DNA of 64,000 nucleotides, taken from contig NZ_CP045687.1 in the NCBI RefSeq assembly GCF_009601705.1, forward strand, positions 594,630-658,629, in the 5' to 3' direction. Positions 1 to 64,000 of the stretch are shown here, piece after piece; position 1 is the first letter of the stretch, and every line of letters begins with the position of its first letter. The notes below the pieces were generated by a model. That model was given only the letters and a program-made list of their open reading frames with translations. It was not told the DNA's origin and searched no databases. A program made the position numbers and the translations under genes. Source of the DNA: Sulfolobus sp. E5-1-F (GTDB lineage Archaea; Thermoproteota; Thermoprotei_A; Sulfolobales; Sulfolobaceae).

Positions 1-111
1 TGTTTAACGCGTTATTAAATATTATAATGTTATTTAACGTAATAGCATTACTGACAATTATATAGTGTATTATGATATCGGGATTTATATAGATGAAATT
101 ACTAAAAAATT

Positions 112-855
112 CTATCGGGTTCGTTTTCTATTTACGAATTCCTCCATTCTCTTTTTTGCGGAATCGCTCAGTGACATCAACGCTAACTCTACAACTGCAT
201 TTCTTATTTTCTCCTTATCATTTTTCAACCAGTACTTCATCGTCCTAATGGAATTCTTATCAATACTTTTAATTTTCTCTAATTGTTTCTCAACTTCTGC
301 ATGAAGGTCTTCTTTTTGAACTACTATGTCAACTAATCCTATAATCTTAGCCTCCTCAGCAGTTATAGAATCTCCAGTTAACGCTAGCCTAGCTATCGAC
401 CTACCTAATATTGAATAACCCACTGATATCGCCATAGGCGGAATTAATCCTAACTTTCCTTCTGGAATTGAAAAAGTGGCATCTTTAACTGCAATTGTTA
501 CATCGCAGAAGAGGAGTATCTCACAACCACCGCCATATGCAAGTCCATTAACTGCACACAATAAAGGCTTTTTCAAATCCACTAGGTTTTCAATCGCGCT
601 GTATAAGGTGTTAAAGAAGTCTAAAGCATCCCTTTGATCCTTCAGCTCTAACATCGCATTGATATCGTCCCCTGCAGAGAAAGCTCTTCCATTGCCAGTT
701 AAGACTATTGCCGAAATCGATTGATCGTCATTGCAATCCTTTAAGTGCCTTGCTAAAAGACTCCAGCTTTCCTTATCTAACGCATTTAGCTTTTCTGGTC
801 TATTTAATATGATCCAGCAAACGTCATTCCTTCTTTCAGAAAGGACTTTAGCCAT
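112..855 (-). CDS. Enoyl-CoA hydratase/isomerase family protein
   Basis: A 247-residue crotonase-fold protein, expected to hydrate or isomerise acyl-CoA esters in the cytoplasm. The sequence shows NRPEKLNAL near the N-terminus (CoA-binding region), AFSAGDDINAM (first oxyanion-hole segment) and NGLAYGGGCEILLFCD (second oxyanion-hole segment with a Glu in the usual catalytic area), then GKLGLIPP where the second catalytic acid normally sits. The length is normal for the family (about 250-260). No acyl-CoA dehydrogenase or thiolase lies beside it in the window, so its substrate is open; hydratase, isomerase and dehalogenase members all share these motifs. Confidence 0.9.
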   Translation of the reverse strand: MAKVLSERRNDVCWIILNRPEKLNALDKESWSLLARHLKDCNDDQSISAIVLTGNGRAFSAGDDINAMLELKDQRDALDFFNTLYSAIENLVDLKKPLLCAVNGLAYGGGCEILLFCDVTIAVKDATFSIPEGKLGLIPPMAISVGYSILGRSIARLALTGDSITAEEAKIIGLVDIVVQKEDLHAEVEKQLEKIKSIDKNSIRTMKYWLKNDKEKIRNAVVELALMSLSDSAKKRMEEFVNRKRTR

Positions 856-1041
856 AATATTATATTGGGAAGGTATATCTTAAGTGTTAGTACTTCAAAA
901 ATGTAACTGTGGAGGACTCTAAAATTTAAGATCGAAATAAAATTAAACAATGTACTACTACGATGTCTAATCACTAAGTATGTTAACAATCTTTATGCAT
1001 CTACTAGCTAACCATCTTTTTATATAAAATGGCCTTATACT

Positions 1042-1701
1042 TCAACTATTATCATTTTGTACCTTCGTAGCCTTAATACAAATATAATCCCCTTTTTCGT
1101 ATCCCATTGAAGGACTCTCAACTTCATTATTAGAGTATTTGGGATGTGTAGTCAAGGTCTGCATGATTTTTACCTCTTTAAATCCGACATTTCTCAATAA
1201 ACTTCTAACCTCTTCTACGGTTGGCCATAATGCTTCTCGAATGAACTCCTCTGGATATGGAAATTCTGGGGCAAGATTTTTTATCTTCTCCCATTTTAAG
1301 ATGGAGGCCAGTCTATAAAGAAGTCCATAAGATCCTTCACCAGTAACCCAGCACAATACTAAATTCCCGTTAGGTTTTAACACTCTTCTTATTTCATTTA
1401 GCGCCTTAATTGGATCCTTTAAATAATGTATAACACCGTTCAGGAGTACAATATCATAACTCTCACTTTCGATTGGTAATTTTTCAGCATAGCCCCTTTT
1501 TACTTTTAGACCCCTCTTCTCAGCTATCTTACCCATTTCGGAAGGTTCTACACAGTCTTCAATTCTAATCCCCTTTTCTTTTAGAATGTATTCAAAAAGA
1601 CCACTCCCACAACCTATACTCAAGATTTTCTTTCCTTTCTCATCTCTCAGCATCTCTTCTATCAAAAGAGCTTCAGAGTATAGTACGTTTCGATTTTTCA
1701 T
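1042..1701 (-). CDS. Class I SAM-dependent methyltransferase
   Basis: A 219-residue protein of the Methyltransf_11 type. Motif I (ILSIGCGSGLFEYIL, residues about 24-38) binds S-adenosylmethionine. SYDIVLLNGVIHYLKDP and the IRRVLKPNGNLVLCW strand correspond to motifs II and III. The substrate cannot be told from sequence. It is divergent from the GH12 gene, and a TATA-like tract lies 20-35 nt upstream of its ATG. Confidence 0.88.
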   Translation of the reverse strand: MKNRNVLYSEALLIEEMLRDEKGKKILSIGCGSGLFEYILKEKGIRIEDCVEPSEMGKIAEKRGLKVKRGYAEKLPIESESYDIVLLNGVIHYLKDPIKALNEIRRVLKPNGNLVLCWVTGEGSYGLLYRLASILKWEKIKNLAPEFPYPEEFIREALWPTVEEVRSLLRNVGFKEVKIMQTLTTHPKYSNNEVESPSMGYEKGDYICIKATKVQNDNS

Positions 1702-1863
1702 AAACCACGAATCTTATTCTTCTGCGTATTTATCGAAAGCGGATACCATATATAATTTACTTATAAACCAATTTATAATCCTTTATATAAGGCTAGGAAG
1801 ATGTAACAAAGAGTTATAACATGCTTAACTAATTTTTTAAAATTGTAAAAGTAAATAGTACCT

Positions 1864-2832
1864 ATGAATAAGTTAATCCCTATATTAGTTGTGGTAATAG
1901 TTATACTTGGCATAGTTGTGTCTCTAGAATATGGGAAGTTCCAACAAAATTCCAGCTTAACTAAAGTCACTAATACTTATGTATTGTTTCCCGGTCACAA
2001 TCATCCTTTCAATATAGTTGCGAACTATTCCGGTAATTATGCAGATACTTTAGCAATAATAAACTCATCCACGAATGCCACTTTGATGGCTTCGCCTTTT
2101 CTATGGAATATAGGATATGCTTTAGGAAATGTTAATATGACGTTTACTAATAATTATTTACACGTAGCAGTAAATCTATCTCAAATAAACAAGATATCAT
2201 CTAATGTAGTTGATGGTTATCCAGGTTTAATGTATGGTCAAGAATTGTGGTGGCCATTTGAGTATAGAACAACACAGCTTCAATCCCTATCCTTACCTAT
2301 GATTGTTATACACTTACCTAACTTCTATTCAATTCTTAATTACTCCGTATATCTCGTTAATGGAAGTATTGATGATTTCTCCTATGATATTTGGCTTTCC
2401 GAAAATCCCAACATAACCTCTTTACAATATGGAGATTTTGAAGTTATGATTTGGATGTATTGGAGTGAAAACTTGTCACATGTTCCATATTTCGTATATG
2501 TCGGCAACATGACAATCCCAACACTTATAAATGGTAAGATCCAGAACTTGAGTTGGGAAGTGTACATATTACCTAGAACTGGCTCAGCAAATGGTTGGAC
2601 TGGAGTCTACTTCTTATCACCTTTAAGAGAAACTAAGGTAGAATTTGGAGTTCCGATTGCTTATATATTAAAAAACATGGGGCCATATATTGAAAAAGCT
2701 GGGGTGAATATATACAATCCTAACACTTACTATCTAGATGCAATACAGGTTGGTATGGAGTTTAGCGACAATCATGGTACTGCGATAATGGGTTATTACT
2801 TGTATTCGTGGCAAATTTGGTTACTCTCCTAA
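1864..2832 (+). CDS. Membrane-anchored GH12-family endoglucanase
   Basis: A 322-residue extracytoplasmic protein with one N-terminal hydrophobic segment (about residues 4-21) and no lipobox, so probably a signal anchor or class III-like signal. The rest carries about ten N-X-S/T sequons, typical of exported Sulfolobus glycoproteins. Family GH12 is recognised from the FEVMIWMYW segment (predicted nucleophile Glu193) and the GMEFS segment near the C-terminus (predicted acid/base Glu299), with YDIWLSENP between sheets. Sulfolobus GH12 enzymes hydrolyse beta-1,4-glucans or xylan in hot acid. The ATG lies about 25 nt after an AT-rich TATA-like tract. The gene overlaps the tail of the next, convergent gene by 12 nt. 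Confidence 0.8.
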
Positions 2833-3234
2833 AATCTCAACTGTGATACGTCTCTCACTTCTTGGTCCATCTAATTCCACCAAAAATATGTTTTGCCATG
2901 TTCCTCTAATTAATTTACCATCCCTAACTGGGAACACTCTCTCAGCTCCTAGGAAAGTTGCCCCTAAATGCGCGTGTGCGTTATCGTCAATTAAATTATG
3001 TTTCCAACCTCTTGAAGGTTCCGTAAACTCTTTTATCTTAGTTAAAATGTCTTCCATCAGTCCTCTTTCGTGTTCATTGGCGACTATCGCAGCAGTGGAA
3101 TGTGCTACAAAAATTAGACAAATTCCATTCTTTACACCGCTCTTCTCTACAATTTCCTCAACCTGGTCGGTAATGTCTATTAATTCAAACTGCCTTGTTG
3201 TAGAGACTTGTATATCCTCAAAGTACACCTTCAT
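2821..3234 (-). CDS. YjbQ / UPF0047 family protein
   Basis: A 137-residue protein of the YjbQ (UPF0047) family, whose members have been reported to have weak thiamin phosphate synthase activity but whose main role is uncertain. Family hallmarks are [20 protein letters not shown] in the middle, the [16 protein letters not shown] metal-binding-like histidine region, and the C-terminal [18 protein letters not shown]. The length is normal. It is convergent with the GH12 gene. Confidence 0.9.
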
Positions 3235-3275
3235 TTTTTACCACTGATTAAAATTATACCATAGGGATAAAAAGT

Positions 3276-3848
3276 TTGAGAGAAATTTCCTTTGAATGGA
3301 ATGGTAAGATATTAGTTCTGTCTGATATTCACTACCCTCATTGTAATATTGAAGAGATAAATAACATAATGCTAACAGAGAAACCTTCCCTCACCGTTCT
3401 CTTAGGAGATATAATTGTCTCTAAGGGAGAAGACTATAGAAACTTTATCAATAATCTAAAAATTAGAAAGAATATAATTTACATTAAAGGTGATGAAGAC
3501 AAGCTCAAAGGAGATTATGATTTAATTAAGATTAAGAATAATGGTAAGCGTTTTATTCTACTACATGGTCATCAATACATTAATGAAAGGAATGAGTATA
3601 GTATAGCCAAAATCTTAAAGAAAATAAATGATGATATTCCACCTTTTCTCTTCTGTATATCTTTCAGAATTCTTCTCAGAAATTTCAAAGATACAATAAT
3701 ATTAGGGCACTCTCATGCATTAAGGTATTTTAAGGCTATTAATTGCGTAAACTCGGGTACTTTGTCCAATATAGTCAATCTATACAACGATAGGGGCTAC
3801 GTTGTTATTGAAAACGGTAACGTTAGATTAGTAGAGAGTAAAGTTTAA
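3276..3848 (+). CDS. Calcineurin-like metallophosphoesterase
   Basis: A 190-residue member of the small archaeal metallophosphoesterase group. The dimetal site is visible in order: LSDIHYPH (D-x-H), LLGDII (G-D), IKGDED (in place of the usual GNHD), LLHGH and ILGHSHALR. The change of GNHD to GDED removes the usual Asn/His pair, so catalytic tuning may differ. The start is TTG; no in-frame ATG lies near. Substrate unknown (phosphodiester or nucleotide). Confidence 0.85.
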   Translation: MREISFEWNGKILVLSDIHYPHCNIEEINNIMLTEKPSLTVLLGDIIVSKGEDYRNFINNLKIRKNIIYIKGDEDKLKGDYDLIKIKNNGKRFILLHGHQYINERNEYSIAKILKKINDDIPPFLFCISFRILLRNFKDTIILGHSHALRYFKAINCVNSGTLSNIVNLYNDRGYVVIENGNVRLVESKV

Positions 3849-3882
3849 AATATCAGATATCGAATTCTATATCGGTGATAAA

Positions 3883-4143
3883 GTGTTTAGAGCTTGGATA
3901 TACCAAGCGTTAAGTGAGCTGTCAAAAGGCAAAAAGAGCATAGACGAACTCAAAAAGACTTTACCACTATACGGTTGTGCTTTTGATTTCGTAATTAGTG
4001 CTTTATTGTCATCTGGTTTAGCTAAAAGGACTATTGAGGGAAATACAGAATATTTAGAAATAACTGACTTCGGTAGAGCTACTCTTTCATATCCTATGAG
4101 CTGGCATTTCCATCATCGACCTTATCATTACAGATGGTGGTAA
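3883..4143 (+). CDS. Small winged-helix protein with histidine/tryptophan-rich tail
   Basis: An 86-residue protein with a GTG start. Residues 1-70 have the pattern of a PadR-like or archaeal winged helix (ALSELSKGKKSIDELKK, then YGCAFDFVISALLSSGLAKR, then a beta wing ending in LEITDFGRATL). The tail is unusual: WHFHHRPYHYRWW contains four His and three Trp, which could bind a metal. Function unknown; a metal-responsive regulator is possible but unproven. Confidence 0.65.
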   Translation: MFRAWIYQALSELSKGKKSIDELKKTLPLYGCAFDFVISALLSSGLAKRTIEGNTEYLEITDFGRATLSYPMSWHFHHRPYHYRWW

Positions 4144-4177
4144 AGTTTTTCTTTTTTCCTTTCCTAGTAGCAAGGTA

Positions 4178-4909
4178 ATGAGTAGATATAAGGTGTCTGC
4201 TGAAGTTTCCTTTTCTAGGCCTAGTGAAGTGATGGGCAAGCTTTATATGATTCCTTATAAGGATAATGGACAGAAGGTCCTTTATTTTGATGTTCACTAT
4301 CCATCATTTTGCAAGATAAGTATAAACCAAGACAGATTTAGAAATCAGTATTTAGTCTTTAACTGTAATCCCTCTGACGACTTTTCAATTAATATTAATT
4401 ATGAGGTTGAAATTTATTCTCTCTCAAAATTCGAGAATAATGAGGAGAATTTATTTCTCTCTTCTAGCAAATATGTTGATATTGATAAGTTTAAGAGGTT
4501 CAACATATCATATTCCTCACTTAATGACCTCCTAAATAAGGTCATAAATTTAGTTAGGGGTAGTATTAAATACGACAAAAATAACAATAGTGTTAAATCA
4601 GCTTTTGGCTCCCTAATTATGGGTTCTGGAGTTTGCGTAAACTATAGTCATGTTACATTAGGAATTTTGAGGGCATTGGGAATTCCTGCAAGATACGTTG
4701 TTGGTATAATTCCATTTACTAAAGAGGCTCACGCATGGGTAGAGGTTAAAGTTGACGATGTGTGGTTCCCTATTGATCCCACAAATGGAACTAAAGGAAT
4801 GCAATACTTGAAATGGGCTATAGGGAGGGATGACAGTGATGTTAGGAGTAAAATATGGTACCGTAAATCCACAAATTTTAACTTCTCATTTAACTGGTAT
4901 TTCAGATAA
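4178..4909 (+). CDS. Transglutaminase-like superfamily protein
   Basis: A 243-residue protein with an N-terminal beta-rich part and a C-terminal transglutaminase-like core. The Cys-His-Asp triad is visible: GSGVCVNYSHVTLGILRALG (Cys), EAHAWVEV (His) and FPIDPTNG (Asp). Archaeal members are thought to be cysteine proteases or amidases. No signal peptide is seen, so it is probably cytoplasmic. Starts 34 nt after the small winged-helix gene and may be co-transcribed with it. Confidence 0.85.
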   Translation: MSRYKVSAEVSFSRPSEVMGKLYMIPYKDNGQKVLYFDVHYPSFCKISINQDRFRNQYLVFNCNPSDDFSININYEVEIYSLSKFENNEENLFLSSSKYVDIDKFKRFNISYSSLNDLLNKVINLVRGSIKYDKNNNSVKSAFGSLIMGSGVCVNYSHVTLGILRALGIPARYVVGIIPFTKEAHAWVEVKVDDVWFPIDPTNGTKGMQYLKWAIGRDDSDVRSKIWYRKSTNFNFSFNWYFR

Positions 4910-4959
4910 TATGTTCATATGAGAAAAATATTTTTATTCAAATGGAATGAGTATATGAT

Positions 4960-5913
4960 ATGTCTCATCAAGATAGTGAGATTTTAGGGTTGCAAAAGGT
5001 AAGGAAAGGAGTATGGTATATAATATTATCACAAGCAATTAGTATTCCTCTTACAATAGCAATTCTTGTAGTTATATTTGTATCTGAAAGTCTTTTACCA
5101 ATTATAATCACTGTATTAGCTGGTCTAGTAATTACTATTCCTTTCTTGATCTTGACATACACTAATATGAAGAAAGGATTTGAAGATTTAGTTTCAATTG
5201 GTAGGGACTTAAGGGATGGTGTGAATGGTATAATTCTAGTAGTGATCGGAACTGTATTAGTATTGATAGATTTAATGTTTATAGCACCGTTTATATTTTC
5301 ACTATTAATATCGTCAACACCTTCGATCTCTTCATTAGCGTCTTCATCAGTCATAGGGGGTAGCATTATCTTTATAATTGGTGGTATAATAGGTCTAATT
5401 GGTTATGTACTCCTTTTCATAGCTTTTATGAAAACCGGAGAGATTTACAGAAATAGTAACGTAAAAAACGGTGGACTGATCGCATTAATAGGTTATATCT
5501 TATCTATAATTATTTCATTAATAGGTTTGATAGTAGTTTTAATAGGATTCTATATGATATATTCTGGATTAGGAAGTGTAATAAATACTATATCTAAATC
5601 ACAAGCTATACAGCCTAACCCATCCTTGCCTTCTACACCTATAGGGCAAGTAGGGGTTGGGAAGCTTTACAGTAATGGCATTGCAGAAGTTACTATATAT
5701 TCTCAATATCAACTAGGAATTCTAAGTGCTACAATATTAGGCGCTAATTATTTAACGAGTGACATTACACCCAATCAGCTTTCTTTAGGCTATAACGTCA
5801 TTAAAATTAATTTCAAAACTTCTTTCATGTTTGTAGCAGGTAACATTTACGTTATACAGCTAACCTTATCAAATGGGCAAACGTTAAATGTTAGTGTTGT
5901 ATACCAACCTTAA
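4960..5913 (+). CDS. DUF973 membrane protein
   Basis: A 317-residue integral membrane protein with about five or six hydrophobic helices (residues 20-45, 47-70, 90-120, 128-155, 165-200), a short Ser/Pro linker and a C-terminal extracytoplasmic-looking beta domain of about 85 residues containing GYNVIKINF and GNIYVIQL. This is the DUF973 layout common in Sulfolobales. A paralog with the same layout is at 26780-27790. Function unknown. Confidence 0.8.
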   Translation: MSHQDSEILGLQKVRKGVWYIILSQAISIPLTIAILVVIFVSESLLPIIITVLAGLVITIPFLILTYTNMKKGFEDLVSIGRDLRDGVNGIILVVIGTVLVLIDLMFIAPFIFSLLISSTPSISSLASSSVIGGSIIFIIGGIIGLIGYVLLFIAFMKTGEIYRNSNVKNGGLIALIGYILSIIISLIGLIVVLIGFYMIYSGLGSVINTISKSQAIQPNPSLPSTPIGQVGVGKLYSNGIAEVTIYSQYQLGILSATILGANYLTSDITPNQLSLGYNVIKINFKTSFMFVAGNIYVIQLTLSNGQTLNVSVVYQP

Positions 5914-5995
5914 AAAATTAAAAATTTCTTAACTTATATTTCTATAAACTATTCTCTATAATCTAATGTTTCAGCAGTTATCATATTTTCCCTTA

Positions 5996-6044
5996 GTAGT
6001 ACCGAGTCCACGGTACTACCTAGAAAGTTTTTAACATTCTAGGT
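5996..6044 (+). promoter_or_regulatory. Two perfect hairpins upstream of the transposase
   Basis: Hairpin 1 has 9-bp arms GTAGTACCG and CGGTACTAC (5996-6019, 6-nt loop). Hairpin 2 has 8-bp arms ACCTAGAA and TTCTAGGT (6018-6044). They sit inside the IS left end, 17-65 nt before the transposase ATG. Possible roles are transposase binding or blocking translation of read-through transcripts. Confidence 0.6.
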
Positions 6045-6060
6045 CATTTCATTAAAAGGT

Positions 6061-7163
6061 ATGAAAAACGAGATCAAGGACTTGGTAGGTAGAGCTAAGG
6101 CAGAACTCGTAAACACCATCAATTTCGTAGTAGGAACACTAAGGATGCAAGGACTAACAAAAAAGGTCGCTATCGCACTAGCCTTAATCGCATTCATAAG
6201 CGATAGAGCTAGCGTGAAGAACATCTCAGAAACGTTCAACCTAGATTACAACCTACTCAAAGCGTTAGAGGAAGTGGAAAAGCGTGGACGAACTACCTAG
6301 ACAAATTAAGAGAACTAATCAAAGGACCAGTAGTAATCATAATCGACGACACGTTCGACCACAAGGAATACGCTAGAGCTAGAAACAGAGCGAGCGGACA
6401 AGGAAACTACATCATGTGGTGTCAAGCACACAAGAGATTCGAATCCGGAGTCCAATTACTAACAATCGCAATCTACGATCTGAACACCAAGAAAGCTTAC
6501 ATGATAGGAGCCTTCCCCTACGCTACTAGAGAAATGTACGAGAGGGGAATGGTGAAGGAGTTCCAAACCAAGATCCAGATGGCCTCTGCATTAATGAAGC
6601 TGCTAAGAGAGAAGTTTCAAGTGATGAGAGTCGTCTTCGACTCTTGGTATTGGTCGAGTGAGCTCGTAACTGACAAGGTAGTGTCTGAACTGAAGTCCAA
6701 TAGGAGAGTCCTCAGAGTCAAGTCAATCCAGGGGACCCATGATGAGGTGGAGGGTCACCTTCACGTGGGCGATCTACCCCCTGGAAGTTATTTGGTCGAC
6801 TTGACCCTGAAGGACAAAGTTATTACTGTTAAGTTGTTCGTCGAGGAATATAAAGATTACGGCAGGAGGAACCTCTATACTACTGACCTATCCCTTAGCA
6901 AGGAAGAGGTTGAGGAGACTTGGAGGATAAGGTGGGAGATCGAGAAGTTTCACAGGGACATTAAGGTTCTAGGTCTTCAAGATACCTCTTTCTTCAAGAG
7001 GGTTAGGCTTCAAGGTTATGTCCTCCTCTTCGTGATGCTCGTTAACGCTGTTAGGGAGCTATTGGCCTCCCTTAACTTAAGGAGCGTTGAGGAATTGTTG
7101 AGGTTCGTTGAAAGGCATTTAGGAGGGATAGTGGGACTAATGAAAATCTTTAAACTACGTTAA
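6061..7163 (+). pseudogene. IS4-like DDE transposase, split by -1 frameshift
   Basis: The first part (6061-6300) carries the N-terminal helical region and ends in a stop just after EEVEKR. Shifting by one base at the AAAA run at 6278-6281 joins it to a frame reading KAWTNYLDKLRELI, then VVIIIDDTFDHK (first catalytic Asp), which continues into the second part. That part has VVFDSWYWSS (second Asp) and WRIRWEIEKFHRDIKVLG (the E-box with R and K). All catalytic residues survive, so this is either a single-base lesion or programmed -1 frameshifting, which some IS elements use. The short A-run makes a lesion somewhat more likely. Confidence 0.8.
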
Positions 7164-7365
7164 AATCTCATAACTGCTGTAATGTTTTTTAATTATCAAC
7201 TAAAAAGTGATAAATATTTAAAACTTTGATAATTCTCTACTTTCTTGAATTTGCAAAACTGTTAACTATAAGAAGATATAACTTTGATTTATGCAATAAA
7301 TCAGCGGATAACTTTGTAATTTTTACAATAATCCTTATATGTTTGATAATGTATAATGTATATTG

Positions 7366-7830
7366 ATGGGAGTTAATATAATAAGACTTGATGATATTGA
7401 TGAGAAAATACTCGATATTTTACGTTATAATGCTAAAAAGAGTTTAAAAGAGCTATCGGACGAACTGGGAATACCTATAAGTACTGTAAGGTATAGGATT
7501 AAGAGATTGGAAGATGCCCAGATAATAAAGGGATATGTAGCAATAATAGACAGAGTGAATCTAGGGTTAAACGTCTCATTAGTTATGGAAATAGAAACAG
7601 TACCATATTCCATAAAAAAGGTCGCTCAAGAATTAGGTGAAATACCGGAGGTAGTGAGAATATATGGTTTAGATAATGGACCTAGATTACATGTGCATAT
7701 GATCTTTAAAGACGATGCGAGTGCACATCAATTTATAGCAAATAAATTGTACAATATTAAGGGAATTAAGACTGTTTCCATTTCAAGAATAATTGAGAGA
7801 TATAAAATAGACCCTTCAGTATTGCTATGA
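7366..7830 (+). CDS. Lrp/AsnC family transcriptional regulator
   Basis: A 154-residue regulator. Residues about 7-60 form the winged HTH (DEKILDILRYNAKKSLKELS, then IPISTVRYRIKRLEDAQIIKGY), followed by a RAM ligand-binding/oligomerisation domain. ATG at 7366 is preferred over the TTG immediately before it. A TATA-like CCTTATATG lies about 30 nt upstream. It is convergent with the oxidoreductase operon next door and is the best local candidate to control it; such regulators usually sense amino acids or small acids. Confidence 0.9.
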   Translation: MGVNIIRLDDIDEKILDILRYNAKKSLKELSDELGIPISTVRYRIKRLEDAQIIKGYVAIIDRVNLGLNVSLVMEIETVPYSIKKVAQELGEIPEVVRIYGLDNGPRLHVHMIFKDDASAHQFIANKLYNIKGIKTVSISRIIERYKIDPSVLL

Positions 7831-7886
7831 GAAAATAAGAAGTGGAAGGAAAAAAAGAAGATATATCCCTTTTCTCTTTCTCTTTA

Positions 7887-8903
7887 TTATCTATCGCTTA
7901 TCTTAACATTTAAAGACTTTATCGGCATTACCCCAGGTATTTCCCATTCTTCATACATCTCGTCAACCATCCTTTGTACATATTCTATGTCTTCTTCCGT
8001 AAAGTGTGAAAATCTTCCTTGCTTTTCTAAGTATTCTTTTACTGGTTTTCTCTTCATTCTACCCTCTACTATACTCTTTGTAGGCTCATTGTAAACTATC
8101 TCACCATCAATATACTCATATAAGGGCCATAACCCTGTTTCGGCTGCTAATACTCCCAGTTCATGAGAGAACCTTGGATCGTAATCCCATCCTTTCGGGC
8201 ATGGGTCTAAGGAGTGAATGAATGTTGGTCCACCTATTGCTAATGCCTTTCTAATCTTATTTATGGAATCCAAAGGATACGCCGGTGTCATAGTAGCGGC
8301 GTATCTAATATTCCTATGTCCAGCTATTATCATTGGGACTACGCTCTTCTTCCATCTCTTCTTCATTATCCTTCTTTGTTTACCAGGCCTACTAAATGAG
8401 GTCTGTGCTCCAAAAGGTGTCATGCTAGTCTCTTGTATATCAGTGTTAGCTGAAGATTCATTATCATATAGTATTATGAGTAAATTATAATCGTACGTCA
8501 TTGCGTTTGAAACACCAGACAAACCCATATCTGCACATCCTAGATCTCCACAGAAGGCGATCACATTTATAGGTTCTTGCTTTATTTTTCCTTTTCTCAT
8601 TAACGCTCTTAATGCGGCAGCAGTACCTAATGCGGCTGCACCAGATCCTCCCAATTGTGTGTGAACCCAGGGAACTATCCATGACGTGCTATAATATGTA
8701 GTATTTGCTACATACATGCATCCCGTGGCTCCTATAACTATTGTCCTTTGCCCAGCAGCTTTAGCTAAAAATCTCATAACTAGTGCGGACTCACATCCTT
8801 GGCAAGTCCTATGGCCTGATGTATAGAACTCCTCTAATGGTGTATCTTTTATTGTCTTAATTATTGACTTATACACTTTTTCTTCTATTTCCTTTTCAAC
8901 CAT
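7887..8903 (-). CDS. 2-oxoacid:ferredoxin oxidoreductase, beta subunit (TPP-binding)
   Basis: A 338-residue subunit that binds thiamine diphosphate and the proximal 4Fe-4S cluster. HRTCQGCESAL supplies two cluster Cys, with GATGC and DPCPKGW further on. The TPP/Mg motif is FCGDLGCADMG with YDNE about 26 residues later. It is last in the operon gamma-delta, alpha, beta. A near-perfect ribosome site GGAGGTGATC lies just before its ATG and fixes the start. Compare the canonical beta subunit at 37241-38134; the two are clearly diverged. Confidence 0.9.
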   Translation of the reverse strand: MVEKEIEEKVYKSIIKTIKDTPLEEFYTSGHRTCQGCESALVMRFLAKAAGQRTIVIGATGCMYVANTTYYSTSWIVPWVHTQLGGSGAAALGTAAALRALMRKGKIKQEPINVIAFCGDLGCADMGLSGVSNAMTYDYNLLIILYDNESSANTDIQETSMTPFGAQTSFSRPGKQRRIMKKRWKKSVVPMIIAGHRNIRYAATMTPAYPLDSINKIRKALAIGGPTFIHSLDPCPKGWDYDPRFSHELGVLAAETGLWPLYEYIDGEIVYNEPTKSIVEGRMKRKPVKEYLEKQGRFSHFTEEDIEYVQRMVDEMYEEWEIPGVMPIKSLNVKISDR

Positions 8904-8921
8904 ACGAGATCACCTCCAATT

Positions 8922-10169
8922 TTACCAGGGGTCTCCTCTGACCCCGACCCAATAAACTGGTTTTGTTACGGGAGTATCCCTATGTTCATAACCTATCTTA
9001 ATTATCTTCTCCACATCTTGAATAGTTATTTCCCTCCCACCCAATCCTCCTATAAAACTTATGACCTTAGGTCTCTGATCTACATCATATAGTGAAGATC
9101 TAATTTCATGATAAATGACTCCTCCTCTGTTTGGCGATCCCATTGAGTAATCCCTATCAACAACACACACTACTCTAGAATTTGCTAAATACTTAATGAC
9201 ATCTTGTGTTGGGAATGGCCTGAACCATCTAATCCTTAACATTCCCACCTTATAGCCTTGTCGTCTCATATTCTTTATCGCGACCTTCATTGGTTTAGAA
9301 ACTGTTCCCATTCCAATTAACACCACCTCAGCATCATCAATCATATACGGTTCTACAAATGGGTTCTCCGGCATTTTTATTTCATTAGTGGAACCAGGAT
9401 ATCTCCCGAACACCTTTTTAAATTCCTCATAGGCTTCTACTATTACATTCCTAGCCCTTTCCATAGCCTCTTCATGTTGCCTTCTGATTTCCATAACCCA
9501 ATCCTCGTTGACTTGAGGAGCTACAGTAATTGGATTGTCAGGATGAACCAAATATTTACCTCTATTATATGGTGGTAAGAAGTTCTTAACTAGCTCCTTT
9601 GGAGGCAATCTCACTATCTGTTCTGAGTGTGTTAGAAATCCACCGTCCATAGATATACCTAAGGGTAGTAATACTCTTTGATCCTCTGCTACCCTATAAG
9701 CTATTAACGTAGTATCGAAAGCCTCTTGAGCAGTGTCCACCCATACCAATAACCAACCCACATCCCTTACCATTAATGCATCATTGTGTTCAACTCCATA
9801 AGCTCCAGGATCATCTAGAGCCCTATTCCCTATTATTGCCACTACTGGAGCACGATCTGTAGCCGTAACTACTATTGCCTCCATTCCGTAAAGCCATCCA
9901 ACTCCACTACTTCCCACTAAAGTCCTAGCTCCAACTAACGAGGCATGCTTCACAGTTTCAAACTGTCCGTGTTCTCCTTCAGCAACTATGAACTCTGCAT
10001 CCAATTCACCATCTGCTATTAATTTGGAGATCGTATCCATAACTTCAGTATATGGTCTAATTGGATAAGCTGCAACTACATCTACATCCGCATACATTGC
10101 AGCATAAGCAACAGCTTGTGTTCCATTCATTAATACCTCTTTTTCTACTAATTTCTTGACCTCTGTCAT
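8922..10169 (-). CDS. 2-oxoacid:ferredoxin oxidoreductase, alpha subunit with YPIRP motif
   Basis: A 415-residue alpha subunit. The substrate motif of pyruvate enzymes, YPITP, is here YPIRP (residues 35-39, Arg38), whereas the second alpha subunit in this window has FPITP. The conserved VVAIIGNRAL Arg region is kept. From memory of work on Moorella oxalate oxidoreductase, this Thr-to-Arg change distinguishes oxalate-using enzymes. Domain order is pyrimidine-binding TPP domain, then a C-terminal domain II. It starts at an ATGA overlap with the gene before it. Most databases would call it pyruvate synthase; an oxalate or other dicarboxylic 2-oxoacid substrate is my inference. Confidence 0.88.
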   Translation of the reverse strand: MTEVKKLVEKEVLMNGTQAVAYAAMYADVDVVAAYPIRPYTEVMDTISKLIADGELDAEFIVAEGEHGQFETVKHASLVGARTLVGSSGVGWLYGMEAIVVTATDRAPVVAIIGNRALDDPGAYGVEHNDALMVRDVGWLLVWVDTAQEAFDTTLIAYRVAEDQRVLLPLGISMDGGFLTHSEQIVRLPPKELVKNFLPPYNRGKYLVHPDNPITVAPQVNEDWVMEIRRQHEEAMERARNVIVEAYEEFKKVFGRYPGSTNEIKMPENPFVEPYMIDDAEVVLIGMGTVSKPMKVAIKNMRRQGYKVGMLRIRWFRPFPTQDVIKYLANSRVVCVVDRDYSMGSPNRGGVIYHEIRSSLYDVDQRPKVISFIGGLGGREITIQDVEKIIKIGYEHRDTPVTKPVYWVGVRGDPW

Positions 10170-11257
10170 CTCCCTAACCCCGGTACGTAAACCCTTTCTT
10201 TTCTAGCTTGCCTTACACTCTTTAACCATTCCTTGTACTTTATCTTGTTCTCCTTCCACATTTCATATGGTCTTCTGTAATCTGTGAACATCGATTCATC
10301 TACCATTACTATACAATCCTTAACGGGGCATACATCTGCACATATGCCACAGCCAACACAGTAATCATACGCTATATCGTAATATCCATCTGGCGTTTCA
10401 TCAAAACATTCGTCAGGGCAGTATATCCAGCATAACTTACATTTGATACAAATATCGAAATCTACTGTAGGTCTTTCAAATTTAGTGGTTCCTCTCTTGA
10501 AGAGTTCGTTTCTCTTTCCTCTAGGAACTGCTGGTATTACTGTACCTTCCAACATCTCTTGCCATGTTAATAATCTAGGTGGATTATACACGAAATCAAT
10601 TCCCTCACCTTTCATCACAGTTCTATAATCTACTGATGAATACGCTTCTTTCACCGTAGATATTCTCTTGTCAGCATCTTGTTTTTTACTTACATATTTA
10701 ATTAGATGATCTAAATCAATGATATCTGGTCTTAACTTTGCCAATCCTCCCCAGACTTTCTCCATCGTTAAGTCGTCCTTAAATGCCCATAATCCAGAAA
10801 ATGATGGTTGAGTGTTTACTACTCCTAGAGTCCAATTGAAGTCTTTTTTAGGTATCATTTTTAACAACTCATTAATTCTCTTAGTAGAAGTTACTAACAT
10901 TGTTCCGTTGCTTTTCAGTTTAAGGTTAATTGGTTGTACTCCTTGCCATGCCCATGATTCGACACCCTTTAATAGGGTATCGTCAAGTACTATAATGGCA
11001 TCTACTAGATCTGGTTCCACTCTTGTGGAGTATCCTATTAGATCTTCCTCATTTACGTTATCACCTATTCCAACATAGTATTTTGCCGGCACTCCGTTCC
11101 TTTCTGGGGAATCTCCATATCTTCCAAAAGATAACGCTGGCCTACCCATTTCCCTGGCAGTGTACACGATCCCCTCTGCAATATACTTAGCTAATCTTTT
11201 CTGGAATATACCTCTATATACTATCTCTACATACTTCACTTCATCCTTTACTCCCAT
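10166..11257 (-). CDS. 2-oxoacid:ferredoxin oxidoreductase, fused gamma-delta subunit
   Basis: A 363-residue fusion. Residues about 1-190 are the gamma domain (YRGIFQKRLAKYIAEGIVYTA and ALSFGRYGDSPERNG). Residues about 270-320 are the delta ferredoxin domain with two 4Fe-4S sites (CIKCKLCWIYCP and CVGCGICADVCP). Other OFOR sets, including the second one here, have gamma and delta as separate proteins; the Moorella oxalate oxidoreductase also has them fused. It is first in a three-gene operon, with a TATA box (ATTATATATAGAT, 11278-11290) about 25 nt before the ATG. Confidence 0.9.
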   Translation of the reverse strand: MGVKDEVKYVEIVYRGIFQKRLAKYIAEGIVYTAREMGRPALSFGRYGDSPERNGVPAKYYVGIGDNVNEEDLIGYSTRVEPDLVDAIIVLDDTLLKGVESWAWQGVQPINLKLKSNGTMLVTSTKRINELLKMIPKKDFNWTLGVVNTQPSFSGLWAFKDDLTMEKVWGGLAKLRPDIIDLDHLIKYVSKKQDADKRISTVKEAYSSVDYRTVMKGEGIDFVYNPPRLLTWQEMLEGTVIPAVPRGKRNELFKRGTTKFERPTVDFDICIKCKLCWIYCPDECFDETPDGYYDIAYDYCVGCGICADVCPVKDCIVMVDESMFTDYRRPYEMWKENKIKYKEWLKSVRQARKERVYVPGLGR

Positions 11258-11277
11258 ATGAGAATATTTCGTAATCT

Positions 11278-11339
11278 ATTATATATAGATTGATTTGTAA
11301 CTATATTAATTTACGTATATAAGGTTTTGCAACACATTA
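11278..11339 (-). promoter_or_regulatory. Promoter region of the gamma-delta/alpha/beta oxidoreductase operon
   Basis: On the minus strand a TATA box (11278-11290) precedes the ATG by about 25 nt, so the transcript should be nearly leaderless. Further upstream is TTTTGCAACA at 11325-11334. Similar GCAA boxes occur upstream of the nearby transporters, so it may be a regulator site. Confidence 0.5.
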
Positions 11340-11395
11340 GGTTGTTTCTGTTATGTTTTGTAAAATATGCAACTTCTGGGGAAGAAAGTTTGACT

Positions 11396-11459
11396 TGACT
11401 ATTAAGAAATTTTTTAGAAAATAAAAAATAATAAAAATTACAATAAAAAATGTTTATCA
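11396..11459 (-). terminator. T-rich terminator after the antiporter-family gene
   Basis: The minus strand downstream of the antiporter stop contains several runs of five to six T within 60 nt, the usual form of crenarchaeal termination signals. Confidence 0.4.
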
Positions 11460-12739
11460 CTACAAATTATTTGGTTTTTGACTTTCAGCAGATGCAATCT
11501 GTGCAGTAGTTAGCTTTGGCGGTCGTAGGGTTAAGGCTAGGATTGCAGCTATTATGGCCATTAAACCAGTTATGACTAATGTCTCTTTTATGCCATATGA
11601 GGTGAATAGTATTGATGCACCGTATCCTGCAAATATACCAGCTAATGCTTTTGCAGTATAGGTCAATCCGTAATTAGATCCAGAGTACTTAGGTCCATAA
11701 TAATCACCTACTAGCGGAGGGAATAAGGAAAATAGTGGACCCCATGTGAATGCAGTGATGAAAATCAAGGCAAGATATAATGGTGCAATTTTTGGTATGA
11801 ATGCTACTGAAAGCATAGAAATACCGCTAATTCCAAAAGAGAGCGTCATAGTATATGGTCTACCTAAGTAATCAGATACCGTACCCATCACAAATCTTCC
11901 TAAACCATTAGCGAAGGGAAATAAGAACACAGCAATTACTGAGGCTATACTAAATCCAAGAGATCTACCGTAAGGTATTAGATGACCAATTATCGATAAA
12001 CCAGATCCTGCAATAAGGAAAAACGCCATGTAAATTACCCACCATTGCCACGTTTTAACCATTTGTGATACACTAAAATCATTTTTACTCCTCTTTATCA
12101 TCTTACGTTTTCTCTCATATTCCTCTGCATTAAATCCCTTAGGTAACCATTGGGGAGGAGGATAGGCAAAGAAAAACGCTAACAGAGTAATAACTATTAA
12201 TTGGACAATTCCCATATAAACAAATGCAGCATTGTAACTAATTGAGGTGATAATATATTGTATTAAAGGGGATAATGCAAACGCACCACCACCAAAACCT
12301 ATTTCTATAATACCAGTTGCTAGACCTCTTTTATCTGGGAACCATCTGACAGCAGTGCTAACTGCAGTGCCGTATATTATACCTATCCTATACTCCCGAA
12401 ACCATAGGTAAGATATAGTAGTGGTAGTGAATTAGCGAAAGCTGAGGTAATGTATCCAATGCCAGTGATTATCCCACCTAACATGGAAATTAGTCTAGGA
12501 CCATACCTATCGGCTATCCTGCCTGCAACAAACATTGATAGAGCTTGGACAATAATATAGATTGTATAGGTAAGTCCTAGTGCAGGTGACCCTGGAGCTA
12601 CATGAAACACTTTACCTAATGGTACTGTATATAATGTCCATGAGTATTCATATATACTGACAAGGGCCATCGAAATAGTAGCTGCTACTACTAACATCCA
12701 CCTAAACCATCCTTTTTCAAACCACTTATTGCTCATCAT
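11460..12739 (-). pseudogene. Oxalate/formate antiporter (OFA) family MFS transporter, frameshifted
   Basis: The N-terminal 118 residues (12383-12739) contain the first transmembrane helices and the MFS loop GRIADRYGPR. They run into a stop after GFGSIG. One base is missing near 12383-12392; adding it restores IGIIYGTAVSTAVRWFPDK, then the OFA-typical GFGGGAF, and the frame continues without a stop to 11460. The restored protein would be about 425 residues with 12 helices, normal for the family, whose members exchange oxalate, formate or other small carboxylates. Loss is recent (a single indel), or the break is a sequencing error. It sits directly downstream of the oxidoreductase operon on the same strand. 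Confidence 0.8.
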
Positions 12740-13149
12740 TCATTCTATACGTAAAAAATGGTTTTAACTTTTGTTTCTAAAATTAGCCTATATTTATTAG
12801 AAATTTAACTAACTATAATCAAATCTCCTTGCATAAAATGCAAGTAATCACGTTAAAAATATAATTCTTTAGCCTAGCTAGTTGCACTATATATGGAAAT
12901 TAAATTTAAAAATATGTTGTTATTATCATATATAGTTCAGTGGATTAATAGTGTAGATAACTAAATTTTCGTATATAAACGAAAATCTTATGAATAATAT
13001 CCAAGCATACCTTAAAAGCTAAGGGGAATTTTACCTTTTTAGTTTTTGCTTGAAACTTCGGCAGAACTAACGAGTTAAACAATTCTAGATATGTAAAAAC
13101 ATTAGAAGTTAACTTAATAGCAAAGAAAAAGGGAGATATTCTATAGGCA
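12740..13149. other. Intergenic region upstream of the antiporter gene
   Basis: About 410 bp without a credible gene. It holds the palindrome at 12828-12844 and AT-rich sequence. A short minus-strand reading frame here lacks any recognisable feature and overlaps the end of the permease gene. Confidence 0.5.
12828..12844. promoter_or_regulatory. Perfect inverted repeat CTTGCAT-AAA-ATGCAAG
   Basis: Seven-bp arms with a 3-bp spacer, about 90-105 bp upstream of the antiporter start. The size and symmetry suit an Lrp/AsnC-type or other dimeric regulator. It resembles the GCAA boxes before the oxidoreductase and permease genes. Confidence 0.45.
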
Positions 13150-14742
13150 CTAAGGTACAAATAGAGATGGAGCCAAGAAAGCATAGAGCGCTCCTATAAG
13201 TATTAGATATATCAATATACCTATAGCCCAAGGTAAGTTTTTCCTAATTACTATTCCCTCTTTTCGCACATATTTTGTTGTTGATACCCCTGCACTTGCA
13301 GTCTGCGGAGCGACTGGTTTACCTAACTCAGCACCAACAGAGTTTAAAGCAGGCGGTAATCCCACTGGCAATCCCACTAAACGTGCAGTAGCTACTTGGA
13401 AAGCTCCAAAAAGGGCGTTAGTCGAAGTATTGCTTCCAGACAGTGCACATCCAATCCATCCAAATAAGGGTGATACTATTATAAATGCTATTCCTAGATC
13501 ACTAGCTTTCCAGGCTAATGAGTAAGCCATTCCGCTGAAATTAAAAACATATGCGAGTCCAACTACGAAAACACCAGTTAGTATCCCTCCCCAGTATTGA
13601 TGAAAAGACCTCTTTATTGATTCTCCCATAATTTTTGGCGAGGCCCTTAAAACTAGGGAAATGATTATCCATGATACCATAATTGATGTACCTGCTACGA
13701 AAGGATTAAAGGCAAATCTTACTGCCACGTTCTTATGAAGAAGTGAAGAGTAAGCTGGCTGAGATAAGGTGACTAGTGAAAATTTAGTCAATGGTGACCA
13801 TGGACCCGTCCATAGAGTTACAACTATTATTAATATTATGAAAGCTGATAACGCTTCGATAACGTCTTTTGTCGAGTATTTCTTACTATTCCCACCATTA
13901 GGCTGAAGACTTCTTAAGCTTAGCACTCTTTTAGGTCTCCACACTCTTAAGAATAAAAGCAATATTACAAAAGATACTAATGACCCCGTAATGTCAGGCA
14001 AATAAGGACCAACAAAACTGGCTATTGGATATTGACCTAAGATATAGGACAATGAGCCGAGTATGGCTATTGGCCATGCTTCCTTTATCCCTCTCCATTT
14101 ATCAACTAAGTATAATAATATCCAAGGTGGTAATAGAGCTAAAATTGCTACTATCTTTGCCACTGAAGATGATACAAAAAGTAGTGGTAAACCGGTAACT
14201 GATGCCAATATGACAATTGGTGTTCCTAATGCACCATAGGATACTGGTGCATTATTAGCTAATGCTGAAACCTGAAGAGCTTTTAGATCATCAAAACCTA
14301 AATATATTAATAATGGAGCAATAAATGCCCAAGGATATCCAAATCCTACTAATCCCTCAAATAATGCTCCTAATGACCATGCTAATACGATAGCTTGAAC
14401 TCTAGCGTCATTAGTAGAGTTTCTCACTATCCAATCCCTAAACGCATCGAATTTTCCAGTTAACACTAACGTATTATAAATTGTTAGCCCCCAAAACACT
14501 ATCCAAGATATTGCCCAAGTTCCTACTAATGCTCCTATGAGCCATGCATAACTTACTTGTACTATAGGAGCCCCCCATACAAACGTTGCAACCAAAATAG
14601 TTATTATTGAACCTATTAGCGTAGCTAACCACGCAGTTATTCTTAGCCCAGCCAACAACACCAGTAGTACTATTATTGGCGTTAAGGATGCTAGAATAGT
14701 TAGACCTACGTTACCAGTTGGGTTTAAGGGTTGTATATACAT
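13150..14742 (-). CDS. L-lactate permease (LctP/GlcA) family transporter
   Basis: A 530-residue polytopic membrane protein with about 12-14 hydrophobic helices. Family signatures are FEGLVGFGYPWAFIAPLLI, NNAPVSYGALGTPIV, and FGWIGCALSGSNTSTNALFG followed by KPVAPQTASAGVS. Bacterial homologs import L-lactate, D-lactate or glycolate with protons. Its place beside a 2-oxoacid oxidoreductase fits uptake of a 2-hydroxy or 2-oxo acid. A GTTTGCAACA box lies about 85 bp upstream of its start (14827-14836). Confidence 0.9.
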   Translation of the reverse strand: MYIQPLNPTGNVGLTILASLTPIIVLLVLLAGLRITAWLATLIGSIITILVATFVWGAPIVQVSYAWLIGALVGTWAISWIVFWGLTIYNTLVLTGKFDAFRDWIVRNSTNDARVQAIVLAWSLGALFEGLVGFGYPWAFIAPLLIYLGFDDLKALQVSALANNAPVSYGALGTPIVILASVTGLPLLFVSSSVAKIVAILALLPPWILLYLVDKWRGIKEAWPIAILGSLSYILGQYPIASFVGPYLPDITGSLVSFVILLLFLRVWRPKRVLSLRSLQPNGGNSKKYSTKDVIEALSAFIILIIVVTLWTGPWSPLTKFSLVTLSQPAYSSLLHKNVAVRFAFNPFVAGTSIMVSWIIISLVLRASPKIMGESIKRSFHQYWGGILTGVFVVGLAYVFNFSGMAYSLAWKASDLGIAFIIVSPLFGWIGCALSGSNTSTNALFGAFQVATARLVGLPVGLPPALNSVGAELGKPVAPQTASAGVSTTKYVRKEGIVIRKNLPWAIGILIYLILIGALYAFLAPSLFVP

Positions 14743-16005
14743 ACTTCTCTAAATGGGAATATATTTCTAACTTTATAAGCTTATCTTTGATGGATTATCA
14801 AAAAGATTAAAAAAAATTATTATATGGTTTGCAACATCATATCGTTTCATTTTATAGAAGTTTTAAAGCAACTACAAGAAGATACAGATAATTCTTAAAC
14901 ATTAACTTAAAACCATAATTTATATAACTAAGGTAAAGTCAATTAAAAATAGAGAGGAAGTTAAGTTTGATTAATATAGTTAAAGAAAACCTATGAAAAT
15001 CTTTGGTGATGCAGATTTAACCTAACGATTAAAGGGCTAATGTACGGAATGAGTAGGAATGCCAAGTGATATTATGGTGCCCAGATTAGGTTAGTAGCAG
15101 AAGGAAAATTTAGAGCAATAAGTAGAGAATTTGATTATAGAGAATGTATAGAAGTTAATGGATCTTAGACTATAAGAAACTACTAAGGCTCTAATAGTAT
15201 CCAAATCTTAAGCAAATAGAGTTCTCGGCTATGTAGAGATTAGTGTTAGGGAAGGATATGAACTTCCCATAGGGATCAAGAAAGCAATAGGAACTTGACT
15301 GGAAAAGGGATACTTGTAAAAACCTGTAGTTTTTTCGAATGTCAATAATAAATTTTCAACATAGCTCAAGAGGAGACTTCTGGTTAGCGTTAGTTATAAT
15401 GTATTCACACTTGAAGATGAAGCTATTTCACTAACAAAGGACGTAGTTTAATGTTTGGTATTCTATCCGGAATAGTGAGTACAGAAAAGTCTTTGGTGTT
15501 TCTGGAGAAATTAAAGCTAAAGCGTTTGGAGAAATGATGCATAGAATCAGTCGGTTGAAGTAACGTAGAAACGATACAAATAGAGATTGTTAGAGAATTG
15601 GGATTGAAAGGATAGTAGTTTCTTGAAAATGACGTATAGTATGTAACGTTTTAATTTTTCCAATATAAGAGTGTATTTATATTATGCATGCTTGAAGTAT
15701 TTACGATTACTTAAATCTCTTCGGTGAGAATTTACGTTATTATTAAGGTTTAAGGGATTTGAAGTAAATTTACGTAAAGTACTTCAAGAATTTAGAATTT
15801 CTCTGAGGTAGAGATGATATATACAAATGCTGATGAAAAACTACTCTCATTTTAAGTAGATATTTAAAGATTAACACTGAAGGTAATTAATAAACCTAAG
15901 GAAGGGAAAACTTATACTTCAATTTCTGTTCTTTTGAACCTAATAACCACAAACCGCTTAACAAGTTGCTCTTTTGTTTATAAGGTAGCTTTACTAAATT
16001 ATTTT
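14743..16005. other. Eroded region with decayed coding sequence
   Basis: About 1.25 kb with no intact gene. Between 15000 and 15610 the plus strand has protein-like stretches interrupted by many stops and shifts (for example LVAEGKFRAISREFDYRECIEVNGS near 15090-15165 and FTLEDEAISLTKDVV near 15405), so a gene once lay here; I could not identify it. 15613-15780 is one copy of a dispersed repeat described separately. 15840-16005 is the promoter side of the amidase gene. Confidence 0.5.
15613..15780 (+). repeat. Dispersed repeat, copy A (about 168 nt)
   Basis: Aligns with the reverse complement of 42734-42899 over its whole length with small gaps. Best conserved are AGTAGTTTC near the start, ATGACGTATAGTAT, TTTTTCCAAT, ATTTACGATTA.TTAAATCT and GTAAATTTAC near the end. 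Similarity stops on both sides. It has no terminal inverted repeats and no open frame, so an old small mobile element or an RNA gene are both possible. Confidence 0.55.
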
Positions 16006-17529
16006 ATGGGAATTAAGTTACCTACCTTAGAGGAATTAAGAGAAATATCTAAGCAATTTAGTTTGGATTTAGATGATGAGGAATTAAAATCCTTTTTGTC
16101 ATTAGCAAAGCTTCAGTTAGAATCCTATGAAAGGTTAGACTCATTGCTTGATTATGTTCCAAACGTTAAGTATCAGAGAACATTTGGTCGACCACCTACG
16201 AAAGAAGAAAACCCATACGGTGCTTTAGTATGGATTACTTCAATAAAAGGAAAGGAAGAGGGTAAGTTAAAGGGAAAGAGGATCTGCATTAAGGATAATA
16301 TAATGGTAGCTGGTTTACCAATGCTTAATGGATCTAGATTGTTGGAAGGTTTCGTTCCAAATATGGACGCTACCGTAGTTTCAAGGATTTTGGAGGAGGG
16401 TGGAGAAATCGTAGCAAAGACCACATGTGAGGATTTATGTTTCTCAGGAGGTAGTCATACTTCATATCCTTGGCCTGTACTAAATCCGAGAAACCCAGAA
16501 TATATGGCAGGAGGATCGTCAAGTGGTAGTGCTGTAGCAGTAGCCTCCGGATATTGTGACATGGCTATTGGAGGAGATCAAGGTGGTTCAATTAGAATTC
16601 CCAGTTCGTGGGTTGGGATATATGGACTCAAACCAACTTATGGGCTAGTTCCATATACTGGTGCTTTCTCTATTGAGCCCACATTAGATCACTTAGGACC
16701 TATGGCTAATACAGTAAAGGATGTAGCTTTACTTTTAGAGGTAATAGCTGGAAGAGACGGGTTAGATCCTAGACAGCCAGACACTTTACCTCAACCTCCG
16801 GTTAAATCTTATTCGAACCTTATTGATGGCAGTGTAAAGGGTATGAGGGTAGGCGTAGTTAAGGAAGGGTTTAGTTGGCCAAATTCAGAAAAGGATGTTG
16901 ATGAGTTAGTATTGGATTCTACAAAGAAGTTGGAAGATTACGGGATTAAGGTAGAAGAGATCTCGGTACCTTTCCATAGATTAGGATTGGATATATGGAC
17001 TCCAATTGCGATTGAGGGTGCTACAGCCACTATGATATTGGGAAGCGGAGTAGGGTGGGGTAGGAAGGGATTCTTTGAGACACAAATTGCAGAATTCTTT
17101 GGGAACTCCTTGAAGTCTAGATCCAGGGATCTTCCTAATACCGTAAAGGGCGTATTAATGCTAGGTTATTTCTTAATAAAGAGATATAATAATAGGTACT
17201 ATGCCAAGGCTAGAAATTTATCAATAATGTTAAGGGATGCCTATGATGAAGCGTTAAGGAAATATGACGCTTTGATAATGCCAACGACTCCAATGAAAGC
17301 AATGAGATATAGGAGTGAACCGAGCTTTGATGAGTATTTCATGATGGCATTAGGAATGATAAATAATACAGCACCTTTTGACGTAACCGGTCATCCCGCC
17401 ATGAATGTACCAGTAGGATATTCAAATGGTTTACCAGTTGGGCTAATGATAATAGGAAGGTATTTTGAAGAGGACACGATACTTAAAATTGCTAACGTGT
17501 TTGAAAGAATGGGTAAAAATAGAATATGA
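16006..17529 (+). CDS. Amidase signature family enzyme
   Basis: A 507-residue amidase, hydrolysing a carboxylic amide to acid and ammonia. The Ser-cisSer-Lys triad is visible: [11 protein letters not shown] (Lys), [14 protein letters not shown] (cis-Ser) and [13 protein letters not shown] (nucleophile Ser), then [16 protein letters not shown] at 16006 ([11 protein letters not shown]) is chosen; an in-frame TTG 72 nt upstream adds residues unlike the family N-terminus. S. solfataricus has a characterised amidase of about this length whose gene, as I recall, neighbours the Bcp2 peroxiredoxin gene, as here. Confidence 0.92.
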
Positions 17530-17559
17530 TTTTTAAGGCAAAATATGTATATATTCTCG

Positions 17560-18207
17560 TTATGCTGTTTTAACTTCCTTATAAGTAAACCACCAATCAA
17601 AGGGCTGACCTAATCTCATTTTAGCATCTTTAATTGTTCTAGGTGCTGGATTTATTACTTTATCTCCTATTAGTTCATTATTAGGCCAGTTTGCTGGCGT
17701 AACAACTCCAGCTTTATCAACCAATTGTAATGCTCTGATAGCTCTTAAAATTTCATCGATATTCCTTCCAATCTCCATAGGATAGTATAGTATTAATCTA
17801 ATAGTTCCTTTATCGTCAACTATGAATACCGCTCTAACCGTAGCTGTAGAGGATTCTGCGTGAATCATTCCTAGCCTCTTAGCTACATTACCCATTGGAT
17901 CCGCAATTATTGGAAATGGAACTTCAACCTTTAGGTTCTTCTCTATCCACATTACCCATTCAATATGAGAGATATTACTATCTACTGAAAGTCCTATTAG
18001 CTCTGTGTTTAACTTCTTGAATTCCTCGTATTTTTTAGCAAACGAATAGAACTCTGTAGTGCATACTGGTGTAAAGTCACCAGGGTGACTGAATAAGACG
18101 AACCATTTACCTTTGAAATCGTCTGGTAATTTTATCTTACCATAGGTTGTTATTACTTCCATCTCAGGGAATTTCTCTCCTATTAGTGGAATTCTTCCTT
18201 CACTCAT
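17560..18207 (-). CDS. bcp2: Peroxiredoxin, Bcp2-like (Prx6/1-Cys type)
   Basis: A 215-residue thiol peroxidase that reduces hydrogen peroxide and organic peroxides. The peroxidatic Cys lies in [13 protein letters not shown] (Cys49 counted from MSEGRIP), with the conserved Arg further on and the long C-terminal extension of the Prx6 group (DWWFTYKEV). The start at 18207 (MSEGRIP) is preferred to an ATG five codons earlier because it gives the 215 residues I recall for S. solfataricus Bcp2. Convergent with the amidase gene, 30 nt apart. Confidence 0.88.
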
Positions 18208-19307
18208 TTTCTCACTATACATAATTTGGAATAGCTCCTATTTAAAATTAACTCATTTTCATTAAAATGTAACTTTTAAATTAAAGTCGTTCTAAATTTA
18301 CCATACTGACTTTCGTTATGGGGCTACATAATTATGGAGAGCGATAATGTAGTTTGTGGACTCGGCTACTAAGAGTTAAGAGATATCACAAGCAGAAATT
18401 GTGCGTCTAATCATTTATTGAAATGAAAATAATAACAGTTCTGGGGAGAAATATTTAAGAAACTAACTAAGTAGCGATAATGGTAAAATTTAGAGTTAAG
18501 ATATCAGGTTTTACGTCTTTATTAGATGTTTTCTATATAAGTATGTCAACCGTCCAACAAATCATCTAAAAGGTGAAAGTGAACATGCTATATATTAGCT
18601 TTATATGCTATAAAAGAAGAAAATTGTATATACGAAAGTTGCAATACCAACTACGAATGGCTATGTTTCAAGACCAGTGAAGGATATGTTGCTTAAATTT
18701 ATGAAATAAAATGGAAAGGAATACAAAATAATAAAAGAGTATGAGAATCAGCATTAAATGCTACTTCGGCTAGAGGTATTCATATGTTAAAATCTGTCAC
18801 TAATAAAAGGTGTTAATGCCGTAGTTGTTGAGAGAACTATGTCCCCTAGGGTTTAGGATTTTACAGAGGTATAACGTGAAAACATATATCGGAACGAGCC
18901 TTGAAGTAAGACTGCATTGGAGAAGCTGATTAATAATAAATTGATTGAAACTACGTAATCAACGCATGATGGGCATCATCATGAGGAATATTGTCGCTAG
19001 AGTTGACTATTCTCTTCGAGAATAAGAGATAAAATCATGGTTAACAGTTTGAGATAAACCATCAAGTTTATGTAGTACTTAATATTTGTCACCCAAGTCG
19101 TAATTACTCTAATCAATGTTAGATAAGGTGGAATAAGAGATTTCTATTAATTTAGCAAGCCTCCTTAAACCTCTGTACCTTTCCACATTTATGCGTCAAT
19201 AAATGATAGCAAGAGTGTTCTGTTGATATGATATAGTATTCAATCATCGTCTCCCACTTCTTGTTAGAATAGTTATGATTAAAAGGTTTAGATGCTAATC
19301 TAAGCTG
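18208..19307. other. Gene-poor region with decayed genes
   Basis: About 1.1 kb between the peroxiredoxin promoter and the HEPN gene. It holds the NifX-like remnant at about 18630-18995. Around 18300-18620 short protein-like stretches occur in shifting frames and cannot be assigned. Nothing recognisable lies in 19000-19300. Confidence 0.45.
18630..18995 (+). pseudogene. Remnant of a dinitrogenase Fe-Mo cofactor (NifX/NifB) family protein
   Basis: Reading across frames on the plus strand gives KVAIPTTNGYVSRPV (the usual N-terminus of this family), then GVNAVVVERTMSPR in the position of the family's GA-VVV-GI-PR loop, then ALEKLINNKLIETT and a His-rich end (DGHHHE). Several stops and frameshifts interrupt it. 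Archaeal members of PF02579 bind Fe-S or Mo cofactors outside nitrogen fixation. The assignment rests on motif order only. Confidence 0.5.
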
Positions 19308-19697
19308 ATGAGAGAGGAAGCAGAGAAATGGTTTAGACAAGCCTTAGAGGATTTGGCAACTGCAAAAGACACTATTGCTACTGGTCATTACTACGCTTCA
19401 GCCTTTTGGGCGGAACAAGCTGCTGAAAAAGCTCTAAAAGCACTCTTAATCGAGAATGGAAAGATTGAGAGGACGCATGATTTAAACCAGTTACTAGATA
19501 TAATAAAGGAGGAGATAGGATTGCCGGTAGAGGAGATAAGGAGCGAAGTAAGCAAACTCACTTTACATTACACTATCTCTAGATATCCTGATGCAGCAAA
19601 TACTTTACCTTACTCGTTATATATGAAAGAGGATGCTGAGGAATTAGTGAAAAAAGCGGAAAAGGTGATAGAATGGGTAAAGCGAAATCTGCATTAA
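19308..19697 (+). CDS. HEPN domain protein (toxin partner of HEPN/MNT pair)
   Basis: A 129-residue all-helical HEPN protein: WFRQALEDLATAKDTIATGHYYASAFWAEQAAEKALKALL, then RTHDLNQLLD and HYTISRYPDAANTLPY. HEPN proteins paired with MNT nucleotidyltransferases act as toxin-antitoxin modules, in some cases with the HEPN protein as RNase that the MNT AMPylates. It overlaps the downstream MNT gene by 25 nt, the usual arrangement. A hotspot of such pairs in a decayed region suggests horizontal movement. Confidence 0.9.
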   Translation: MREEAEKWFRQALEDLATAKDTIATGHYYASAFWAEQAAEKALKALLIENGKIERTHDLNQLLDIIKEEIGLPVEEIRSEVSKLTLHYTISRYPDAANTLPYSLYMKEDAEELVKKAEKVIEWVKRNLH

Positions 19698-20032
19698 AAA
19701 GTCAAGTTGAATTGGTAAAAGTTGCAATGGAATTTATTAATCGTATAAGTAATGAAATTAAAATTGAAGATGTATACGTAGTAGGTTCTAGGGCCAGAGG
19801 AGATTACTTAGAAACAAGTGACATAGATTTAGTCATAATATCACGGGACTTTGAAGGCTTAAGGTATATTGATAGGCTTGAAAAACTTGGAAAGCATTTA
19901 AGGGCCCGCATAGAATTGTTTGCATTTACACCCGATGAATGGAAAGAGCCTAAATCTCTTTTCGTTGAACAGATGAAAAAAGAAGCTAAGAGGCTAAAGG
20001 ATTTAGCTAGAGACATCGGATTATCTTTTTAG
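19673..20032 (+). CDS. MNT-type nucleotidyltransferase (antitoxin)
   Basis: A 119-residue minimal nucleotidyltransferase. VVGSRARGDYLETSDIDLVIIS contains the GSxxxGD-x(n)-DxD motif that binds nucleotide and two metals; RARIELFAFTPDEW carries the third acidic residue. It is translated from an ATG inside the HEPN gene and is the expected antitoxin. Confidence 0.9.
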   Translation: MGKAKSALKSQVELVKVAMEFINRISNEIKIEDVYVVGSRARGDYLETSDIDLVIISRDFEGLRYIDRLEKLGKHLRARIELFAFTPDEWKEPKSLFVEQMKKEAKRLKDLARDIGLSF

Positions 20033-20599
20033 TTGGATAATGTCAAAACTCTTAAAAGTAAACGCTAACTACAAGTATCTTAAAAACTTTTTAGGATGAT
20101 AGTATCTAGATTAGACAATAAAAGTTCAGTGGATGCTGAAGAAAATTGACAACATCAGAAGGATAGACTACTTACCAGAAAGGTAAAGAAGAGGTTTGAA
20201 GGACTTGTGTTATAAAGTGTTCTAAACACAATTAATTTAATGAATCTATATGAATGTTTATAGACAAGTATTCGGAAAAAGTAAGATAAATTGTTGAGAA
20301 ATTTTCCCTCGAATCGAAAAGTTAAGTAATAACTGACCAGAAATCGAGAAAACATAATACCATTATTTTTGAAACAATGAATAAAGCGCTACAATTGCCG
20401 AGACTACGCTAGGAAACAAGGGTAGTATAGAGTGTAGTTAAAATTCTGTTTTCCCCATGATTGGTCTACTAAAGGGAAATATAATATTATAGAAAGAAAG
20501 ATAGAGATCAAATATAATAATATTTTTATACTAGCAGAAGATTAATTCTATATTATAATAGAAAAATCTCTATTAAATTATTTGTATTTGGGATACTCT
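20033..20599. other. Intergenic region, no gene recognised
   Basis: About 570 bp. Short protein-like stretches with stops occur on the plus strand near 20110-20200 and 20380-20450, but nothing identifiable. It ends in an AT-rich tract suitable as terminator for the minus-strand permease remnant. Confidence 0.4.
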
Positions 20600-21426
20600 C
20601 TAGAGTTGTCTACTCTCTTCTATATTGGTGTAGTATATCCTTCTTATTATAATGACATCTATGATAGTTATCACGAGAGTCCACAATATAGAGGATAAAA
20701 TAATAGTCTCAAGAGATACACTTTCTTGTGTATTTTGAAAGTTTATTGGTGGTATATTTCCAGTATATCCGTAATATAGGAGAAGCATTATTGACAAGTA
20801 TGGAGATATATAGTCCAAACTGCTTGGATATTCTGAAAATGTTAATAGAGAATAGAAGATAAAGCCTAGTATTAGAGGTATAAAGCTAATTAGGTTTTGG
20901 ATTCTCATTCCCTTAAATTTGATTGTAATTAACACTAGAAGTGTTGAGAATGATATAAAGAATAAGCTTCCGAGAATTATTATTGGAATCAGAATGGGAA
21001 TTTGTGAAGGAAGCGTAGTTATTCCTATACCATTATTTGAAAACATATATGGAATCACAATTGTCATTAGCAGTTCAATTATTAGTCCAATTACTAAAAA
21101 TCCTAGATAGAAGGAAAATATATATGTGCTTGCTTTTAGTTTGCTGTATCTTAGCAAGTATGGCAAGGTCCACTTTGATAAAAAAGTGTAAAAGCTATTG
21201 ATACAGCTAGTGAGCTAAGTGATAATATTACTAAATCGGAATACCACACCGCAACGTAACTTTGATATATTATTTTAGTGTAAATGCTAGGAATTTGTTT
21301 TATAAAGCCCGGTGCCATGAGATAGGCTCCTATTATCCCCCAGAATAGTATAAAGAGTATTCCCCAACCTATCAAGTTAGGATTTGTAAGGTTTCGTTTT
21401 ACTACGTATGTAAATAATCTTCTCAT
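20600..21426 (-). pseudogene. ABC-2 type membrane protein, frameshifted
   Basis: Two minus-strand pieces form one membrane protein. The first begins with ATG at 21426 (MRRLFTYVVKRNLTNPNLIGWG) and reaches LFYQSGP, then runs into a stop at 21151. The second continues with LPYLLRYSKLKASTYIFSFYLG from about 21168 to 20600. One missing base around 21165-21172 separates them. The joined protein of about 275 residues has six hydrophobic helices, typical of ABC-2 permeases. It diverges from the ABC ATPase gene, probably its former partner. Confidence 0.7.
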
Positions 21427-21524
21427 AATTAATCGATTAGTAAAAAGAATTATAAGTGCCAATGATAGTTCAAGTTTTGAACTATATTGTTAATTTTTAT
21501 GTCTAGAGGTAAAGATAGGTTCAT

Positions 21525-22298
21525 ATGCTAGAGTATAAAGATTTTGGAATAATCTTTGATAGCGTATTATTTCAAGGAGTTAATTTGAGAATCGATAATA
21601 GAAGTATTATGCTGGGACCAAATGGTTCAGGTAAAACTAGCATCATAAAGGCAACATGTGGATTACTATCTTATGAGGGTTACATTTACGTTGATGGTAA
21701 TGAAGTGAGGAAAATAAGGAATTATTCAAATCTTTCAACGAATCTTGTGGAAGTGTATAGTATAGGTATAAAGGTTAAGGATATTGTATATATATTTGAG
21801 GAGATTAAGAATTTGGATGTTAATATGTTTAGCAGACTACTAAAGGAGGTTAGACTGTTTGAGCAAGTTATAAATAAGCCTTTATATAAGCTCTCAGCTG
21901 GGCAATCGTCAATAGTTAGATTAGCCTTAGCCTTATCTACAAACCCAAAGATTGCATTAATAGACGAGCCATTTGAAAATTTAGATCCCGCTAGAAGAGT
22001 GGTTATAGCCAAATGGCTAAAGGAGTATTTTGAAGAAGGTATTGTAACAACGCATGAGTTGGATCAATTAAAGGAATTTAAGGATTGGGACTCCTATATT
22101 CTAATCAATGGAAGGATTTACGGTCCAATTTCAGTTGCTGATCTGATTGAGGCTAACGTAGTTGAAGGTGATGTAGAAAACTCTATACTAACCATACAGC
22201 TTCATGACGGGAGAAAGATATCATTTGTTAAAAGTACCCAGATGGGGGCTAAATTAACTAATTTAGGCAGTATAGATCGAATTTATGGTGTAGTTTGA
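21525..22298 (+). CDS. ABC transporter ATP-binding protein
   Basis: A 257-residue ATPase with Walker A GPNGSGKTS (about residues 31-39), Q-loop region degenerate, signature LSAGQSSIVRLALA (usually LSGGQ), Walker B KIALIDEPFENLDP and the switch His in VTTHE. The C-terminal 50 residues form an accessory segment. It drives an ABC-2-type exporter, with the next gene as the likely membrane partner; their stop and start codons abut (TGAATG). Confidence 0.9.
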   Translation: MLEYKDFGIIFDSVLFQGVNLRIDNRSIMLGPNGSGKTSIIKATCGLLSYEGYIYVDGNEVRKIRNYSNLSTNLVEVYSIGIKVKDIVYIFEEIKNLDVNMFSRLLKEVRLFEQVINKPLYKLSAGQSSIVRLALALSTNPKIALIDEPFENLDPARRVVIAKWLKEYFEEGIVTTHELDQLKEFKDWDSYILINGRIYGPISVADLIEANVVEGDVENSILTIQLHDGRKISFVKSTQMGAKLTNLGSIDRIYGVV

Positions 22299-22913
22299 AT
22301 GAGCTATAAGGACTTAGTTAAGGATGCTAATAACTTTGCTAGAATCTTAATCAAGAAAAAGTCCAGAAAAGTATTAGGTATATATTATGCAGTCTGGGGA
22401 TTTTATAGTCTGATTCTGAGCTTTATCTATGCGATTTTAGATTCTCTAAATATTAACATTGCTCTTCTATATGGACTTATTCCCATTATTTTAGTAATTC
22501 CTTTTGCTTATTTTACCGTTAAGATCTTTGGAAGTATTAATGTTGACTATGTAAAACTTATTGGTGGAAAAGACTATGGAATGGCAAGGATTGGTTACGT
22601 AATAATGATTCTACTTATAATAATGCTATTTATATCATTTCTTTTAGTCTCAAGATTTAATCTAGATATAGCATATTTTGTGTTATCATATTATATATAT
22701 GTGATCTTTATTGTATATTTATTATATCGTTTCCTCTATTCAAAATATAAACTAGTAGATCCTAAATATTATGACCTTATAGCAATTTTCGCACTTTTAT
22801 TAGTTCCTTTAGGGGTCGTATCTCAAACACTTTATCCGCTGTTTATAGCTTTCGAAATAGCTTGGTTCTACGCTTCTATCAATTCTTTATTAGAGGTGTC
22901 TGCTATTGAATAG
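22299..22913 (+). CDS. Membrane protein of the ABC operon
   Basis: A 204-residue protein with about six hydrophobic helices (residues about 28-48, 52-72, 90-115, 120-140, 155-172, 175-195) and no recognised domain. Being immediately between the ATPase and a regulator it is the probable permease or an accessory subunit. Confidence 0.7.
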   Translation: MSYKDLVKDANNFARILIKKKSRKVLGIYYAVWGFYSLILSFIYAILDSLNINIALLYGLIPIILVIPFAYFTVKIFGSINVDYVKLIGGKDYGMARIGYVIMILLIIMLFISFLLVSRFNLDIAYFVLSYYIYVIFIVYLLYRFLYSKYKLVDPKYYDLIAIFALLLVPLGVVSQTLYPLFIAFEIAWFYASINSLLEVSAIE

Positions 22914-23217
22914 TGAAGAGGAGAGAATCAAAGAGCTAATTCAATTCTTGAATAACAGAGCCTTAAATAATTCGGTTAGACTAGCTATTCTAATAGCCTT
23001 GCATACTTTTGGTCAAATGACGTTCTCTGAATTACTGGAGTACTCCCAAATTCCTAAAAGCTCCTTATTAATGCATTTGCAAATCTTAGAAGAAGAGGGT
23101 CTAGCAATAATTAAAAAGGGTTTTACAGTAAATGGTGTAAGGACATTTGTGAAAATTACTGATAAAGGAAGAGAGACAGTGAAGGAGTACCTTAGACTGA
23201 TCGGTAATATCTCTTAA
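22906..23217 (+). CDS. Winged-helix transcriptional regulator (ArsR/MarR-like)
   Basis: A 103-residue DNA-binding protein: LNNSVRLAILIALHTFGQMTFSELLEYSQIPKSSLLMHLQILEEEGLAIIKKGF followed by a beta wing. It starts at TTG overlapping the previous gene by 8 nt, with GAGGTG about 8 nt upstream. It probably represses its own ABC operon. Confidence 0.85.
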   Translation: MNSEEERIKELIQFLNNRALNNSVRLAILIALHTFGQMTFSELLEYSQIPKSSLLMHLQILEEEGLAIIKKGFTVNGVRTFVKITDKGRETVKEYLRLIGNIS

Positions 23218-23343
23218 ATCCTAGTTATTTATTTTATGGATTGCTCACTTATGTCTTAGATATTACATTATAAGTTTAAAATCAACAATTGTACTATTTA
23301 AAAAAGTAAAGCTTAAAAAGAAGATTTTTACATTATTACATAA

Positions 23344-23535
23344 ATGGCAGGAAAGTTTTATGTCATAGTTGGGATTTTAGCCCTAATCTTCATAACATTA
23401 TACTCTCTACTGCCACTTTATTCAAAAAACGATCCAACGCTTCTAGGATTACCACTATTTTACTGGTATCAAATTATATTAATGCCAATAGGGGCCCTTG
23501 TATTCACCGCAATCGTAATGGTTATAAGGGATTGA
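23344..23535 (+). CDS. DUF3311 small membrane protein
   Basis: A 63-residue protein with two transmembrane helices separated by a short loop (PLFYWYQ), the DUF3311 pattern. Such proteins are encoded directly before SSS-family symporters, as here (4-nt spacing), and are thought to be accessory subunits. Confidence 0.85.
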
Positions 23536-23539
23536 GAGC

Positions 23540-25120
23540 ATGGACGGGCTACACGTTTCAATCATTTCAGTAGCACTGTTTATAATTTTATTTGTAATTT
23601 TTGTATATTTAGGCTTTTATGGAAGTAGATGGAGAAGAGGAGACTTATCAAAGCTTCATGAATGGGCATTAGCAGGAAGAAGATTAGGACCATATTTAAT
23701 GTGGTTTCTCCTCACTGCAGACTTATATACAGCGTATACGTTCATTGCAGTCCCATCTCTAGTCTTAGCCAGTGGTCCAGTCGGATTTTTTGCTGCCTTC
23801 TATTCTGCGGTCACACCATTCATAGCCCTCCTCTTCATGCCTAGACTATGGACAATTGCTAGAAACCGAGGATATATTACAGCAGCTGATTTCGTTAAGG
23901 ATAGATTTAACAATAAGATTCTGGCTGGCCTTGTTGCTATAACTGGAGTAGTGGCTGAATTACCTTATATAGCATTACAAATAGTGGGTATGCAAGTAGC
24001 ATTACTTATATTATTGCTAGGTATGGGAGTCAGTAACGTTTCATTAGCAAGTGACTTAAGCCTTTTAGTAGCATTTATAATTTTGGCAGCATTCGTATTT
24101 ACCAGTGGTCTTAGAGGTGCAGCGTTAACTGCGGTATATAAGGATATCATAATTTTAGGAACAGTAATAAGTATTGTAATTTACGTCCCATTAGCCTTTG
24201 GAGGATTCTCAACTGCCTTTCATAATGCTCAAACATTGAGCTCACAGATTAACTTAGCATTAAATAACGTTCATAAACCAATTTTCTATAACTATTTACC
24301 TAATACCTTGGCTGCACAAACTGCTTATATTTCCTTAGCTATTGGGAGTGCATTTGCCCTTTATCTATATCCTCATGCCGTAAATGCAAGCGTGAGTTCA
24401 GATTCTAAAAAATCCCTTAAATTATCACTATCATTACAACCTTTTTATTCTATCATACTAGCAATTATAGCCTTATTTGGAATTCTGGTCTACGCTAACC
24501 CTAATGTAATTAACTTTATCGCTAAAACGCATTCTGGTGCGGTAGCGGTTCCAGCTCTGATAGGATATTCAATGCCAGATTGGTTTGTTGGAATAGCGTT
24601 GTTGGGAATTTTCATAGGAGGTCTAGTTCCCGCAGCTATAATGGCAATTGGAGCAGCTAATCTGCTTACTAGGAACATCATAAAGGAGTTTAAACCTAAT
24701 ATGACTCCTGGTACAGAATCAGCCTTAGCCAAATGGATATCCACTGCATTTAAATTTTTAGCCTTAGCTCTAGTATTCGCTACGCCTTCAACGTACGCCA
24801 TACAGCTACAATTATTAGGTGGTATAATTATTTTACAAACTTTACCTTCAGTGTTCTTAGGTCTTTACACTAACAAGCTAAACGGTTATGCGTTAGTAGG
24901 AGGTTGGGTAGGAGGAATGTTTAGCGGTATATATTTAACATTATTGGCCAATCATTTTGGACCACTTAAAACCTCGTCTTTCTTAACGCCACTAGGACCA
25001 ATGTATATAGGAGTATTATCAACTCTCATTAACTTAGCTATCGGAATAATTGGTACTGCAATAGCTTACGGAATAGGTTGGAGACCAGTGAGTAATATAA
25101 GAGCAGAAGAAATAGGTTAA
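23540..25120 (+). CDS. Sodium:solute symporter (SSS) family transporter
   Basis: A 526-residue protein with about 13 helices. SSS hallmarks are the N-terminal [30 protein letters not shown], then [20 protein letters not shown] (family core) and later [21 protein letters not shown]. The pairing with DUF3311 resembles monocarboxylate/acetate-type carriers. In hot acid it may use protons instead of sodium. Substrate not determinable. Confidence 0.9.
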
Positions 25121-25178
25121 ACTATTATTATTTTTTAATATTAATCGTATTGTAAATATTTTTTAAGAAGATAAAAAA

Positions 25179-25988
25179 CTAATTCTTATTGATTAGCTTC
25201 TCAGCGTTATACTTCAGTATTTTATCCTTGATATCTTGACTTAAATTTACACTCTTGAACTCATCTATCCAACGTTCAGGCCTTATTAGAGGGAAATCTG
25301 AGCCAAACAATAATTTATCGCTAAGCCTTTTCGCATTGTTCCAAATTGTCTGCGGAATATATCTTGGAGCCCAACCGGAAAGATCTAAATAAATGTTAGG
25401 TTTATGCAATGCGATTGCAATTGCCTCTTCAGTCCACGGCCAACCAAAATGTGCTAATACGATTTTCATTTGCTGATATCTCACTGCTATTTCATCAAAA
25501 TAAATTGGTCTACCATAATCTAATCTAATACTCGATTTTACTCCGGCCCCAATACCAGATGTACCAGTGTGAAAAACAACTACTAGTCCGTGACTATCAA
25601 TTATCTCGTAAAGTTTTAATGCTCTCTCGTCCAACGGATGGAAATTTTGCAACTGAGGATGAAGTTTAATACCTATTGGCTCAAATTCCTTTATTGCTTT
25701 TTTTAGTTCCTCAACAGCGTTTGGCTTTAATGGATCGATGGAAATAAATTTCACAATCCTATCATCTAGATTAACCACATGATTTGGAATTCTTCTGCCT
25801 AAAAACGTTGTTGAATCTATTGGTAATACGACAAATCTTTTTATCCCTAAAGACTCGTAATAGTCTAAGGTTTCCTTTAATCCCTTGATTTCCACTTTTG
25901 CATTAAAGTACTTAATAGCAGGATCTGCGTATTCTCCTAAAAAATCTAGAAACTCTTTAACAGGAGCATGAAAATGAAAATCTATCAT
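25179..25988 (-). CDS. Amidohydrolase-2 family TIM-barrel enzyme
   Basis: A 269-residue metal-dependent hydrolase or decarboxylase. Metal ligands are visible in order: IDFHFHAP (HxH at the N-terminus), VVFHTG, IVLAHFGWPW and LLFGSDFP (final Asp). Members include ACMSD-type decarboxylases and lactonases. A paralog is at 31163-31975. Confidence 0.88.
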   Translation of the reverse strand: MIDFHFHAPVKEFLDFLGEYADPAIKYFNAKVEIKGLKETLDYYESLGIKRFVVLPIDSTTFLGRRIPNHVVNLDDRIVKFISIDPLKPNAVEELKKAIKEFEPIGIKLHPQLQNFHPLDERALKLYEIIDSHGLVVVFHTGTSGIGAGVKSSIRLDYGRPIYFDEIAVRYQQMKIVLAHFGWPWTEEAIAIALHKPNIYLDLSGWAPRYIPQTIWNNAKRLSDKLLFGSDFPLIRPERWIDEFKSVNLSQDIKDKILKYNAEKLINKN

Positions 25989-26206
25989 TATTAAATCTTT
26001 GTAGTTAAGCGTTAAATATTTTACGAGAAGAGTACAATATTAATAGAGAGTTAGACACTCTCTCAATAAAGATAATCTTAACGGTGTAAGATTTCCTTTT
26101 AGATTAGGTGACGAAGCTCTAGCTCGATTTTATTGCTAATTAAAAGTTTCAAGCTCTTCATTAGCTTTCTATCTCGTTTGTAAGTAGTTAAACTTTTAGT
26201 GTATTA

Positions 26207-26779
26207 ATGAAATTTTATTATATGTCTTTCTTCAACGCGGACGAAATAAAGAAGTTAATAAACAGGAACAATTCTGTATTAGTAGTATGGGATGTTCAAG
26301 AAGCATTAGTAAATTCAATCTTCAACAAGACCGAATTTATTTCGAAATTAAAGGAATTGATAGAATCTGCGAGAAAGTATAACGTGCCAATAGTTTATAC
26401 AATGATTACACCTTTTCCCGAGAGATTCCAGCCTAAAATCAGACGTTCCTTTAATCCCGGTGACATTTACAAGGAAGTTTATCCGAAAGAAGGAGATGTA
26501 ATCTTAAGGAAAAACACTCCAAGTATATTTGTGGGAACAAATTTCGAGCTAATGTTAAGGAATGCTGGTATTTCTTCAATAGTCTTTACTGGAATAGCTA
26601 CAGATATTGGAGTAGAAACCTCAGCAAGACATGCACAAGCTTTAGGTTTTATACCAGTTATTGCTAAGGAAGCTGTATCATCAGCTGATAAGGAAGCACA
26701 TGAGAGATCATTATTAAATATGCAAAAACTGATGCTTGTATTATCAAATAAAGAGATTATTGAATTGTGGGAGAAGTAA
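26207..26779 (+). CDS. Isochorismatase-like hydrolase lacking the usual Cys
   Basis: A 190-residue protein of the isochorismatase fold. The triad Asp is in VVWDVQEAL and the Lys in [10 protein letters not shown], but the segment that usually holds the nucleophile (TD-CV--TA) reads [16 protein letters not shown], with Gly replacing Cys. True isochorismatases such as EntB also lack this Cys, so it is not a nicotinamidase-type amidase. An alternative ATG lies five codons in (MSFFNADEI). Confidence 0.85.
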
Positions 26780-27790
26780 TTAAGCTTTGAAAACAACGTT
26801 GATATCTACATTTGCTCCACTTGCTAGAACTAGTCTAATTACGTAAGTGTTACCAGCTATAAATTGTTGTAAATTAATATTAAACTTTATTTTTATGAAA
26901 TTATAACCTTTAGATATTGTTTTTGGCATGATCTCATTTGTAAAGTAATCTGTATTTAGAATAGTAGAACTAAGAATTTGATCTTCAATATCAGAGGAGA
27001 CCTCAATAAACGCTTCTCCATTACTTCTCAATATTCCGCTATGCACAGTAATATTAGGCATAGGAGAACTGCTTGAAACATTAGTAGAAGGTGTAACTGG
27101 TGGTTGAGCTGATGGTTGTGTTGCATCTGAAATATTAGTAGAAGAAGTAGAAGAGGCCTGAGTTGAAGGTGTAGCAGTAACGGGCTTTTTCACGGCTGAT
27201 AAGTTACCAAGTCCTATATACGTAATAATTAAGCCTATAAACGCCAAAAGTCCACCATATTCTAGTTTAAAGATGAATATAATTACCCCTAAAATTAAAA
27301 TAATTCCTCCTATTGATAAGTGATTATTTCTATAGTGATCTCCGACTAACCTATACGAAAATCCCAACATTATAAACGTTATAAATGCAAATAACTCCAA
27401 TAATGTCTGTATTGGGCTAAGTATTGAACTTGTTGTGCCATTCAACACTAAAGACAATGCGTATATGACAACTCCAATAATAGCTAATATTGATAATATT
27501 AGGAATAAGGATGAGAGTACATTCCCTAACCCAATATTTACCTCTGCCTTTCTTAATGTATAAAAACCTCGCTGGATATCGAGATATGTTAGGATTATCA
27601 ATAATGTCGATATTGCTGAGGAAGGTAGTAATACTAAAAAGTCTTGTAGTGGAGTGGGTAAACCTAGATATTCCATGACGTAGGTGAATAATACTGCGAG
27701 CAACTCAATTAATATTATGATAATTATTTCAATATTGCTCCTCCTCAAATAGCTCAGGCCTTTATATTCTATTTCACTATAGTTCATCAC
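26780..27790 (-). CDS. DUF973 membrane protein with Ser/Thr-rich linker
   Basis: A 336-residue paralog of the protein at 4960-5913. It has about six helices in residues 25-195, then a low-complexity Ser/Thr/Pro linker (about residues 200-245) and a C-terminal beta domain with [10 protein letters not shown] and GNTYVIRL, matching GYNVIKINF and GNIYVIQL in the other copy. The linker could be heavily glycosylated if outside. It abuts the isochorismatase-like gene tail to tail. Confidence 0.8.
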
Positions 27791-27837
27791 TTTATATACA
27801 ATCGTATCACTATTAAAATGTTTCTAAATTTGTATAA

Positions 27838-28647
27838 TTATTGAGCAGCTTTCCAAGAAATAAAATAATAGCCAAAACTTGGGTAAACTAGTTTTAGAAT
27901 AATCCTATTTCTCTCAATAATCAAGCGATGATCTCTTATGGGAGAAGGTATTTGAGGACCATCAATTATTACTAAATCGTACTTTTCGGCTTTTACATCT
28001 ATAAATCTATAACTCTCAGGGAACCTAATTTCTAATGTAGCAAGCAAAGTTGGTTGCATCACTGATAAACCGTCCATCATTTCGGGGTCTCCATATCTTT
28101 CTATGGTTTCCTTTTGAGTAAATGTGAAGTAATTTGACTGGATTACTTTAAATCCGTGGATTATTTTCTCTCCTGCTCTCGTCGGAGGATTTAATGTTAA
28201 TTTAATGTATGCTTTTTGAACTCCTAGTTCGATCTTCTCCACAACTATTTTACCAAACTCCCTTTTAGGCTTATAGACTTTTAGTTTAGTTTTAACCTTA
28301 TCATCAATTGACCAGTAACTACTATCTTCAATAGAAGCTATGCTATTCTTTAATGCAACAGTATGAAATTTAAAGCTTTTAGTTTTACTCTTATCTTCAT
28401 AAAAGATAACTTTAACTTTCTGTTCAAGATTGAGGAACTGGGGCTCTCGAACCAAGTGAAGCTCAAATCTATTATTACTCAATTCTCCGTCAATTTGAAT
28501 TAGTCCTAACTTGCTCAGTGTTAATATAGCCTTGTATAATTGGTTCGTAGAAACCTTCTTAGATCTGGGGAGTTCTCGGGATGTAAGATGCCCGTTATTT
28601 TCCAATAAGCTCTTTATAAGGCCTAATATGACTTTCGGTTTCTTCAC
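27838..28647 (-). CDS. Protein with N-terminal winged helix, function unknown
   Basis: A 269-residue soluble protein not recognised beyond its N-terminus. Residues about 5-65 look like a winged helix (LIKSLLENNGHLTSRELPRSKKVSTNQLYKAILTLSKLGLI). The remaining 200 residues are beta-rich and basic-acidic mixed, without known motif. A Sulfolobales-specific regulator is a reasonable guess. Confidence 0.6.
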   Translation of the reverse strand: MKKPKVILGLIKSLLENNGHLTSRELPRSKKVSTNQLYKAILTLSKLGLIQIDGELSNNRFELHLVREPQFLNLEQKVKVIFYEDKSKTKSFKFHTVALKNSIASIEDSSYWSIDDKVKTKLKVYKPKREFGKIVVEKIELGVQKAYIKLTLNPPTRAGEKIIHGFKVIQSNYFTFTQKETIERYGDPEMMDGLSVMQPTLLATLEIRFPESYRFIDVKAEKYDLVIIDGPQIPSPIRDHRLIIERNRIILKLVYPSFGYYFISWKAAQ

Positions 28648-28741
28648 ATCTTATCTATATGTTAAGAAAGCTTATTACTCTTTTTTCAGTTTCAATAATC
28701 TCTAACTAATATTTTGGTAAAAAAACTTTTTCCTTCTTGCT

Positions 28742-28837
28742 TTACCACTCTTCTTCCTCTTCTTCCCATAAGTCCTCTTCTTCCTCGTCCCAATCTTCCT
28801 CTTCTTCCCATAAGTCCTCTTCTTCCTCGAATATCAT
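28742..28837 (-). CDS. 31-residue Glu/Trp-repeat microprotein
   Basis: ATG at 28837, stop TAA at 28742-28744. The product begins MIFEEEEDLW and consists of acidic blocks separated by single Trp: EEEEDLW, EEEEDW, DEEEEDLW, EEEEEEW. The DNA repeats with a 42-bp period (14 residues). GGAG lies 7 nt before the ATG, and an in-frame stop lies about 25 nt upstream. About two thirds of residues are Glu and the rest mostly Asp/Trp/Leu. A longer open frame over the same DNA gives an Arg/Gly-rich product, but the Glu/Trp frame has the better start context and a regular pattern. Function unknown. Confidence 0.55.
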   Translation of the reverse strand: MIFEEEEDLWEEEEDWDEEEEDLWEEEEEEW

Positions 28838-28976
28838 TATACCACTCCATTTTAACCTTTAACATGGGATTAAAATGTTTTTGGGGGTAAAGCACGTCCA
28901 TACTCACATTCATTTGCAATTTGACCAATGATAGGTACGATATTTTAATTGTATGATTAAATATGATACTTTTCAT

Positions 28977-29344
28977 TAGTATCTCCTTATGAGATAATCA
29001 CTTTTTATAGGTGATAAGAAACAAACGGATAGAGGCTAAGTTATCGGGGCGAATCTATGTATTTACTACTAACTCCTTAACAATATCTAGTTAAGTTATA
29101 ATGAAATAGGACAAAAAGTTTTAGAGAGTGAAGATTACTTAAAACTTTTTAAGTCATAGACGTAATTCTTACGCTAAAACGATTTATGTATGTCTGGTAC
29201 GCTTTGAGAGATGTTTCTTATTCCATGAGGTGAACTCAAATCCGAGAAAGTAAGTGATTGAAAACTAATTATTTAAAGTGAATAGGGAAGAATGCCAGAT
29301 CTCTGACGTAACTTTAATTTGTTCCTCAACAATATAAGTATGTT
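28977..29344. other. Intergenic region before the flavoprotein gene
   Basis: About 370 bp without a gene. ACAATATAAGTAT at about 29328-29340 may be the TATA box or start region of the flavoprotein operon. No repeat or RNA gene recognised. Confidence 0.4.
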
Positions 29345-30637
29345 ATGAAATATGATGTAGTAATTATCGGTGCCGGCCATAATGGTCTAGTTTCCTCAAT
29401 ATATTTAGCTCAAAAGGGACTTAAGGTACTAGTCATCGAGGCCAGAAACAGACCCGGTGGAATGAGTGATACTGCAGAATATAAAGGAGTAAAATATAGT
29501 AGAGCCTCATATGTGTTAGGTCTATTTCCTAAAAGAATTCAACAGGAATTAGGAGTAGTTTTCCCTGTGGTTGATTCAGATGTTGCTGATGTTTTTGTTA
29601 CTGAAGAGGGAAAGATTGTGAATATATGGAGAAATAAAGAGAAAAGGCTTGAGGAGTTTAAGCGACTAGGTCAAACCAAATACCCTAAAATGGAGGAATT
29701 ACTGTTCAAGATTAAGGAGAAGATTGAAAACGAAATGCAATACGTTACTAAGCCACCCTCCTTTGAGGATTTTGTAAAAGCGGTAGAAGGAACTGAGCTT
29801 GAAATATTCACTCAACCAGCTAGAAAGTTCTTGAACGAATATTTGGATGAAGAATTCCAACCATATTTCTCATATGGCTTTATGTACGATTTACCAGCAT
29901 ATGTTGTAGCATATTATTTTAGCCTTGATTGGAAGATAGTGAAGGGAGGAATGGGAAAAGTAGGAGAAATATTAATGAATAGAGCTAAGCAGTTGGGCGT
30001 TAACTTCATATTCAATACAAGGGTGGATGAGATTATTATAAAGGATAACGTGGCGACTGGAGTAAGAACTAATGATGATAAAATTATTGAGAGTAAAATA
30101 GTGATTAATGCTGCAAGCCCAGTCTTGCTAAACAAGTTAACTAACGGATTGCTCAAGGTTCATCATCCAGAGTTTAGGCCCGGTTGGAAGAGATATACTC
30201 TAGTGTTAAGAAAACTACCAGGCCTACCGGATTACATGAGAAGTCATTTAGATACCTTATTTACGTTACCATTTGGTGAAGTTACTATTCCTTCAGCTGT
30301 TGATAACAGCCTAGGAGGTCATGTGATGACAATAATGGGCAGTTATGAAGAAGCTAAAGAGTTCTTCCCGGGTCTGGAAAAGGAGGTGATATATGTTGAT
30401 GAATTAGACGCTTATAAACTCGAGAGTGAATACAATGTTCCCTTCGGAGATATGAATCACATGCCGATGTATACTGAATACTTATTTGATGGTAGACCAG
30501 TTAAAGGTTGGGGATACACTACTCCAGTCAAAAACTTATACGTCACTGGTTCTGGAACTTATCCAGGTGGACAAGTCACTGGAATACCTGGAAGAAACGC
30601 TGCAATGAAAATTATAAGTGATTTAGGTATCGAATAA
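29345..30637 (+). CDS. Phytoene dehydrogenase-like FAD oxidoreductase
   Basis: A 430-residue flavoprotein. The N-terminal dinucleotide fold is VVIIGAGHNGLVSSIYLAQKGLKVLVIEAR followed by RPGG; the C-terminal FAD motif is LYVTGSGTYPGGQVTGIPGRNAAM. This pattern matches the CrtI/PYROXD2-like group. A carotenoid or other polyene desaturase role is possible, but no carotenoid genes are nearby. The stop overlaps the ATG of the next gene (TAATG). Confidence 0.85.
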   Translation: MKYDVVIIGAGHNGLVSSIYLAQKGLKVLVIEARNRPGGMSDTAEYKGVKYSRASYVLGLFPKRIQQELGVVFPVVDSDVADVFVTEEGKIVNIWRNKEKRLEEFKRLGQTKYPKMEELLFKIKEKIENEMQYVTKPPSFEDFVKAVEGTELEIFTQPARKFLNEYLDEEFQPYFSYGFMYDLPAYVVAYYFSLDWKIVKGGMGKVGEILMNRAKQLGVNFIFNTRVDEIIIKDNVATGVRTNDDKIIESKIVINAASPVLLNKLTNGLLKVHHPEFRPGWKRYTLVLRKLPGLPDYMRSHLDTLFTLPFGEVTIPSAVDNSLGGHVMTIMGSYEEAKEFFPGLEKEVIYVDELDAYKLESEYNVPFGDMNHMPMYTEYLFDGRPVKGWGYTTPVKNLYVTGSGTYPGGQVTGIPGRNAAMKIISDLGIE

Positions 30638-31152
30638 TGTTGTTAACTATAGGTCATTCAAATAGGAGCCTAGATGAGTTTATTGAAATATTAAAGAAAT
30701 TTAATGTCGAGATACTAATAGATGTGAGGAGATGGCCTAAAAGTTCTAGGTATCCACACTTTAACAAGGAAAATCTCAAAACATCTTTGGAAGAAAATGG
30801 AATAAAATATTTATGGAAGGAACAGTTAGGAGGGTATAGGAAAATCGGAAAAGATGTTGAAAATATAGATATTGGAAAGTGCTTTAAGAGTGAGGGTTTT
30901 AGAGCTTATGCAATCTATATTTTAACTAATGAAAAGGCTATTGAGACATTAGAGGAGATTAGGAGAATTAATAAAATAAAGGTGATAATGTGTGCTGAGA
31001 AGTCTCCTTGGAATTGCCATAGAAAGATAATTTCTGACTGGTTTTTAGCTAAGGGAGATGAGGTAGTACACATAATAGATAGGGAAAATACTATTAAACA
31101 TAAACTCACTATATGTGCAGAAATTGTAGAAAATAATTTACATTATAAATAA
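30637..31152 (+). CDS. DUF488 family protein
   Basis: A 171-residue protein with the DUF488 hallmarks: LTIGHSNRSLDEFIEIL, LIDVRRWPKSSRYPHFN, LWKEQLGG and the Cys motif MCAEKSPWNCHRKIISDW. Biochemical role unknown; the two Cys may bind metal or be catalytic. Co-transcribed with the flavoprotein. Confidence 0.88.
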   Translation: MLLTIGHSNRSLDEFIEILKKFNVEILIDVRRWPKSSRYPHFNKENLKTSLEENGIKYLWKEQLGGYRKIGKDVENIDIGKCFKSEGFRAYAIYILTNEKAIETLEEIRRINKIKVIMCAEKSPWNCHRKIISDWFLAKGDEVVHIIDRENTIKHKLTICAEIVENNLHYK

Positions 31153-31162
31153 TAAAAGGATA

Positions 31163-31975
31163 TCACACAATTTTCAATATTCTCTTTGCGTTATCTCTCA
31201 TTATCTTCTCATCCTTTAAAACATTATATACTTGGTAAGCGTATTCAGCTAAATCTTGTCCTTTAAATGCTGGAAAATCGCTTCCGTAAATTACCTTATC
31301 TGAAATCTCGTGTAACCTAGGCAATACTTTCAATATATTCTTAGGGGGTATAGATGAGATCTCTAGAAACACATTTTGTATAAACCGAGCCATGTGAAAT
31401 GCAGTGTTATACCATAATGGTCTCCCGGCATGTGCTAAGATTATCCTAAGCTTCGGAAAATCCTTTGCAACGTCATCAGTGTAAATTGGATCAGCATATT
31501 TGTTTCTACTTTGTACCCCTATACTGGTCCCAGTGTGAATTAGGATAGGTAAGTCATGATCTTCAGCGAATTCATAGATGTAAAGTAGTTGTTTTAGTCC
31601 TCCTTCCTCCTCTCTATACGCATTAGGTTTAAACGCATGATGTATTGGGTGTAGCTTAATTCCTATAATGCCCAACGAATACTGTTTATCCAACTCTCTC
31701 CTAACATCACATTTCCACGGATTTACTTCTCCCCATTGCAGATAAAGATCTGGGTTTCTCTTCCTCTCCTCGTAATCGATATAAAAACCATCATAACACT
31801 CATCACTATGACATGGATGCGAGGGAACAAGAAGGATTTTTTCAATTTCCACGTAATCATTCTTTAAAGTCATTTTAGTTCCCTCAACATTCTCTAAGAA
31901 TTCCTTACAGTGTTCAGGAATTTTTCTAGCGTATATGTGATAATGAACATGGGCATCAATGACTTTTATCATCAA
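31163..31975 (-). CDS. Amidohydrolase-2 family TIM-barrel enzyme (second copy)
   Basis: A 270-residue metal-dependent hydrolase: IDAHVHYH (HxH), PILIHTG, IILAHAGRPLW and VIYGSDFPAF carry the expected ligands. It is similar in plan to 25179-25988 but with an inserted Cys/His-containing loop (HPCHSDECYDG) near residue 55 that could bind an extra metal. Substrate unknown. Confidence 0.88.
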   Translation of the reverse strand: MMIKVIDAHVHYHIYARKIPEHCKEFLENVEGTKMTLKNDYVEIEKILLVPSHPCHSDECYDGFYIDYEERKRNPDLYLQWGEVNPWKCDVRRELDKQYSLGIIGIKLHPIHHAFKPNAYREEEGGLKQLLYIYEFAEDHDLPILIHTGTSIGVQSRNKYADPIYTDDVAKDFPKLRIILAHAGRPLWYNTAFHMARFIQNVFLEISSIPPKNILKVLPRLHEISDKVIYGSDFPAFKGQDLAEYAYQVYNVLKDEKIMRDNAKRILKIV

Positions 31976-31999
31976 GATAGGTATATTTCCTTTCTATTA

Positions 32000-32635
32000 T
32001 TAATATCTATCTTTGATTTTGAAATGATGGAACTCGTCTTGAGATGCTATTATCTTTAGTATTATCCCCTTAGCCTCTTCCTTAAACTGATTTATGTTTA
32101 TATCTGGAGGAGTTACTCCTCTACACCTCATCTTTAGCATCTCATCTCTTATATCTCCCATTTTCTTGGCTAGAGCTTTAATTTCGGTGTTATCATAGCC
32201 TAGAGCCTCAATTAGATTTCTGGTCACCCTTACGTTTTTCCTTAATTCATGGAAGTCTGTTATATCTTGAATTTGACGTAGAGAAGAGAGAATTCTATTA
32301 TATATAACAAGTCTAGCCCCATATATCTTATTGTTGATAAAACAAACTTTGAGTCCTCTAACTTCCTTTGTAGCTCTGATGGCTAGTTTATCTCTTTCTT
32401 CATTTATTATTTCGCAGATATCCATATCTCTTACCTTTCCTAATTTACTAATTACCTCTTTTGCTAAGAATAGGCACTCAACGTTTTCGTATACTGGATG
32501 AATAGTATATAGTACATCGAAATACTTTCTTACTGCTACTCTAATATCATGAATTTCCTCAATGCTAATACCATTTATTTGTAACGCTTTTTTCAACTGT
32601 AGATTAAGGTAATCCTCAACCCGTGATATTGTCAA
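32000..32635 (-). CDS. CHAD domain protein (polyphosphate-binding)
   Basis: A 211-residue helical CHAD protein with the conserved basic repeats: IHDIRVAVRKYFDVLY, LGKVRDMDIC, FHELRKNVRVTRNLIEALGY and KKMGDIRDEMLK. CHAD domains bind polyphosphate through their His/Arg/Lys faces and locate to polyphosphate granules. It is the last gene of the polyphosphate operon and overlaps the kinase before it by 20 nt. Confidence 0.85.
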   Translation of the reverse strand: MTISRVEDYLNLQLKKALQINGISIEEIHDIRVAVRKYFDVLYTIHPVYENVECLFLAKEVISKLGKVRDMDICEIINEERDKLAIRATKEVRGLKVCFINNKIYGARLVIYNRILSSLRQIQDITDFHELRKNVRVTRNLIEALGYDNTEIKALAKKMGDIRDEMLKMRCRGVTPPDININQFKEEAKGIILKIIASQDEFHHFKIKDRY

Positions 32636-33245
32636 TTCTCTTCACTATCTCCTTTTGTACTTCATCGAACTCCTTGTCAGTGTATATTATGTTTTCCTTG
32701 GGGGAGATTGATATTAAAACTTCTTGAAACTTGTTAACATAGTCTCTATAGGCTTCGAATATGTCCTCCTTTATGTAGATGTCTATTCCAGTTTCTAGTG
32801 GATCTAAATAGCCTCTTTTCTTTATTATTCTTCTTACTATTTCATCAGGTGTTGATACTAATGGTAAGGAGATTGAAGGTTTTGGAAGTATTGAGAGGAC
32901 GTCGTCTATCCATTCTTTCTCCAATCCCCTAGTTAAACCCCATGAGGTCAACGTTAGTGTATAACCGTCAGCTAGGGCTATAAATCCAGAATCTATTGAT
33001 GGCTTAACGTAGTTTTCAATTTGATCAGCTAAGTCTGTGACATAGGCCAAAAATAGTGTCCTCCTCTCAAATATTATGTTTCTTTTAACTTGTGCTATCC
33101 TTTCTCCTATTAGTTTAGACTTCTGAAGTCCAAATGTAATTACTCCATATCCTCCTTTTTCCAAATACCTTTTCGTAGCCTCTAGATGGGATGTTTTACC
33201 AGACCCTTCAATTCCTTCAAAGGCTATTATCATTAATGTATTCAC
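32616..33245 (-). CDS. Thymidylate-kinase-fold P-loop kinase, divergent copy
   Basis: A 209-residue P-loop kinase. Walker A is [13 protein letters not shown]. The DRY/DRH catalytic motif of thymidylate kinases is changed to ADGYTLT, losing the Arg. A lid segment [12 protein letters not shown] is present. It overlaps its paralog by 29 nt within the polyphosphate operon. Annotation as tmk is uncertain; a phosphate- or polyphosphate-transferring role, as in the related PPK2 fold, should be considered. Confidence 0.75.
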
Positions 33246-33861
33246 CCATGATCTTTCTTATATCCATCTGAACATCCTTTAATGGTCTATTTCCATCTAT
33301 CGCTATGAAGTTGTTTTCCTCTTTAGCTATTTTATCGTAAATTTCTACAATCATACCTTGATATTTTAAAAAGCCCTCTTCCAAAGGAACCTCACCTAAT
33401 ATATCAACTCCAGCTTCTTGAGGCTTTATCTTCCTCTTTGATTTTTTAATTCTATCTAAAGCAACTTCTGGTGTAACCCTTATATAGAACGTAAAGTTAG
33501 GCTTTATCGCAAAAGAGTATAACTTCTTCACCCAATTAAAATCCACATTTCTAGCTACATCTCTGGCGTAAGCAGTATATACGTATCGATCACATATAAC
33601 GACAAATCCACTTTTAAGCATCGGTAAGATGAACCTTTCATACCTATCTGAAAAATCAGTGGCATGAATAAGGCTAAATGTGGTCGGCGTAAGGATATTT
33701 TTCTTTTTTGCCTCCTTTATTATATCGTGAATCCAGTCAGATGAATTCCACTCAGTTAGGTAAACGTCCCTTTTCATTTCAATCCAATCTTTAAGTAGTA
33801 CAGCTTGGCTAGACTTACCAGAACCATCTATACCTTCAAGGGCTATTAATAAACCCTTCAT
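33217..33861 (-). CDS. Thymidylate-kinase-fold P-loop kinase
   Basis: A 214-residue kinase. Walker A is [13 protein letters not shown]; the DRY motif is intact ([13 protein letters not shown]); [13 protein letters not shown] is the lid. This copy looks more like a real nucleoside monophosphate kinase than its neighbour. It overlaps PPX by 4 nt. The setting between PPX and CHAD suggests polyphosphate metabolism. Confidence 0.78.
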
Positions 33862-35111
33862 ACTCTTACACCAACGACGTATTTATCAATACTATTCTTT
33901 ACTATATTTCCAAAACTTAATAATTCTTTTTTTGTAATATCGTCCTTTAAAAGTTTCACATGTTTTTTCTTAACTTTCCCATTGGCAGCCTCACAAATTA
34001 AACCAATTAATAATGCCTCATCTAGAGTAAAACCTGGTAAAACTGATTCCTTGATAAATCTATAGCAAGCCCTACATGGGTTAAAATACCCAATCATCTT
34101 AAAGATTAAGGATAAGAAAGCGGAGGAAGCGACATAGAAGGAGTATTTACTATCAACCTCACTCATTACCTCTTTAAAAATTCCAAGAGGAGGATCAATT
34201 GCATTAGAATATGATATTTCCTCCAGCCAATTCATCTTATCTAACTTCTTACCTTCAGTTAGTACTCCTTCTCTCATACCGAAAAGGGAGACAACTATAT
34301 CACTTCCATTGAGATATTTTACAAGTTCATCAATAATTACCGAAGCTGAGTGTATAGTTAAAGCCCTTTCCTTACTTATCCCAGGGAGGGATTTTCTACT
34401 ATCATCATCTAGTGAAGGTAAAAGAGAGGCATATTTACTAATTTGTTTCGAAGATAGTAAATAACCGTGTATTGACTTTGTCGGAAAAGAAGAAAGCTTG
34501 AGATCGAGCTTAGCTAATGCCCTAACGTTCCCTCCTGAGCCAACTATGGTACTAGCTTTCTTAATATTTATGGTTGAGAGCTCATCGTATACCTTTTTCC
34601 TAATTTCCCTTTCCGGAAGGTTAACTAGTTTCAATGCTCCAATTGGCAATTGATGAACTCTAATTATATTACCAGAGGTAACTTCGGCTATTTCCAATGA
34701 TCCCCCACCTAATTCGAAAAATATTCCGTCAGAAATTGGGAGAGTGTTTAACATACCCAAAGCTGCATAACTACCTTCTTCCTCTCCAGAAATTACTCTA
34801 ACTTCATTTTCTATTATTTTACTTAGCCTTAACCTAGCCTCGTTACCGTTAGCCGCATATCGAAATGCGCTAGTAGCAACTATTTTGACTTCATCTACGT
34901 TTATGCCATTTAATATTCTTTTAAAAATAATAAAAGTCCTTTCTGCTTTTTCGACTTTTTCCTCTGGAATAGTGTCTCCTTCCTTTAATCCTTCTCCTAT
35001 TCTAACGAATGATTTAGAAGAACCAAGCGCTCTGAACGTTCCGTTACGAAAAACTTGGTAAACTATCATTCGAAACGAATTATAGCCACAATCTATAACT
35101 GCCGATATCAT
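33858..35111 (-). CDS. ppx: Exopolyphosphatase (PPX/GppA family)
   Basis: A 417-residue exopolyphosphatase, hydrolysing terminal phosphates from polyphosphate. It has the ASKHA fold: phosphate-1 loop [16 protein letters not shown], the catalytic-region [10 protein letters not shown], phosphate-2 [10 protein letters not shown] and [14 protein letters not shown]. The C-terminal part carries an HD-like helical segment ([16 protein letters not shown]). Length equals the characterised S. solfataricus PPX as I recall it. It abuts the sixA-like gene. Confidence 0.92.
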
Positions 35112-35597
35112 CTAAATCAGCTTAAGAACTTTCTGGCTGAGTAGGATTTTCAAGGTCCCTCTTCCTTCCTTCAGATCATAATCTAAAACTACAACTCCAC
35201 CTTTCTTAATCTCAACGTTAGCTCCACTTATCGTCTTTACGAAACTGGATAAATACGGTTCATGGCCAACTAAGAGAATTGTTGAGTTATCAACAAAATC
35301 CTTAAGTTTTTCCAAAAATAGAGAAGGTTCCTTATCTGGAGTCAAATCGTCAAAAGTTTCAACTTTTTTCTCACTATTGTCATCGAAGAGTTCCTCTAAT
35401 ATAACTTCGGCAGATTGATAGGCTCTCAAGTACGGACTGGAAATTATTCTATCTACGCTAAATCCTAATTCTTCCAAGAAATTAGCCACTCTTCTCATTT
35501 GTTTCACTCCTTTTTTTACTAGTTTTCTGTCCTTGTCCTCTTTACCATCAACTTGAGGTTCAGCGTCCCCATGCCTCACCAAGATTAAAGTTATCAT
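35112..35597 (-). CDS. SixA-like histidine phosphatase
   Basis: A 161-residue phosphatase of the RHG family. LILVRHGDAEP carries the catalytic His, ISSPYLRAYQSAEVI the second Arg, and LLVGHEPYLSSF the second His. It is first in the operon SixA, PPX, kinase, kinase, CHAD. It might dephosphorylate a phosphohistidine or a small phosphate ester linked to polyphosphate turnover. Confidence 0.88.
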   Translation of the reverse strand: MITLILVRHGDAEPQVDGKEDKDRKLVKKGVKQMRRVANFLEELGFSVDRIISSPYLRAYQSAEVILEELFDDNSEKKVETFDDLTPDKEPSLFLEKLKDFVDNSTILLVGHEPYLSSFVKTISGANVEIKKGGVVVLDYDLKEGRGTLKILLSQKVLKLI

Positions 35598-36140
35598 ATC
35601 TATAATATCGTTTCAGAATATTTAAGCATTTTTATAACATAGTCATATAATTGTACAGTTATTTTAAAAATTTAATAATTCTTTCCATATGTGCAGTTAT
35701 AACAATTTCTAGGTTAGAGCTAAATAAAAAGGTCTTTCACTGTTAATGATAAGAAATTGATTCACTAGTTGAGTTATCATAATTATTATTAAAGCGAATC
35801 ATTTCTTCTTATAAAAGTCGGAAGAATTTCTTGATGGCAACAATATTATTCAAGGTGCTGTTTCAAAAATCTAAATAAAAAGAAGGGAAATAGTTAAGTA
35901 AAAGCTAACGTTAGGAAGCAATAAGGTGGACGAAGAGCTATTAGATCGTGGAGGAAGTTCAGACTGTTTTGTTGATCTGTTGGACATTTTTTCATACTGA
36001 GCTATTATTATCTTCCTTTCAATAATCTCAAGTGTACAATTTAGGTTTGTAATGTCTCTTGAATATTTGTGGAAATTCAACGAATCAATAAAGCGTGTTC
36101 GAGTAAAATGTTAAAAACTTTAGTCTTCATGAAGATATTT
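35598..36140. other. Intergenic region between polyphosphate operon and ATPase gene
   Basis: About 540 bp. It holds an imperfect inverted repeat (AAGAAAT-T-GATTC near 35751 and GAATCATTTCTT near 35798) and a perfect 12-bp palindrome TCTTCATGAAGA at 36124-36135. A minus-strand reading frame at 35871-36080 has no recognisable feature. Confidence 0.4.
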
Positions 36141-36177
36141 AACTGTAGTATCACCAGTTACTGGTGTGGGTACAGTT
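36141..36177. promoter_or_regulatory. Nested symmetric palindrome before the ATPase gene
   Basis: Outer arms AACTGTA (36141-36147) and TACAGTT (36171-36177); inner arms CACCAGT (36152-36158) and ACTGGTG (36160-36166). Both pairs are perfect and share one centre at 36159, separated by 4-bp spacers on each side. It overlaps candidate start codons GTG 36164 and TTG 36176, so binding or RNA folding would control this gene directly. Confidence 0.6.
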
Positions 36178-37225
36178 GATATTTGATCTTCATCCAAAGG
36201 AAACAATTGAGGAACTTGTAGGTAGAAAGAAGGAGGTTGAATATTGTATTTCGTAGATTCTTTCTAAAAATTGGATAATAATTGGAGGTCAAAGAGAGAT
36301 TGGAAAAACTTCATTAATGAAAGTTGTTATAAACGAGATAAAGAAAAGGGAGCAAATACCCGGTATTTATATTAATTTAAGGGGAGTAAGAAGTTTAAAT
36401 TCACTTCTTTTTATGTTAGTTTCAGAAATTAACAAGGAGAAAATCTCATGGAGGTTTAAAGTTAATATTAACTTCCTAATAACTTCAGCGGGAATTGAAA
36501 TAAGAGGAGGTAGTAAAGGAAGGGTAGTGAATAGTTTGATAGAACTTCTAAACTCTTCAGATGACATAGTAATTGCATTCGATGAGGTGCAAGAGTTGTC
36601 CTTTGCGTCTAAGCAGTTTTTGGACGTCTTGGGGAACGTTTACGCAACTAACCCTAAAGTTCACATAATATTATCCGGTTCTTATGTGGGTCTTGTTAAA
36701 GCTTTATTATCACCTCCATCAGACTCTCCGCTACACGGAAGACCACCTACTGAGATTAGACTAAAGCCATTTGATAAGGAAAAGTCAATTTACTTTTTAG
36801 AGAAAGGAATGCAGGAGCTAGGAATCAGATTCAATAGGCATGACGAGGTTATTGAAAAATTAGATGGTATTGTAGGATGGTTGACGCTCTTCGGTAATTT
36901 TCACGTTGTGAGAAAATTAGATTTTGAAATTGCATTACGTGAGACTATTGGTGAGGGCAAGAAAATAATGCTGGAGGAATTTAATCATTTCCTTTCAAAT
37001 AAGGAAAATAAGCAGTTATACTGCAATATAATGAACGTGCTTAAACTAGCTAGTAAGTGGAAAGATATTAAAAATGGTGTCGAGATCAGAATGGGTAAGG
37101 TAGATGATAAAGTTTTCAGTAACGCGTTACAAAATTTAGTTAACTTTAACTTCGTTTCAAAAGTCGATGATGAGTATAAGATTGTTGATCCGATGTTAAA
37201 GGAGATAAACTTCAATAAGTGTTAA
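36176..37225 (+). pseudogene. Archaeal ATPase (AAA, PF01637 type) with in-frame amber codon
   Basis: From TTG 36176 the frame reads LIFDLHPKETIEELVGRKKEVEYCIS, then TAG at 36254-36256, then ILSKNWIIIGGQREIGKTSLMK (Walker A). It stays open to 37225. Walker B is DIVIAFDEVQELS and a sensor-like ILSGSYVG follows; the C-terminus is a winged-helix-like region. A start at ATG 36317 would exclude the Walker A, so a point nonsense mutation in a formerly intact gene of about 350 residues is the simplest reading. Such ATPases are often mobile. Confidence 0.7.
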
Positions 37226-37240
37226 AAAAACAAAGAAAAA
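37226..37240 (-). terminator. Poly-T terminator after the pyruvate oxidoreductase operon
   Basis: The minus strand immediately after the beta-subunit stop reads TTTTTCTTTG then seven T, a typical crenarchaeal termination tract. Confidence 0.45.
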
Positions 37241-38134
37241 TTACTTCTTAATTAGTCTTTTAATTTCCTCCCACATCTCGTCAATTTCCTCTTGTATGAC
37301 CTTTATTTGTTCTTCAGTGAGCTGTTTAAATCTTCCTTGTAATTTTAAATACTCTGCTAATGGTTTCCTATTCTTCTTCTCAACTAACGTCTTACTCACA
37401 CTAGTCAATCTAAATTCGCCATTTTCTATTTCAAATAGAGGCCAAACACCAGTTTCAACTGCAAGTTTAGCAATATCGATAGTTAGTCTAGAGTCAAAAC
37501 GCCAACCGGGTGGACATGGTGATAATAAGTGTAAATACCTAAATCCATGAATCTGCTTAGCTTTCCTCACCTTGGCTTCATAATCGTATATGTAAGCAAT
37601 TGAAGCAGTAGCGACATATGGTACTTTGTGTTCTGCAATAATAAATGGTAAGGGCTTTTTGAATTCCCTCTTGCCCTCTGGGGTTGTTGTGGTCCAAGCA
37701 CCTTTTGGCGTCAAACTTGAACGCTGAATCCCAGTATTCATATACGCTTCATTATCATAACATACGTAAAGGATATCCTCATTTCTCTCCGCTGCACCGC
37801 TTAACGATGCAAATCCTATATCGCCAGTTGAACCATCACCAGCCCAAACGGCCACTATTGCATCCTTATCACCCCTAGCCCTTAAGGCCCTTACAATACC
37901 GGAAGCTATAGCAGCAGGAGCTCCAAACGCGCTATGTACCACCGGAACAGTGGAAGGCATTCCATTTTTATCACCCATTATTATCGTAGTACATGAAGCT
38001 GGAACGACTAGGACTGTTTTATTTCCTAAAACCTCTAGGAGTACATCCAACTCTTTAGGTATTGGACAACCTGGACATGCAGCATTCCCCTTATAGAACT
38101 TAGGTATTCTCTTAGGTATAACTAAACTACTCAT
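37241..38134 (-). CDS. porB: Pyruvate:ferredoxin oxidoreductase, beta subunit
   Basis: A 297-residue TPP-binding subunit. Cluster Cys are in [12 protein letters not shown], with others in PASCTTI and SPCPPGW. The TPP motif is [13 protein letters not shown] with [11 protein letters not shown]. The start at 38134 makes an ATGA overlap with the alpha stop and is preceded by GAGAGGTGG; an upstream in-frame GTG is less likely. Last gene of the gamma-delta-alpha-beta operon. Confidence 0.93.
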
Positions 38135-39288
38135 AACAACCACCTCTCCTCTTCCAAATTATCGTTAATCAGATCTTCAATTACTTTTTCGAAGTGACGT
38201 GGTCTGACATCCTTCCCACCTATACCAGCTATTACGCTATAGACTGGCACTCTATAACCATAAAGTGTAGCCTTTATCTCATTTGCTAAAATCCCACCTG
38301 AACCATAGGAGTAAGCTCTATCGAAAACTATTACACCTTTCATCGACCTTAAATATTCCTCAATTATCTCCTTTGGGAATGGCCTGAATACTCTGATCTT
38401 AAGCAATCCAGCTTCAATCCCAGCATCCCTTAGTCTATCCACAGCAACCTTACCGTCACCACTCCATGCTCCCATGGTAACTAAAACGTACTTGGCATTT
38501 TCGCACTTATAACACTCAACTAAACCGTATTGTTTCCTTCCACTTATTCTCTCATATTCATTCATTACTTCCCCAATAACTTTTTTCGCTCTTTCCATGG
38601 CCTTCATAGCTTCATACCTATACTCCATATAGTCCTCTGGAGTAGCAACTGGCCCAATACCAATAGGATCAGAGAAATCAATTAGGTTAAAATGTCTAGG
38701 TGGTAAGAAGCTGTCAACTTCATCATTCTCCAGTACCTCAATTCTTTCCATTGTATGAGTTAATATAAAGCCATCAAAGCCCATCATAACTGGTAAGATT
38801 ACCCTCTCATCCTCTGAAATTCTAAAAGCTTGTATTGTCATATCGTAAGCTTCTTGTACGTTTTCTGCCATCATTTGAATCCATATGGCATCCCTCTTAC
38901 TTACGAAATCTTGATGATCATCCCAAATACTCCAAGGTTCCGCAATCGCTCTAGTTGCAACTGCAGCTACAATAGGAACTCTTTGACCACCAGCCCAATA
39001 AATCATTTCAGTCATATATAGCAGTCCTTGAGAAGAAGTAGCAGTGAACACTCTAGCACCAGCTAATGCTGCACCATAAATTGAAGCCAAGGCTGAATGT
39101 TCGCTTTCAACCTTTATTAACTCTGCTTTTAATTCCTCTGAAGCAATATACTCAGAAAGTTTCTCCAACATTGTAGTTTGAGGAGTTATTGGAAACACTG
39201 CCAAAACCTGAGGTTTAGCTTGCTTAACAGCATAAGCAACTGCATGATTACCGACTAAAGCTAGAACTTTCCTTTTTAAAACCTGCAT
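38131..39288 (-). CDS. porA: Pyruvate:ferredoxin oxidoreductase, alpha subunit
   Basis: A 385-residue subunit with the canonical substrate motif FPITPQT (residues 32-38), [20 protein letters not shown] and [13 protein letters not shown] (conserved Arg). It catalyses oxidative decarboxylation of pyruvate or a related 2-oxoacid to acyl-CoA, reducing ferredoxin. GGGAGGTGA about 8 nt before the ATG gives a clear start. Contrast with the YPIRP alpha subunit at 8922-10169. Confidence 0.93.
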
Positions 39289-39291
39289 TAT

Positions 39292-39558
39292 TTATTTCAC
39301 CTCCCTAACCATATCTATTGCCTTAGGTGGACAGACTTGTGCACAAACGCCACAACCTTTACAGTAGTCATAATCAATTTGAGGATATAGGTTCTCTAGG
39401 AGATCAATGGTATTTTCTGGACAATAAATTACGCAAAGTCTGCATTTAGTACACTTATCGTAACTAATCACCGGTTTCTCTACTCTCCATAATCCAGTTT
39501 TTCCAGCTGAACCTATCTTTGGCCTTGCCACTGGAACTCCTATTGGAACTTTAATCAA
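39292..39558 (-). CDS. porD: Pyruvate:ferredoxin oxidoreductase, delta subunit (2x4Fe-4S)
   Basis: An 88-residue ferredoxin-like subunit with [12 protein letters not shown] and [12 protein letters not shown], the two 4Fe-4S motifs passing electrons to external ferredoxin. The start is TTG at 39558, supported by AAGGAGGTGA lying 7 nt upstream inside the end of the gamma gene (8-nt overlap). Confidence 0.92.
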
Positions 39559-40099
39559 CCCTTTTCACCTCCTTATATCCTATTTCAACTGCCTCCGCAT
39601 TTAGTTCACCGATTTTTCCGGGAAACTCCTCCTTTACAGCCTCTTCCAATGAGTGTAAGGAAGGTTGACCCAAGATTCTTGCTAAAGCCCCTATTATCGC
39701 TGTATTAACAACAGCCCATCCAGCTACTATTAGTCCTAATTCTTTAGCAATATTGGTAGCGTCAACTACATACTCATTCTTCCAAATTCTTTTAGGTGTG
39801 TTTGTGTTCAATAGTAAGAACCCGTTTTCCTTAAGACCCTCCGTAACGTTAATTAGTTGGATTAGCGATACATCAAATATTGCTACACCATCTGGATTGT
39901 AAACTTCTCTATGCAAGAGTATTGGCTTATCTGATAGTCTTACAAATGAAACAACTGGTGCTCCCCTCCTTTCTCCGCCGAAAAAGGGAATAGATTGGGC
40001 GTACTTATCCTCTAAAACCATCGCCTTCGTTATAAGTTCTCCAGCGGTAACTATCCCTTGCCCACCTCTTCCTCTTAATGCTAATTCAAGAAGAGTCAT
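39551..40099 (-). CDS. porG: Pyruvate:ferredoxin oxidoreductase, gamma subunit
   Basis: A 182-residue subunit beginning [22 protein letters not shown], the usual gamma N-terminus; [18 protein letters not shown] follows. ATG 40099 is preferred to a TTG eight codons upstream. It leads the four-gene operon and is divergent from the molybdenum hydroxylase remnant at 40277. Confidence 0.92.
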
Positions 40100-40276
40100 T
40101 TTGTCACAATTATAATATTCCAATTCATAGGAAAAAAAGTTGTCCTAAAATGAAATATGATAAAGATATTTAACAGCATTTAGTCAAATAATTTTTATAT
40201 TCTGATTAAAACATGATATTATGATAGTACGAAATACGCGGAAAGATTTAATTAGTTAGTTTACGTAATAACTTTC

Positions 40277-42345
40277 ATGATACAAGAGCATTTACCTCTT
40301 ATAACTGGCAAAGGTAGTTATATCGACGATATTAATCCAAAGAACGTCGTTTACCTTCACGTAATTAGATCTCCAATAGCTAGGGGTATAATAAAGAGTG
40401 TATCCAAACCAGAAAGCGTACTCTTATCGTTAACATGGGAAGATGTGAAATTATACATGCCGGCGAGACTATTTCCAGACCTAGCTAAAACTGCACAAGT
40501 CGCTAAAATGCCAGTATTGGCTGATGGTAGGATCAACTTCGTAGGTCAACCAATTTTAGCATTTGTAGTTGAAGATAGGTACAAGACTGAGGACGTTGCA
40601 GAGGAAGTTTCAATTGATTATGATGAGTTAACGCCAATAGTCGACCCTGAGGAATCGTTAAATAAGGAGCCTATTCATCCCGGATTGAAAAGTAACGTTT
40701 CTATAGATCAGTATTTAGAAGGGGGAAATTTATCGTTAAAAACAAGGCTGATGTTATTGTAAGGAGGAAAATTAAACAACACAGAATTGTTTCAAATCCA
40801 ATGGAACCAAAAGGTTTCATTTGTTGGTGGGAAAACGATGTGCTAAACGTTTATGTATCTACACAAGCACCATTTGGAGTGAAGAACGATTTAAGGGAAG
40901 TTTTAGGCATTTCTCCAGAAAAAATAAAGGTCTATTCAGCACCTAATGTAGGAGGAGGATTCGGAAATAAAAGTGGTGGATATCCCGAGTATGTATTAGC
41001 TGCAATTGCTTCCCTAAAACTGGGGAGACCAGTTAAATGGATAGAAACTAGAAATGAGATGTTAGTTAACACTCAATCCTTAGGTAGAGGAGAAGTATCG
41101 GATATGAAACTTTACGCTACTAAAGATGGCGAGATTTTAGGAATAGAAGGTACTATAATAGCTAACATTGGTGCTTTCGATTATGGAATCGGTTTTATTG
41201 CTCCTCTATTTATAGCTAGATTATCTAATGGTCCTTATAAGATGAAGTTCGCCTCCATTAGGGCTTTAGGAGTGTTCACTAACACTCCTCCAATGGGATT
41301 TTACAGAGGCGCTGGTAGACCGGAAGCAGCACTGATTCATGAGACTCTTGTTGAGGATTTGGCTGAAGAATTGGGTATGGACTCTGTAGAGATTAGAAGG
41401 AAGAATTTGATCGGTGATAATGGCTATGTCACACCTCTTGGTGTTAGAATTGATCCTGCTGGCTATAATGAGGTTCTAGATATAGCTGAGAAGTATTATA
41501 GGAAGGCTAAGGAGGTTTATAAGGACAAAGGGGTTTCAATAGTTACGTTTGCTGAGATAGTTCGAACTTCACCCGGAGAAGGTGCTAGAGTTAAGATAGA
41601 GAACGGTAAAGTACGCTTCTACTTAGGACTGGGTCCACATGGACAAGCTTACGGTAGTACATTTAGGAAGCTTGCATCAGAAGTATTAGGTATAAGTGAA
41701 GATAAAATAGAAATAATTACTGGTAGTTCTGAGATCGTCAAAGAGGGTATAGGTAGCTTCGGTTCTAGAGCTGGCACTATTGGAGGTTCAGCAGTAGTAG
41801 CTGCGGCAACAGAGTTGCTTAAGAAGATAAATGCTAATTCTTTAAGTGAAGTTGACTTAGTCAAGTATGAGGGCGTAGAGGCTGAAGTGTTCTATAAGGT
41901 TGATGATATATTTGCCCCAGGTGCTCATGTAGCTGTAGTTGATGTGGATAAGGAGACTGGATTTATTAAAGTTTTGGAGTACTATGCAGTTGATGACGTT
42001 GGTAGAGTTATGAATAAGGAAGAGATAGAGGGGCAAATAGTTGGTGGAGTGTTGCAAGGAATGTCGCAAGTTATGATCGAAGCAATGAGATATGATGAGA
42101 GAGGAATTCCATTATGCTCTTCAATTGCGGATTGTGGAGTCCCAACTGCTTTAGAAGCTCCTTTAAAGGTAAATACTGAGTATGTGGAATACCCATCTCA
42201 GCTCTTGTCTAAAAGCAGGGGAGTTGGTGAGGCTGGTACTACTGGTGCTTTACCGGCTGTTTTTATAGCAGTAGAGAAAGCTACTAAAAGGAAGTTTGAT
42301 AGAACTCCAATAGATCCTTGGTTAATATCTTCCTCAATCGCTTAA
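40277..42345 (+). pseudogene. Molybdenum hydroxylase large subunit (CoxL/aldehyde oxidase type), frameshifted
   Basis: The first part (to 40762) has the family N-terminus LITGKGSYIDDI and the a/b hammerhead region. It stops after LSLKTRLMLL. One extra base in the A-run at about 40737-40741 joins it to NKADVIVRRKIKQHRIVSNPMEPKG and the rest, which has GGGFGNKSG, FYRGAGRPEA, GLGPHGQ and the catalytic Glu in SRGVGEAGTTGALPAV. The restored length is about 690 residues. No FAD or 2Fe-2S subunit is adjacent, so partners would have to come from elsewhere. Confidence 0.82.
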
Positions 42346-43182
42346 GATGTATCTTTTCATAAGTTTCCAATATAGGTCGTTCTTTATGAATTTTATAAAT
42401 GTATAAAGAAGACTTTAATATTATTTAATCAGAATGCCGTGATTGAATAATCATTAAAAATATGAATAGTTATTTTTGCTTTTTTTTATGTAGTTAAAGA
42501 CACCTTATACTCTGCTATGCGATGATGGTATGTACCACAAATGAGAGGTATATAGGGTTTACCTTAACTGAGTATAATGCCGTTAACTGACGATTTCCAA
42601 CTCGGAGCTAATGACGAAATTTCCTAGTAGTAGCTAAAAGTGATGTGAGAGGAAAATGTTGAAATATAAAAACTAATAATTAATAAATCTAAGGAAAAGT
42701 TTAGCACTCAACTAAAGTTATACATCACATAATACTTTGTGTAAATTTACCTTGAACCTTAAATACTAACATAGATTCTCTTCAAGAAGATTTAAATAAT
42801 CGTAAATGCTTTACGCGTGTATAGTATAAATAAGCCTTAAATTCTACATTGGAAAAACTAAACGTTATATACTATACGTCATTTTTAGGAAACTACTAAT
42901 CACGAACGATCTAGGGTAGAGTAAGTCTTACTTGTTTGATTCTTATGAAGAGAATTGTTAGAAACCCTAAAAGATCAAACAAGGTTAAATATAACCTTAT
43001 CTAAAACTCTACTAATTTTACACTTGTACGTAATTAAGAGACAAGCTTTACTACGAATATAATATATTTTTATAATATTTTCTATTACTATTTCCATAAC
43101 TATTATTTTATACTTATGTGAAGTAAGCATCCTTATAGTGCATTAGATAGATGATACACTTATAAACTAATTTTGCTTAAAT
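42346..43182. other. Gene-poor region containing dispersed repeat copy B
   Basis: About 840 bp without a gene. It contains the repeat at 42734-42899 and otherwise AT-rich sequence with no protein-like stretch that I could extend. Confidence 0.45.
42734..42899 (-). repeat. Dispersed repeat, copy B (about 166 nt)
   Basis: Reverse-complement partner of 15613-15780. Read on the minus strand it begins TTAGTAGTTTCC and contains ATGACGTATAGTATATAACG, TTTTTCCAAT, ATTTACGATTATTTAAATCT and GTAAATTTAC in the same order as copy A. I estimate three quarters to four fifths identity by eye. Confidence 0.55.
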
Positions 43183-43503
43183 TCAGTTTTTAGGCAATAA
43201 TCTAGGATTTGCTTCCATTATTTTTATCAAGTTGTCCAAGGTTCTCAACTTCTCTTCCACTTCCTTCTCCTTTTCCAATTCCTTTTGCAATTCGTCTAAT
43301 TTATTTTTTAACTCATCAAGGTTTTTGGTACATTTTTCTTCAACTTCTTTAAGTTTCTCGTTACACTCATTAAAATCTTTAAGGTGTTTTAATGTTGCAT
43401 AAATTAGAGAGGCTACCATTATTCTCTCATCTTCTGGCAATTGCTCACCAGCTATAAACTTATCTAACGCATTGGTGAGTTTCTTGATCCACTCTTCAAC
43501 CAT
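43183..43503 (-). CDS. Coiled-coil protein, function unknown
   Basis: A 106-residue protein from ATG 43503 (MVEEWIKKLTN), with TATAAATCC about 25 nt upstream, suggesting a leaderless transcript. Residues about 45-95 form a Lys/Glu/Leu-rich coiled coil (LKEVEEKCTKNLDELKNKLDELQ and so on). A short N-terminal helix-turn region precedes. It is divergent from the zincin-like gene; no family recognised. Confidence 0.65.
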   Translation of the reverse strand: MVEEWIKKLTNALDKFIAGEQLPEDERIMVASLIYATLKHLKDFNECNEKLKEVEEKCTKNLDELKNKLDELQKELEKEKEVEEKLRTLDNLIKIMEANPRLLPKN

Positions 43504-43625
43504 AATAATTAAAAAGTGTAGAGGATTTATATTTATTTTTTGCACTCCTCATATTAACCATTAATTCCCCTTTCGTTGTGAGAATGAAAGAGTTTAAATT
43601 GGTATGCGAGGAGAAAGTTTAATTG

Positions 43626-44048
43626 ATGCCATCGTTTGGCATTATAACAGATATTGTAATTGAGGAGCTTAAGGAAGAACTAAGGAAAAAGTTAGGAAAA
43701 GAAATTCCCAGTGTAACAGTTGAGTTTGTTAACTACCTCCCTCCTCAAGTATTAGCATATGTGAGAGCCAACGATTACACAATATACGTCAACTACGAAC
43801 AGTATATGAGAGCCAAGAGAATGGGATATGAATACGAGTATCTATATGTCATACTACTGCACGAATATCTACATATCATTGGAATTGCAGATGAGAGGGA
43901 GGTGAGAAGGATAGATTTAGAAATTGTGAGAGATAAGTTTGGCGAAAATAGTACAGCATATAAGATAGCGTTAAATCTAGCAGACCCTAGAGACGTATAT
44001 TTAAATGAGTCTCAAAGGTTAGGTGGGAAGCCAAACACATTTATGTGA
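43626..44048 (+). CDS. Small zincin-type metallopeptidase-like protein
   Basis: A 140-residue protein with VILLHEYLHIIGIADE, an HExxH zinc motif followed by a glutamate-rich helix as in minimal gluzincins. The N-terminal half is alpha/beta (PSVTVEFVNYLPPQVLAYVRANDYTIYVNY). ATG 43626 is preferred to the TTG immediately before it. No signal peptide; likely cytoplasmic. Substrate unknown. Confidence 0.7.
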   Translation: MPSFGIITDIVIEELKEELRKKLGKEIPSVTVEFVNYLPPQVLAYVRANDYTIYVNYEQYMRAKRMGYEYEYLYVILLHEYLHIIGIADEREVRRIDLEIVRDKFGENSTAYKIALNLADPRDVYLNESQRLGGKPNTFM

Positions 44049-44139
44049 TGGAAAAGTAAGCGTCTTTCTTTATTTTGTATTGCCCTTTATCTAAATTGTG
44101 AGACAAAATACTTATATAGAATAGATATAATTCACTTTT

Positions 44140-44559
44140 GTGGAAGAGAAAATAGAACTATATGGTAATGATTACGATGAGAAGCTTTCTATAATATTTG
44201 CTGATCCAAAATTTTTACTGCCAAACTTGGTTGGAGCTTTGAATATTGAAGTTAAAGGAAGCGATTTCTCTGCTGAAATTCCTCTATCGACACTACTTGG
44301 CAAGGCTACAATAGTAATATACGGTAAAATTTTTATATCGCCCAATTCTGTAGCATATGTAATTAACGTAGCAGGGTATGGACCAGATAAAGGAGGAAAA
44401 ATAAAAATCCAGCTAGAGAAAGGTAAAGTAGTCATGGATATTGAGTTTAATATTCCGCTTGGTTTTTTAAATACTAGACTTATCAGGTCTAGAATAAACG
44501 ATTTCAAGAATAAGGCAAGTGAGTTAATAAGGCTTGAAAGAATAAAGAGGAAAATCTAA
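44140..44559 (+). CDS. Possible START/SRPBCC-like small protein
   Basis: A 139-residue protein with a GTG start. The alternating beta pattern, the central PLSTLLGKATIVIYGKIFIS and VAYVINVAGYGPDKGGKIKIQLE strands and the long C-terminal helix (FKNKASELIRLERIKRK) resemble SRPBCC/CoxG-like or DUF3211 ligand-binding proteins. I am not sure of the family. A CoxG-like role would fit the broken molybdenum hydroxylase nearby only loosely. Confidence 0.5.
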   Translation: MEEKIELYGNDYDEKLSIIFADPKFLLPNLVGALNIEVKGSDFSAEIPLSTLLGKATIVIYGKIFISPNSVAYVINVAGYGPDKGGKIKIQLEKGKVVMDIEFNIPLGFLNTRLIRSRINDFKNKASELIRLERIKRKI

Positions 44560-44671
44560 CTTTTCCATAAAAACTTTTTAATTTTTCTCCTGTTATTTGA
44601 AAACTATATAAGGGATAAAGGACTCCATTGACCCTAAAATCCTTTTATTAACTTACATATAACTATTTATT

Positions 44672-46027
44672 ATGGACTTCAACGAATTAAGTGATATTGA
44701 GCAAAAAGTAGAGGAGAGGGAGGATTTTTCAGGAGCGAAGGTAAGACCATTAACTGTGTTTTTCCCTAAGGATGAGGATGAAGTTGTTAGGATCGTTAAA
44801 TTTGCCAAGAAAAATAGATTACCCATAATACCTTGGGGTCAAGGAACGAGTTTAACTGGAGCAGTTTCGTGTGATAAAAACTGTATACTAGTAGACCTAT
44901 CAAAAATGAATAAAATTTTGGAGATAAACGATATTGATTGGTATGTAAGAGTTCAACCTGGGATAAAATTAATAGATCTCTTTGAGGAACTAGAGAAAAA
45001 AGGTTTTATGTTACCTCCAGATCCAGCAAGTTTCTTCCTATGTTCAGTTGGTGGTGCAGTGGCTGAATCCTCCGGAGGAATGAGGGGTGTAAGACATGGT
45101 TCATTTAGAGAGTGGGTATTATCTTTACGTGTAGTATTGCCAAATGGTGAGGTAATTAAGGTTGGAGAACCGTTAAGGAAGAATAGGGCTGGATATGATT
45201 TAGTTCATTTATTCGTGGGAAGTGAGGGAACTTTAGGAATTATAACGGAAATCTGGTTAAGAATAATACCAATTCCAAAGAGAAAGATGGTTATGATATC
45301 TGCAATGCTAAAGGATTTTGAATCTGCTGGAGAAGTGATAGTAGGCTTAAGGAAGAGTAAGATACTGCCGGAATTGTCAGAGTACATTGATGCTGATGTA
45401 GTTAAAGCGTTAAACAAACACTTGAACGCCAACCTTAAAGAAACAGAGGGAGGGATGCTGTTGATATCCATAGAGGAAGATAGTGTTAATGATGTATTGA
45501 AGGTTCTGGAAGGGAAAGCGGTAGATGTTAAGATTGCGGAAGGAGAAGAGGCGGAGAAATTGTATTCATTGAGATCCCAAGCTGCAATAGCAGTAAAAGC
45601 TGAATCAAACAAGGTATTTTACGCTGAGGATATAGTTGTACCAGTTTCTAAACTACCAGAGGCTATAAGAAGACTTAGAGAAATAGGTGAGAAATACAAT
45701 ACTAAATTCTACGTAATATCACACATAGGTGACGGTAATCTTCATCCAAACATAATTATTGAAGATGAGGTAGCAAGGGAAAAGGCATTTGAGGAGATAG
45801 CTAGAATGGCAATAGAACTTGGAGGTTCTGTTAGTGGGGAACATGGTATAGGCGTGCAGAAGGCTAAATTAATGGCTGAACAAATAGTCAAACACAATGG
45901 TATTAGGGTGTTAGACTTAATGTATCGTATAAAGAAGCTAATAGATCCAGATGATATAATGAATCCAAATAAGTATGTGGAGTTAGCCTATAACTACTTA
46001 GCCTCTAATAGTCTTAAAGTAGATTGA
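44672..46027 (+). CDS. FAD-linked oxidase, GlcD/D-lactate dehydrogenase type
   Basis: A 451-residue flavoprotein of the VAO family. FAD binding: [12 protein letters not shown] and [36 protein letters not shown]. The C-terminal domain has [11 protein letters not shown] and [11 protein letters not shown], typical for GlcD and D-lactate dehydrogenases that oxidise 2-hydroxyacids. No GlcE/GlcF partner is adjacent. Together with the lactate permease at 13150 it could feed 2-oxoacids to the oxidoreductases. Confidence 0.9.
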
Positions 46028-46104
46028 TATAATGACCTCATTAGCTTGTTTTTTAAATCTCTCGTAAGATGGGATTTTATTGAATTTTCATATATCCACT
46101 CCTT

Positions 46105-46260
46105 AAACCTTGGGCATTCAAGTGAACTACTCCGCCCTTGCGGACGGAGCATCCCCACCTCACGATGAGGATTTCCTGCTTCTTCCGGGAAACTTGCTAT
46201 ACACTCCCTCTGAGAAGGGAATGTATAGTAGAGGTTTCCCGTCCACAGGCACTAAGGGCA
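46105..46260 (-). ncRNA. Predicted omega RNA / right end of the IS200/IS605 element
   Basis: On the minus strand the end of tnpB and its downstream region contain two hairpins: CCTCA/TGAGG (46158-46170) and CTCCG/CGGAG with inner GC pairs (46130-46149). TnpB proteins use an RNA from this position as scaffold, with the adjoining genomic flank serving as guide. Boundaries are inferred, not seen. Confidence 0.5.
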
Positions 46261-47365
46261 GTCCCGACCCCGCACAAAGAATATTTAGAGAAGCATTATA
46301 ATCACGATCTGCCACCCAACCACAGTTGGGGCAAACAAATGTTCTGTCAGCAAGAGTAAGGTCGTTTCTCACATAACCACATCTCGCACACATCCTTGAC
46401 GTGTTTCTTGGGTCTACCTTCACCACCCTCCTACCAGCTCTTTCAGCCTTGTAGGAGAGGTGATGAAGGAAGAGGGAGAAGTTTGAGTGAAGAATATGCT
46501 TCCTAAGGGTCTTGCTTTTTGGTCTCTCTACCATTTGTTTGGTTTCCAGATCTTCAACGTAAATCTCGTCATATTGTTCCACTAGCCATGTGGTTATCTT
46601 GTGTATGTAATCGTTCATAACGTTCTTGGCGTGTTCGTGAAGTTTTGCGAGCTTAACCCTAGTCTTTTCATAGTTCTTAGAACCTTTCTTTTTCCTAGAT
46701 AATATTCGTTGGACAAGACGTATTTTCTTCTCGATCTTGTCGAACACTTTTGGATTTTCTATAACAATACCATCTGATGTTGTAACTAGTTTCTCAACAC
46801 CAACGTCAACACCTACTCTCCTACCGTTACTTGGTAATGGTTTCTTTTCAACCTCAATCTGGAATATGGCATACCAGCCTGTAGCATTTTTCACTATAAG
46901 CACTCCCTTTACTCTCCCTTCTAAGGGTCTGTGAAAGAATACCTTTACGAAACCTATCTTTGAGAGAATTAGCTTATCTCCCTCAACCTTGAAACCAGAT
47001 TGATTATAGTTTATGAACTTGAGGATCTTCTTATATCTAAGCCTACCAACTTTCTTTCCTTTCTTCTTGAGTTCGTGAAGTGCTCTAATATTATACCATA
47101 ATACATTGTTTACCATTTGGAGGGCCTTTGAGTATACCAGTTCCTTTCCCTCAACTTTCAAGTCCTTGATCATTGCTTGGGTGTCACTTGGGGTTATCTT
47201 CTTTCCCTCTCTTCTCGCTTTCGTAATAACGTCTAACAACGTGTTGTAAACTTTTGCTTCAATTTGCATTACTCTGAGGAGTTTTTCCTCTACTTCTCTC
47301 GACGGGTAAATCTTGTACTTGAAGGATAGTTGTACTACGTTATTTTTTCCCTTGGCTCTCCACAT
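46160..47365 (-). CDS. tnpB: TnpB, RNA-guided RuvC-like nuclease of IS200/IS605
   Basis: A 401-residue protein that looks intact. The RuvC-like residues are in VGVDVGVEKLVTT (first Asp), IYVEDLETKQM (Glu) and VADRDYNASLNI (last Asp). A four-Cys zinc finger, CARCGY...CPNCGW, sits before the last Asp. The N-terminal OrfB helices begin QLSFKYKIYPSREVEEKLL. TnpB proteins cut DNA at sites matching their guide and help keep the element at its locus. It overlaps the end of the restored tnpA frame by 26 nt. Confidence 0.92.
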   Translation of the reverse strand: MWRAKGKNNVVQLSFKYKIYPSREVEEKLLRVMQIEAKVYNTLLDVITKARREGKKITPSDTQAMIKDLKVEGKELVYSKALQMVNNVLWYNIRALHELKKKGKKVGRLRYKKILKFINYNQSGFKVEGDKLILSKIGFVKVFFHRPLEGRVKGVLIVKNATGWYAIFQIEVEKKPLPSNGRRVGVDVGVEKLVTTSDGIVIENPKVFDKIEKKIRLVQRILSRKKKGSKNYEKTRVKLAKLHEHAKNVMNDYIHKITTWLVEQYDEIYVEDLETKQMVERPKSKTLRKHILHSNFSLFLHHLSYKAERAGRRVVKVDPRNTSRMCARCGYVRNDLTLADRTFVCPNCGWVADRDYNASLNILCAGSGLPLVPVDGKPLLYIPFSEGVYSKFPGRSRKSSS

Positions 47366-47724
47366 AGTTCTCCTCTAACGTAACTTGTCCGCTAGTTGCC
47401 AAGAAGTAGGATGGGGACCATAGATGCCCCTTCCATAACTTGTGGAAATTTTCTCTGTATCTCCCTTGAGGTTATTGTCTTTATCGTATTTATGTACCTT
47501 GGTATGTTAAGGGTTGGTTTAGCCTTGAATAACATGTGGAAGTGATCCTTGTCAACGCTAATGTCTATAACTTCGAATGTTTTGCTTATTTCAAGAATTG
47601 TTTCTTTCAAGAAATTTATGATCTCCTCATTGTCGAACACTTTCCTGCGGTACTTCACTACCTGAACATAGTGGTAGTAAAGCACGTAAACTGAATGTGC
47701 ATTTCTGTTCAATCTTTTCCGCAT
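47340..47724 (-). pseudogene. TnpA Y1 transposase of IS200/IS605, frameshifted
   Basis: The open part (47392-47724) has VDKDHFHMLFKAKP, the HUH metal motif, and SREIQRKFPQ, then leaves frame. A one-base shift around 47430-47445 restores KLWKGHLWSPSYFLATSGQVTLEENYVESQGKK and a stop at 47340, including the presumed catalytic Tyr. The whole would be about 128 residues, normal size. As it stands the enzyme lacks its catalytic Tyr, so the element may need TnpA in trans. Confidence 0.8.
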
Positions 47725-48258
47725 AGTTACATGTATTTTTCAAAAACTATAAAAATCTTTCTATAAGGGGGCTATCCCTCACGGAAGGGGACTTTCGCCC
47801 CCTTAACCCCCATAAAGTTAAAAATACTCCATTTACCTAGGTTACTGAATTTGATAAATACTCTAAAAAGTTCTTAATTGTAGCCTGTCGTATATATTGC
47901 TAAGAGTCCTAATTCTTCTTATGGAGAATAACTGTTGATAAACGGAAAGCTACGTTTGAATCTCCTTCCTAGCTTAAATGTTTAACCCATAAATATGATT
48001 TTAATATTATAAATAGTTAATAAAAATCTCTGAATATTATTTGTGTAAACTTTAATTATCGCTAAGAATTTATAGAAGATAGATTTTTTAGCACTCTTAA
48101 CTATCTCAAGGACATTTTAACTACGTGAATTTTATTACAGTATATCTTATAAAGATTATTGGAATCATTTTCATAGAGAGTAAAAGAAACAAGAATCGGT
48201 TATTTTGCAACAAATTGATGATAAATCATAAATATATTATATAATATTATCTACTATT
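47725..48258. other. IS left end and intergenic AT-rich region
   Basis: Contains the left-end hairpin of the IS200/IS605 element (arms AAGGGGGC 47765-47772 and GCCCCCTT 47797-47804, with an inner CCC/GGG stem). Beyond it is AT-rich sequence with no gene. TTTTGCAACA at about 48204-48213 and a TATA box AATATATTAT near 48230 precede the lyase gene. Confidence 0.5.
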
Positions 48259-49161
48259 GTGAATAGACTGATCAGACAGAAAATAAATGGGCCTAGGAGA
48301 TTAAGGGAACTCATGAATTCAAAGGACCTCATATTAGCTCCTGGAGCTTACGACGCATTAAGTGCGAGATTAATAGAACTGACTGGGTTTGATGTAGTAT
48401 ATATGACCGGATTTGGAACTGCAGCGAGTATGCTAGGATACCCAGATGTAGGATTGATTACCATGCATGAAATGGTAGATAATGCGAAAAGAATCGTTGA
48501 TGCCGTTAATATTCCAGTTATTGCTGACGCTGATACCGGTTATGGAAATCCGATTAATGTAATTAGGACGGTCCAAGAATATGAAAGAGTGGGAGTAGCA
48601 GGTATACACATTGAGGATCAGGTATTCCCTAAGAAGTGTGGGCATATTACTGGGAAACAAGTAATTCCCCTAGAAGAGATGGTAGAGAAAGTAAGTGCAG
48701 CTAAGGATGCTAAACTATCTAAAGATTTCGTATTAATAGCGAGGACAGATGCCATAGCGGTGGAAGGATTAGATTCCGCATTAGAAAGGGCAAAGGAGTA
48801 TTATAGAGCTGGTGCTGATGTGATTTTTGTAGAAGCTCCGGAAAGTAGAGAGCAGATAGAAATTATATCTAAAGAATTAAAGGGTATTCCATTATTATTC
48901 AATTGGGCCGAAGGAGGTAGAACTCCGCCAGTTACTCTAGAGGTCTTGAGGAAACTGGGTTACAAAATAGTCATCTTCCCCATCTCTACGTTACTAGCAG
49001 CTACTAAAGCTATTAAGGAAGTTTTAGAGGAAATAAATAAGGATGGGACTCCAATTAACGTAATGAACAGACTATATCCATTCAAGGATTTCTTGGATTT
49101 CATTGGTTTACCAGAAGTTCAAGAGCTTGAAAGGAAATACATAACAAAGTCAAGGACTTAG
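48259..49161 (+). CDS. Isocitrate lyase/PEP mutase family protein (methylisocitrate-lyase-like)
   Basis: A 300-residue TIM-barrel protein. The family signature KKCGH is present (FPKKCGHITG), with DADTGYGNP (Mg-binding), HIEDQ and IARTDA. Members cleave 2-methylisocitrate, cleave other C-C bonds next to a carboxylate, or decarboxylate oxaloacetate. The GTG start lies about 25 nt after a TATA box, consistent with a leaderless mRNA. It lies at the edge of the aromatic island but lacks the island's palindromic element, so its membership is uncertain. Confidence 0.88.
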   Translation: MNRLIRQKINGPRRLRELMNSKDLILAPGAYDALSARLIELTGFDVVYMTGFGTAASMLGYPDVGLITMHEMVDNAKRIVDAVNIPVIADADTGYGNPINVIRTVQEYERVGVAGIHIEDQVFPKKCGHITGKQVIPLEEMVEKVSAAKDAKLSKDFVLIARTDAIAVEGLDSALERAKEYYRAGADVIFVEAPESREQIEIISKELKGIPLLFNWAEGGRTPPVTLEVLRKLGYKIVIFPISTLLAATKAIKEVLEEINKDGTPINVMNRLYPFKDFLDFIGLPEVQELERKYITKSRT

Positions 49162-49220
49162 AATTAGCTTTTATTTTTGCTTAAAAAGATGATAGTAGGC
49201 ATAATCTTTTCATGACTTGT

Positions 49221-49236
49221 TTGAAACATGTTTGAA
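49221..49236 (+). promoter_or_regulatory. Island palindrome before the aldehyde dehydrogenase gene
   Basis: TTGAAACATGTTTGAA, almost fully symmetric, core AAACATGTTT. Its centre is 44.5 nt before ATG 49273; a TATA box (GATATATTAA, 49239-49248) lies between them. Confidence 0.7.
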
Positions 49237-49272
49237 AGAGATATATTAACGACTCATCGCTTTAAATTACCT

Positions 49273-50751
49273 ATGGGTAGGGTATTAGAAGAGGTCAAGA
49301 AGTATTATGGGAGACTGAAGCTATACATAAACGGTGAGCTTATAGATTCTAAAACTAATACAGTAGGTAATGCATATAATCCAGCTAAAGATGATGTTAT
49401 CGCTGAAGTCCCATTCTCAACTAAGGATGAAGTTAAAGAGGCTGTACAATCAGCACAAGATGCATTTCAGAAGTGGAGAGAAGTTCCGATAACGACTAGA
49501 ATACAATACCTCTTCGCACTTAAGAGTAAGTTAGAGGATTATTCAGAAACAATATCTAAGATAATTGTTCAAAACCACGGAAAGACTATCCAAGAGGCTA
49601 GAGGAGATATGAGGAGAACTATAGAAAACGTTGAGGCTGCAATTGCTGTTGCTTACACTTTATATAAGGGTGAACATCTAGACCAAGTATCTCAGGAGGT
49701 TGATGAGACCGTTATTAGAGAGCCTTTAGGAGTTTTTGGAATTATAACTCCATTTAATTTCCCAACAATGGTTCCTTTTTGGTTCTTACCATTTGCAATA
49801 GTTTTAGGCAATACGGTAGTCGTTAAGCCTTCTGAGATAACTCCAGTACCAATGGATTTTATTACTAGAATTTTTGATGAAATCAAATTGCCTAGAGGCG
49901 TTGTAAACGTTGTTCACGGTGCTAAGGATGTAGTTGACGAGTTTCTTACCAATAAATTAATTCAAGGTGTAACTTTTGTAGGTTCGACTAGAGTGGGAAA
50001 GTACATTTATGAGAATGCTGGGAAGAACGGTAAGAAGGCCATTGTTCAAGCTGGAGCTAAGAACTTTGTTGTAGTAATGCCAGATGCTGATTTAAATAAG
50101 GCAATACCCTCTATTGTCTCAGCGTTCTTCGGTAACGCTGGGCAAAGATGTTTAGCTGCTGCTAATTTAGTAGCAGTAGGTAATATTTACGATGAGGTTA
50201 AGAGAAAGTTCATAGAGGCTTCAAAACAATTAAAGATAGGTTACGGTCTAGATGAAAGTGTAGATATGGGTCCAGTAGTTACAAAAGATGCTAAAAAGAG
50301 GATAATAGGATACATAGAGAAAGGTATAGAAGAAGGCGCTAAACTGTTGTTGGATGGAAGAGATGTTAAAGTACCTGAATACCCCAATGGGTATTTTCTG
50401 GGTCCAACAATATTTGACGAGGTGACACCTGAGATGACGATAGCAAAGGAGGAGATATTTGGACCAGTAGCATCAATAATTCACGTAAGAAGTTTAGATG
50501 AGGCAATAGATATTATAAACCGGAGCAATTACGGTAATGCATCATCAATATTTACTACAAGTGGTTATTATGCTAGAAAGTTTAGGCGTGAAGTCAATGC
50601 CGGAAACATAGGTATTAATATAGGAGTTGCTGCTCCAATGGCGTTCTTCCCATTTGGAGGTAGGAAAGAATCCTTCTTTGGAGTGTTGCATGGGCAAATA
50701 GATAGCGTAGACTTCTTCACAGATAAGAAGGTAGTAATAACCAGATGGTAA
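49273..50751 (+). CDS. Aldehyde dehydrogenase, methylmalonate-semialdehyde/CoA-acylating type
   Basis: A 492-residue ALDH. The catalytic Cys is in FGNAGQRCLAAANL. The general-base Glu region of ordinary ALDHs (ELGGK) is AIVQAGAKNFVVVMPDAD, as in methylmalonate-semialdehyde dehydrogenases, which lack the Glu and release product as a CoA ester. ATG 49273 is chosen over ATG 49228: the upstream ATG lies inside the palindrome, while 49273 is about 27 nt after the TATA box and gives the usual family length. In the island it could oxidise a C2-C6 aldehyde from ring cleavage. Confidence 0.9.
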   Translation: MGRVLEEVKKYYGRLKLYINGELIDSKTNTVGNAYNPAKDDVIAEVPFSTKDEVKEAVQSAQDAFQKWREVPITTRIQYLFALKSKLEDYSETISKIIVQNHGKTIQEARGDMRRTIENVEAAIAVAYTLYKGEHLDQVSQEVDETVIREPLGVFGIITPFNFPTMVPFWFLPFAIVLGNTVVVKPSEITPVPMDFITRIFDEIKLPRGVVNVVHGAKDVVDEFLTNKLIQGVTFVGSTRVGKYIYENAGKNGKKAIVQAGAKNFVVVMPDADLNKAIPSIVSAFFGNAGQRCLAAANLVAVGNIYDEVKRKFIEASKQLKIGYGLDESVDMGPVVTKDAKKRIIGYIEKGIEEGAKLLLDGRDVKVPEYPNGYFLGPTIFDEVTPEMTIAKEEIFGPVASIIHVRSLDEAIDIINRSNYGNASSIFTTSGYYARKFRREVNAGNIGINIGVAAPMAFFPFGGRKESFFGVLHGQIDSVDFFTDKKVVITRW

Positions 50752-50760
50752 AATTAATTT

Positions 50761-51447
50761 TTAACTATCCTTTTTCTCCCCTTCTTGCTGCAAGCCACTA
50801 TTAACTACATTGTAGAATTTTAGATCATTAATATATCGTTTAATTATTCTCGATTCAGCCGATCTTAAATGATAGGTGAATGTAGATTTACTTATATTTA
50901 TCAATTTAGATATTTTATCAGACTTAATTCTTCTAGGAAAATCAAAATATCCATTTTTATAAGCCAAAATTAAAGTTCTGAGCTCATATGGAGTAAGTTC
51001 ATCATCTGTAATATTTAACTCTTGAAAGCTAATAAACTCCACATTGCCTTTTGACCTAAGCTTCTCCCTCAATTCATTTATGTAACTTTCATATAATAAA
51101 ACTCGCCAATATTCCTTTCCATCATATTTAAATCCATCTAAGATTATACCATCTACGGAGCTTATATTATCCATTACACTATATTTATATCTCTTTCTGA
51201 AATCAAACAGTATTTTCTTGTTGTCAGATGTGAGATTAATTGATGAGTATCCTATGAAACTATTATTTCTCTTTATCTTATTTATTAAATCCTTATATTT
51301 TTTATCAATCACGATTAGGGACCTAATAAAGTCCCTCTCAGTATCCACAGAGAATCTCATAGTTTTCACAACGTATTTACCAACTAAATTAGTCCAACAA
51401 TTTTCATGTTCCACAGAGAACGTAATTTCCAATAGTCTATCACTCAT
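50761..51447 (-). CDS. HTH_10 (bacterio-opsin-activator type) transcriptional regulator
   Basis: A 228-residue regulator. The N-terminal 150 residues are a variable sensor domain. The C-terminal HTH_10 domain reads LTPYELRTLILAYKNGYFDFPRRIKSDKISKLINISKSTFTYHLRSAESRIIKRY. Archaeal HTH_10 proteins commonly activate neighbouring operons. Being the only regulator inside the aromatic island, it is the leading candidate to bind the repeated palindrome. It diverges from the alcohol dehydrogenase gene; its upstream region has only a half-like site (TCAAACAA near 51515). Confidence 0.88.
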   Translation of the reverse strand: MSDRLLEITFSVEHENCWTNLVGKYVVKTMRFSVDTERDFIRSLIVIDKKYKDLINKIKRNNSFIGYSSINLTSDNKKILFDFRKRYKYSVMDNISSVDGIILDGFKYDGKEYWRVLLYESYINELREKLRSKGNVEFISFQELNITDDELTPYELRTLILAYKNGYFDFPRRIKSDKISKLINISKSTFTYHLRSAESRIIKRYINDLKFYNVVNSGLQQEGEKKDS

Positions 51448-51623
51448 GTCAATTCTATCTCTGAATTAAAATTTATAAACTTTATGACAATTCTCCTCAT
51501 CTTAAATCACGGAATCAAACAAAATTGTTCATAGTAAATTAAGTCGCTATCTAAAAACATTAATCCTAACTCGTTGAGATTTCAATAATTAATTTATTAA
51601 CCTAGTTTACTTTATTGACTATA

Positions 51624-51637
51624 TCAAACATGTTAGA
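51624..51637 (+). promoter_or_regulatory. Island palindrome before the alcohol dehydrogenase gene
   Basis: TCAAACATGTTAGA, centre 43.5 nt before ATG 51674. A TATA-like TTTTAATA (51647-51654) follows about 20 nt downstream of the centre. Confidence 0.7.
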
Positions 51638-51673
51638 GAAATCCATTTTAATAGTATGATAAAATATTTATTG

Positions 51674-52759
51674 ATGAAGGCGGCTAGGTTAGTAGAGTTT
51701 CAAAAGCCTCTGAAAGTAGAGGATCTAGATGTTCCTAAAGTGGGAAAAGGAGACGTACTTCTGAAAGTGATAAGCTGTGGGATTTGCAGATCAGATTGGC
51801 ATTTGTGGCGTGGAGATCCTGCTTTGGTAGCATACATGCAGTGGAGTGGTGGTAAGTTACCAATAACTCAAGGTCATGAGGTTTATGGAGAAGTTGTAGA
51901 GGTTGGAGAGAGTGTGAGTAGATTAAAAAAAGGAGATAGGGTAGTCATGCCCGCATCATCTACTGGAGATAATAGGACATGTAAGTACTGCATGGAAGGA
52001 AATTCAAACGTTTGCGAACACTTAGTAATAGCTGGCTACGGAATCGATGGATGTTTTGCAGAATATATGTTAGTTCCAGAAAGATCTGTAGTTGACTTAG
52101 TTAAAGTACCAGACGGGATAAAGGCAGAATGGGCTGCACTGACTTCATGCGGTTTTGCAACTTCATGGAACGCGTTTACAGTGAAGTCTAATTTAAAGCC
52201 CGGGGAGACGGTAGTCATAATCGGAGCCGGAGGAATGGGATTAAGCGGTATATCAATAGCTAACGCTCTTGGAGCTAAAGTGATAGCTGTAGATATTAAT
52301 GAGCGATCTTTAGAGAAAGCAAAGATGTTAGGGAGTATTGAGACTTATAGATACTCTGGCAAATCCGAGGAATTGAATAAGATAGCTGAGGATATTATGA
52401 AGAAGTACGGTTCAGTAGATGTAGTATATGATACTACCGGAATTCCAGAAGCAATTACTCCATTTTTGTCTCTTATTAGACCACAAGGGACATTACTACT
52501 AGCTGGATTAATGATGAAAGGAAAAGAAGTTTTCCCATTGCCGGCGGATTTAGTAGTTGCGAGAGAAATCAGAATACAAGGTGTATTGATGTTACCAGCT
52601 CAGAAATTCGACGCAATATTTAATTTAATGAAAGAAGGGAGGATTAACCTAGATCCAGTTATATACAAGACTATAAGTGTGGATGAGATCAATGACGCCT
52701 ACAAGGAAATGAGCGAGTACAAAAATGCAGGGAGAATTATAATTAATAAGTTTAGCTGA
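51674..52759 (+). CDS. Zinc-dependent alcohol dehydrogenase (MDR family)
   Basis: A 361-residue medium-chain alcohol dehydrogenase, NAD(P)-dependent. The catalytic zinc Cys is in CGICRSDWH, GHE follows, and the second zinc site has Cys in TCKYCMEGNSNVC, with the first Cys of the usual four replaced (NRT). The Rossmann motif is VIIGAGGMGLSG. ATG 51674 (MKAARLVEF) is preferred over ATG 51656 because it matches family N-termini and lies about 24 nt after the TATA box. Likely interconverts an aldehyde and an alcohol arising in aromatic breakdown. Confidence 0.92.
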   Translation: MKAARLVEFQKPLKVEDLDVPKVGKGDVLLKVISCGICRSDWHLWRGDPALVAYMQWSGGKLPITQGHEVYGEVVEVGESVSRLKKGDRVVMPASSTGDNRTCKYCMEGNSNVCEHLVIAGYGIDGCFAEYMLVPERSVVDLVKVPDGIKAEWAALTSCGFATSWNAFTVKSNLKPGETVVIIGAGGMGLSGISIANALGAKVIAVDINERSLEKAKMLGSIETYRYSGKSEELNKIAEDIMKKYGSVDVVYDTTGIPEAITPFLSLIRPQGTLLLAGLMMKGKEVFPLPADLVVAREIRIQGVLMLPAQKFDAIFNLMKEGRINLDPVIYKTISVDEINDAYKEMSEYKNAGRIIINKFS

Positions 52760-52781
52760 ACTTTTTCACCTCTTTCTCGTT

Positions 52782-52797
52782 ATAAAACTTGTTTCAT
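52782..52797 (+). promoter_or_regulatory. Island palindrome before the first ADC-family gene
   Basis: Core AAACTTGTTT (52785-52794), centre 42.5 nt before ATG 52832. Confidence 0.65.
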
Positions 52798-52831
52798 AAA
52801 GGTTTATTATGGTAGGGCAAGAATAAATCCT

Positions 52832-53635
52832 ATGGAAGATGTACGTGAGTCGTATTATAATACGTTCAGTTTGCCAATAACTAAGTCTGGTAAGTCACAA
52901 ATCGTTCCACCTCCGCCATGGATATATGCAATAGAAATGATAGGGGTAAAAGCATATTTCGATCCCAATAAAGTTCTTGATGTAATCCCTCCTCCATTAG
53001 AAGTAGAGGACGGAGAAGGGTTTGTATATGTTGCTAAGATCTGGACGGTAAGTGGAAATATATGGGAGATGTTGTACGAAGATCCTGAAGAGACTAAGTA
53101 TATGGAGGCTGCAATAGCCTTTAAGGTCAGATATAATGGTAAAATTTACACATATTTTCCATTTATGTGGGTTGATAAAGATCTACCGATGATTCGTGGA
53201 TGGCTGTTGGGCTATCCTAAAAAATTAGCTCACATATCAATTTCGGAATTTCATAAACTTCTAGATGGTTATAATGGTCCTAACAGTGGCGTAAAGATGG
53301 GAGGGTATGCTTTAAGGAATGGTAAGGAGATAATAAGAATGAAAATAACGCTAAAAGAAAAAGTATCACAACCTCCAATACCCTTTGGTCCTATAGTACA
53401 ATTTAGGAGATTCCCAGCTGTCCAAGATGGTACAGATGTTTATGAATTAGGACAAGTAATCTCTTCAGATTTTAGAGTCGGCGAAGTATGGAGAGGTGAA
53501 GGAGAGTTGATATTAAATGGCTCAGTAAATGAGGAATTGGAAACTTTGAAGATAAACAAGATTGAGAGAGGATATTACTTCAATTGGTCATTTAAGCAAT
53601 TAGGCACAAAAATCCTTGCTAAAAATATTGGATAA
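52832..53635 (+). CDS. Acetoacetate decarboxylase family protein (copy 1)
   Basis: A 267-residue member of the ADC superfamily. The key segment RGWLLGYPKKLA carries the Lys that forms a Schiff base with a keto acid in decarboxylating members; FPFMWVDKD precedes it. The superfamily also contains aldolase-dehydratases. In a meta-cleavage pathway it could act on an oxo-acid such as an oxalocrotonate, but this is inference. A tandem paralog follows, each with its own promoter and palindrome. Confidence 0.85.
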   Translation: MEDVRESYYNTFSLPITKSGKSQIVPPPPWIYAIEMIGVKAYFDPNKVLDVIPPPLEVEDGEGFVYVAKIWTVSGNIWEMLYEDPEETKYMEAAIAFKVRYNGKIYTYFPFMWVDKDLPMIRGWLLGYPKKLAHISISEFHKLLDGYNGPNSGVKMGGYALRNGKEIIRMKITLKEKVSQPPIPFGPIVQFRRFPAVQDGTDVYELGQVISSDFRVGEVWRGEGELILNGSVNEELETLKINKIERGYYFNWSFKQLGTKILAKNIG

Positions 53636-53672
53636 TTGCTCAAAGCTGTATTTTTAAGTGAAATACGAAAAT

Positions 53673-53688
53673 ATTAAACATGTTTAAT
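53673..53688 (+). promoter_or_regulatory. Perfect 16-bp island palindrome before the second ADC-family gene
   Basis: ATTAAACATGTTTAAT is fully symmetric; centre 44.5 nt before ATG 53725. Confidence 0.72.
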
Positions 53689-53724
53689 GGAATGCTTATT
53701 TAATGGGTTAGATTAATACCTTTC

Positions 53725-54537
53725 ATGGCAAAAAATAACTCCGATTTCACGTTACCCCCAACAAAAAATGGTAAATCCCAAATTGTATTCCCACCACCAT
53801 GGTACTATGGGGTTACCTACATTGGGGCTCATGTAAAGTTCTCTAAGGAATCTGCAGAAAAACTCCTCCCAAGTTTTCTATCGACTGACGGCGAAGGTTG
53901 GGTTTATATAGCTGAATTTATTTCTACCTCAGAAGACAATTGGGAATACATGTATCAAGATCCAGATTTAGTACAGTACATGGAGGGAGCTATTGGGTTA
54001 AAGGTCAGCTTTAAGGGAGCTAATTACTTATATTTTCCATTTATGTGGGTAGATAAGGATTGGGCATTAGTAAGAGGTTGGTTAGATGGTTATCCAAAGA
54101 AAATAGCAAAGATAGCAATGACCAAATTACATCCCTTACTTCCAAAGTACAATAAACCAGAAGGTGGACTAAAGTTAGGAGGATACGTAGTAAGGGGAGG
54201 AGGTGTAATGTTTAGAATGCAAGTAGAATTAGAAGAGAGAACAGACTCTCTGCCTCTTAAGAGCTTCGGACCATTCTTAAATATAAGGAGGTTCCCGAGT
54301 AGGGGTGAGGACGAAGTTGACCTTTACGAAATAGTAAGTAGAGTTAGGGATGAGAGCAAATACGGAGAAATATGGAAGGGAAAAGCTAATGTAGAGCTAG
54401 GCGGATACGTTAATGATGAAGTTAACTTGCTCGAAATCGAGAAAACGATTGGAGGTTATTATTATACGCTATATTTCAAAGTAACTACTACTCAACTAAT
54501 AAGTAAGAAAATTGAAGAAACAATCTCACTAAAATAA
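53725..54537 (+). CDS. Acetoacetate decarboxylase family protein (copy 2)
   Basis: A 270-residue paralog of the preceding gene: [42 protein letters not shown] (Schiff-base Lys region) and [12 protein letters not shown] all have counterparts in copy 1. Having both copies kept, with separate control sites, suggests they catalyse different steps or form a heteromer. Confidence 0.85.
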
Positions 54538-54606
54538 ATAAACTAAAGTAAATAAAAGATATATAATTTTTAATAAAAATAATTTTAAAAATATAATAAT
54601 CTTTAC

Positions 54607-55614
54607 TTAGATTTTTGCACCCAATTTCTGCCTAACTATCTCTTTTAACTCGTCACTAACTTTATTTGCAGGTATAGGGCTACCATGCCAGAACGCTTCT
54701 TTAACATGTCCCCAATAATATAACCATCTGTTTTCATCCTCCTTAGTATCCCACACTACGGGCTCCCAATCTGGTACAACATTAAGATAGCCACCATGTA
54801 ATAATTCAATTACGTTTCCGCCCGGCTCCTTTACATAGAGAGAGTGGCTATCAGTTATACCATGCCTTAAAGGACCTCCTACAATTTCCAATCCGTAATC
54901 AGTGTAAAAATCCGCAGCTCTAAGTATGTCGTCTGCATAATCCACATTAAATGTAACATGGTTTAATCTTGCTGGAACTCCAGAAGGATCTAGACCAACC
55001 GCTAAGTCATGTGCTGTTCCATTAACTGCCATCCAATATGCAACCTTTTTATCACCTTCCTTCAATATTTCATTTACTTTAAATGTAAGCTTCTTTAATA
55101 ATTCTACAGTCTTAGAAAGAGCTTCGTCACTATAAGCGAAAATAAATATGTGAGACAAATCCTTAGCCTGAACTCCTTTTGTAGGTTTTTTCATAGGCCT
55201 AGCTTTATAGCCAGATCTAAGTTCACCTGACTCTCGCCATACTTTCATTTCCCATACGAGCTTACCAATTTGACCACTGGGTAAGACAAATTTGTAACCT
55301 TTCCCTATTCCCATATCTGGCTCTCCTTGATCCCATCCCAATCCTAATCCATTAGAGTTTACTATATTTATAGCATCAATTAGATCTTTTTCACTATAAG
55401 TCCTCCATACGATCTCCCTAACTCCAGCGGTATCAGATTCAGTAACCTTCAAACTATACGTGTACCAATCTTGCCATCCTCTTAAGTACACTGACCTATC
55501 TTTCCTTCCTACTTCGTGCAATCCCAAAATGTCCTTGAAAAACCATAATGTATCATTGATTTTAGGCGTTAGAATTTCTACGCTAGCTAGCTGAGAAAGT
55601 AACTTATTTACCAT
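54607..55614 (-). CDS. Catechol 2,3-dioxygenase (extradiol, vicinal oxygen chelate)
   Basis: A 335-residue two-domain extradiol dioxygenase that opens catechol next to the hydroxyl groups to give 2-hydroxymuconate semialdehyde. The iron ligands are in KDLSHIFIF (His), RLNHVTFNVD (His) and GNVIELLHGGY (Glu); DSHSLYVKEPGG supplies the second-shell His/Tyr. The N-terminal domain begins VEILTPKINDTLWFFKDILGL. AAGGTGA lies about 10 nt before the ATG, so this gene, unlike others here, appears to have a leader. The palindrome at 55666-55681 is about 60 nt upstream. Confidence 0.92.
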   Translation of the reverse strand: MVNKLLSQLASVEILTPKINDTLWFFKDILGLHEVGRKDRSVYLRGWQDWYTYSLKVTESDTAGVREIVWRTYSEKDLIDAINIVNSNGLGLGWDQGEPDMGIGKGYKFVLPSGQIGKLVWEMKVWRESGELRSGYKARPMKKPTKGVQAKDLSHIFIFAYSDEALSKTVELLKKLTFKVNEILKEGDKKVAYWMAVNGTAHDLAVGLDPSGVPARLNHVTFNVDYADDILRAADFYTDYGLEIVGGPLRHGITDSHSLYVKEPGGNVIELLHGGYLNVVPDWEPVVWDTKEDENRWLYYWGHVKEAFWHGSPIPANKVSDELKEIVRQKLGAKI

Positions 55615-55665
55615 TTTTCACATTCACCTTATGTTCCTTCTTTTTCTGCGATATTAAAAAATCTA

Positions 55666-55681
55666 CTCAAACAAGTTTTAT
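55666..55681. promoter_or_regulatory. Island palindrome shared by catechol dioxygenase and GlcG-like genes
   Basis: Core AAACAAGTTT (55669-55678) in the divergent region. Its centre is 45.5 nt before ATG 55719 on the plus strand and about 60 nt before the dioxygenase ATG on the minus strand, where TAATAT (near 55650) can serve as TATA box. Confidence 0.62.
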
Positions 55682-55718
55682 GTAAAGCTTAATTCAATAC
55701 TATACTTAAATATTACTC

Positions 55719-56138
55719 ATGAATTTGCTAAATAAGTTAGGTATATCGGACGAATTGGCAGATATATTGATAAGTGAGGCAGTAAAGAAGGCTAAAGAGT
55801 TAGGAGTAAACGTTTCAATAGCAATAGTAGATGAAGGAGGAGAGTTGAAAGCTTTTAAGAGGATGGACGGTGCACCAATCTTAACCATACAAATAGCCAT
55901 AGATAAAGCGTGGACTGCTGTAAGTTTTGGTATACCAACACATGAGTGGTATAATATGCTTAAAGATAATCCCCCACTGGCGATGGGATTTCCTAAAATA
56001 CCTAGGTTAATAATCTTTGGTGGAGGATTTCCTATAATCTATAAAGGGCAAGTAATAGGAGGAATAGGAGTATCTGGTGGGTCTGCTGAACAAGATATGG
56101 AAATTGCCAGGAGCGCACTTAAAAAAGTAGAGTCATAA
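55719..56138 (+). CDS. GlcG/HbpS (DUF336) family protein
   Basis: A 139-residue protein with the family pattern: ADILISEAVKKAKELGVNVSIAIVDEGGELKAFKRMDGAPILTIQIAIDKAWTA, then GGGFPI and GGIGVSGGSAEQDMEIA. Family members bind heme or occur in glycolate and aromatic gene clusters without a settled role. In this island it shares a control site with catechol dioxygenase. Confidence 0.9.
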   Translation: MNLLNKLGISDELADILISEAVKKAKELGVNVSIAIVDEGGELKAFKRMDGAPILTIQIAIDKAWTAVSFGIPTHEWYNMLKDNPPLAMGFPKIPRLIIFGGGFPIIYKGQVIGGIGVSGGSAEQDMEIARSALKKVES

Positions 56139-56307
56139 TTTTGTTAAATATTACTCAAACTATTCAGCAAAGATATAAAAATGAATAAGGATGGTTTAAA
56201 CTTCATCTTCAATTTTTTAAATAATTGTGGGCTTCTAAGAGTGTCAACAACAATTTTGTTAATTTAGTATAAATCATCTTAAGAAGTATTCATTTATTTT
56301 CAATTCA

Positions 56308-56418
56308 ATGTGTGCTTTAGATTTTGATAAGGAGAAGATAGAGCAATTTTTAATCTTTTTCCAAAAGTTTTACTACACAACTAAAGTATTTGACGAGAGA
56401 GTTGTCAGAGGAATTTAA
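56308..56418 (+). other. Possible 36-residue ORF or gene remnant
   Basis: Opens with ATG and reads FDKEKIEQFLIFFQKFYYTTKVFDERVV before a stop, amphipathic and helical in look. It could be the fragment of a regulator. No clear ribosome site; protein status uncertain. Confidence 0.25.
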
Positions 56419-56481
56419 ACTAAGTTTCAAATGGATGAAATTATTACTTATACTTACTTTTAAGTTCAAAATCTCAACACA

Positions 56482-56495
56482 TCAAACTTGTTAGA
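56482..56495 (+). promoter_or_regulatory. Island palindrome before the monooxygenase reductase gene
   Basis: TCAAACTTGTTAGA, identical to the copy at 58714-58727. Centre 52.5 nt before ATG 56541. Confidence 0.68.
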
Positions 56496-56540
56496 CCAAG
56501 CTTAATATTACTTTCGACTTTGGTTGAATCTAGATGGAAG

Positions 56541-57755
<1,215 letters not shown>

Positions 57756-57778
57756 GTTGGATAAAGTTACTTCTTTTT

Positions 57779-57793
57779 TCGAACATGTTTAAG
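57779..57793 (+). promoter_or_regulatory. Island palindrome before the hydroxylase alpha N-terminal gene
   Basis: Core GAACATGTTT (57781-57790), centre 42.5 nt before ATG 57828. A TATA-like TTTTTAAAT follows at about 57800-57808. Confidence 0.65.
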
Positions 57794-57827
57794 AAGTATT
57801 TTTAAATGCAATGATGCACAGTTACTT

Positions 57828-58634
57828 ATGAAACCAGTTCCTGCAGAACCTAGACTACCATCAAGAGACGAGTATTATGATTTAGCGAACAGGTTAGAGT
57901 GGACACCAAAATACGTAGAAGAAGAAGAGTTATTTCCAGTAGATATGAGTGGAGTACCGAATTTACCAATAGACGTATGGGTCGAACTATATGATGCCCC
58001 ATACAAGGTGACATATAGAGAGTATGTAAAGAATCAAAAGGAGAAGGATCAAAGACTTTTCTCTGTGAGAGAGGCTGGATTAAGGGCAGAGTTAGTAAAG
58101 AAATTAGATAAGACTTACCATCAAGGCTCCTTCTGTTTCCACATTACTGCAGTTCCTATACCAGAATATACTGCGGCTATAGCCGAAGCAAGAATGGCAA
58201 GATTTGGGAAAGCTGGTGAATGGAGGAACTTGTCCACATTCGGTTCTATGGATGAGGTAAGGCACGCACAAGTACAAATCTTACTGTCTCATGATAATAT
58301 ACAAACTAATCCTAAGTTCGCTTTTGCGCATAAGATGTTCTGGGTTGACGGGTGGTTACCAATAGCAGCTAGGTCGTTCTTTGATGATACTATAACTGGT
58401 ACAAATGCAATAGAATTTGCTTTATTAACGACCTTTGCATTTGAGACTGGATTTACTAATTTACAATTTGTAGCATATGCTGCTATGGCAAATAAAACTA
58501 ATGACTTCGTGTTCTCCTCAGCAACTCAAAGTATACAGACTGATGAGGCTAGGCATGCGCAAATAGGGCACCCAGTTCTAAAGACTTTTGTTGATATAAC
58601 AAAATTAAATGAAGAAATGGAAAAGAAAATTTAA
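57828..58634 (+). CDS. Diiron monooxygenase hydroxylase alpha subunit, N-terminal half
   Basis: A 268-residue protein holding the complete diiron site of a toluene/phenol-type monooxygenase. Ligands are Glu113 (IPEYTAA), Glu143 and His146 (DEVRHAQ), Glu206 (FETGF), Glu240 and His243 (DEARHAQ). These equal the T4MO hydroxylase ligands 104, 134, 137, 197, 231 and 234 with a constant offset of nine; Thr210 matches T4MO Thr201. The protein ends where bacterial alpha subunits (about 500 residues) go on; the remainder is encoded separately at 58764-59696, 130 nt downstream behind its own control site. Confidence 0.93.
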   Translation: MKPVPAEPRLPSRDEYYDLANRLEWTPKYVEEEELFPVDMSGVPNLPIDVWVELYDAPYKVTYREYVKNQKEKDQRLFSVREAGLRAELVKKLDKTYHQGSFCFHITAVPIPEYTAAIAEARMARFGKAGEWRNLSTFGSMDEVRHAQVQILLSHDNIQTNPKFAFAHKMFWVDGWLPIAARSFFDDTITGTNAIEFALLTTFAFETGFTNLQFVAYAAMANKTNDFVFSSATQSIQTDEARHAQIGHPVLKTFVDITKLNEEMEKKI

Positions 58635-58713
58635 TTTTTTTGTTAAAATTTTTTATTTATACTTTATTCTTTTTAGTAAGGATACAAAATCTATAAGCTG
58701 ATAAATGCATCTA

Positions 58714-58727
58714 TCAAACTTGTTAGA
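58714..58727 (+). promoter_or_regulatory. Island palindrome before the hydroxylase alpha C-terminal gene
   Basis: TCAAACTTGTTAGA, identical to 56482-56495. Centre 43.5 nt before ATG 58764; TTAAAAAG at about 58734-58742 is the likely TATA box. Confidence 0.7.
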
Positions 58728-58763
58728 ACAATTCTTAAAAAGTATAAAAAGGATTAAATGATG

Positions 58764-59696
58764 ATGAGTAGGGAAGGAAGTTTAGGCCAAACTAAAGGAG
58801 AAGTTAAGCAAGCCTTATCAAACATTTCAGAGGGGCTAATGAAAAATTATAGAAATACTGTTGAATTTGCTGCTAGAATGAGAGAAAAAGGCCCAGCATA
58901 TAAGGAAGCAGGGGAATATTTAGTAGCGAAAGGATTCTGGCTAGCATATAGGTTAATAGGAGCTTTAACTGGAGTTTCGATGGATTACCTCACTCCACTA
59001 GACGCTAGAATAATGTCGTTCAAGGAATTTATGACAGAATGGGTAGGTGCACAATTAAAGAGATTACTAGAAGATTATGGGGTAAAATTACCTTGGTATT
59101 GGAAATGGTTTGAGTTAGAGTTAGACTATTGGCATCATGACTTTATTATAGGACTATACACGTGGAGAAGGACCTTAAATATTGCGTTTAGAGGACCAAC
59201 ACCGGATGAAAGAAAATGGTTAAATGAGAAATATCCAACCTGGGAGAAGTTTTTCGGAAGGGTTTGGGACTTATACATAAAGAAGATAATTGATGGGCAA
59301 ATACCATTACCATTAACAGCAGTACATCTATGTTCAGTTTGTCAAGTACCAATACAAGCTCCAACCATTGGAAAGTACTTGAGAATCTACTTAAAAGAGT
59401 ATAAGGGAAAGATATATACATTTGATAGCCCAGCTTGCTTATGGATTTTTGAACAAGAACCGGAAAGATATGCTGGAAGAAGGACCTACACGCAGAGAGT
59501 ACTTGAGGGAATGATACAGTTTACTGAAGAGGCATACAAGGATCCAAAAAGATTACTGGATGAGGTAATATGGAATATGGGACAGACAGAGGAAGGTGAA
59601 GCTGGGCTTGATCCTACCGATGGTGCATATGCACTATTGTACAAAGAGAAAGATCCAGATTTCTTTAATAGGATAAAGAAGTATACGGAGGGGTAA
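58764..59696 (+). CDS. Diiron monooxygenase hydroxylase alpha subunit, C-terminal half
   Basis: A 310-residue protein matching the second half of TmoA-type alpha subunits. It starts with a new helical segment (about 30 residues), then a helical domain (WYWKWFELELDYWHHD) and the YHS-like C-terminal part: HLCSVCQVPIQAP and FDSPACLWIFEQEPERY. No iron ligands are here. Of three consecutive ATG codons, 58764 gives the same spacing to the palindrome as in other genes. First gene of a compact operon with gamma, ferredoxin, effector, beta and DUF59. Confidence 0.9.
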   Translation: MSREGSLGQTKGEVKQALSNISEGLMKNYRNTVEFAARMREKGPAYKEAGEYLVAKGFWLAYRLIGALTGVSMDYLTPLDARIMSFKEFMTEWVGAQLKRLLEDYGVKLPWYWKWFELELDYWHHDFIIGLYTWRRTLNIAFRGPTPDERKWLNEKYPTWEKFFGRVWDLYIKKIIDGQIPLPLTAVHLCSVCQVPIQAPTIGKYLRIYLKEYKGKIYTFDSPACLWIFEQEPERYAGRRTYTQRVLEGMIQFTEEAYKDPKRLLDEVIWNMGQTEEGEAGLDPTDGAYALLYKEKDPDFFNRIKKYTEG

Positions 59697-59700
59697 GAAA

Positions 59701-60135
59701 ATGAGTATGGAAGCAGTACCAATTATATTTGTCCCGGAAGAGGGCACGGTGTGGTTACCCGCTGTACTTCCAACAAACATTACAGTAAAAGAGGCTGTTG
59801 AAATGTTAAGGAGCCTAACAGTAAACGTGTTAGTGTGGGAAAAGAAGGGAAAAGAATTAAGGTTAGTAAATTACTTTAATGGTAATATCTTAGATCTTAA
59901 TGCCAAAGTTGGAGATGTGATAAAGCCATATGATGTCTTCTGGTTAGTTTGGTGGCCTCCTAAAGAAGAGTTCTGGAAGCCAGAGAATCAGAACGATGAA
60001 ATTTTTAGGATTATAAAGGAGACTGAAGAGGCAATAAAGTCAGCCCCGAGATCTCCTTCAGTACTATTTGAAGATGAGATTGAAAAATATAGTATCATTA
60101 GAAGATTGGAAAGGGAGGGTAAATTGAGAGCGTGA
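59701..60135 (+). CDS. Monooxygenase hydroxylase gamma subunit (TmoB-like)
   Basis: A 144-residue ubiquitin-like small subunit: the beta-grasp region VKEAVEMLRSLTVNVLVWEKKG, VGDVIKPYDVFWLVWW, and a charged helical C-terminus. It is longer than bacterial TmoB (about 85 residues). Role is structural within the hydroxylase. Starts 4 nt after alpha-C. Confidence 0.75.
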   Translation: MSMEAVPIIFVPEEGTVWLPAVLPTNITVKEAVEMLRSLTVNVLVWEKKGKELRLVNYFNGNILDLNAKVGDVIKPYDVFWLVWWPPKEEFWKPENQNDEIFRIIKETEEAIKSAPRSPSVLFEDEIEKYSIIRRLEREGKLRA

Positions 60136-60139
60136 AATT

Positions 60140-60544
60140 ATGAGTTATCCAGGAGAATTCCGTAAATTACTAACACTAGACGACATTTATGAAGGAGAGG
60201 CTAAGCTAGTAGAGGTTAATAGATATGAAATTCTAGTAGTAAATATAAAGGGAGAAATTAAGGCATATTATGCGAGATGTGCCCATGCATTAGGTTTAAT
60301 AGAGCCAAACTCTTTCGATGGTGAGGAGAAAATAATATGCCCAGTACATCTATGGGAGTATAACGCGAGGACGGGTGAAAGTATAAACCCAGTTGGTAGT
60401 TCCCTCTTTCCATTAGATGTGAGAGTTGAAGGTAATGATATTTTTGTTAAAGTTCCATCTGTTCCCATATCCGAATTCAAGGTTAAATGGTTTGGTATGT
60501 ATAGGCAAAGGGGTGTGATAAATGAGTTTGGAGTTAACTCTTGA
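60140..60544 (+). CDS. Rieske [2Fe-2S] ferredoxin (TmoC-like)
   Basis: A 134-residue electron carrier between reductase and hydroxylase. The cluster motifs are RCAHALG (Cys-x-His) and CPVHLWEYNARTGE (Cys-x2-His). Slightly longer than bacterial TmoC (about 112) by a C-terminal extension, whose last codons overlap the effector gene by 23 nt. Confidence 0.9.
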   Translation: MSYPGEFRKLLTLDDIYEGEAKLVEVNRYEILVVNIKGEIKAYYARCAHALGLIEPNSFDGEEKIICPVHLWEYNARTGESINPVGSSLFPLDVRVEGNDIFVKVPSVPISEFKVKWFGMYRQRGVINEFGVNS

Positions 60545-60869
60545 AGCAATCTTAGATAAATATCAAATAAAAGATTTAAGTAAATTACCGCAGAATATGG
60601 TAGGCCCTGTGTTGATGAAAGACGAATTCAGCTATGGTGTAGTTGAGGCTTTAGCGCTTGATAATCCAAATACTTTTAAAGGTGTTGTTGATAGGGGTTC
60701 GTATATAAGAATAGTAGGTGAAAGGGAACTTATTTTAAACAAGAGTACGCTAGAGGAAGTGCTGGGTAGAGAGGTTAGATTTCCTGGAGAGGTTGAGGTA
60801 AGGATGAGTGCGTTTGCAGGAAAGATAACTGTTAGAGGGGATTACATAAAATGGTATTTAGAGTTGTGA
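60522..60869 (+). CDS. Monooxygenase effector protein (TmoD/MmoB family)
   Basis: A 115-residue cofactorless coupling protein: MVGPVLMKDEFSYGVVEALALDNP, GSYIRIVGERELILNKSTLEEVLG and a final beta strand. It binds the hydroxylase and tunes turnover and coupling. The overlap with the ferredoxin gene suggests coupled translation. Confidence 0.88.
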   Translation: MSLELTLEAILDKYQIKDLSKLPQNMVGPVLMKDEFSYGVVEALALDNPNTFKGVVDRGSYIRIVGERELILNKSTLEEVLGREVRFPGEVEVRMSAFAGKITVRGDYIKWYLEL

Positions 60870-60880
60870 GGTGAAAAGTT

Positions 60881-62011
60881 ATGACTAGATTAGAGGATTT
60901 GGAATGGTATAAAAGGTATAAACAAATGTTCGGGGCATTTAAGAGTGGTCCGGAAGGGGATCCATTTTTCAGAGATTACGAGTATAGAGGATACAAGAAG
61001 GTTTGGTCAACGTGGCCGATGCTGGAAAGAAAGCTAGGAAGGAAAAAGCCCTCAGAATATCAAATAGTTACATATGCATTATCGTACTGGGCTGATCCAA
61101 GATCCCCTACTTACATCTACGATAAAGGGCCATTTGAACTAGGGACAGATCACATAACCCAAAAATGGTATAAACACTTTAGAGACAACTCTCCATTCAT
61201 TAAACCATTATTCGAGAGAAGTGAATGGCACGATTACGAAGATCCATACAAGCTGACATATTGGACATATAACTCAATGGCGGATGATAATGAAACCTAT
61301 TTAGATAAGATATATGAGGAGATTGTAAGTACTAAATACGACTGGAACCTAAGTGAGGAAGTCCTAGAATTGTATAAGAATGTCTATGATCCATTAAGGT
61401 ATGTATTCCATATTATACAAATGGAATCAATGTATCTAGGAAGCATGGCTCCTACGAGTTCTATAGCTAACGTTTTCATTTTCATGGGAATGGACCACAT
61501 GAGGAGAGTCCAAAGAATTTCGCAAAGAGTAAAGATGCTCGATATCGTATATCCAAGCTTAGGATTCGGAAAGGAAACAAGAAAAACATTTGAGGAGAGT
61601 CCAATATTTCAGCCGGCAAGAGAAGTATTGGAGAAAATGTTAGCTACATATGATGTAGGAGAAGGCTTAGTAGCGTTTAACTTAGCAGTCAAATTCGTAT
61701 TAGATGAACTAATACTCCAACATCTAACTCAACAATTCAGTAAAATGGGTGATGAGATGATAAGACACATTCATATGTCGTTCTATAATGATACGTTAAG
61801 GCATAGACATCAAGCTCAAGAACTGTTCAAATACGCATTCAGTAAGGAACCAAGCTTAAAGGACGTTATCAAACCTTGGTTGAAAGATTGGCAAGAGAAG
61901 GCATTTATGGCTACGGAGGGATTTAGAGATGTGTTCAAAGGAGAATATGACAATGTTATAAAACAAATCAAGAAGGCTCATAGTGAATATCTTGGAGGAA
62001 TAGGATTATGA
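60881..62011 (+). CDS. Monooxygenase hydroxylase beta subunit (TmoE-like)
   Basis: A 376-residue helical beta subunit with the ferritin-like fold but without iron ligands. Recognised by KKVWSTWPMLERKLGRKKPSEYQIVTYAL near the N-terminus, FEESPIFQPAREVLEKML, and the DELILQHLTQQFSKMGDEM and HQAQELFKYA segments. It forms the heterohexamer with alpha and gamma. Ends in a 4-nt overlap with the DUF59 gene. Confidence 0.9.
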   Translation: MTRLEDLEWYKRYKQMFGAFKSGPEGDPFFRDYEYRGYKKVWSTWPMLERKLGRKKPSEYQIVTYALSYWADPRSPTYIYDKGPFELGTDHITQKWYKHFRDNSPFIKPLFERSEWHDYEDPYKLTYWTYNSMADDNETYLDKIYEEIVSTKYDWNLSEEVLELYKNVYDPLRYVFHIIQMESMYLGSMAPTSSIANVFIFMGMDHMRRVQRISQRVKMLDIVYPSLGFGKETRKTFEESPIFQPAREVLEKMLATYDVGEGLVAFNLAVKFVLDELILQHLTQQFSKMGDEMIRHIHMSFYNDTLRHRHQAQELFKYAFSKEPSLKDVIKPWLKDWQEKAFMATEGFRDVFKGEYDNVIKQIKKAHSEYLGGIGL

Positions 62012-62487
62012 AGGATAGAATTGTGGAAATTCTAAGACAAATTTACGATCCAGAGATTCCAATAAATATATATGACTTAGGGTTAGTAAGAGAGATAAAA
62101 ATTGAAGGTAAAAAAATTTTTGTTAGACTAATTTTCACTGCAAACAAGGGATGTACGTTAGCTGATCTTGTAGCGGTACAGGTTAAGTATAAACTAATGA
62201 AAGTATTTCCAGACTATAACGTGGAGGTAAAGAGTGATTTCAACGAAGAATGGAATATAGGGTATGCGACAGATTCAGGAAGGCTAATGTTAGAGGAAAT
62301 ATATGGGAAGGATGCAGTGGAATTATTAGTTAATAAGGCAAAAATAGAAGAGTTAGTGTCGGTCAATAAAGTCAGATTGGAGAATTTCGATCCACGTGAG
62401 TATATGAGAAAAGCAGTGGATGAGAGATATAAAAAATTTAAGGAATGGTACGAAAAACATAAGATATTCACGTCTAATTCTATCTAA
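62008..62487 (+). CDS. DUF59/MIP18 family protein (PaaD/SufT-like)
   Basis: A 159-residue protein whose first 85 residues are the DUF59 domain (IVEILRQIYDPEIPINIYDLGLVREI, then FTANKGCTLADLV). The usual DPE motif is present. Such proteins help assemble Fe-S or metal centres; in phenylacetate and some monooxygenase clusters they are thought to mature the diiron enzyme. The C-terminal 75 residues are a charged helical extension. Confidence 0.88.
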   Translation: MKDRIVEILRQIYDPEIPINIYDLGLVREIKIEGKKIFVRLIFTANKGCTLADLVAVQVKYKLMKVFPDYNVEVKSDFNEEWNIGYATDSGRLMLEEIYGKDAVELLVNKAKIEELVSVNKVRLENFDPREYMRKAVDERYKKFKEWYEKHKIFTSNSI

Positions 62488-62584
62488 AATCGAACCTTTT
62501 TAACTTTAATCTCCTAATGAAATGTTCTTTGTATGGAGCGTTAAGTATTAAATATTTTTAAACGATTAGAACGATTTAATATTC

Positions 62585-64000
62585 ATGAATGGTTCAAGTC
62601 TTCTCTTTTCCCTTTTAAAGGAGTATGATGTTAAGCATATATTTGGTTTACCGGGTGAATCATCAATATCATTATATGATCAACTTAAAGAAGGTGATAT
62701 ACAGCACATACTTACTAGAGATGAAAGGAATGCAGTATATATGGCCGATGCATACGCAAAGCTAACTTATAAACCTGGAGTGGTTGAAGGCCCAAGTGTA
62801 GGTTCAGTATATATGCTTCCTGGAGTTGCTGAAGCGTATAAGTCATCTACACCACTAATTATACTGACTACCGATACACCATTATATGGAGAGAAGGAGA
62901 ATTATTTAACCGCATTAGATCAAACTTCTCTATTTAGACCAATAACTAAGGACACTATAACAGTATATAAAATTGAGGAATTACCTCACGCTATAAGAAG
63001 AGCATATAGATTAAGTACTAGCGGAAAACCTGGACCAGTCCACGTTAGAATACCCGGAGACGTTTTAGAAGGGACGTTAGAAGATAACGTTGAACTTAAA
63101 GCACAAAAGGAGTTCTCAAGATATCCGTCTCAAAGACCTTTAGCGGATCGTGAAATGATCAAGAAAGCTGTAGATTTGATTTTGAAGAGTGAAAGTCCAG
63201 TAATAATTTGCGGTCAAGGTACATTATATTCGATGGCGTGGGATGAGGTAATTGAATTCGCTGAGTTACTAGGAATTCCAGTAGGAACTACAATAACGGG
63301 AAAGGGTTGTATTCCAGAAACGCATCCATTATCAATAGGCGTAGTTGGCGGTAGAGGAGGTATGAGTTTTTCGAATAGTGTTGTAGAGAAATCAGATCTT
63401 GTAATTCTCATAGGGAGTAATACGGACTCAGCAAATACTTATAACTGGACAATACCATCAAGAGACAAAACCATAATTCACATTGACATAAGCGAGACAG
63501 AAGCAGGGAATAATTACGATAGTATAAACCTTATAGGCGATGCTAAAGCGACACTAAGGGAAATTATTAGTGAAATAAAGGGGAGTGAGAAAGGGATTAG
63601 CAAGAAAAACATTACTTTAGATAGAAGTGTATTCGAAGGTAGGCTTAGTGAGGAGAAAAGAGAAGTAGTAAACCCGTTACGTTTCATAAAGGAACTTTGG
63701 AATCTATCACCAGAAGACGCTATAATAATAGCAGATCCCGGCGTTGGAGCAATTTACGCTGCAGCCTTCTATAAGGCCAAGAGGGCTGGTAGGTATTTCA
63801 TTTTTAACTATGGCTTAGGTGGTCTTGGCTACTCAATTCCAGCATCTGTAGGTGCTTATTTTGCAAAGCCTAACTCTTTAATTATTTCTCTATCTGGAGA
63901 TGGGAGTTTCGGCTTTTCTGTTGGTGAGCTAGAAACTATAAGGAGAGTCAATGCTAACGTGGCTATAATTCTCTTTAATAATGGGGGTTACGGTTGGATA
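62585..64000 (+). CDS. TPP-dependent enzyme, acetolactate synthase/benzoylformate decarboxylase type (partial)
   Basis: 472 codons are open to the window edge; the C-terminus is missing. The N-terminal TPP half has HIFGLPGES and RDERNAVYMADAYAKLT (catalytic Glu region is shifted: usual HE is DE here). The central domain and the TPP-binding GDGSFGFSVGELETI with FNNGGYGW are present. A decarboxylase or synthase acting on a 2-oxoacid from ring cleavage is a plausible role. It lacks the island palindrome; AACGATT occurs twice just upstream. Confidence 0.88.
   Translation, partial: MNGSSLLFSLLKEYDVKHIFGLPGESSISLYDQLKEGDIQHILTRDERNAVYMADAYAKLTYKPGVVEGPSVGSVYMLPGVAEAYKSSTPLIILTTDTPLYGEKENYLTALDQTSLFRPITKDTITVYKIEELPHAIRRAYRLSTSGKPGPVHVRIPGDVLEGTLEDNVELKAQKEFSRYPSQRPLADREMIKKAVDLILKSESPVIICGQGTLYSMAWDEVIEFAELLGIPVGTTITGKGCIPETHPLSIGVVGGRGGMSFSNSVVEKSDLVILIGSNTDSANTYNWTIPSRDKTIIHIDISETEAGNNYDSINLIGDAKATLREIISEIKGSEKGISKKNITLDRSVFEGRLSEEKREVVNPLRFIKELWNLSPEDAIIIADPGVGAIYAAAFYKAKRAGRYFIFNYGLGGLGYSIPASVGAYFAKPNSLIISLSGDGSFGFSVGELETIRRVNANVAIILFNNGGYGWI

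Follow-up and report, generated by a model that had tools for sequence, protein, structure and literature searches.

A distinct variant of the oxalate oxidoreductase lineage in Sulfolobus, a candidate for ferredoxin-linked oxalate oxidation

Which substrate is oxidised by a 2-oxoacid:ferredoxin oxidoreductase that carries YPIRP in its alpha subunit, where pyruvate-type enzymes have YPITP, and that has its gamma and delta subunits fused? The question is raised by an operon of Sulfolobus sp. E5-1-F, located in the stretch of 64,000 nucleotides that was analysed here (the window), which is part of a closed genome of 2.54 Mb from the family Sulfolobaceae. An earlier note on this DNA had proposed a possible archaeal locus for the use of oxalate or another small 2-oxoacid.

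Operon layout and family membership

Three genes are tightly packed on the minus strand, transcribed in the order gamma-delta, alpha and beta. The first (11257-10166) encodes a subunit of 363 aa that joins a POR-gamma-type N-terminal domain to a delta domain with two [4Fe-4S] clusters; both CxxCxxCxxxCP clusters are complete and lie in this single open reading frame, congruent with the fusion described in the earlier note. The alpha gene (10169-8922, 415 aa) begins inside the gamma-delta stop codon, in an ATGA overlap, and is followed after 18 nt by the gene of the TPP-binding beta subunit (8903-7887, 338 aa). YPIRP, the other feature singled out before, was read directly at residues 35-39 of alpha.

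A TATA box assigned to this operon, CTATATATAAT (11278-11289, minus strand), is located about 21-32 nt before the gamma-delta ATG. It is present in all seven congeners compared, with a single base change in one of them, and is kept also in two congeners with a different upstream gene; transcription likely has a leaderless start. Further upstream, a candidate operator (11358-11372, minus strand) reads TTGCATATTTTACAA in the window and is a perfect palindrome, TTGCATATTTTGCAA, in some congeners. The TTGCA of this palindrome is kept across the genus; the site is a possible Lrp/AsnC operator. A regulator of the Lrp/AsnC family is encoded at 7363-7830 on the plus strand, convergent to beta, and adjoins the operon across Sulfolobaceae; in Nitrososphaerota it adjoins divergently. 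Nearby, an ISC1217-type transposase gene (6414-7163, plus strand) matches profile positions 112-327 only, its N-terminal part being missing.

All three subunits find their best PDB match in the oxalate oxidoreductase (OOR) of Moorella thermoacetica (PDB 5c4i, 5exd, 5exe), with which the locus shares the combination of fused gamma-delta, alpha and beta as well as YPIRP. Alpha scored 310 bits (E 2.6e-91) against 220 bits for the next match, a PFOR, and the likeness is therefore not one of chance; beta reached 269 against 199 bits, and gamma-delta aligned over its full length. The NCBIfam OOR models NF045790/1/2 likewise rank first, yet miss their cut-offs (92/230, 356/500 and 339/590 bits), and PorA_Arch is nearly level on alpha, with 354 bits against 356 for the OOR model, so that a tree was needed.

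Trees were built from alpha alone (55 rows) and from alpha plus beta (46 rows). In both, all YPIRP sequences, Moorella included, form one clade with 100/100 support, separate from the YPITP/FPITP sequences; some of the branches are long, and the alpha tree carries a long-branch warning. A grouping of alpha with pyruvate or 2-oxoglutarate enzymes, which the earlier note had named as an outcome contrary to its proposal, did not emerge, since alpha, whether alone or joined with beta, falls with Moorella OOR at that support. Within the clade, the window does not stand with Moorella: one branch holds the Moorella enzyme and two orthologues from Chloroflexota that share 56-57% identity with it, two Thermoproteota groups form further branches, and the window belongs to another, large one, in which its nearest kin outside Sulfolobaceae are Vulcanisaeta-type sequences. 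Judged by its sequences, the locus is a distinct variant of the OOR lineage, not a Moorella-type OOR. It differs from the latter in that alpha and beta are 40-46% identical to those of Moorella, in scores below the NCBIfam OOR cut-offs, in a further diverged gamma domain, and in clade relatives that are mostly of aerobic or open environments, going by record titles.

The divergence of gamma is evident from Pfam POR, which finds no match in the window gamma-delta at E 0.01 but scores 53 bits on Moorella OOR and 136 bits on the ordinary gamma encoded in the window. The RGxGGQG loop is absent from both OOR-type chains (RGIFQK in the window, RGVVMNK in Moorella OOR) and intact in the window's own POR gamma, as RGRGGQG; its loss is to be expected if coenzyme A is unused. 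In a predicted model of gamma-delta (mean pLDDT 71, moderate), the OOR gamma-delta chain is the closest solved fold (Z 20-21), followed by ordinary gamma subunits (Z 17-19). PorABCD pyruvate:ferredoxin oxidoreductases (e.g. PDB 9bt4) share the domain plan and cofactors with the window enzyme, but have YPITP or FPITP, glycine at beta 145, separate gamma and delta subunits, an intact RGxGGQG loop and a clade of their own. StOFOR1 and StOFOR2 of Sulfolobus tokodaii belong to the same enzyme superfamily and archaeal family, however they are of the two-subunit type with YPITP, broad 2-oxoacid specificity and no separate delta clusters (PMC5020499).

The host genome holds further members of the superfamily. 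The set that had been taken for the canonical pyruvate enzyme, at 37241-40099, is indeed a second 2-oxoacid:ferredoxin oxidoreductase (OFOR) set (37241-40123, minus strand), but its alpha has FPITP instead of YPITP, and its beta scores above the cut-off (521/405 bits) of the NCBI model for 3-methyl-2-oxobutanoate dehydrogenase beta, so that this set is perhaps not the principal pyruvate enzyme of the host. A further YPITP set is found outside the window (G000:C1:66338-67423), a two-subunit-type OFOR gene is present elsewhere in the genome, and oxalyl-CoA decarboxylase was searched for in the host genome with no match over the cut-off, a point in favour of the OOR reading. Adjacent to the second set, a gene like that of the xanthine/CO dehydrogenase large subunit (40277-42345, plus strand) reads as two open reading frames of 161 and 514 aa, possibly through another frameshift in addition to that of the carrier gene described below.

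Taxonomic spread and active-site residues

Bacterial and archaeal genomes were scanned once for two patterns, one YPIRPYT-like and one for the loop after Arg109; this recovered 494 loci encoding a relative, the best 80 of which were retained. Among these best 80 of 494, alpha is 57-66% identical to that of the window, Metallosphaera (83%) excepted. Going by record titles, the archaea represented include Vulcanisaeta, Thaumarchaeota (Nitrososphaerota), Thermoplasmata (Thermoplasmatota) and Metallosphaera, and the bacteria Rokubacteria, Methylomirabilota, Nitrospinota, Chloroflexota (SAR202, Dehalococcoidia), Acidobacteria, Armatimonadetes, Deltaproteobacteria and others; most relatives are metagenome-assembled genomes, whose individual taxon assignments can be wrong. 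Bacteria make up the majority of the relatives found, and the sampled clade members span about ten phyla, so the locus is not an archaeal speciality. The clade is rare in the phylum of the genome G061 (Pseudomonadota by its record title), as only one of 299 genomes there has a strong match, namely G061 itself, on which the search was centred, and a search of a plasmid collection returned distant porA-type matches only.

The residues of the OOR active site (Moorella numbering) were then compared across the clade. Arg31, Arg109 and Asp112 of alpha, shared with Moorella OOR, are invariant in the window's branch (Arg109 in 91 of 91), as are Cys52-Asn57 (CMYVAN) and Asn143 of beta, also Moorella features. 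The invariance of Arg31 arises partly by selection, considering the scan patterns asked for YPIRP, or for the loop with alanine, asparagine or aspartate at residue 116; searches of genomes that started from the Moorella protein are free of this bias and gave the same residue classes. A chance YPIRP within a pyruvate enzyme was rejected as an explanation, ruled out by the tree together with the Arg31 invariance.

Two positions depart from Moorella. Alpha 116, aspartate in Moorella, is alanine in the window and in all 91 sequences of its branch, and beta 145, two residues past the pocket asparagine and glycine in Moorella, is aspartate in 88 of the 88 readable sequences of the branch. Asp116 was seen only in Moorella and its two Chloroflexota orthologues. 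Read as alpha 31, alpha 116 and beta 145, the pyruvate-type enzymes have T, mostly N, and G, the Moorella type R/D/G, the two Thermoproteota groups R/N/G and the window branch R/A/D. The sole mixed state seen, R/A/G at locus L211, falls somewhere about the base of the window branch and possibly represents an intermediate between the active-site classes. Additionally, the GDG of the beta TPP motif is GDL in the window and in part of its branch.

The substrate site of OOR comprises Arg31 and Arg109, and a crystal-structure paper names Arg31 and Asp116 as key to its bait-and-switch mechanism (PMC5020499). Leu121 and Asn996 line the substrate pocket of DaPFOR (PMC5020499); we take these to be equivalent to alpha 116 and beta 143, respectively, from the alignment and the Arg114/Arg109 offset, which would locate both changed positions in or beside the pocket. 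The locus is OOR-like in every feature visible in its sequence but one residue, which is changed branch-wide alongside a second. One tentative reading, to which we give somewhat less than an even chance, is that the window branch represents a second and wider class of OOR, in which the catalytic acid would have moved from alpha (Asp116 to alanine) to beta (Gly145 to aspartate), and which would have gone unnoticed as it scores below the OOR models.

Carriers and other neighbours

The earlier note had two carrier genes follow the operon. Both share its strand but lie upstream, and so precede it. The gene of the OFA-family (oxalate/formate) MFS carrier (12739-11460, minus strand) does adjoin the operon, however in the host strain a one-base deletion near 12385 disrupts it: the alignment reveals a single missing base, with the gene reading as two open reading frames, 12739-12383 and 12215-11460. 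It is intact in four congeners, as one frame of 416-430 aa, and close to the oxidoreductase genes of two other congeners, of a sister genus and of Metallosphaera there is an OFA/MFS carrier of another, distantly related kind. The deletion may be true or a sequencing error; unless it is the latter, oxalate entry in the host strain would proceed via another carrier or be lost. The LctP-family (lactate/glycolate permease) carrier (14742-13150, minus strand; NCBIfam lctP, 355 bits with a cut-off of 341) is adjacent to the operon within the genus only. It was rejected as a conserved element on these grounds and is probably not part of the locus.

Neither fragment of the window OFA gene reaches the NCBIfam OxlT-type model. 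The OFA proteins of the congeners are closer to OxlT than to an L-lactate carrier (214 versus 172 bits), being remote homologues of the OxlT antiporter (PDB 8hpk; PMC10070484), whose oxalate residues are Arg272 and Lys355 (PMC10070484). Both residues are kept in the intact adjacent OFA genes, with lysine for Arg272 in one, but as strong evidence for oxalate they were rejected, since all unlinked OFA paralogues of Sulfolobaceae tested carry them too. OxlT has both Asn268 and Trp324, as do most adjacent OFA genes of the main type, and the pair was absent from every unlinked Sulfolobaceae paralogue tested, a pattern that favours oxalate as a weaker hint.

Across relatives, OFA-type carriers adjoin the genes in 10 of the 10 Sulfolobaceae carrying them, and also in Vulcanisaeta, one genome of family f9, Nitrososphaerota, Chloroflexota, Acidobacteriota and one Rokubacterium. 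A tripartite TctCBA carrier is located downstream instead in 23 loci, the majority from Rokubacteria and Methylomirabilota; the OFA gene of the one Rokubacterium occupies the slot that TctCBA takes in other Rokubacteria, which looks like an exchange of importers. Upstream of the genes, 28 loci have a GntR/FCD regulator; FMN-dependent 2-hydroxyacid dehydrogenases follow them in 11 Chloroflexota loci, and in one Vulcanisaeta draft they are followed by glycolate-oxidase-like genes that apparent frameshifts divide. Aggregated over the phyla, the OxlT-type OFA carriers, tripartite carriers and glycolate/2-hydroxyacid oxidases fit oxalate or glyoxylate. Some Chloroflexota loci (L084, L093, L127 and others) also have an adjoining, divergently transcribed gene for a TPP enzyme, with sulfoacetaldehyde acetyltransferase as best model, below the cut-off, and a downstream gene for a small protein of 162-182 aa, without a Pfam match in the one tested.

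Proposed reaction, alternatives and meaning

The sequence data point, with fair probability, to CoA-independent, ferredoxin-linked oxidation of oxalate by a YPIRP-lineage enzyme with a rearranged active site. Oxalate is the best guess for the substrate, followed by glyoxylate or a related small acid; substrate, CoA independence, the role of beta Asp145 and the quaternary structure are each what we infer. As a 2-oxoacid:ferredoxin oxidoreductase, the enzyme would depend on TPP and [4Fe-4S] clusters and probably form an (alpha, beta, gamma-delta)2 complex, with oxalate held between Arg31 and Arg109 of alpha, above TPP. One carboxyl carbon would be attacked by TPP and the first CO2 leave; oxidation of the resulting carboxy-TPP would then send two electrons to ferredoxin through the clusters of beta (one) and delta (two), and the second CO2 would come off with no coenzyme A involved. 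Asp145 of the beta subunit would here replace the acidic residue of the Moorella alpha loop, Asp116. The previous suggestion of an oxalate-type enzyme is upheld as to lineage and the invariant Arg31 and Arg109, and weakened by the loss of Asp116, the aspartate gained in beta and the OOR scores below cut-off.

TctCBA carriers usually transport larger acids. Their occurrence in the neighbourhoods, and that of the Vulcanisaeta glycolate-oxidase-like genes and the Chloroflexota FMN 2-hydroxyacid dehydrogenases, would fit other small acids too, counting against oxalate. The same lineage could then act on glyoxylate or a C3 2-oxo dicarboxylate such as mesoxalate, supplied by the glycolate or 2-hydroxyacid oxidases encoded next to it, with Ala116 and Asp145 reflecting the substrate, congruent with the consistent departure of the pocket from that of Moorella. 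We regard this as unlikely, though a good deal short of negligible, as the invariance of Arg31, threonine in the pyruvate type, is explained by a second carboxylate, glyoxylate having a single one, and as OFA carriers adjoin the genes repeatedly.

The near parity of PorA_Arch and the OOR model on alpha could instead suggest a pyruvate, 2-oxoisovalerate or 2-oxoglutarate ferredoxin oxidoreductase of the ordinary kind, in which threonine changed to arginine by chance. This is very improbable: Arg31 is found in every sampled clade member from about ten phyla, with the same split in the Moorella-query searches, the clade is fully supported apart from the YPITP alphas, and the host already has other POR-type sets. 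Enzymes of this class are reversible in principle, and the groups concerned are partly autotrophic, hence CO2 could be fixed into oxalate or glyoxylate by reduced ferredoxin. That the enzyme works mainly in this direction is scarcely to be expected, considering the OFA and tripartite carrier genes suggest uptake and breakdown, and that oxalate is an unlikely biosynthetic product.

Oxalate oxidation hence remains the favoured reading. The literature search found the Moorella enzyme as the only characterised member of the YPIRP lineage. On the Sulfolobus genes, on YPIRP and on the use of oxalate it returned nothing other than PMC5020499; it gave no account of Sulfolobales using oxalate and none of the window branch, most subscription journals being outside its scope. 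If the clade does oxidise oxalate, a CoA-free route to low-potential electrons would extend across about ten phyla, among them uncultured groups of soil and deep ocean, with consequences for the fate of soil oxalate and for our view of what sustains these uncultured microbes. The Ala116/Asp145 pattern moreover offers a clean test of how such an enzyme drives an unusual double decarboxylation, in the Sulfolobales, a host lineage open to cultivation and genetic modification. Should the second class be real, oxidation of oxalate with ferredoxin, a reaction known from an anaerobic acetogen, would be common in microbes of soil, ocean and hot acidic springs.
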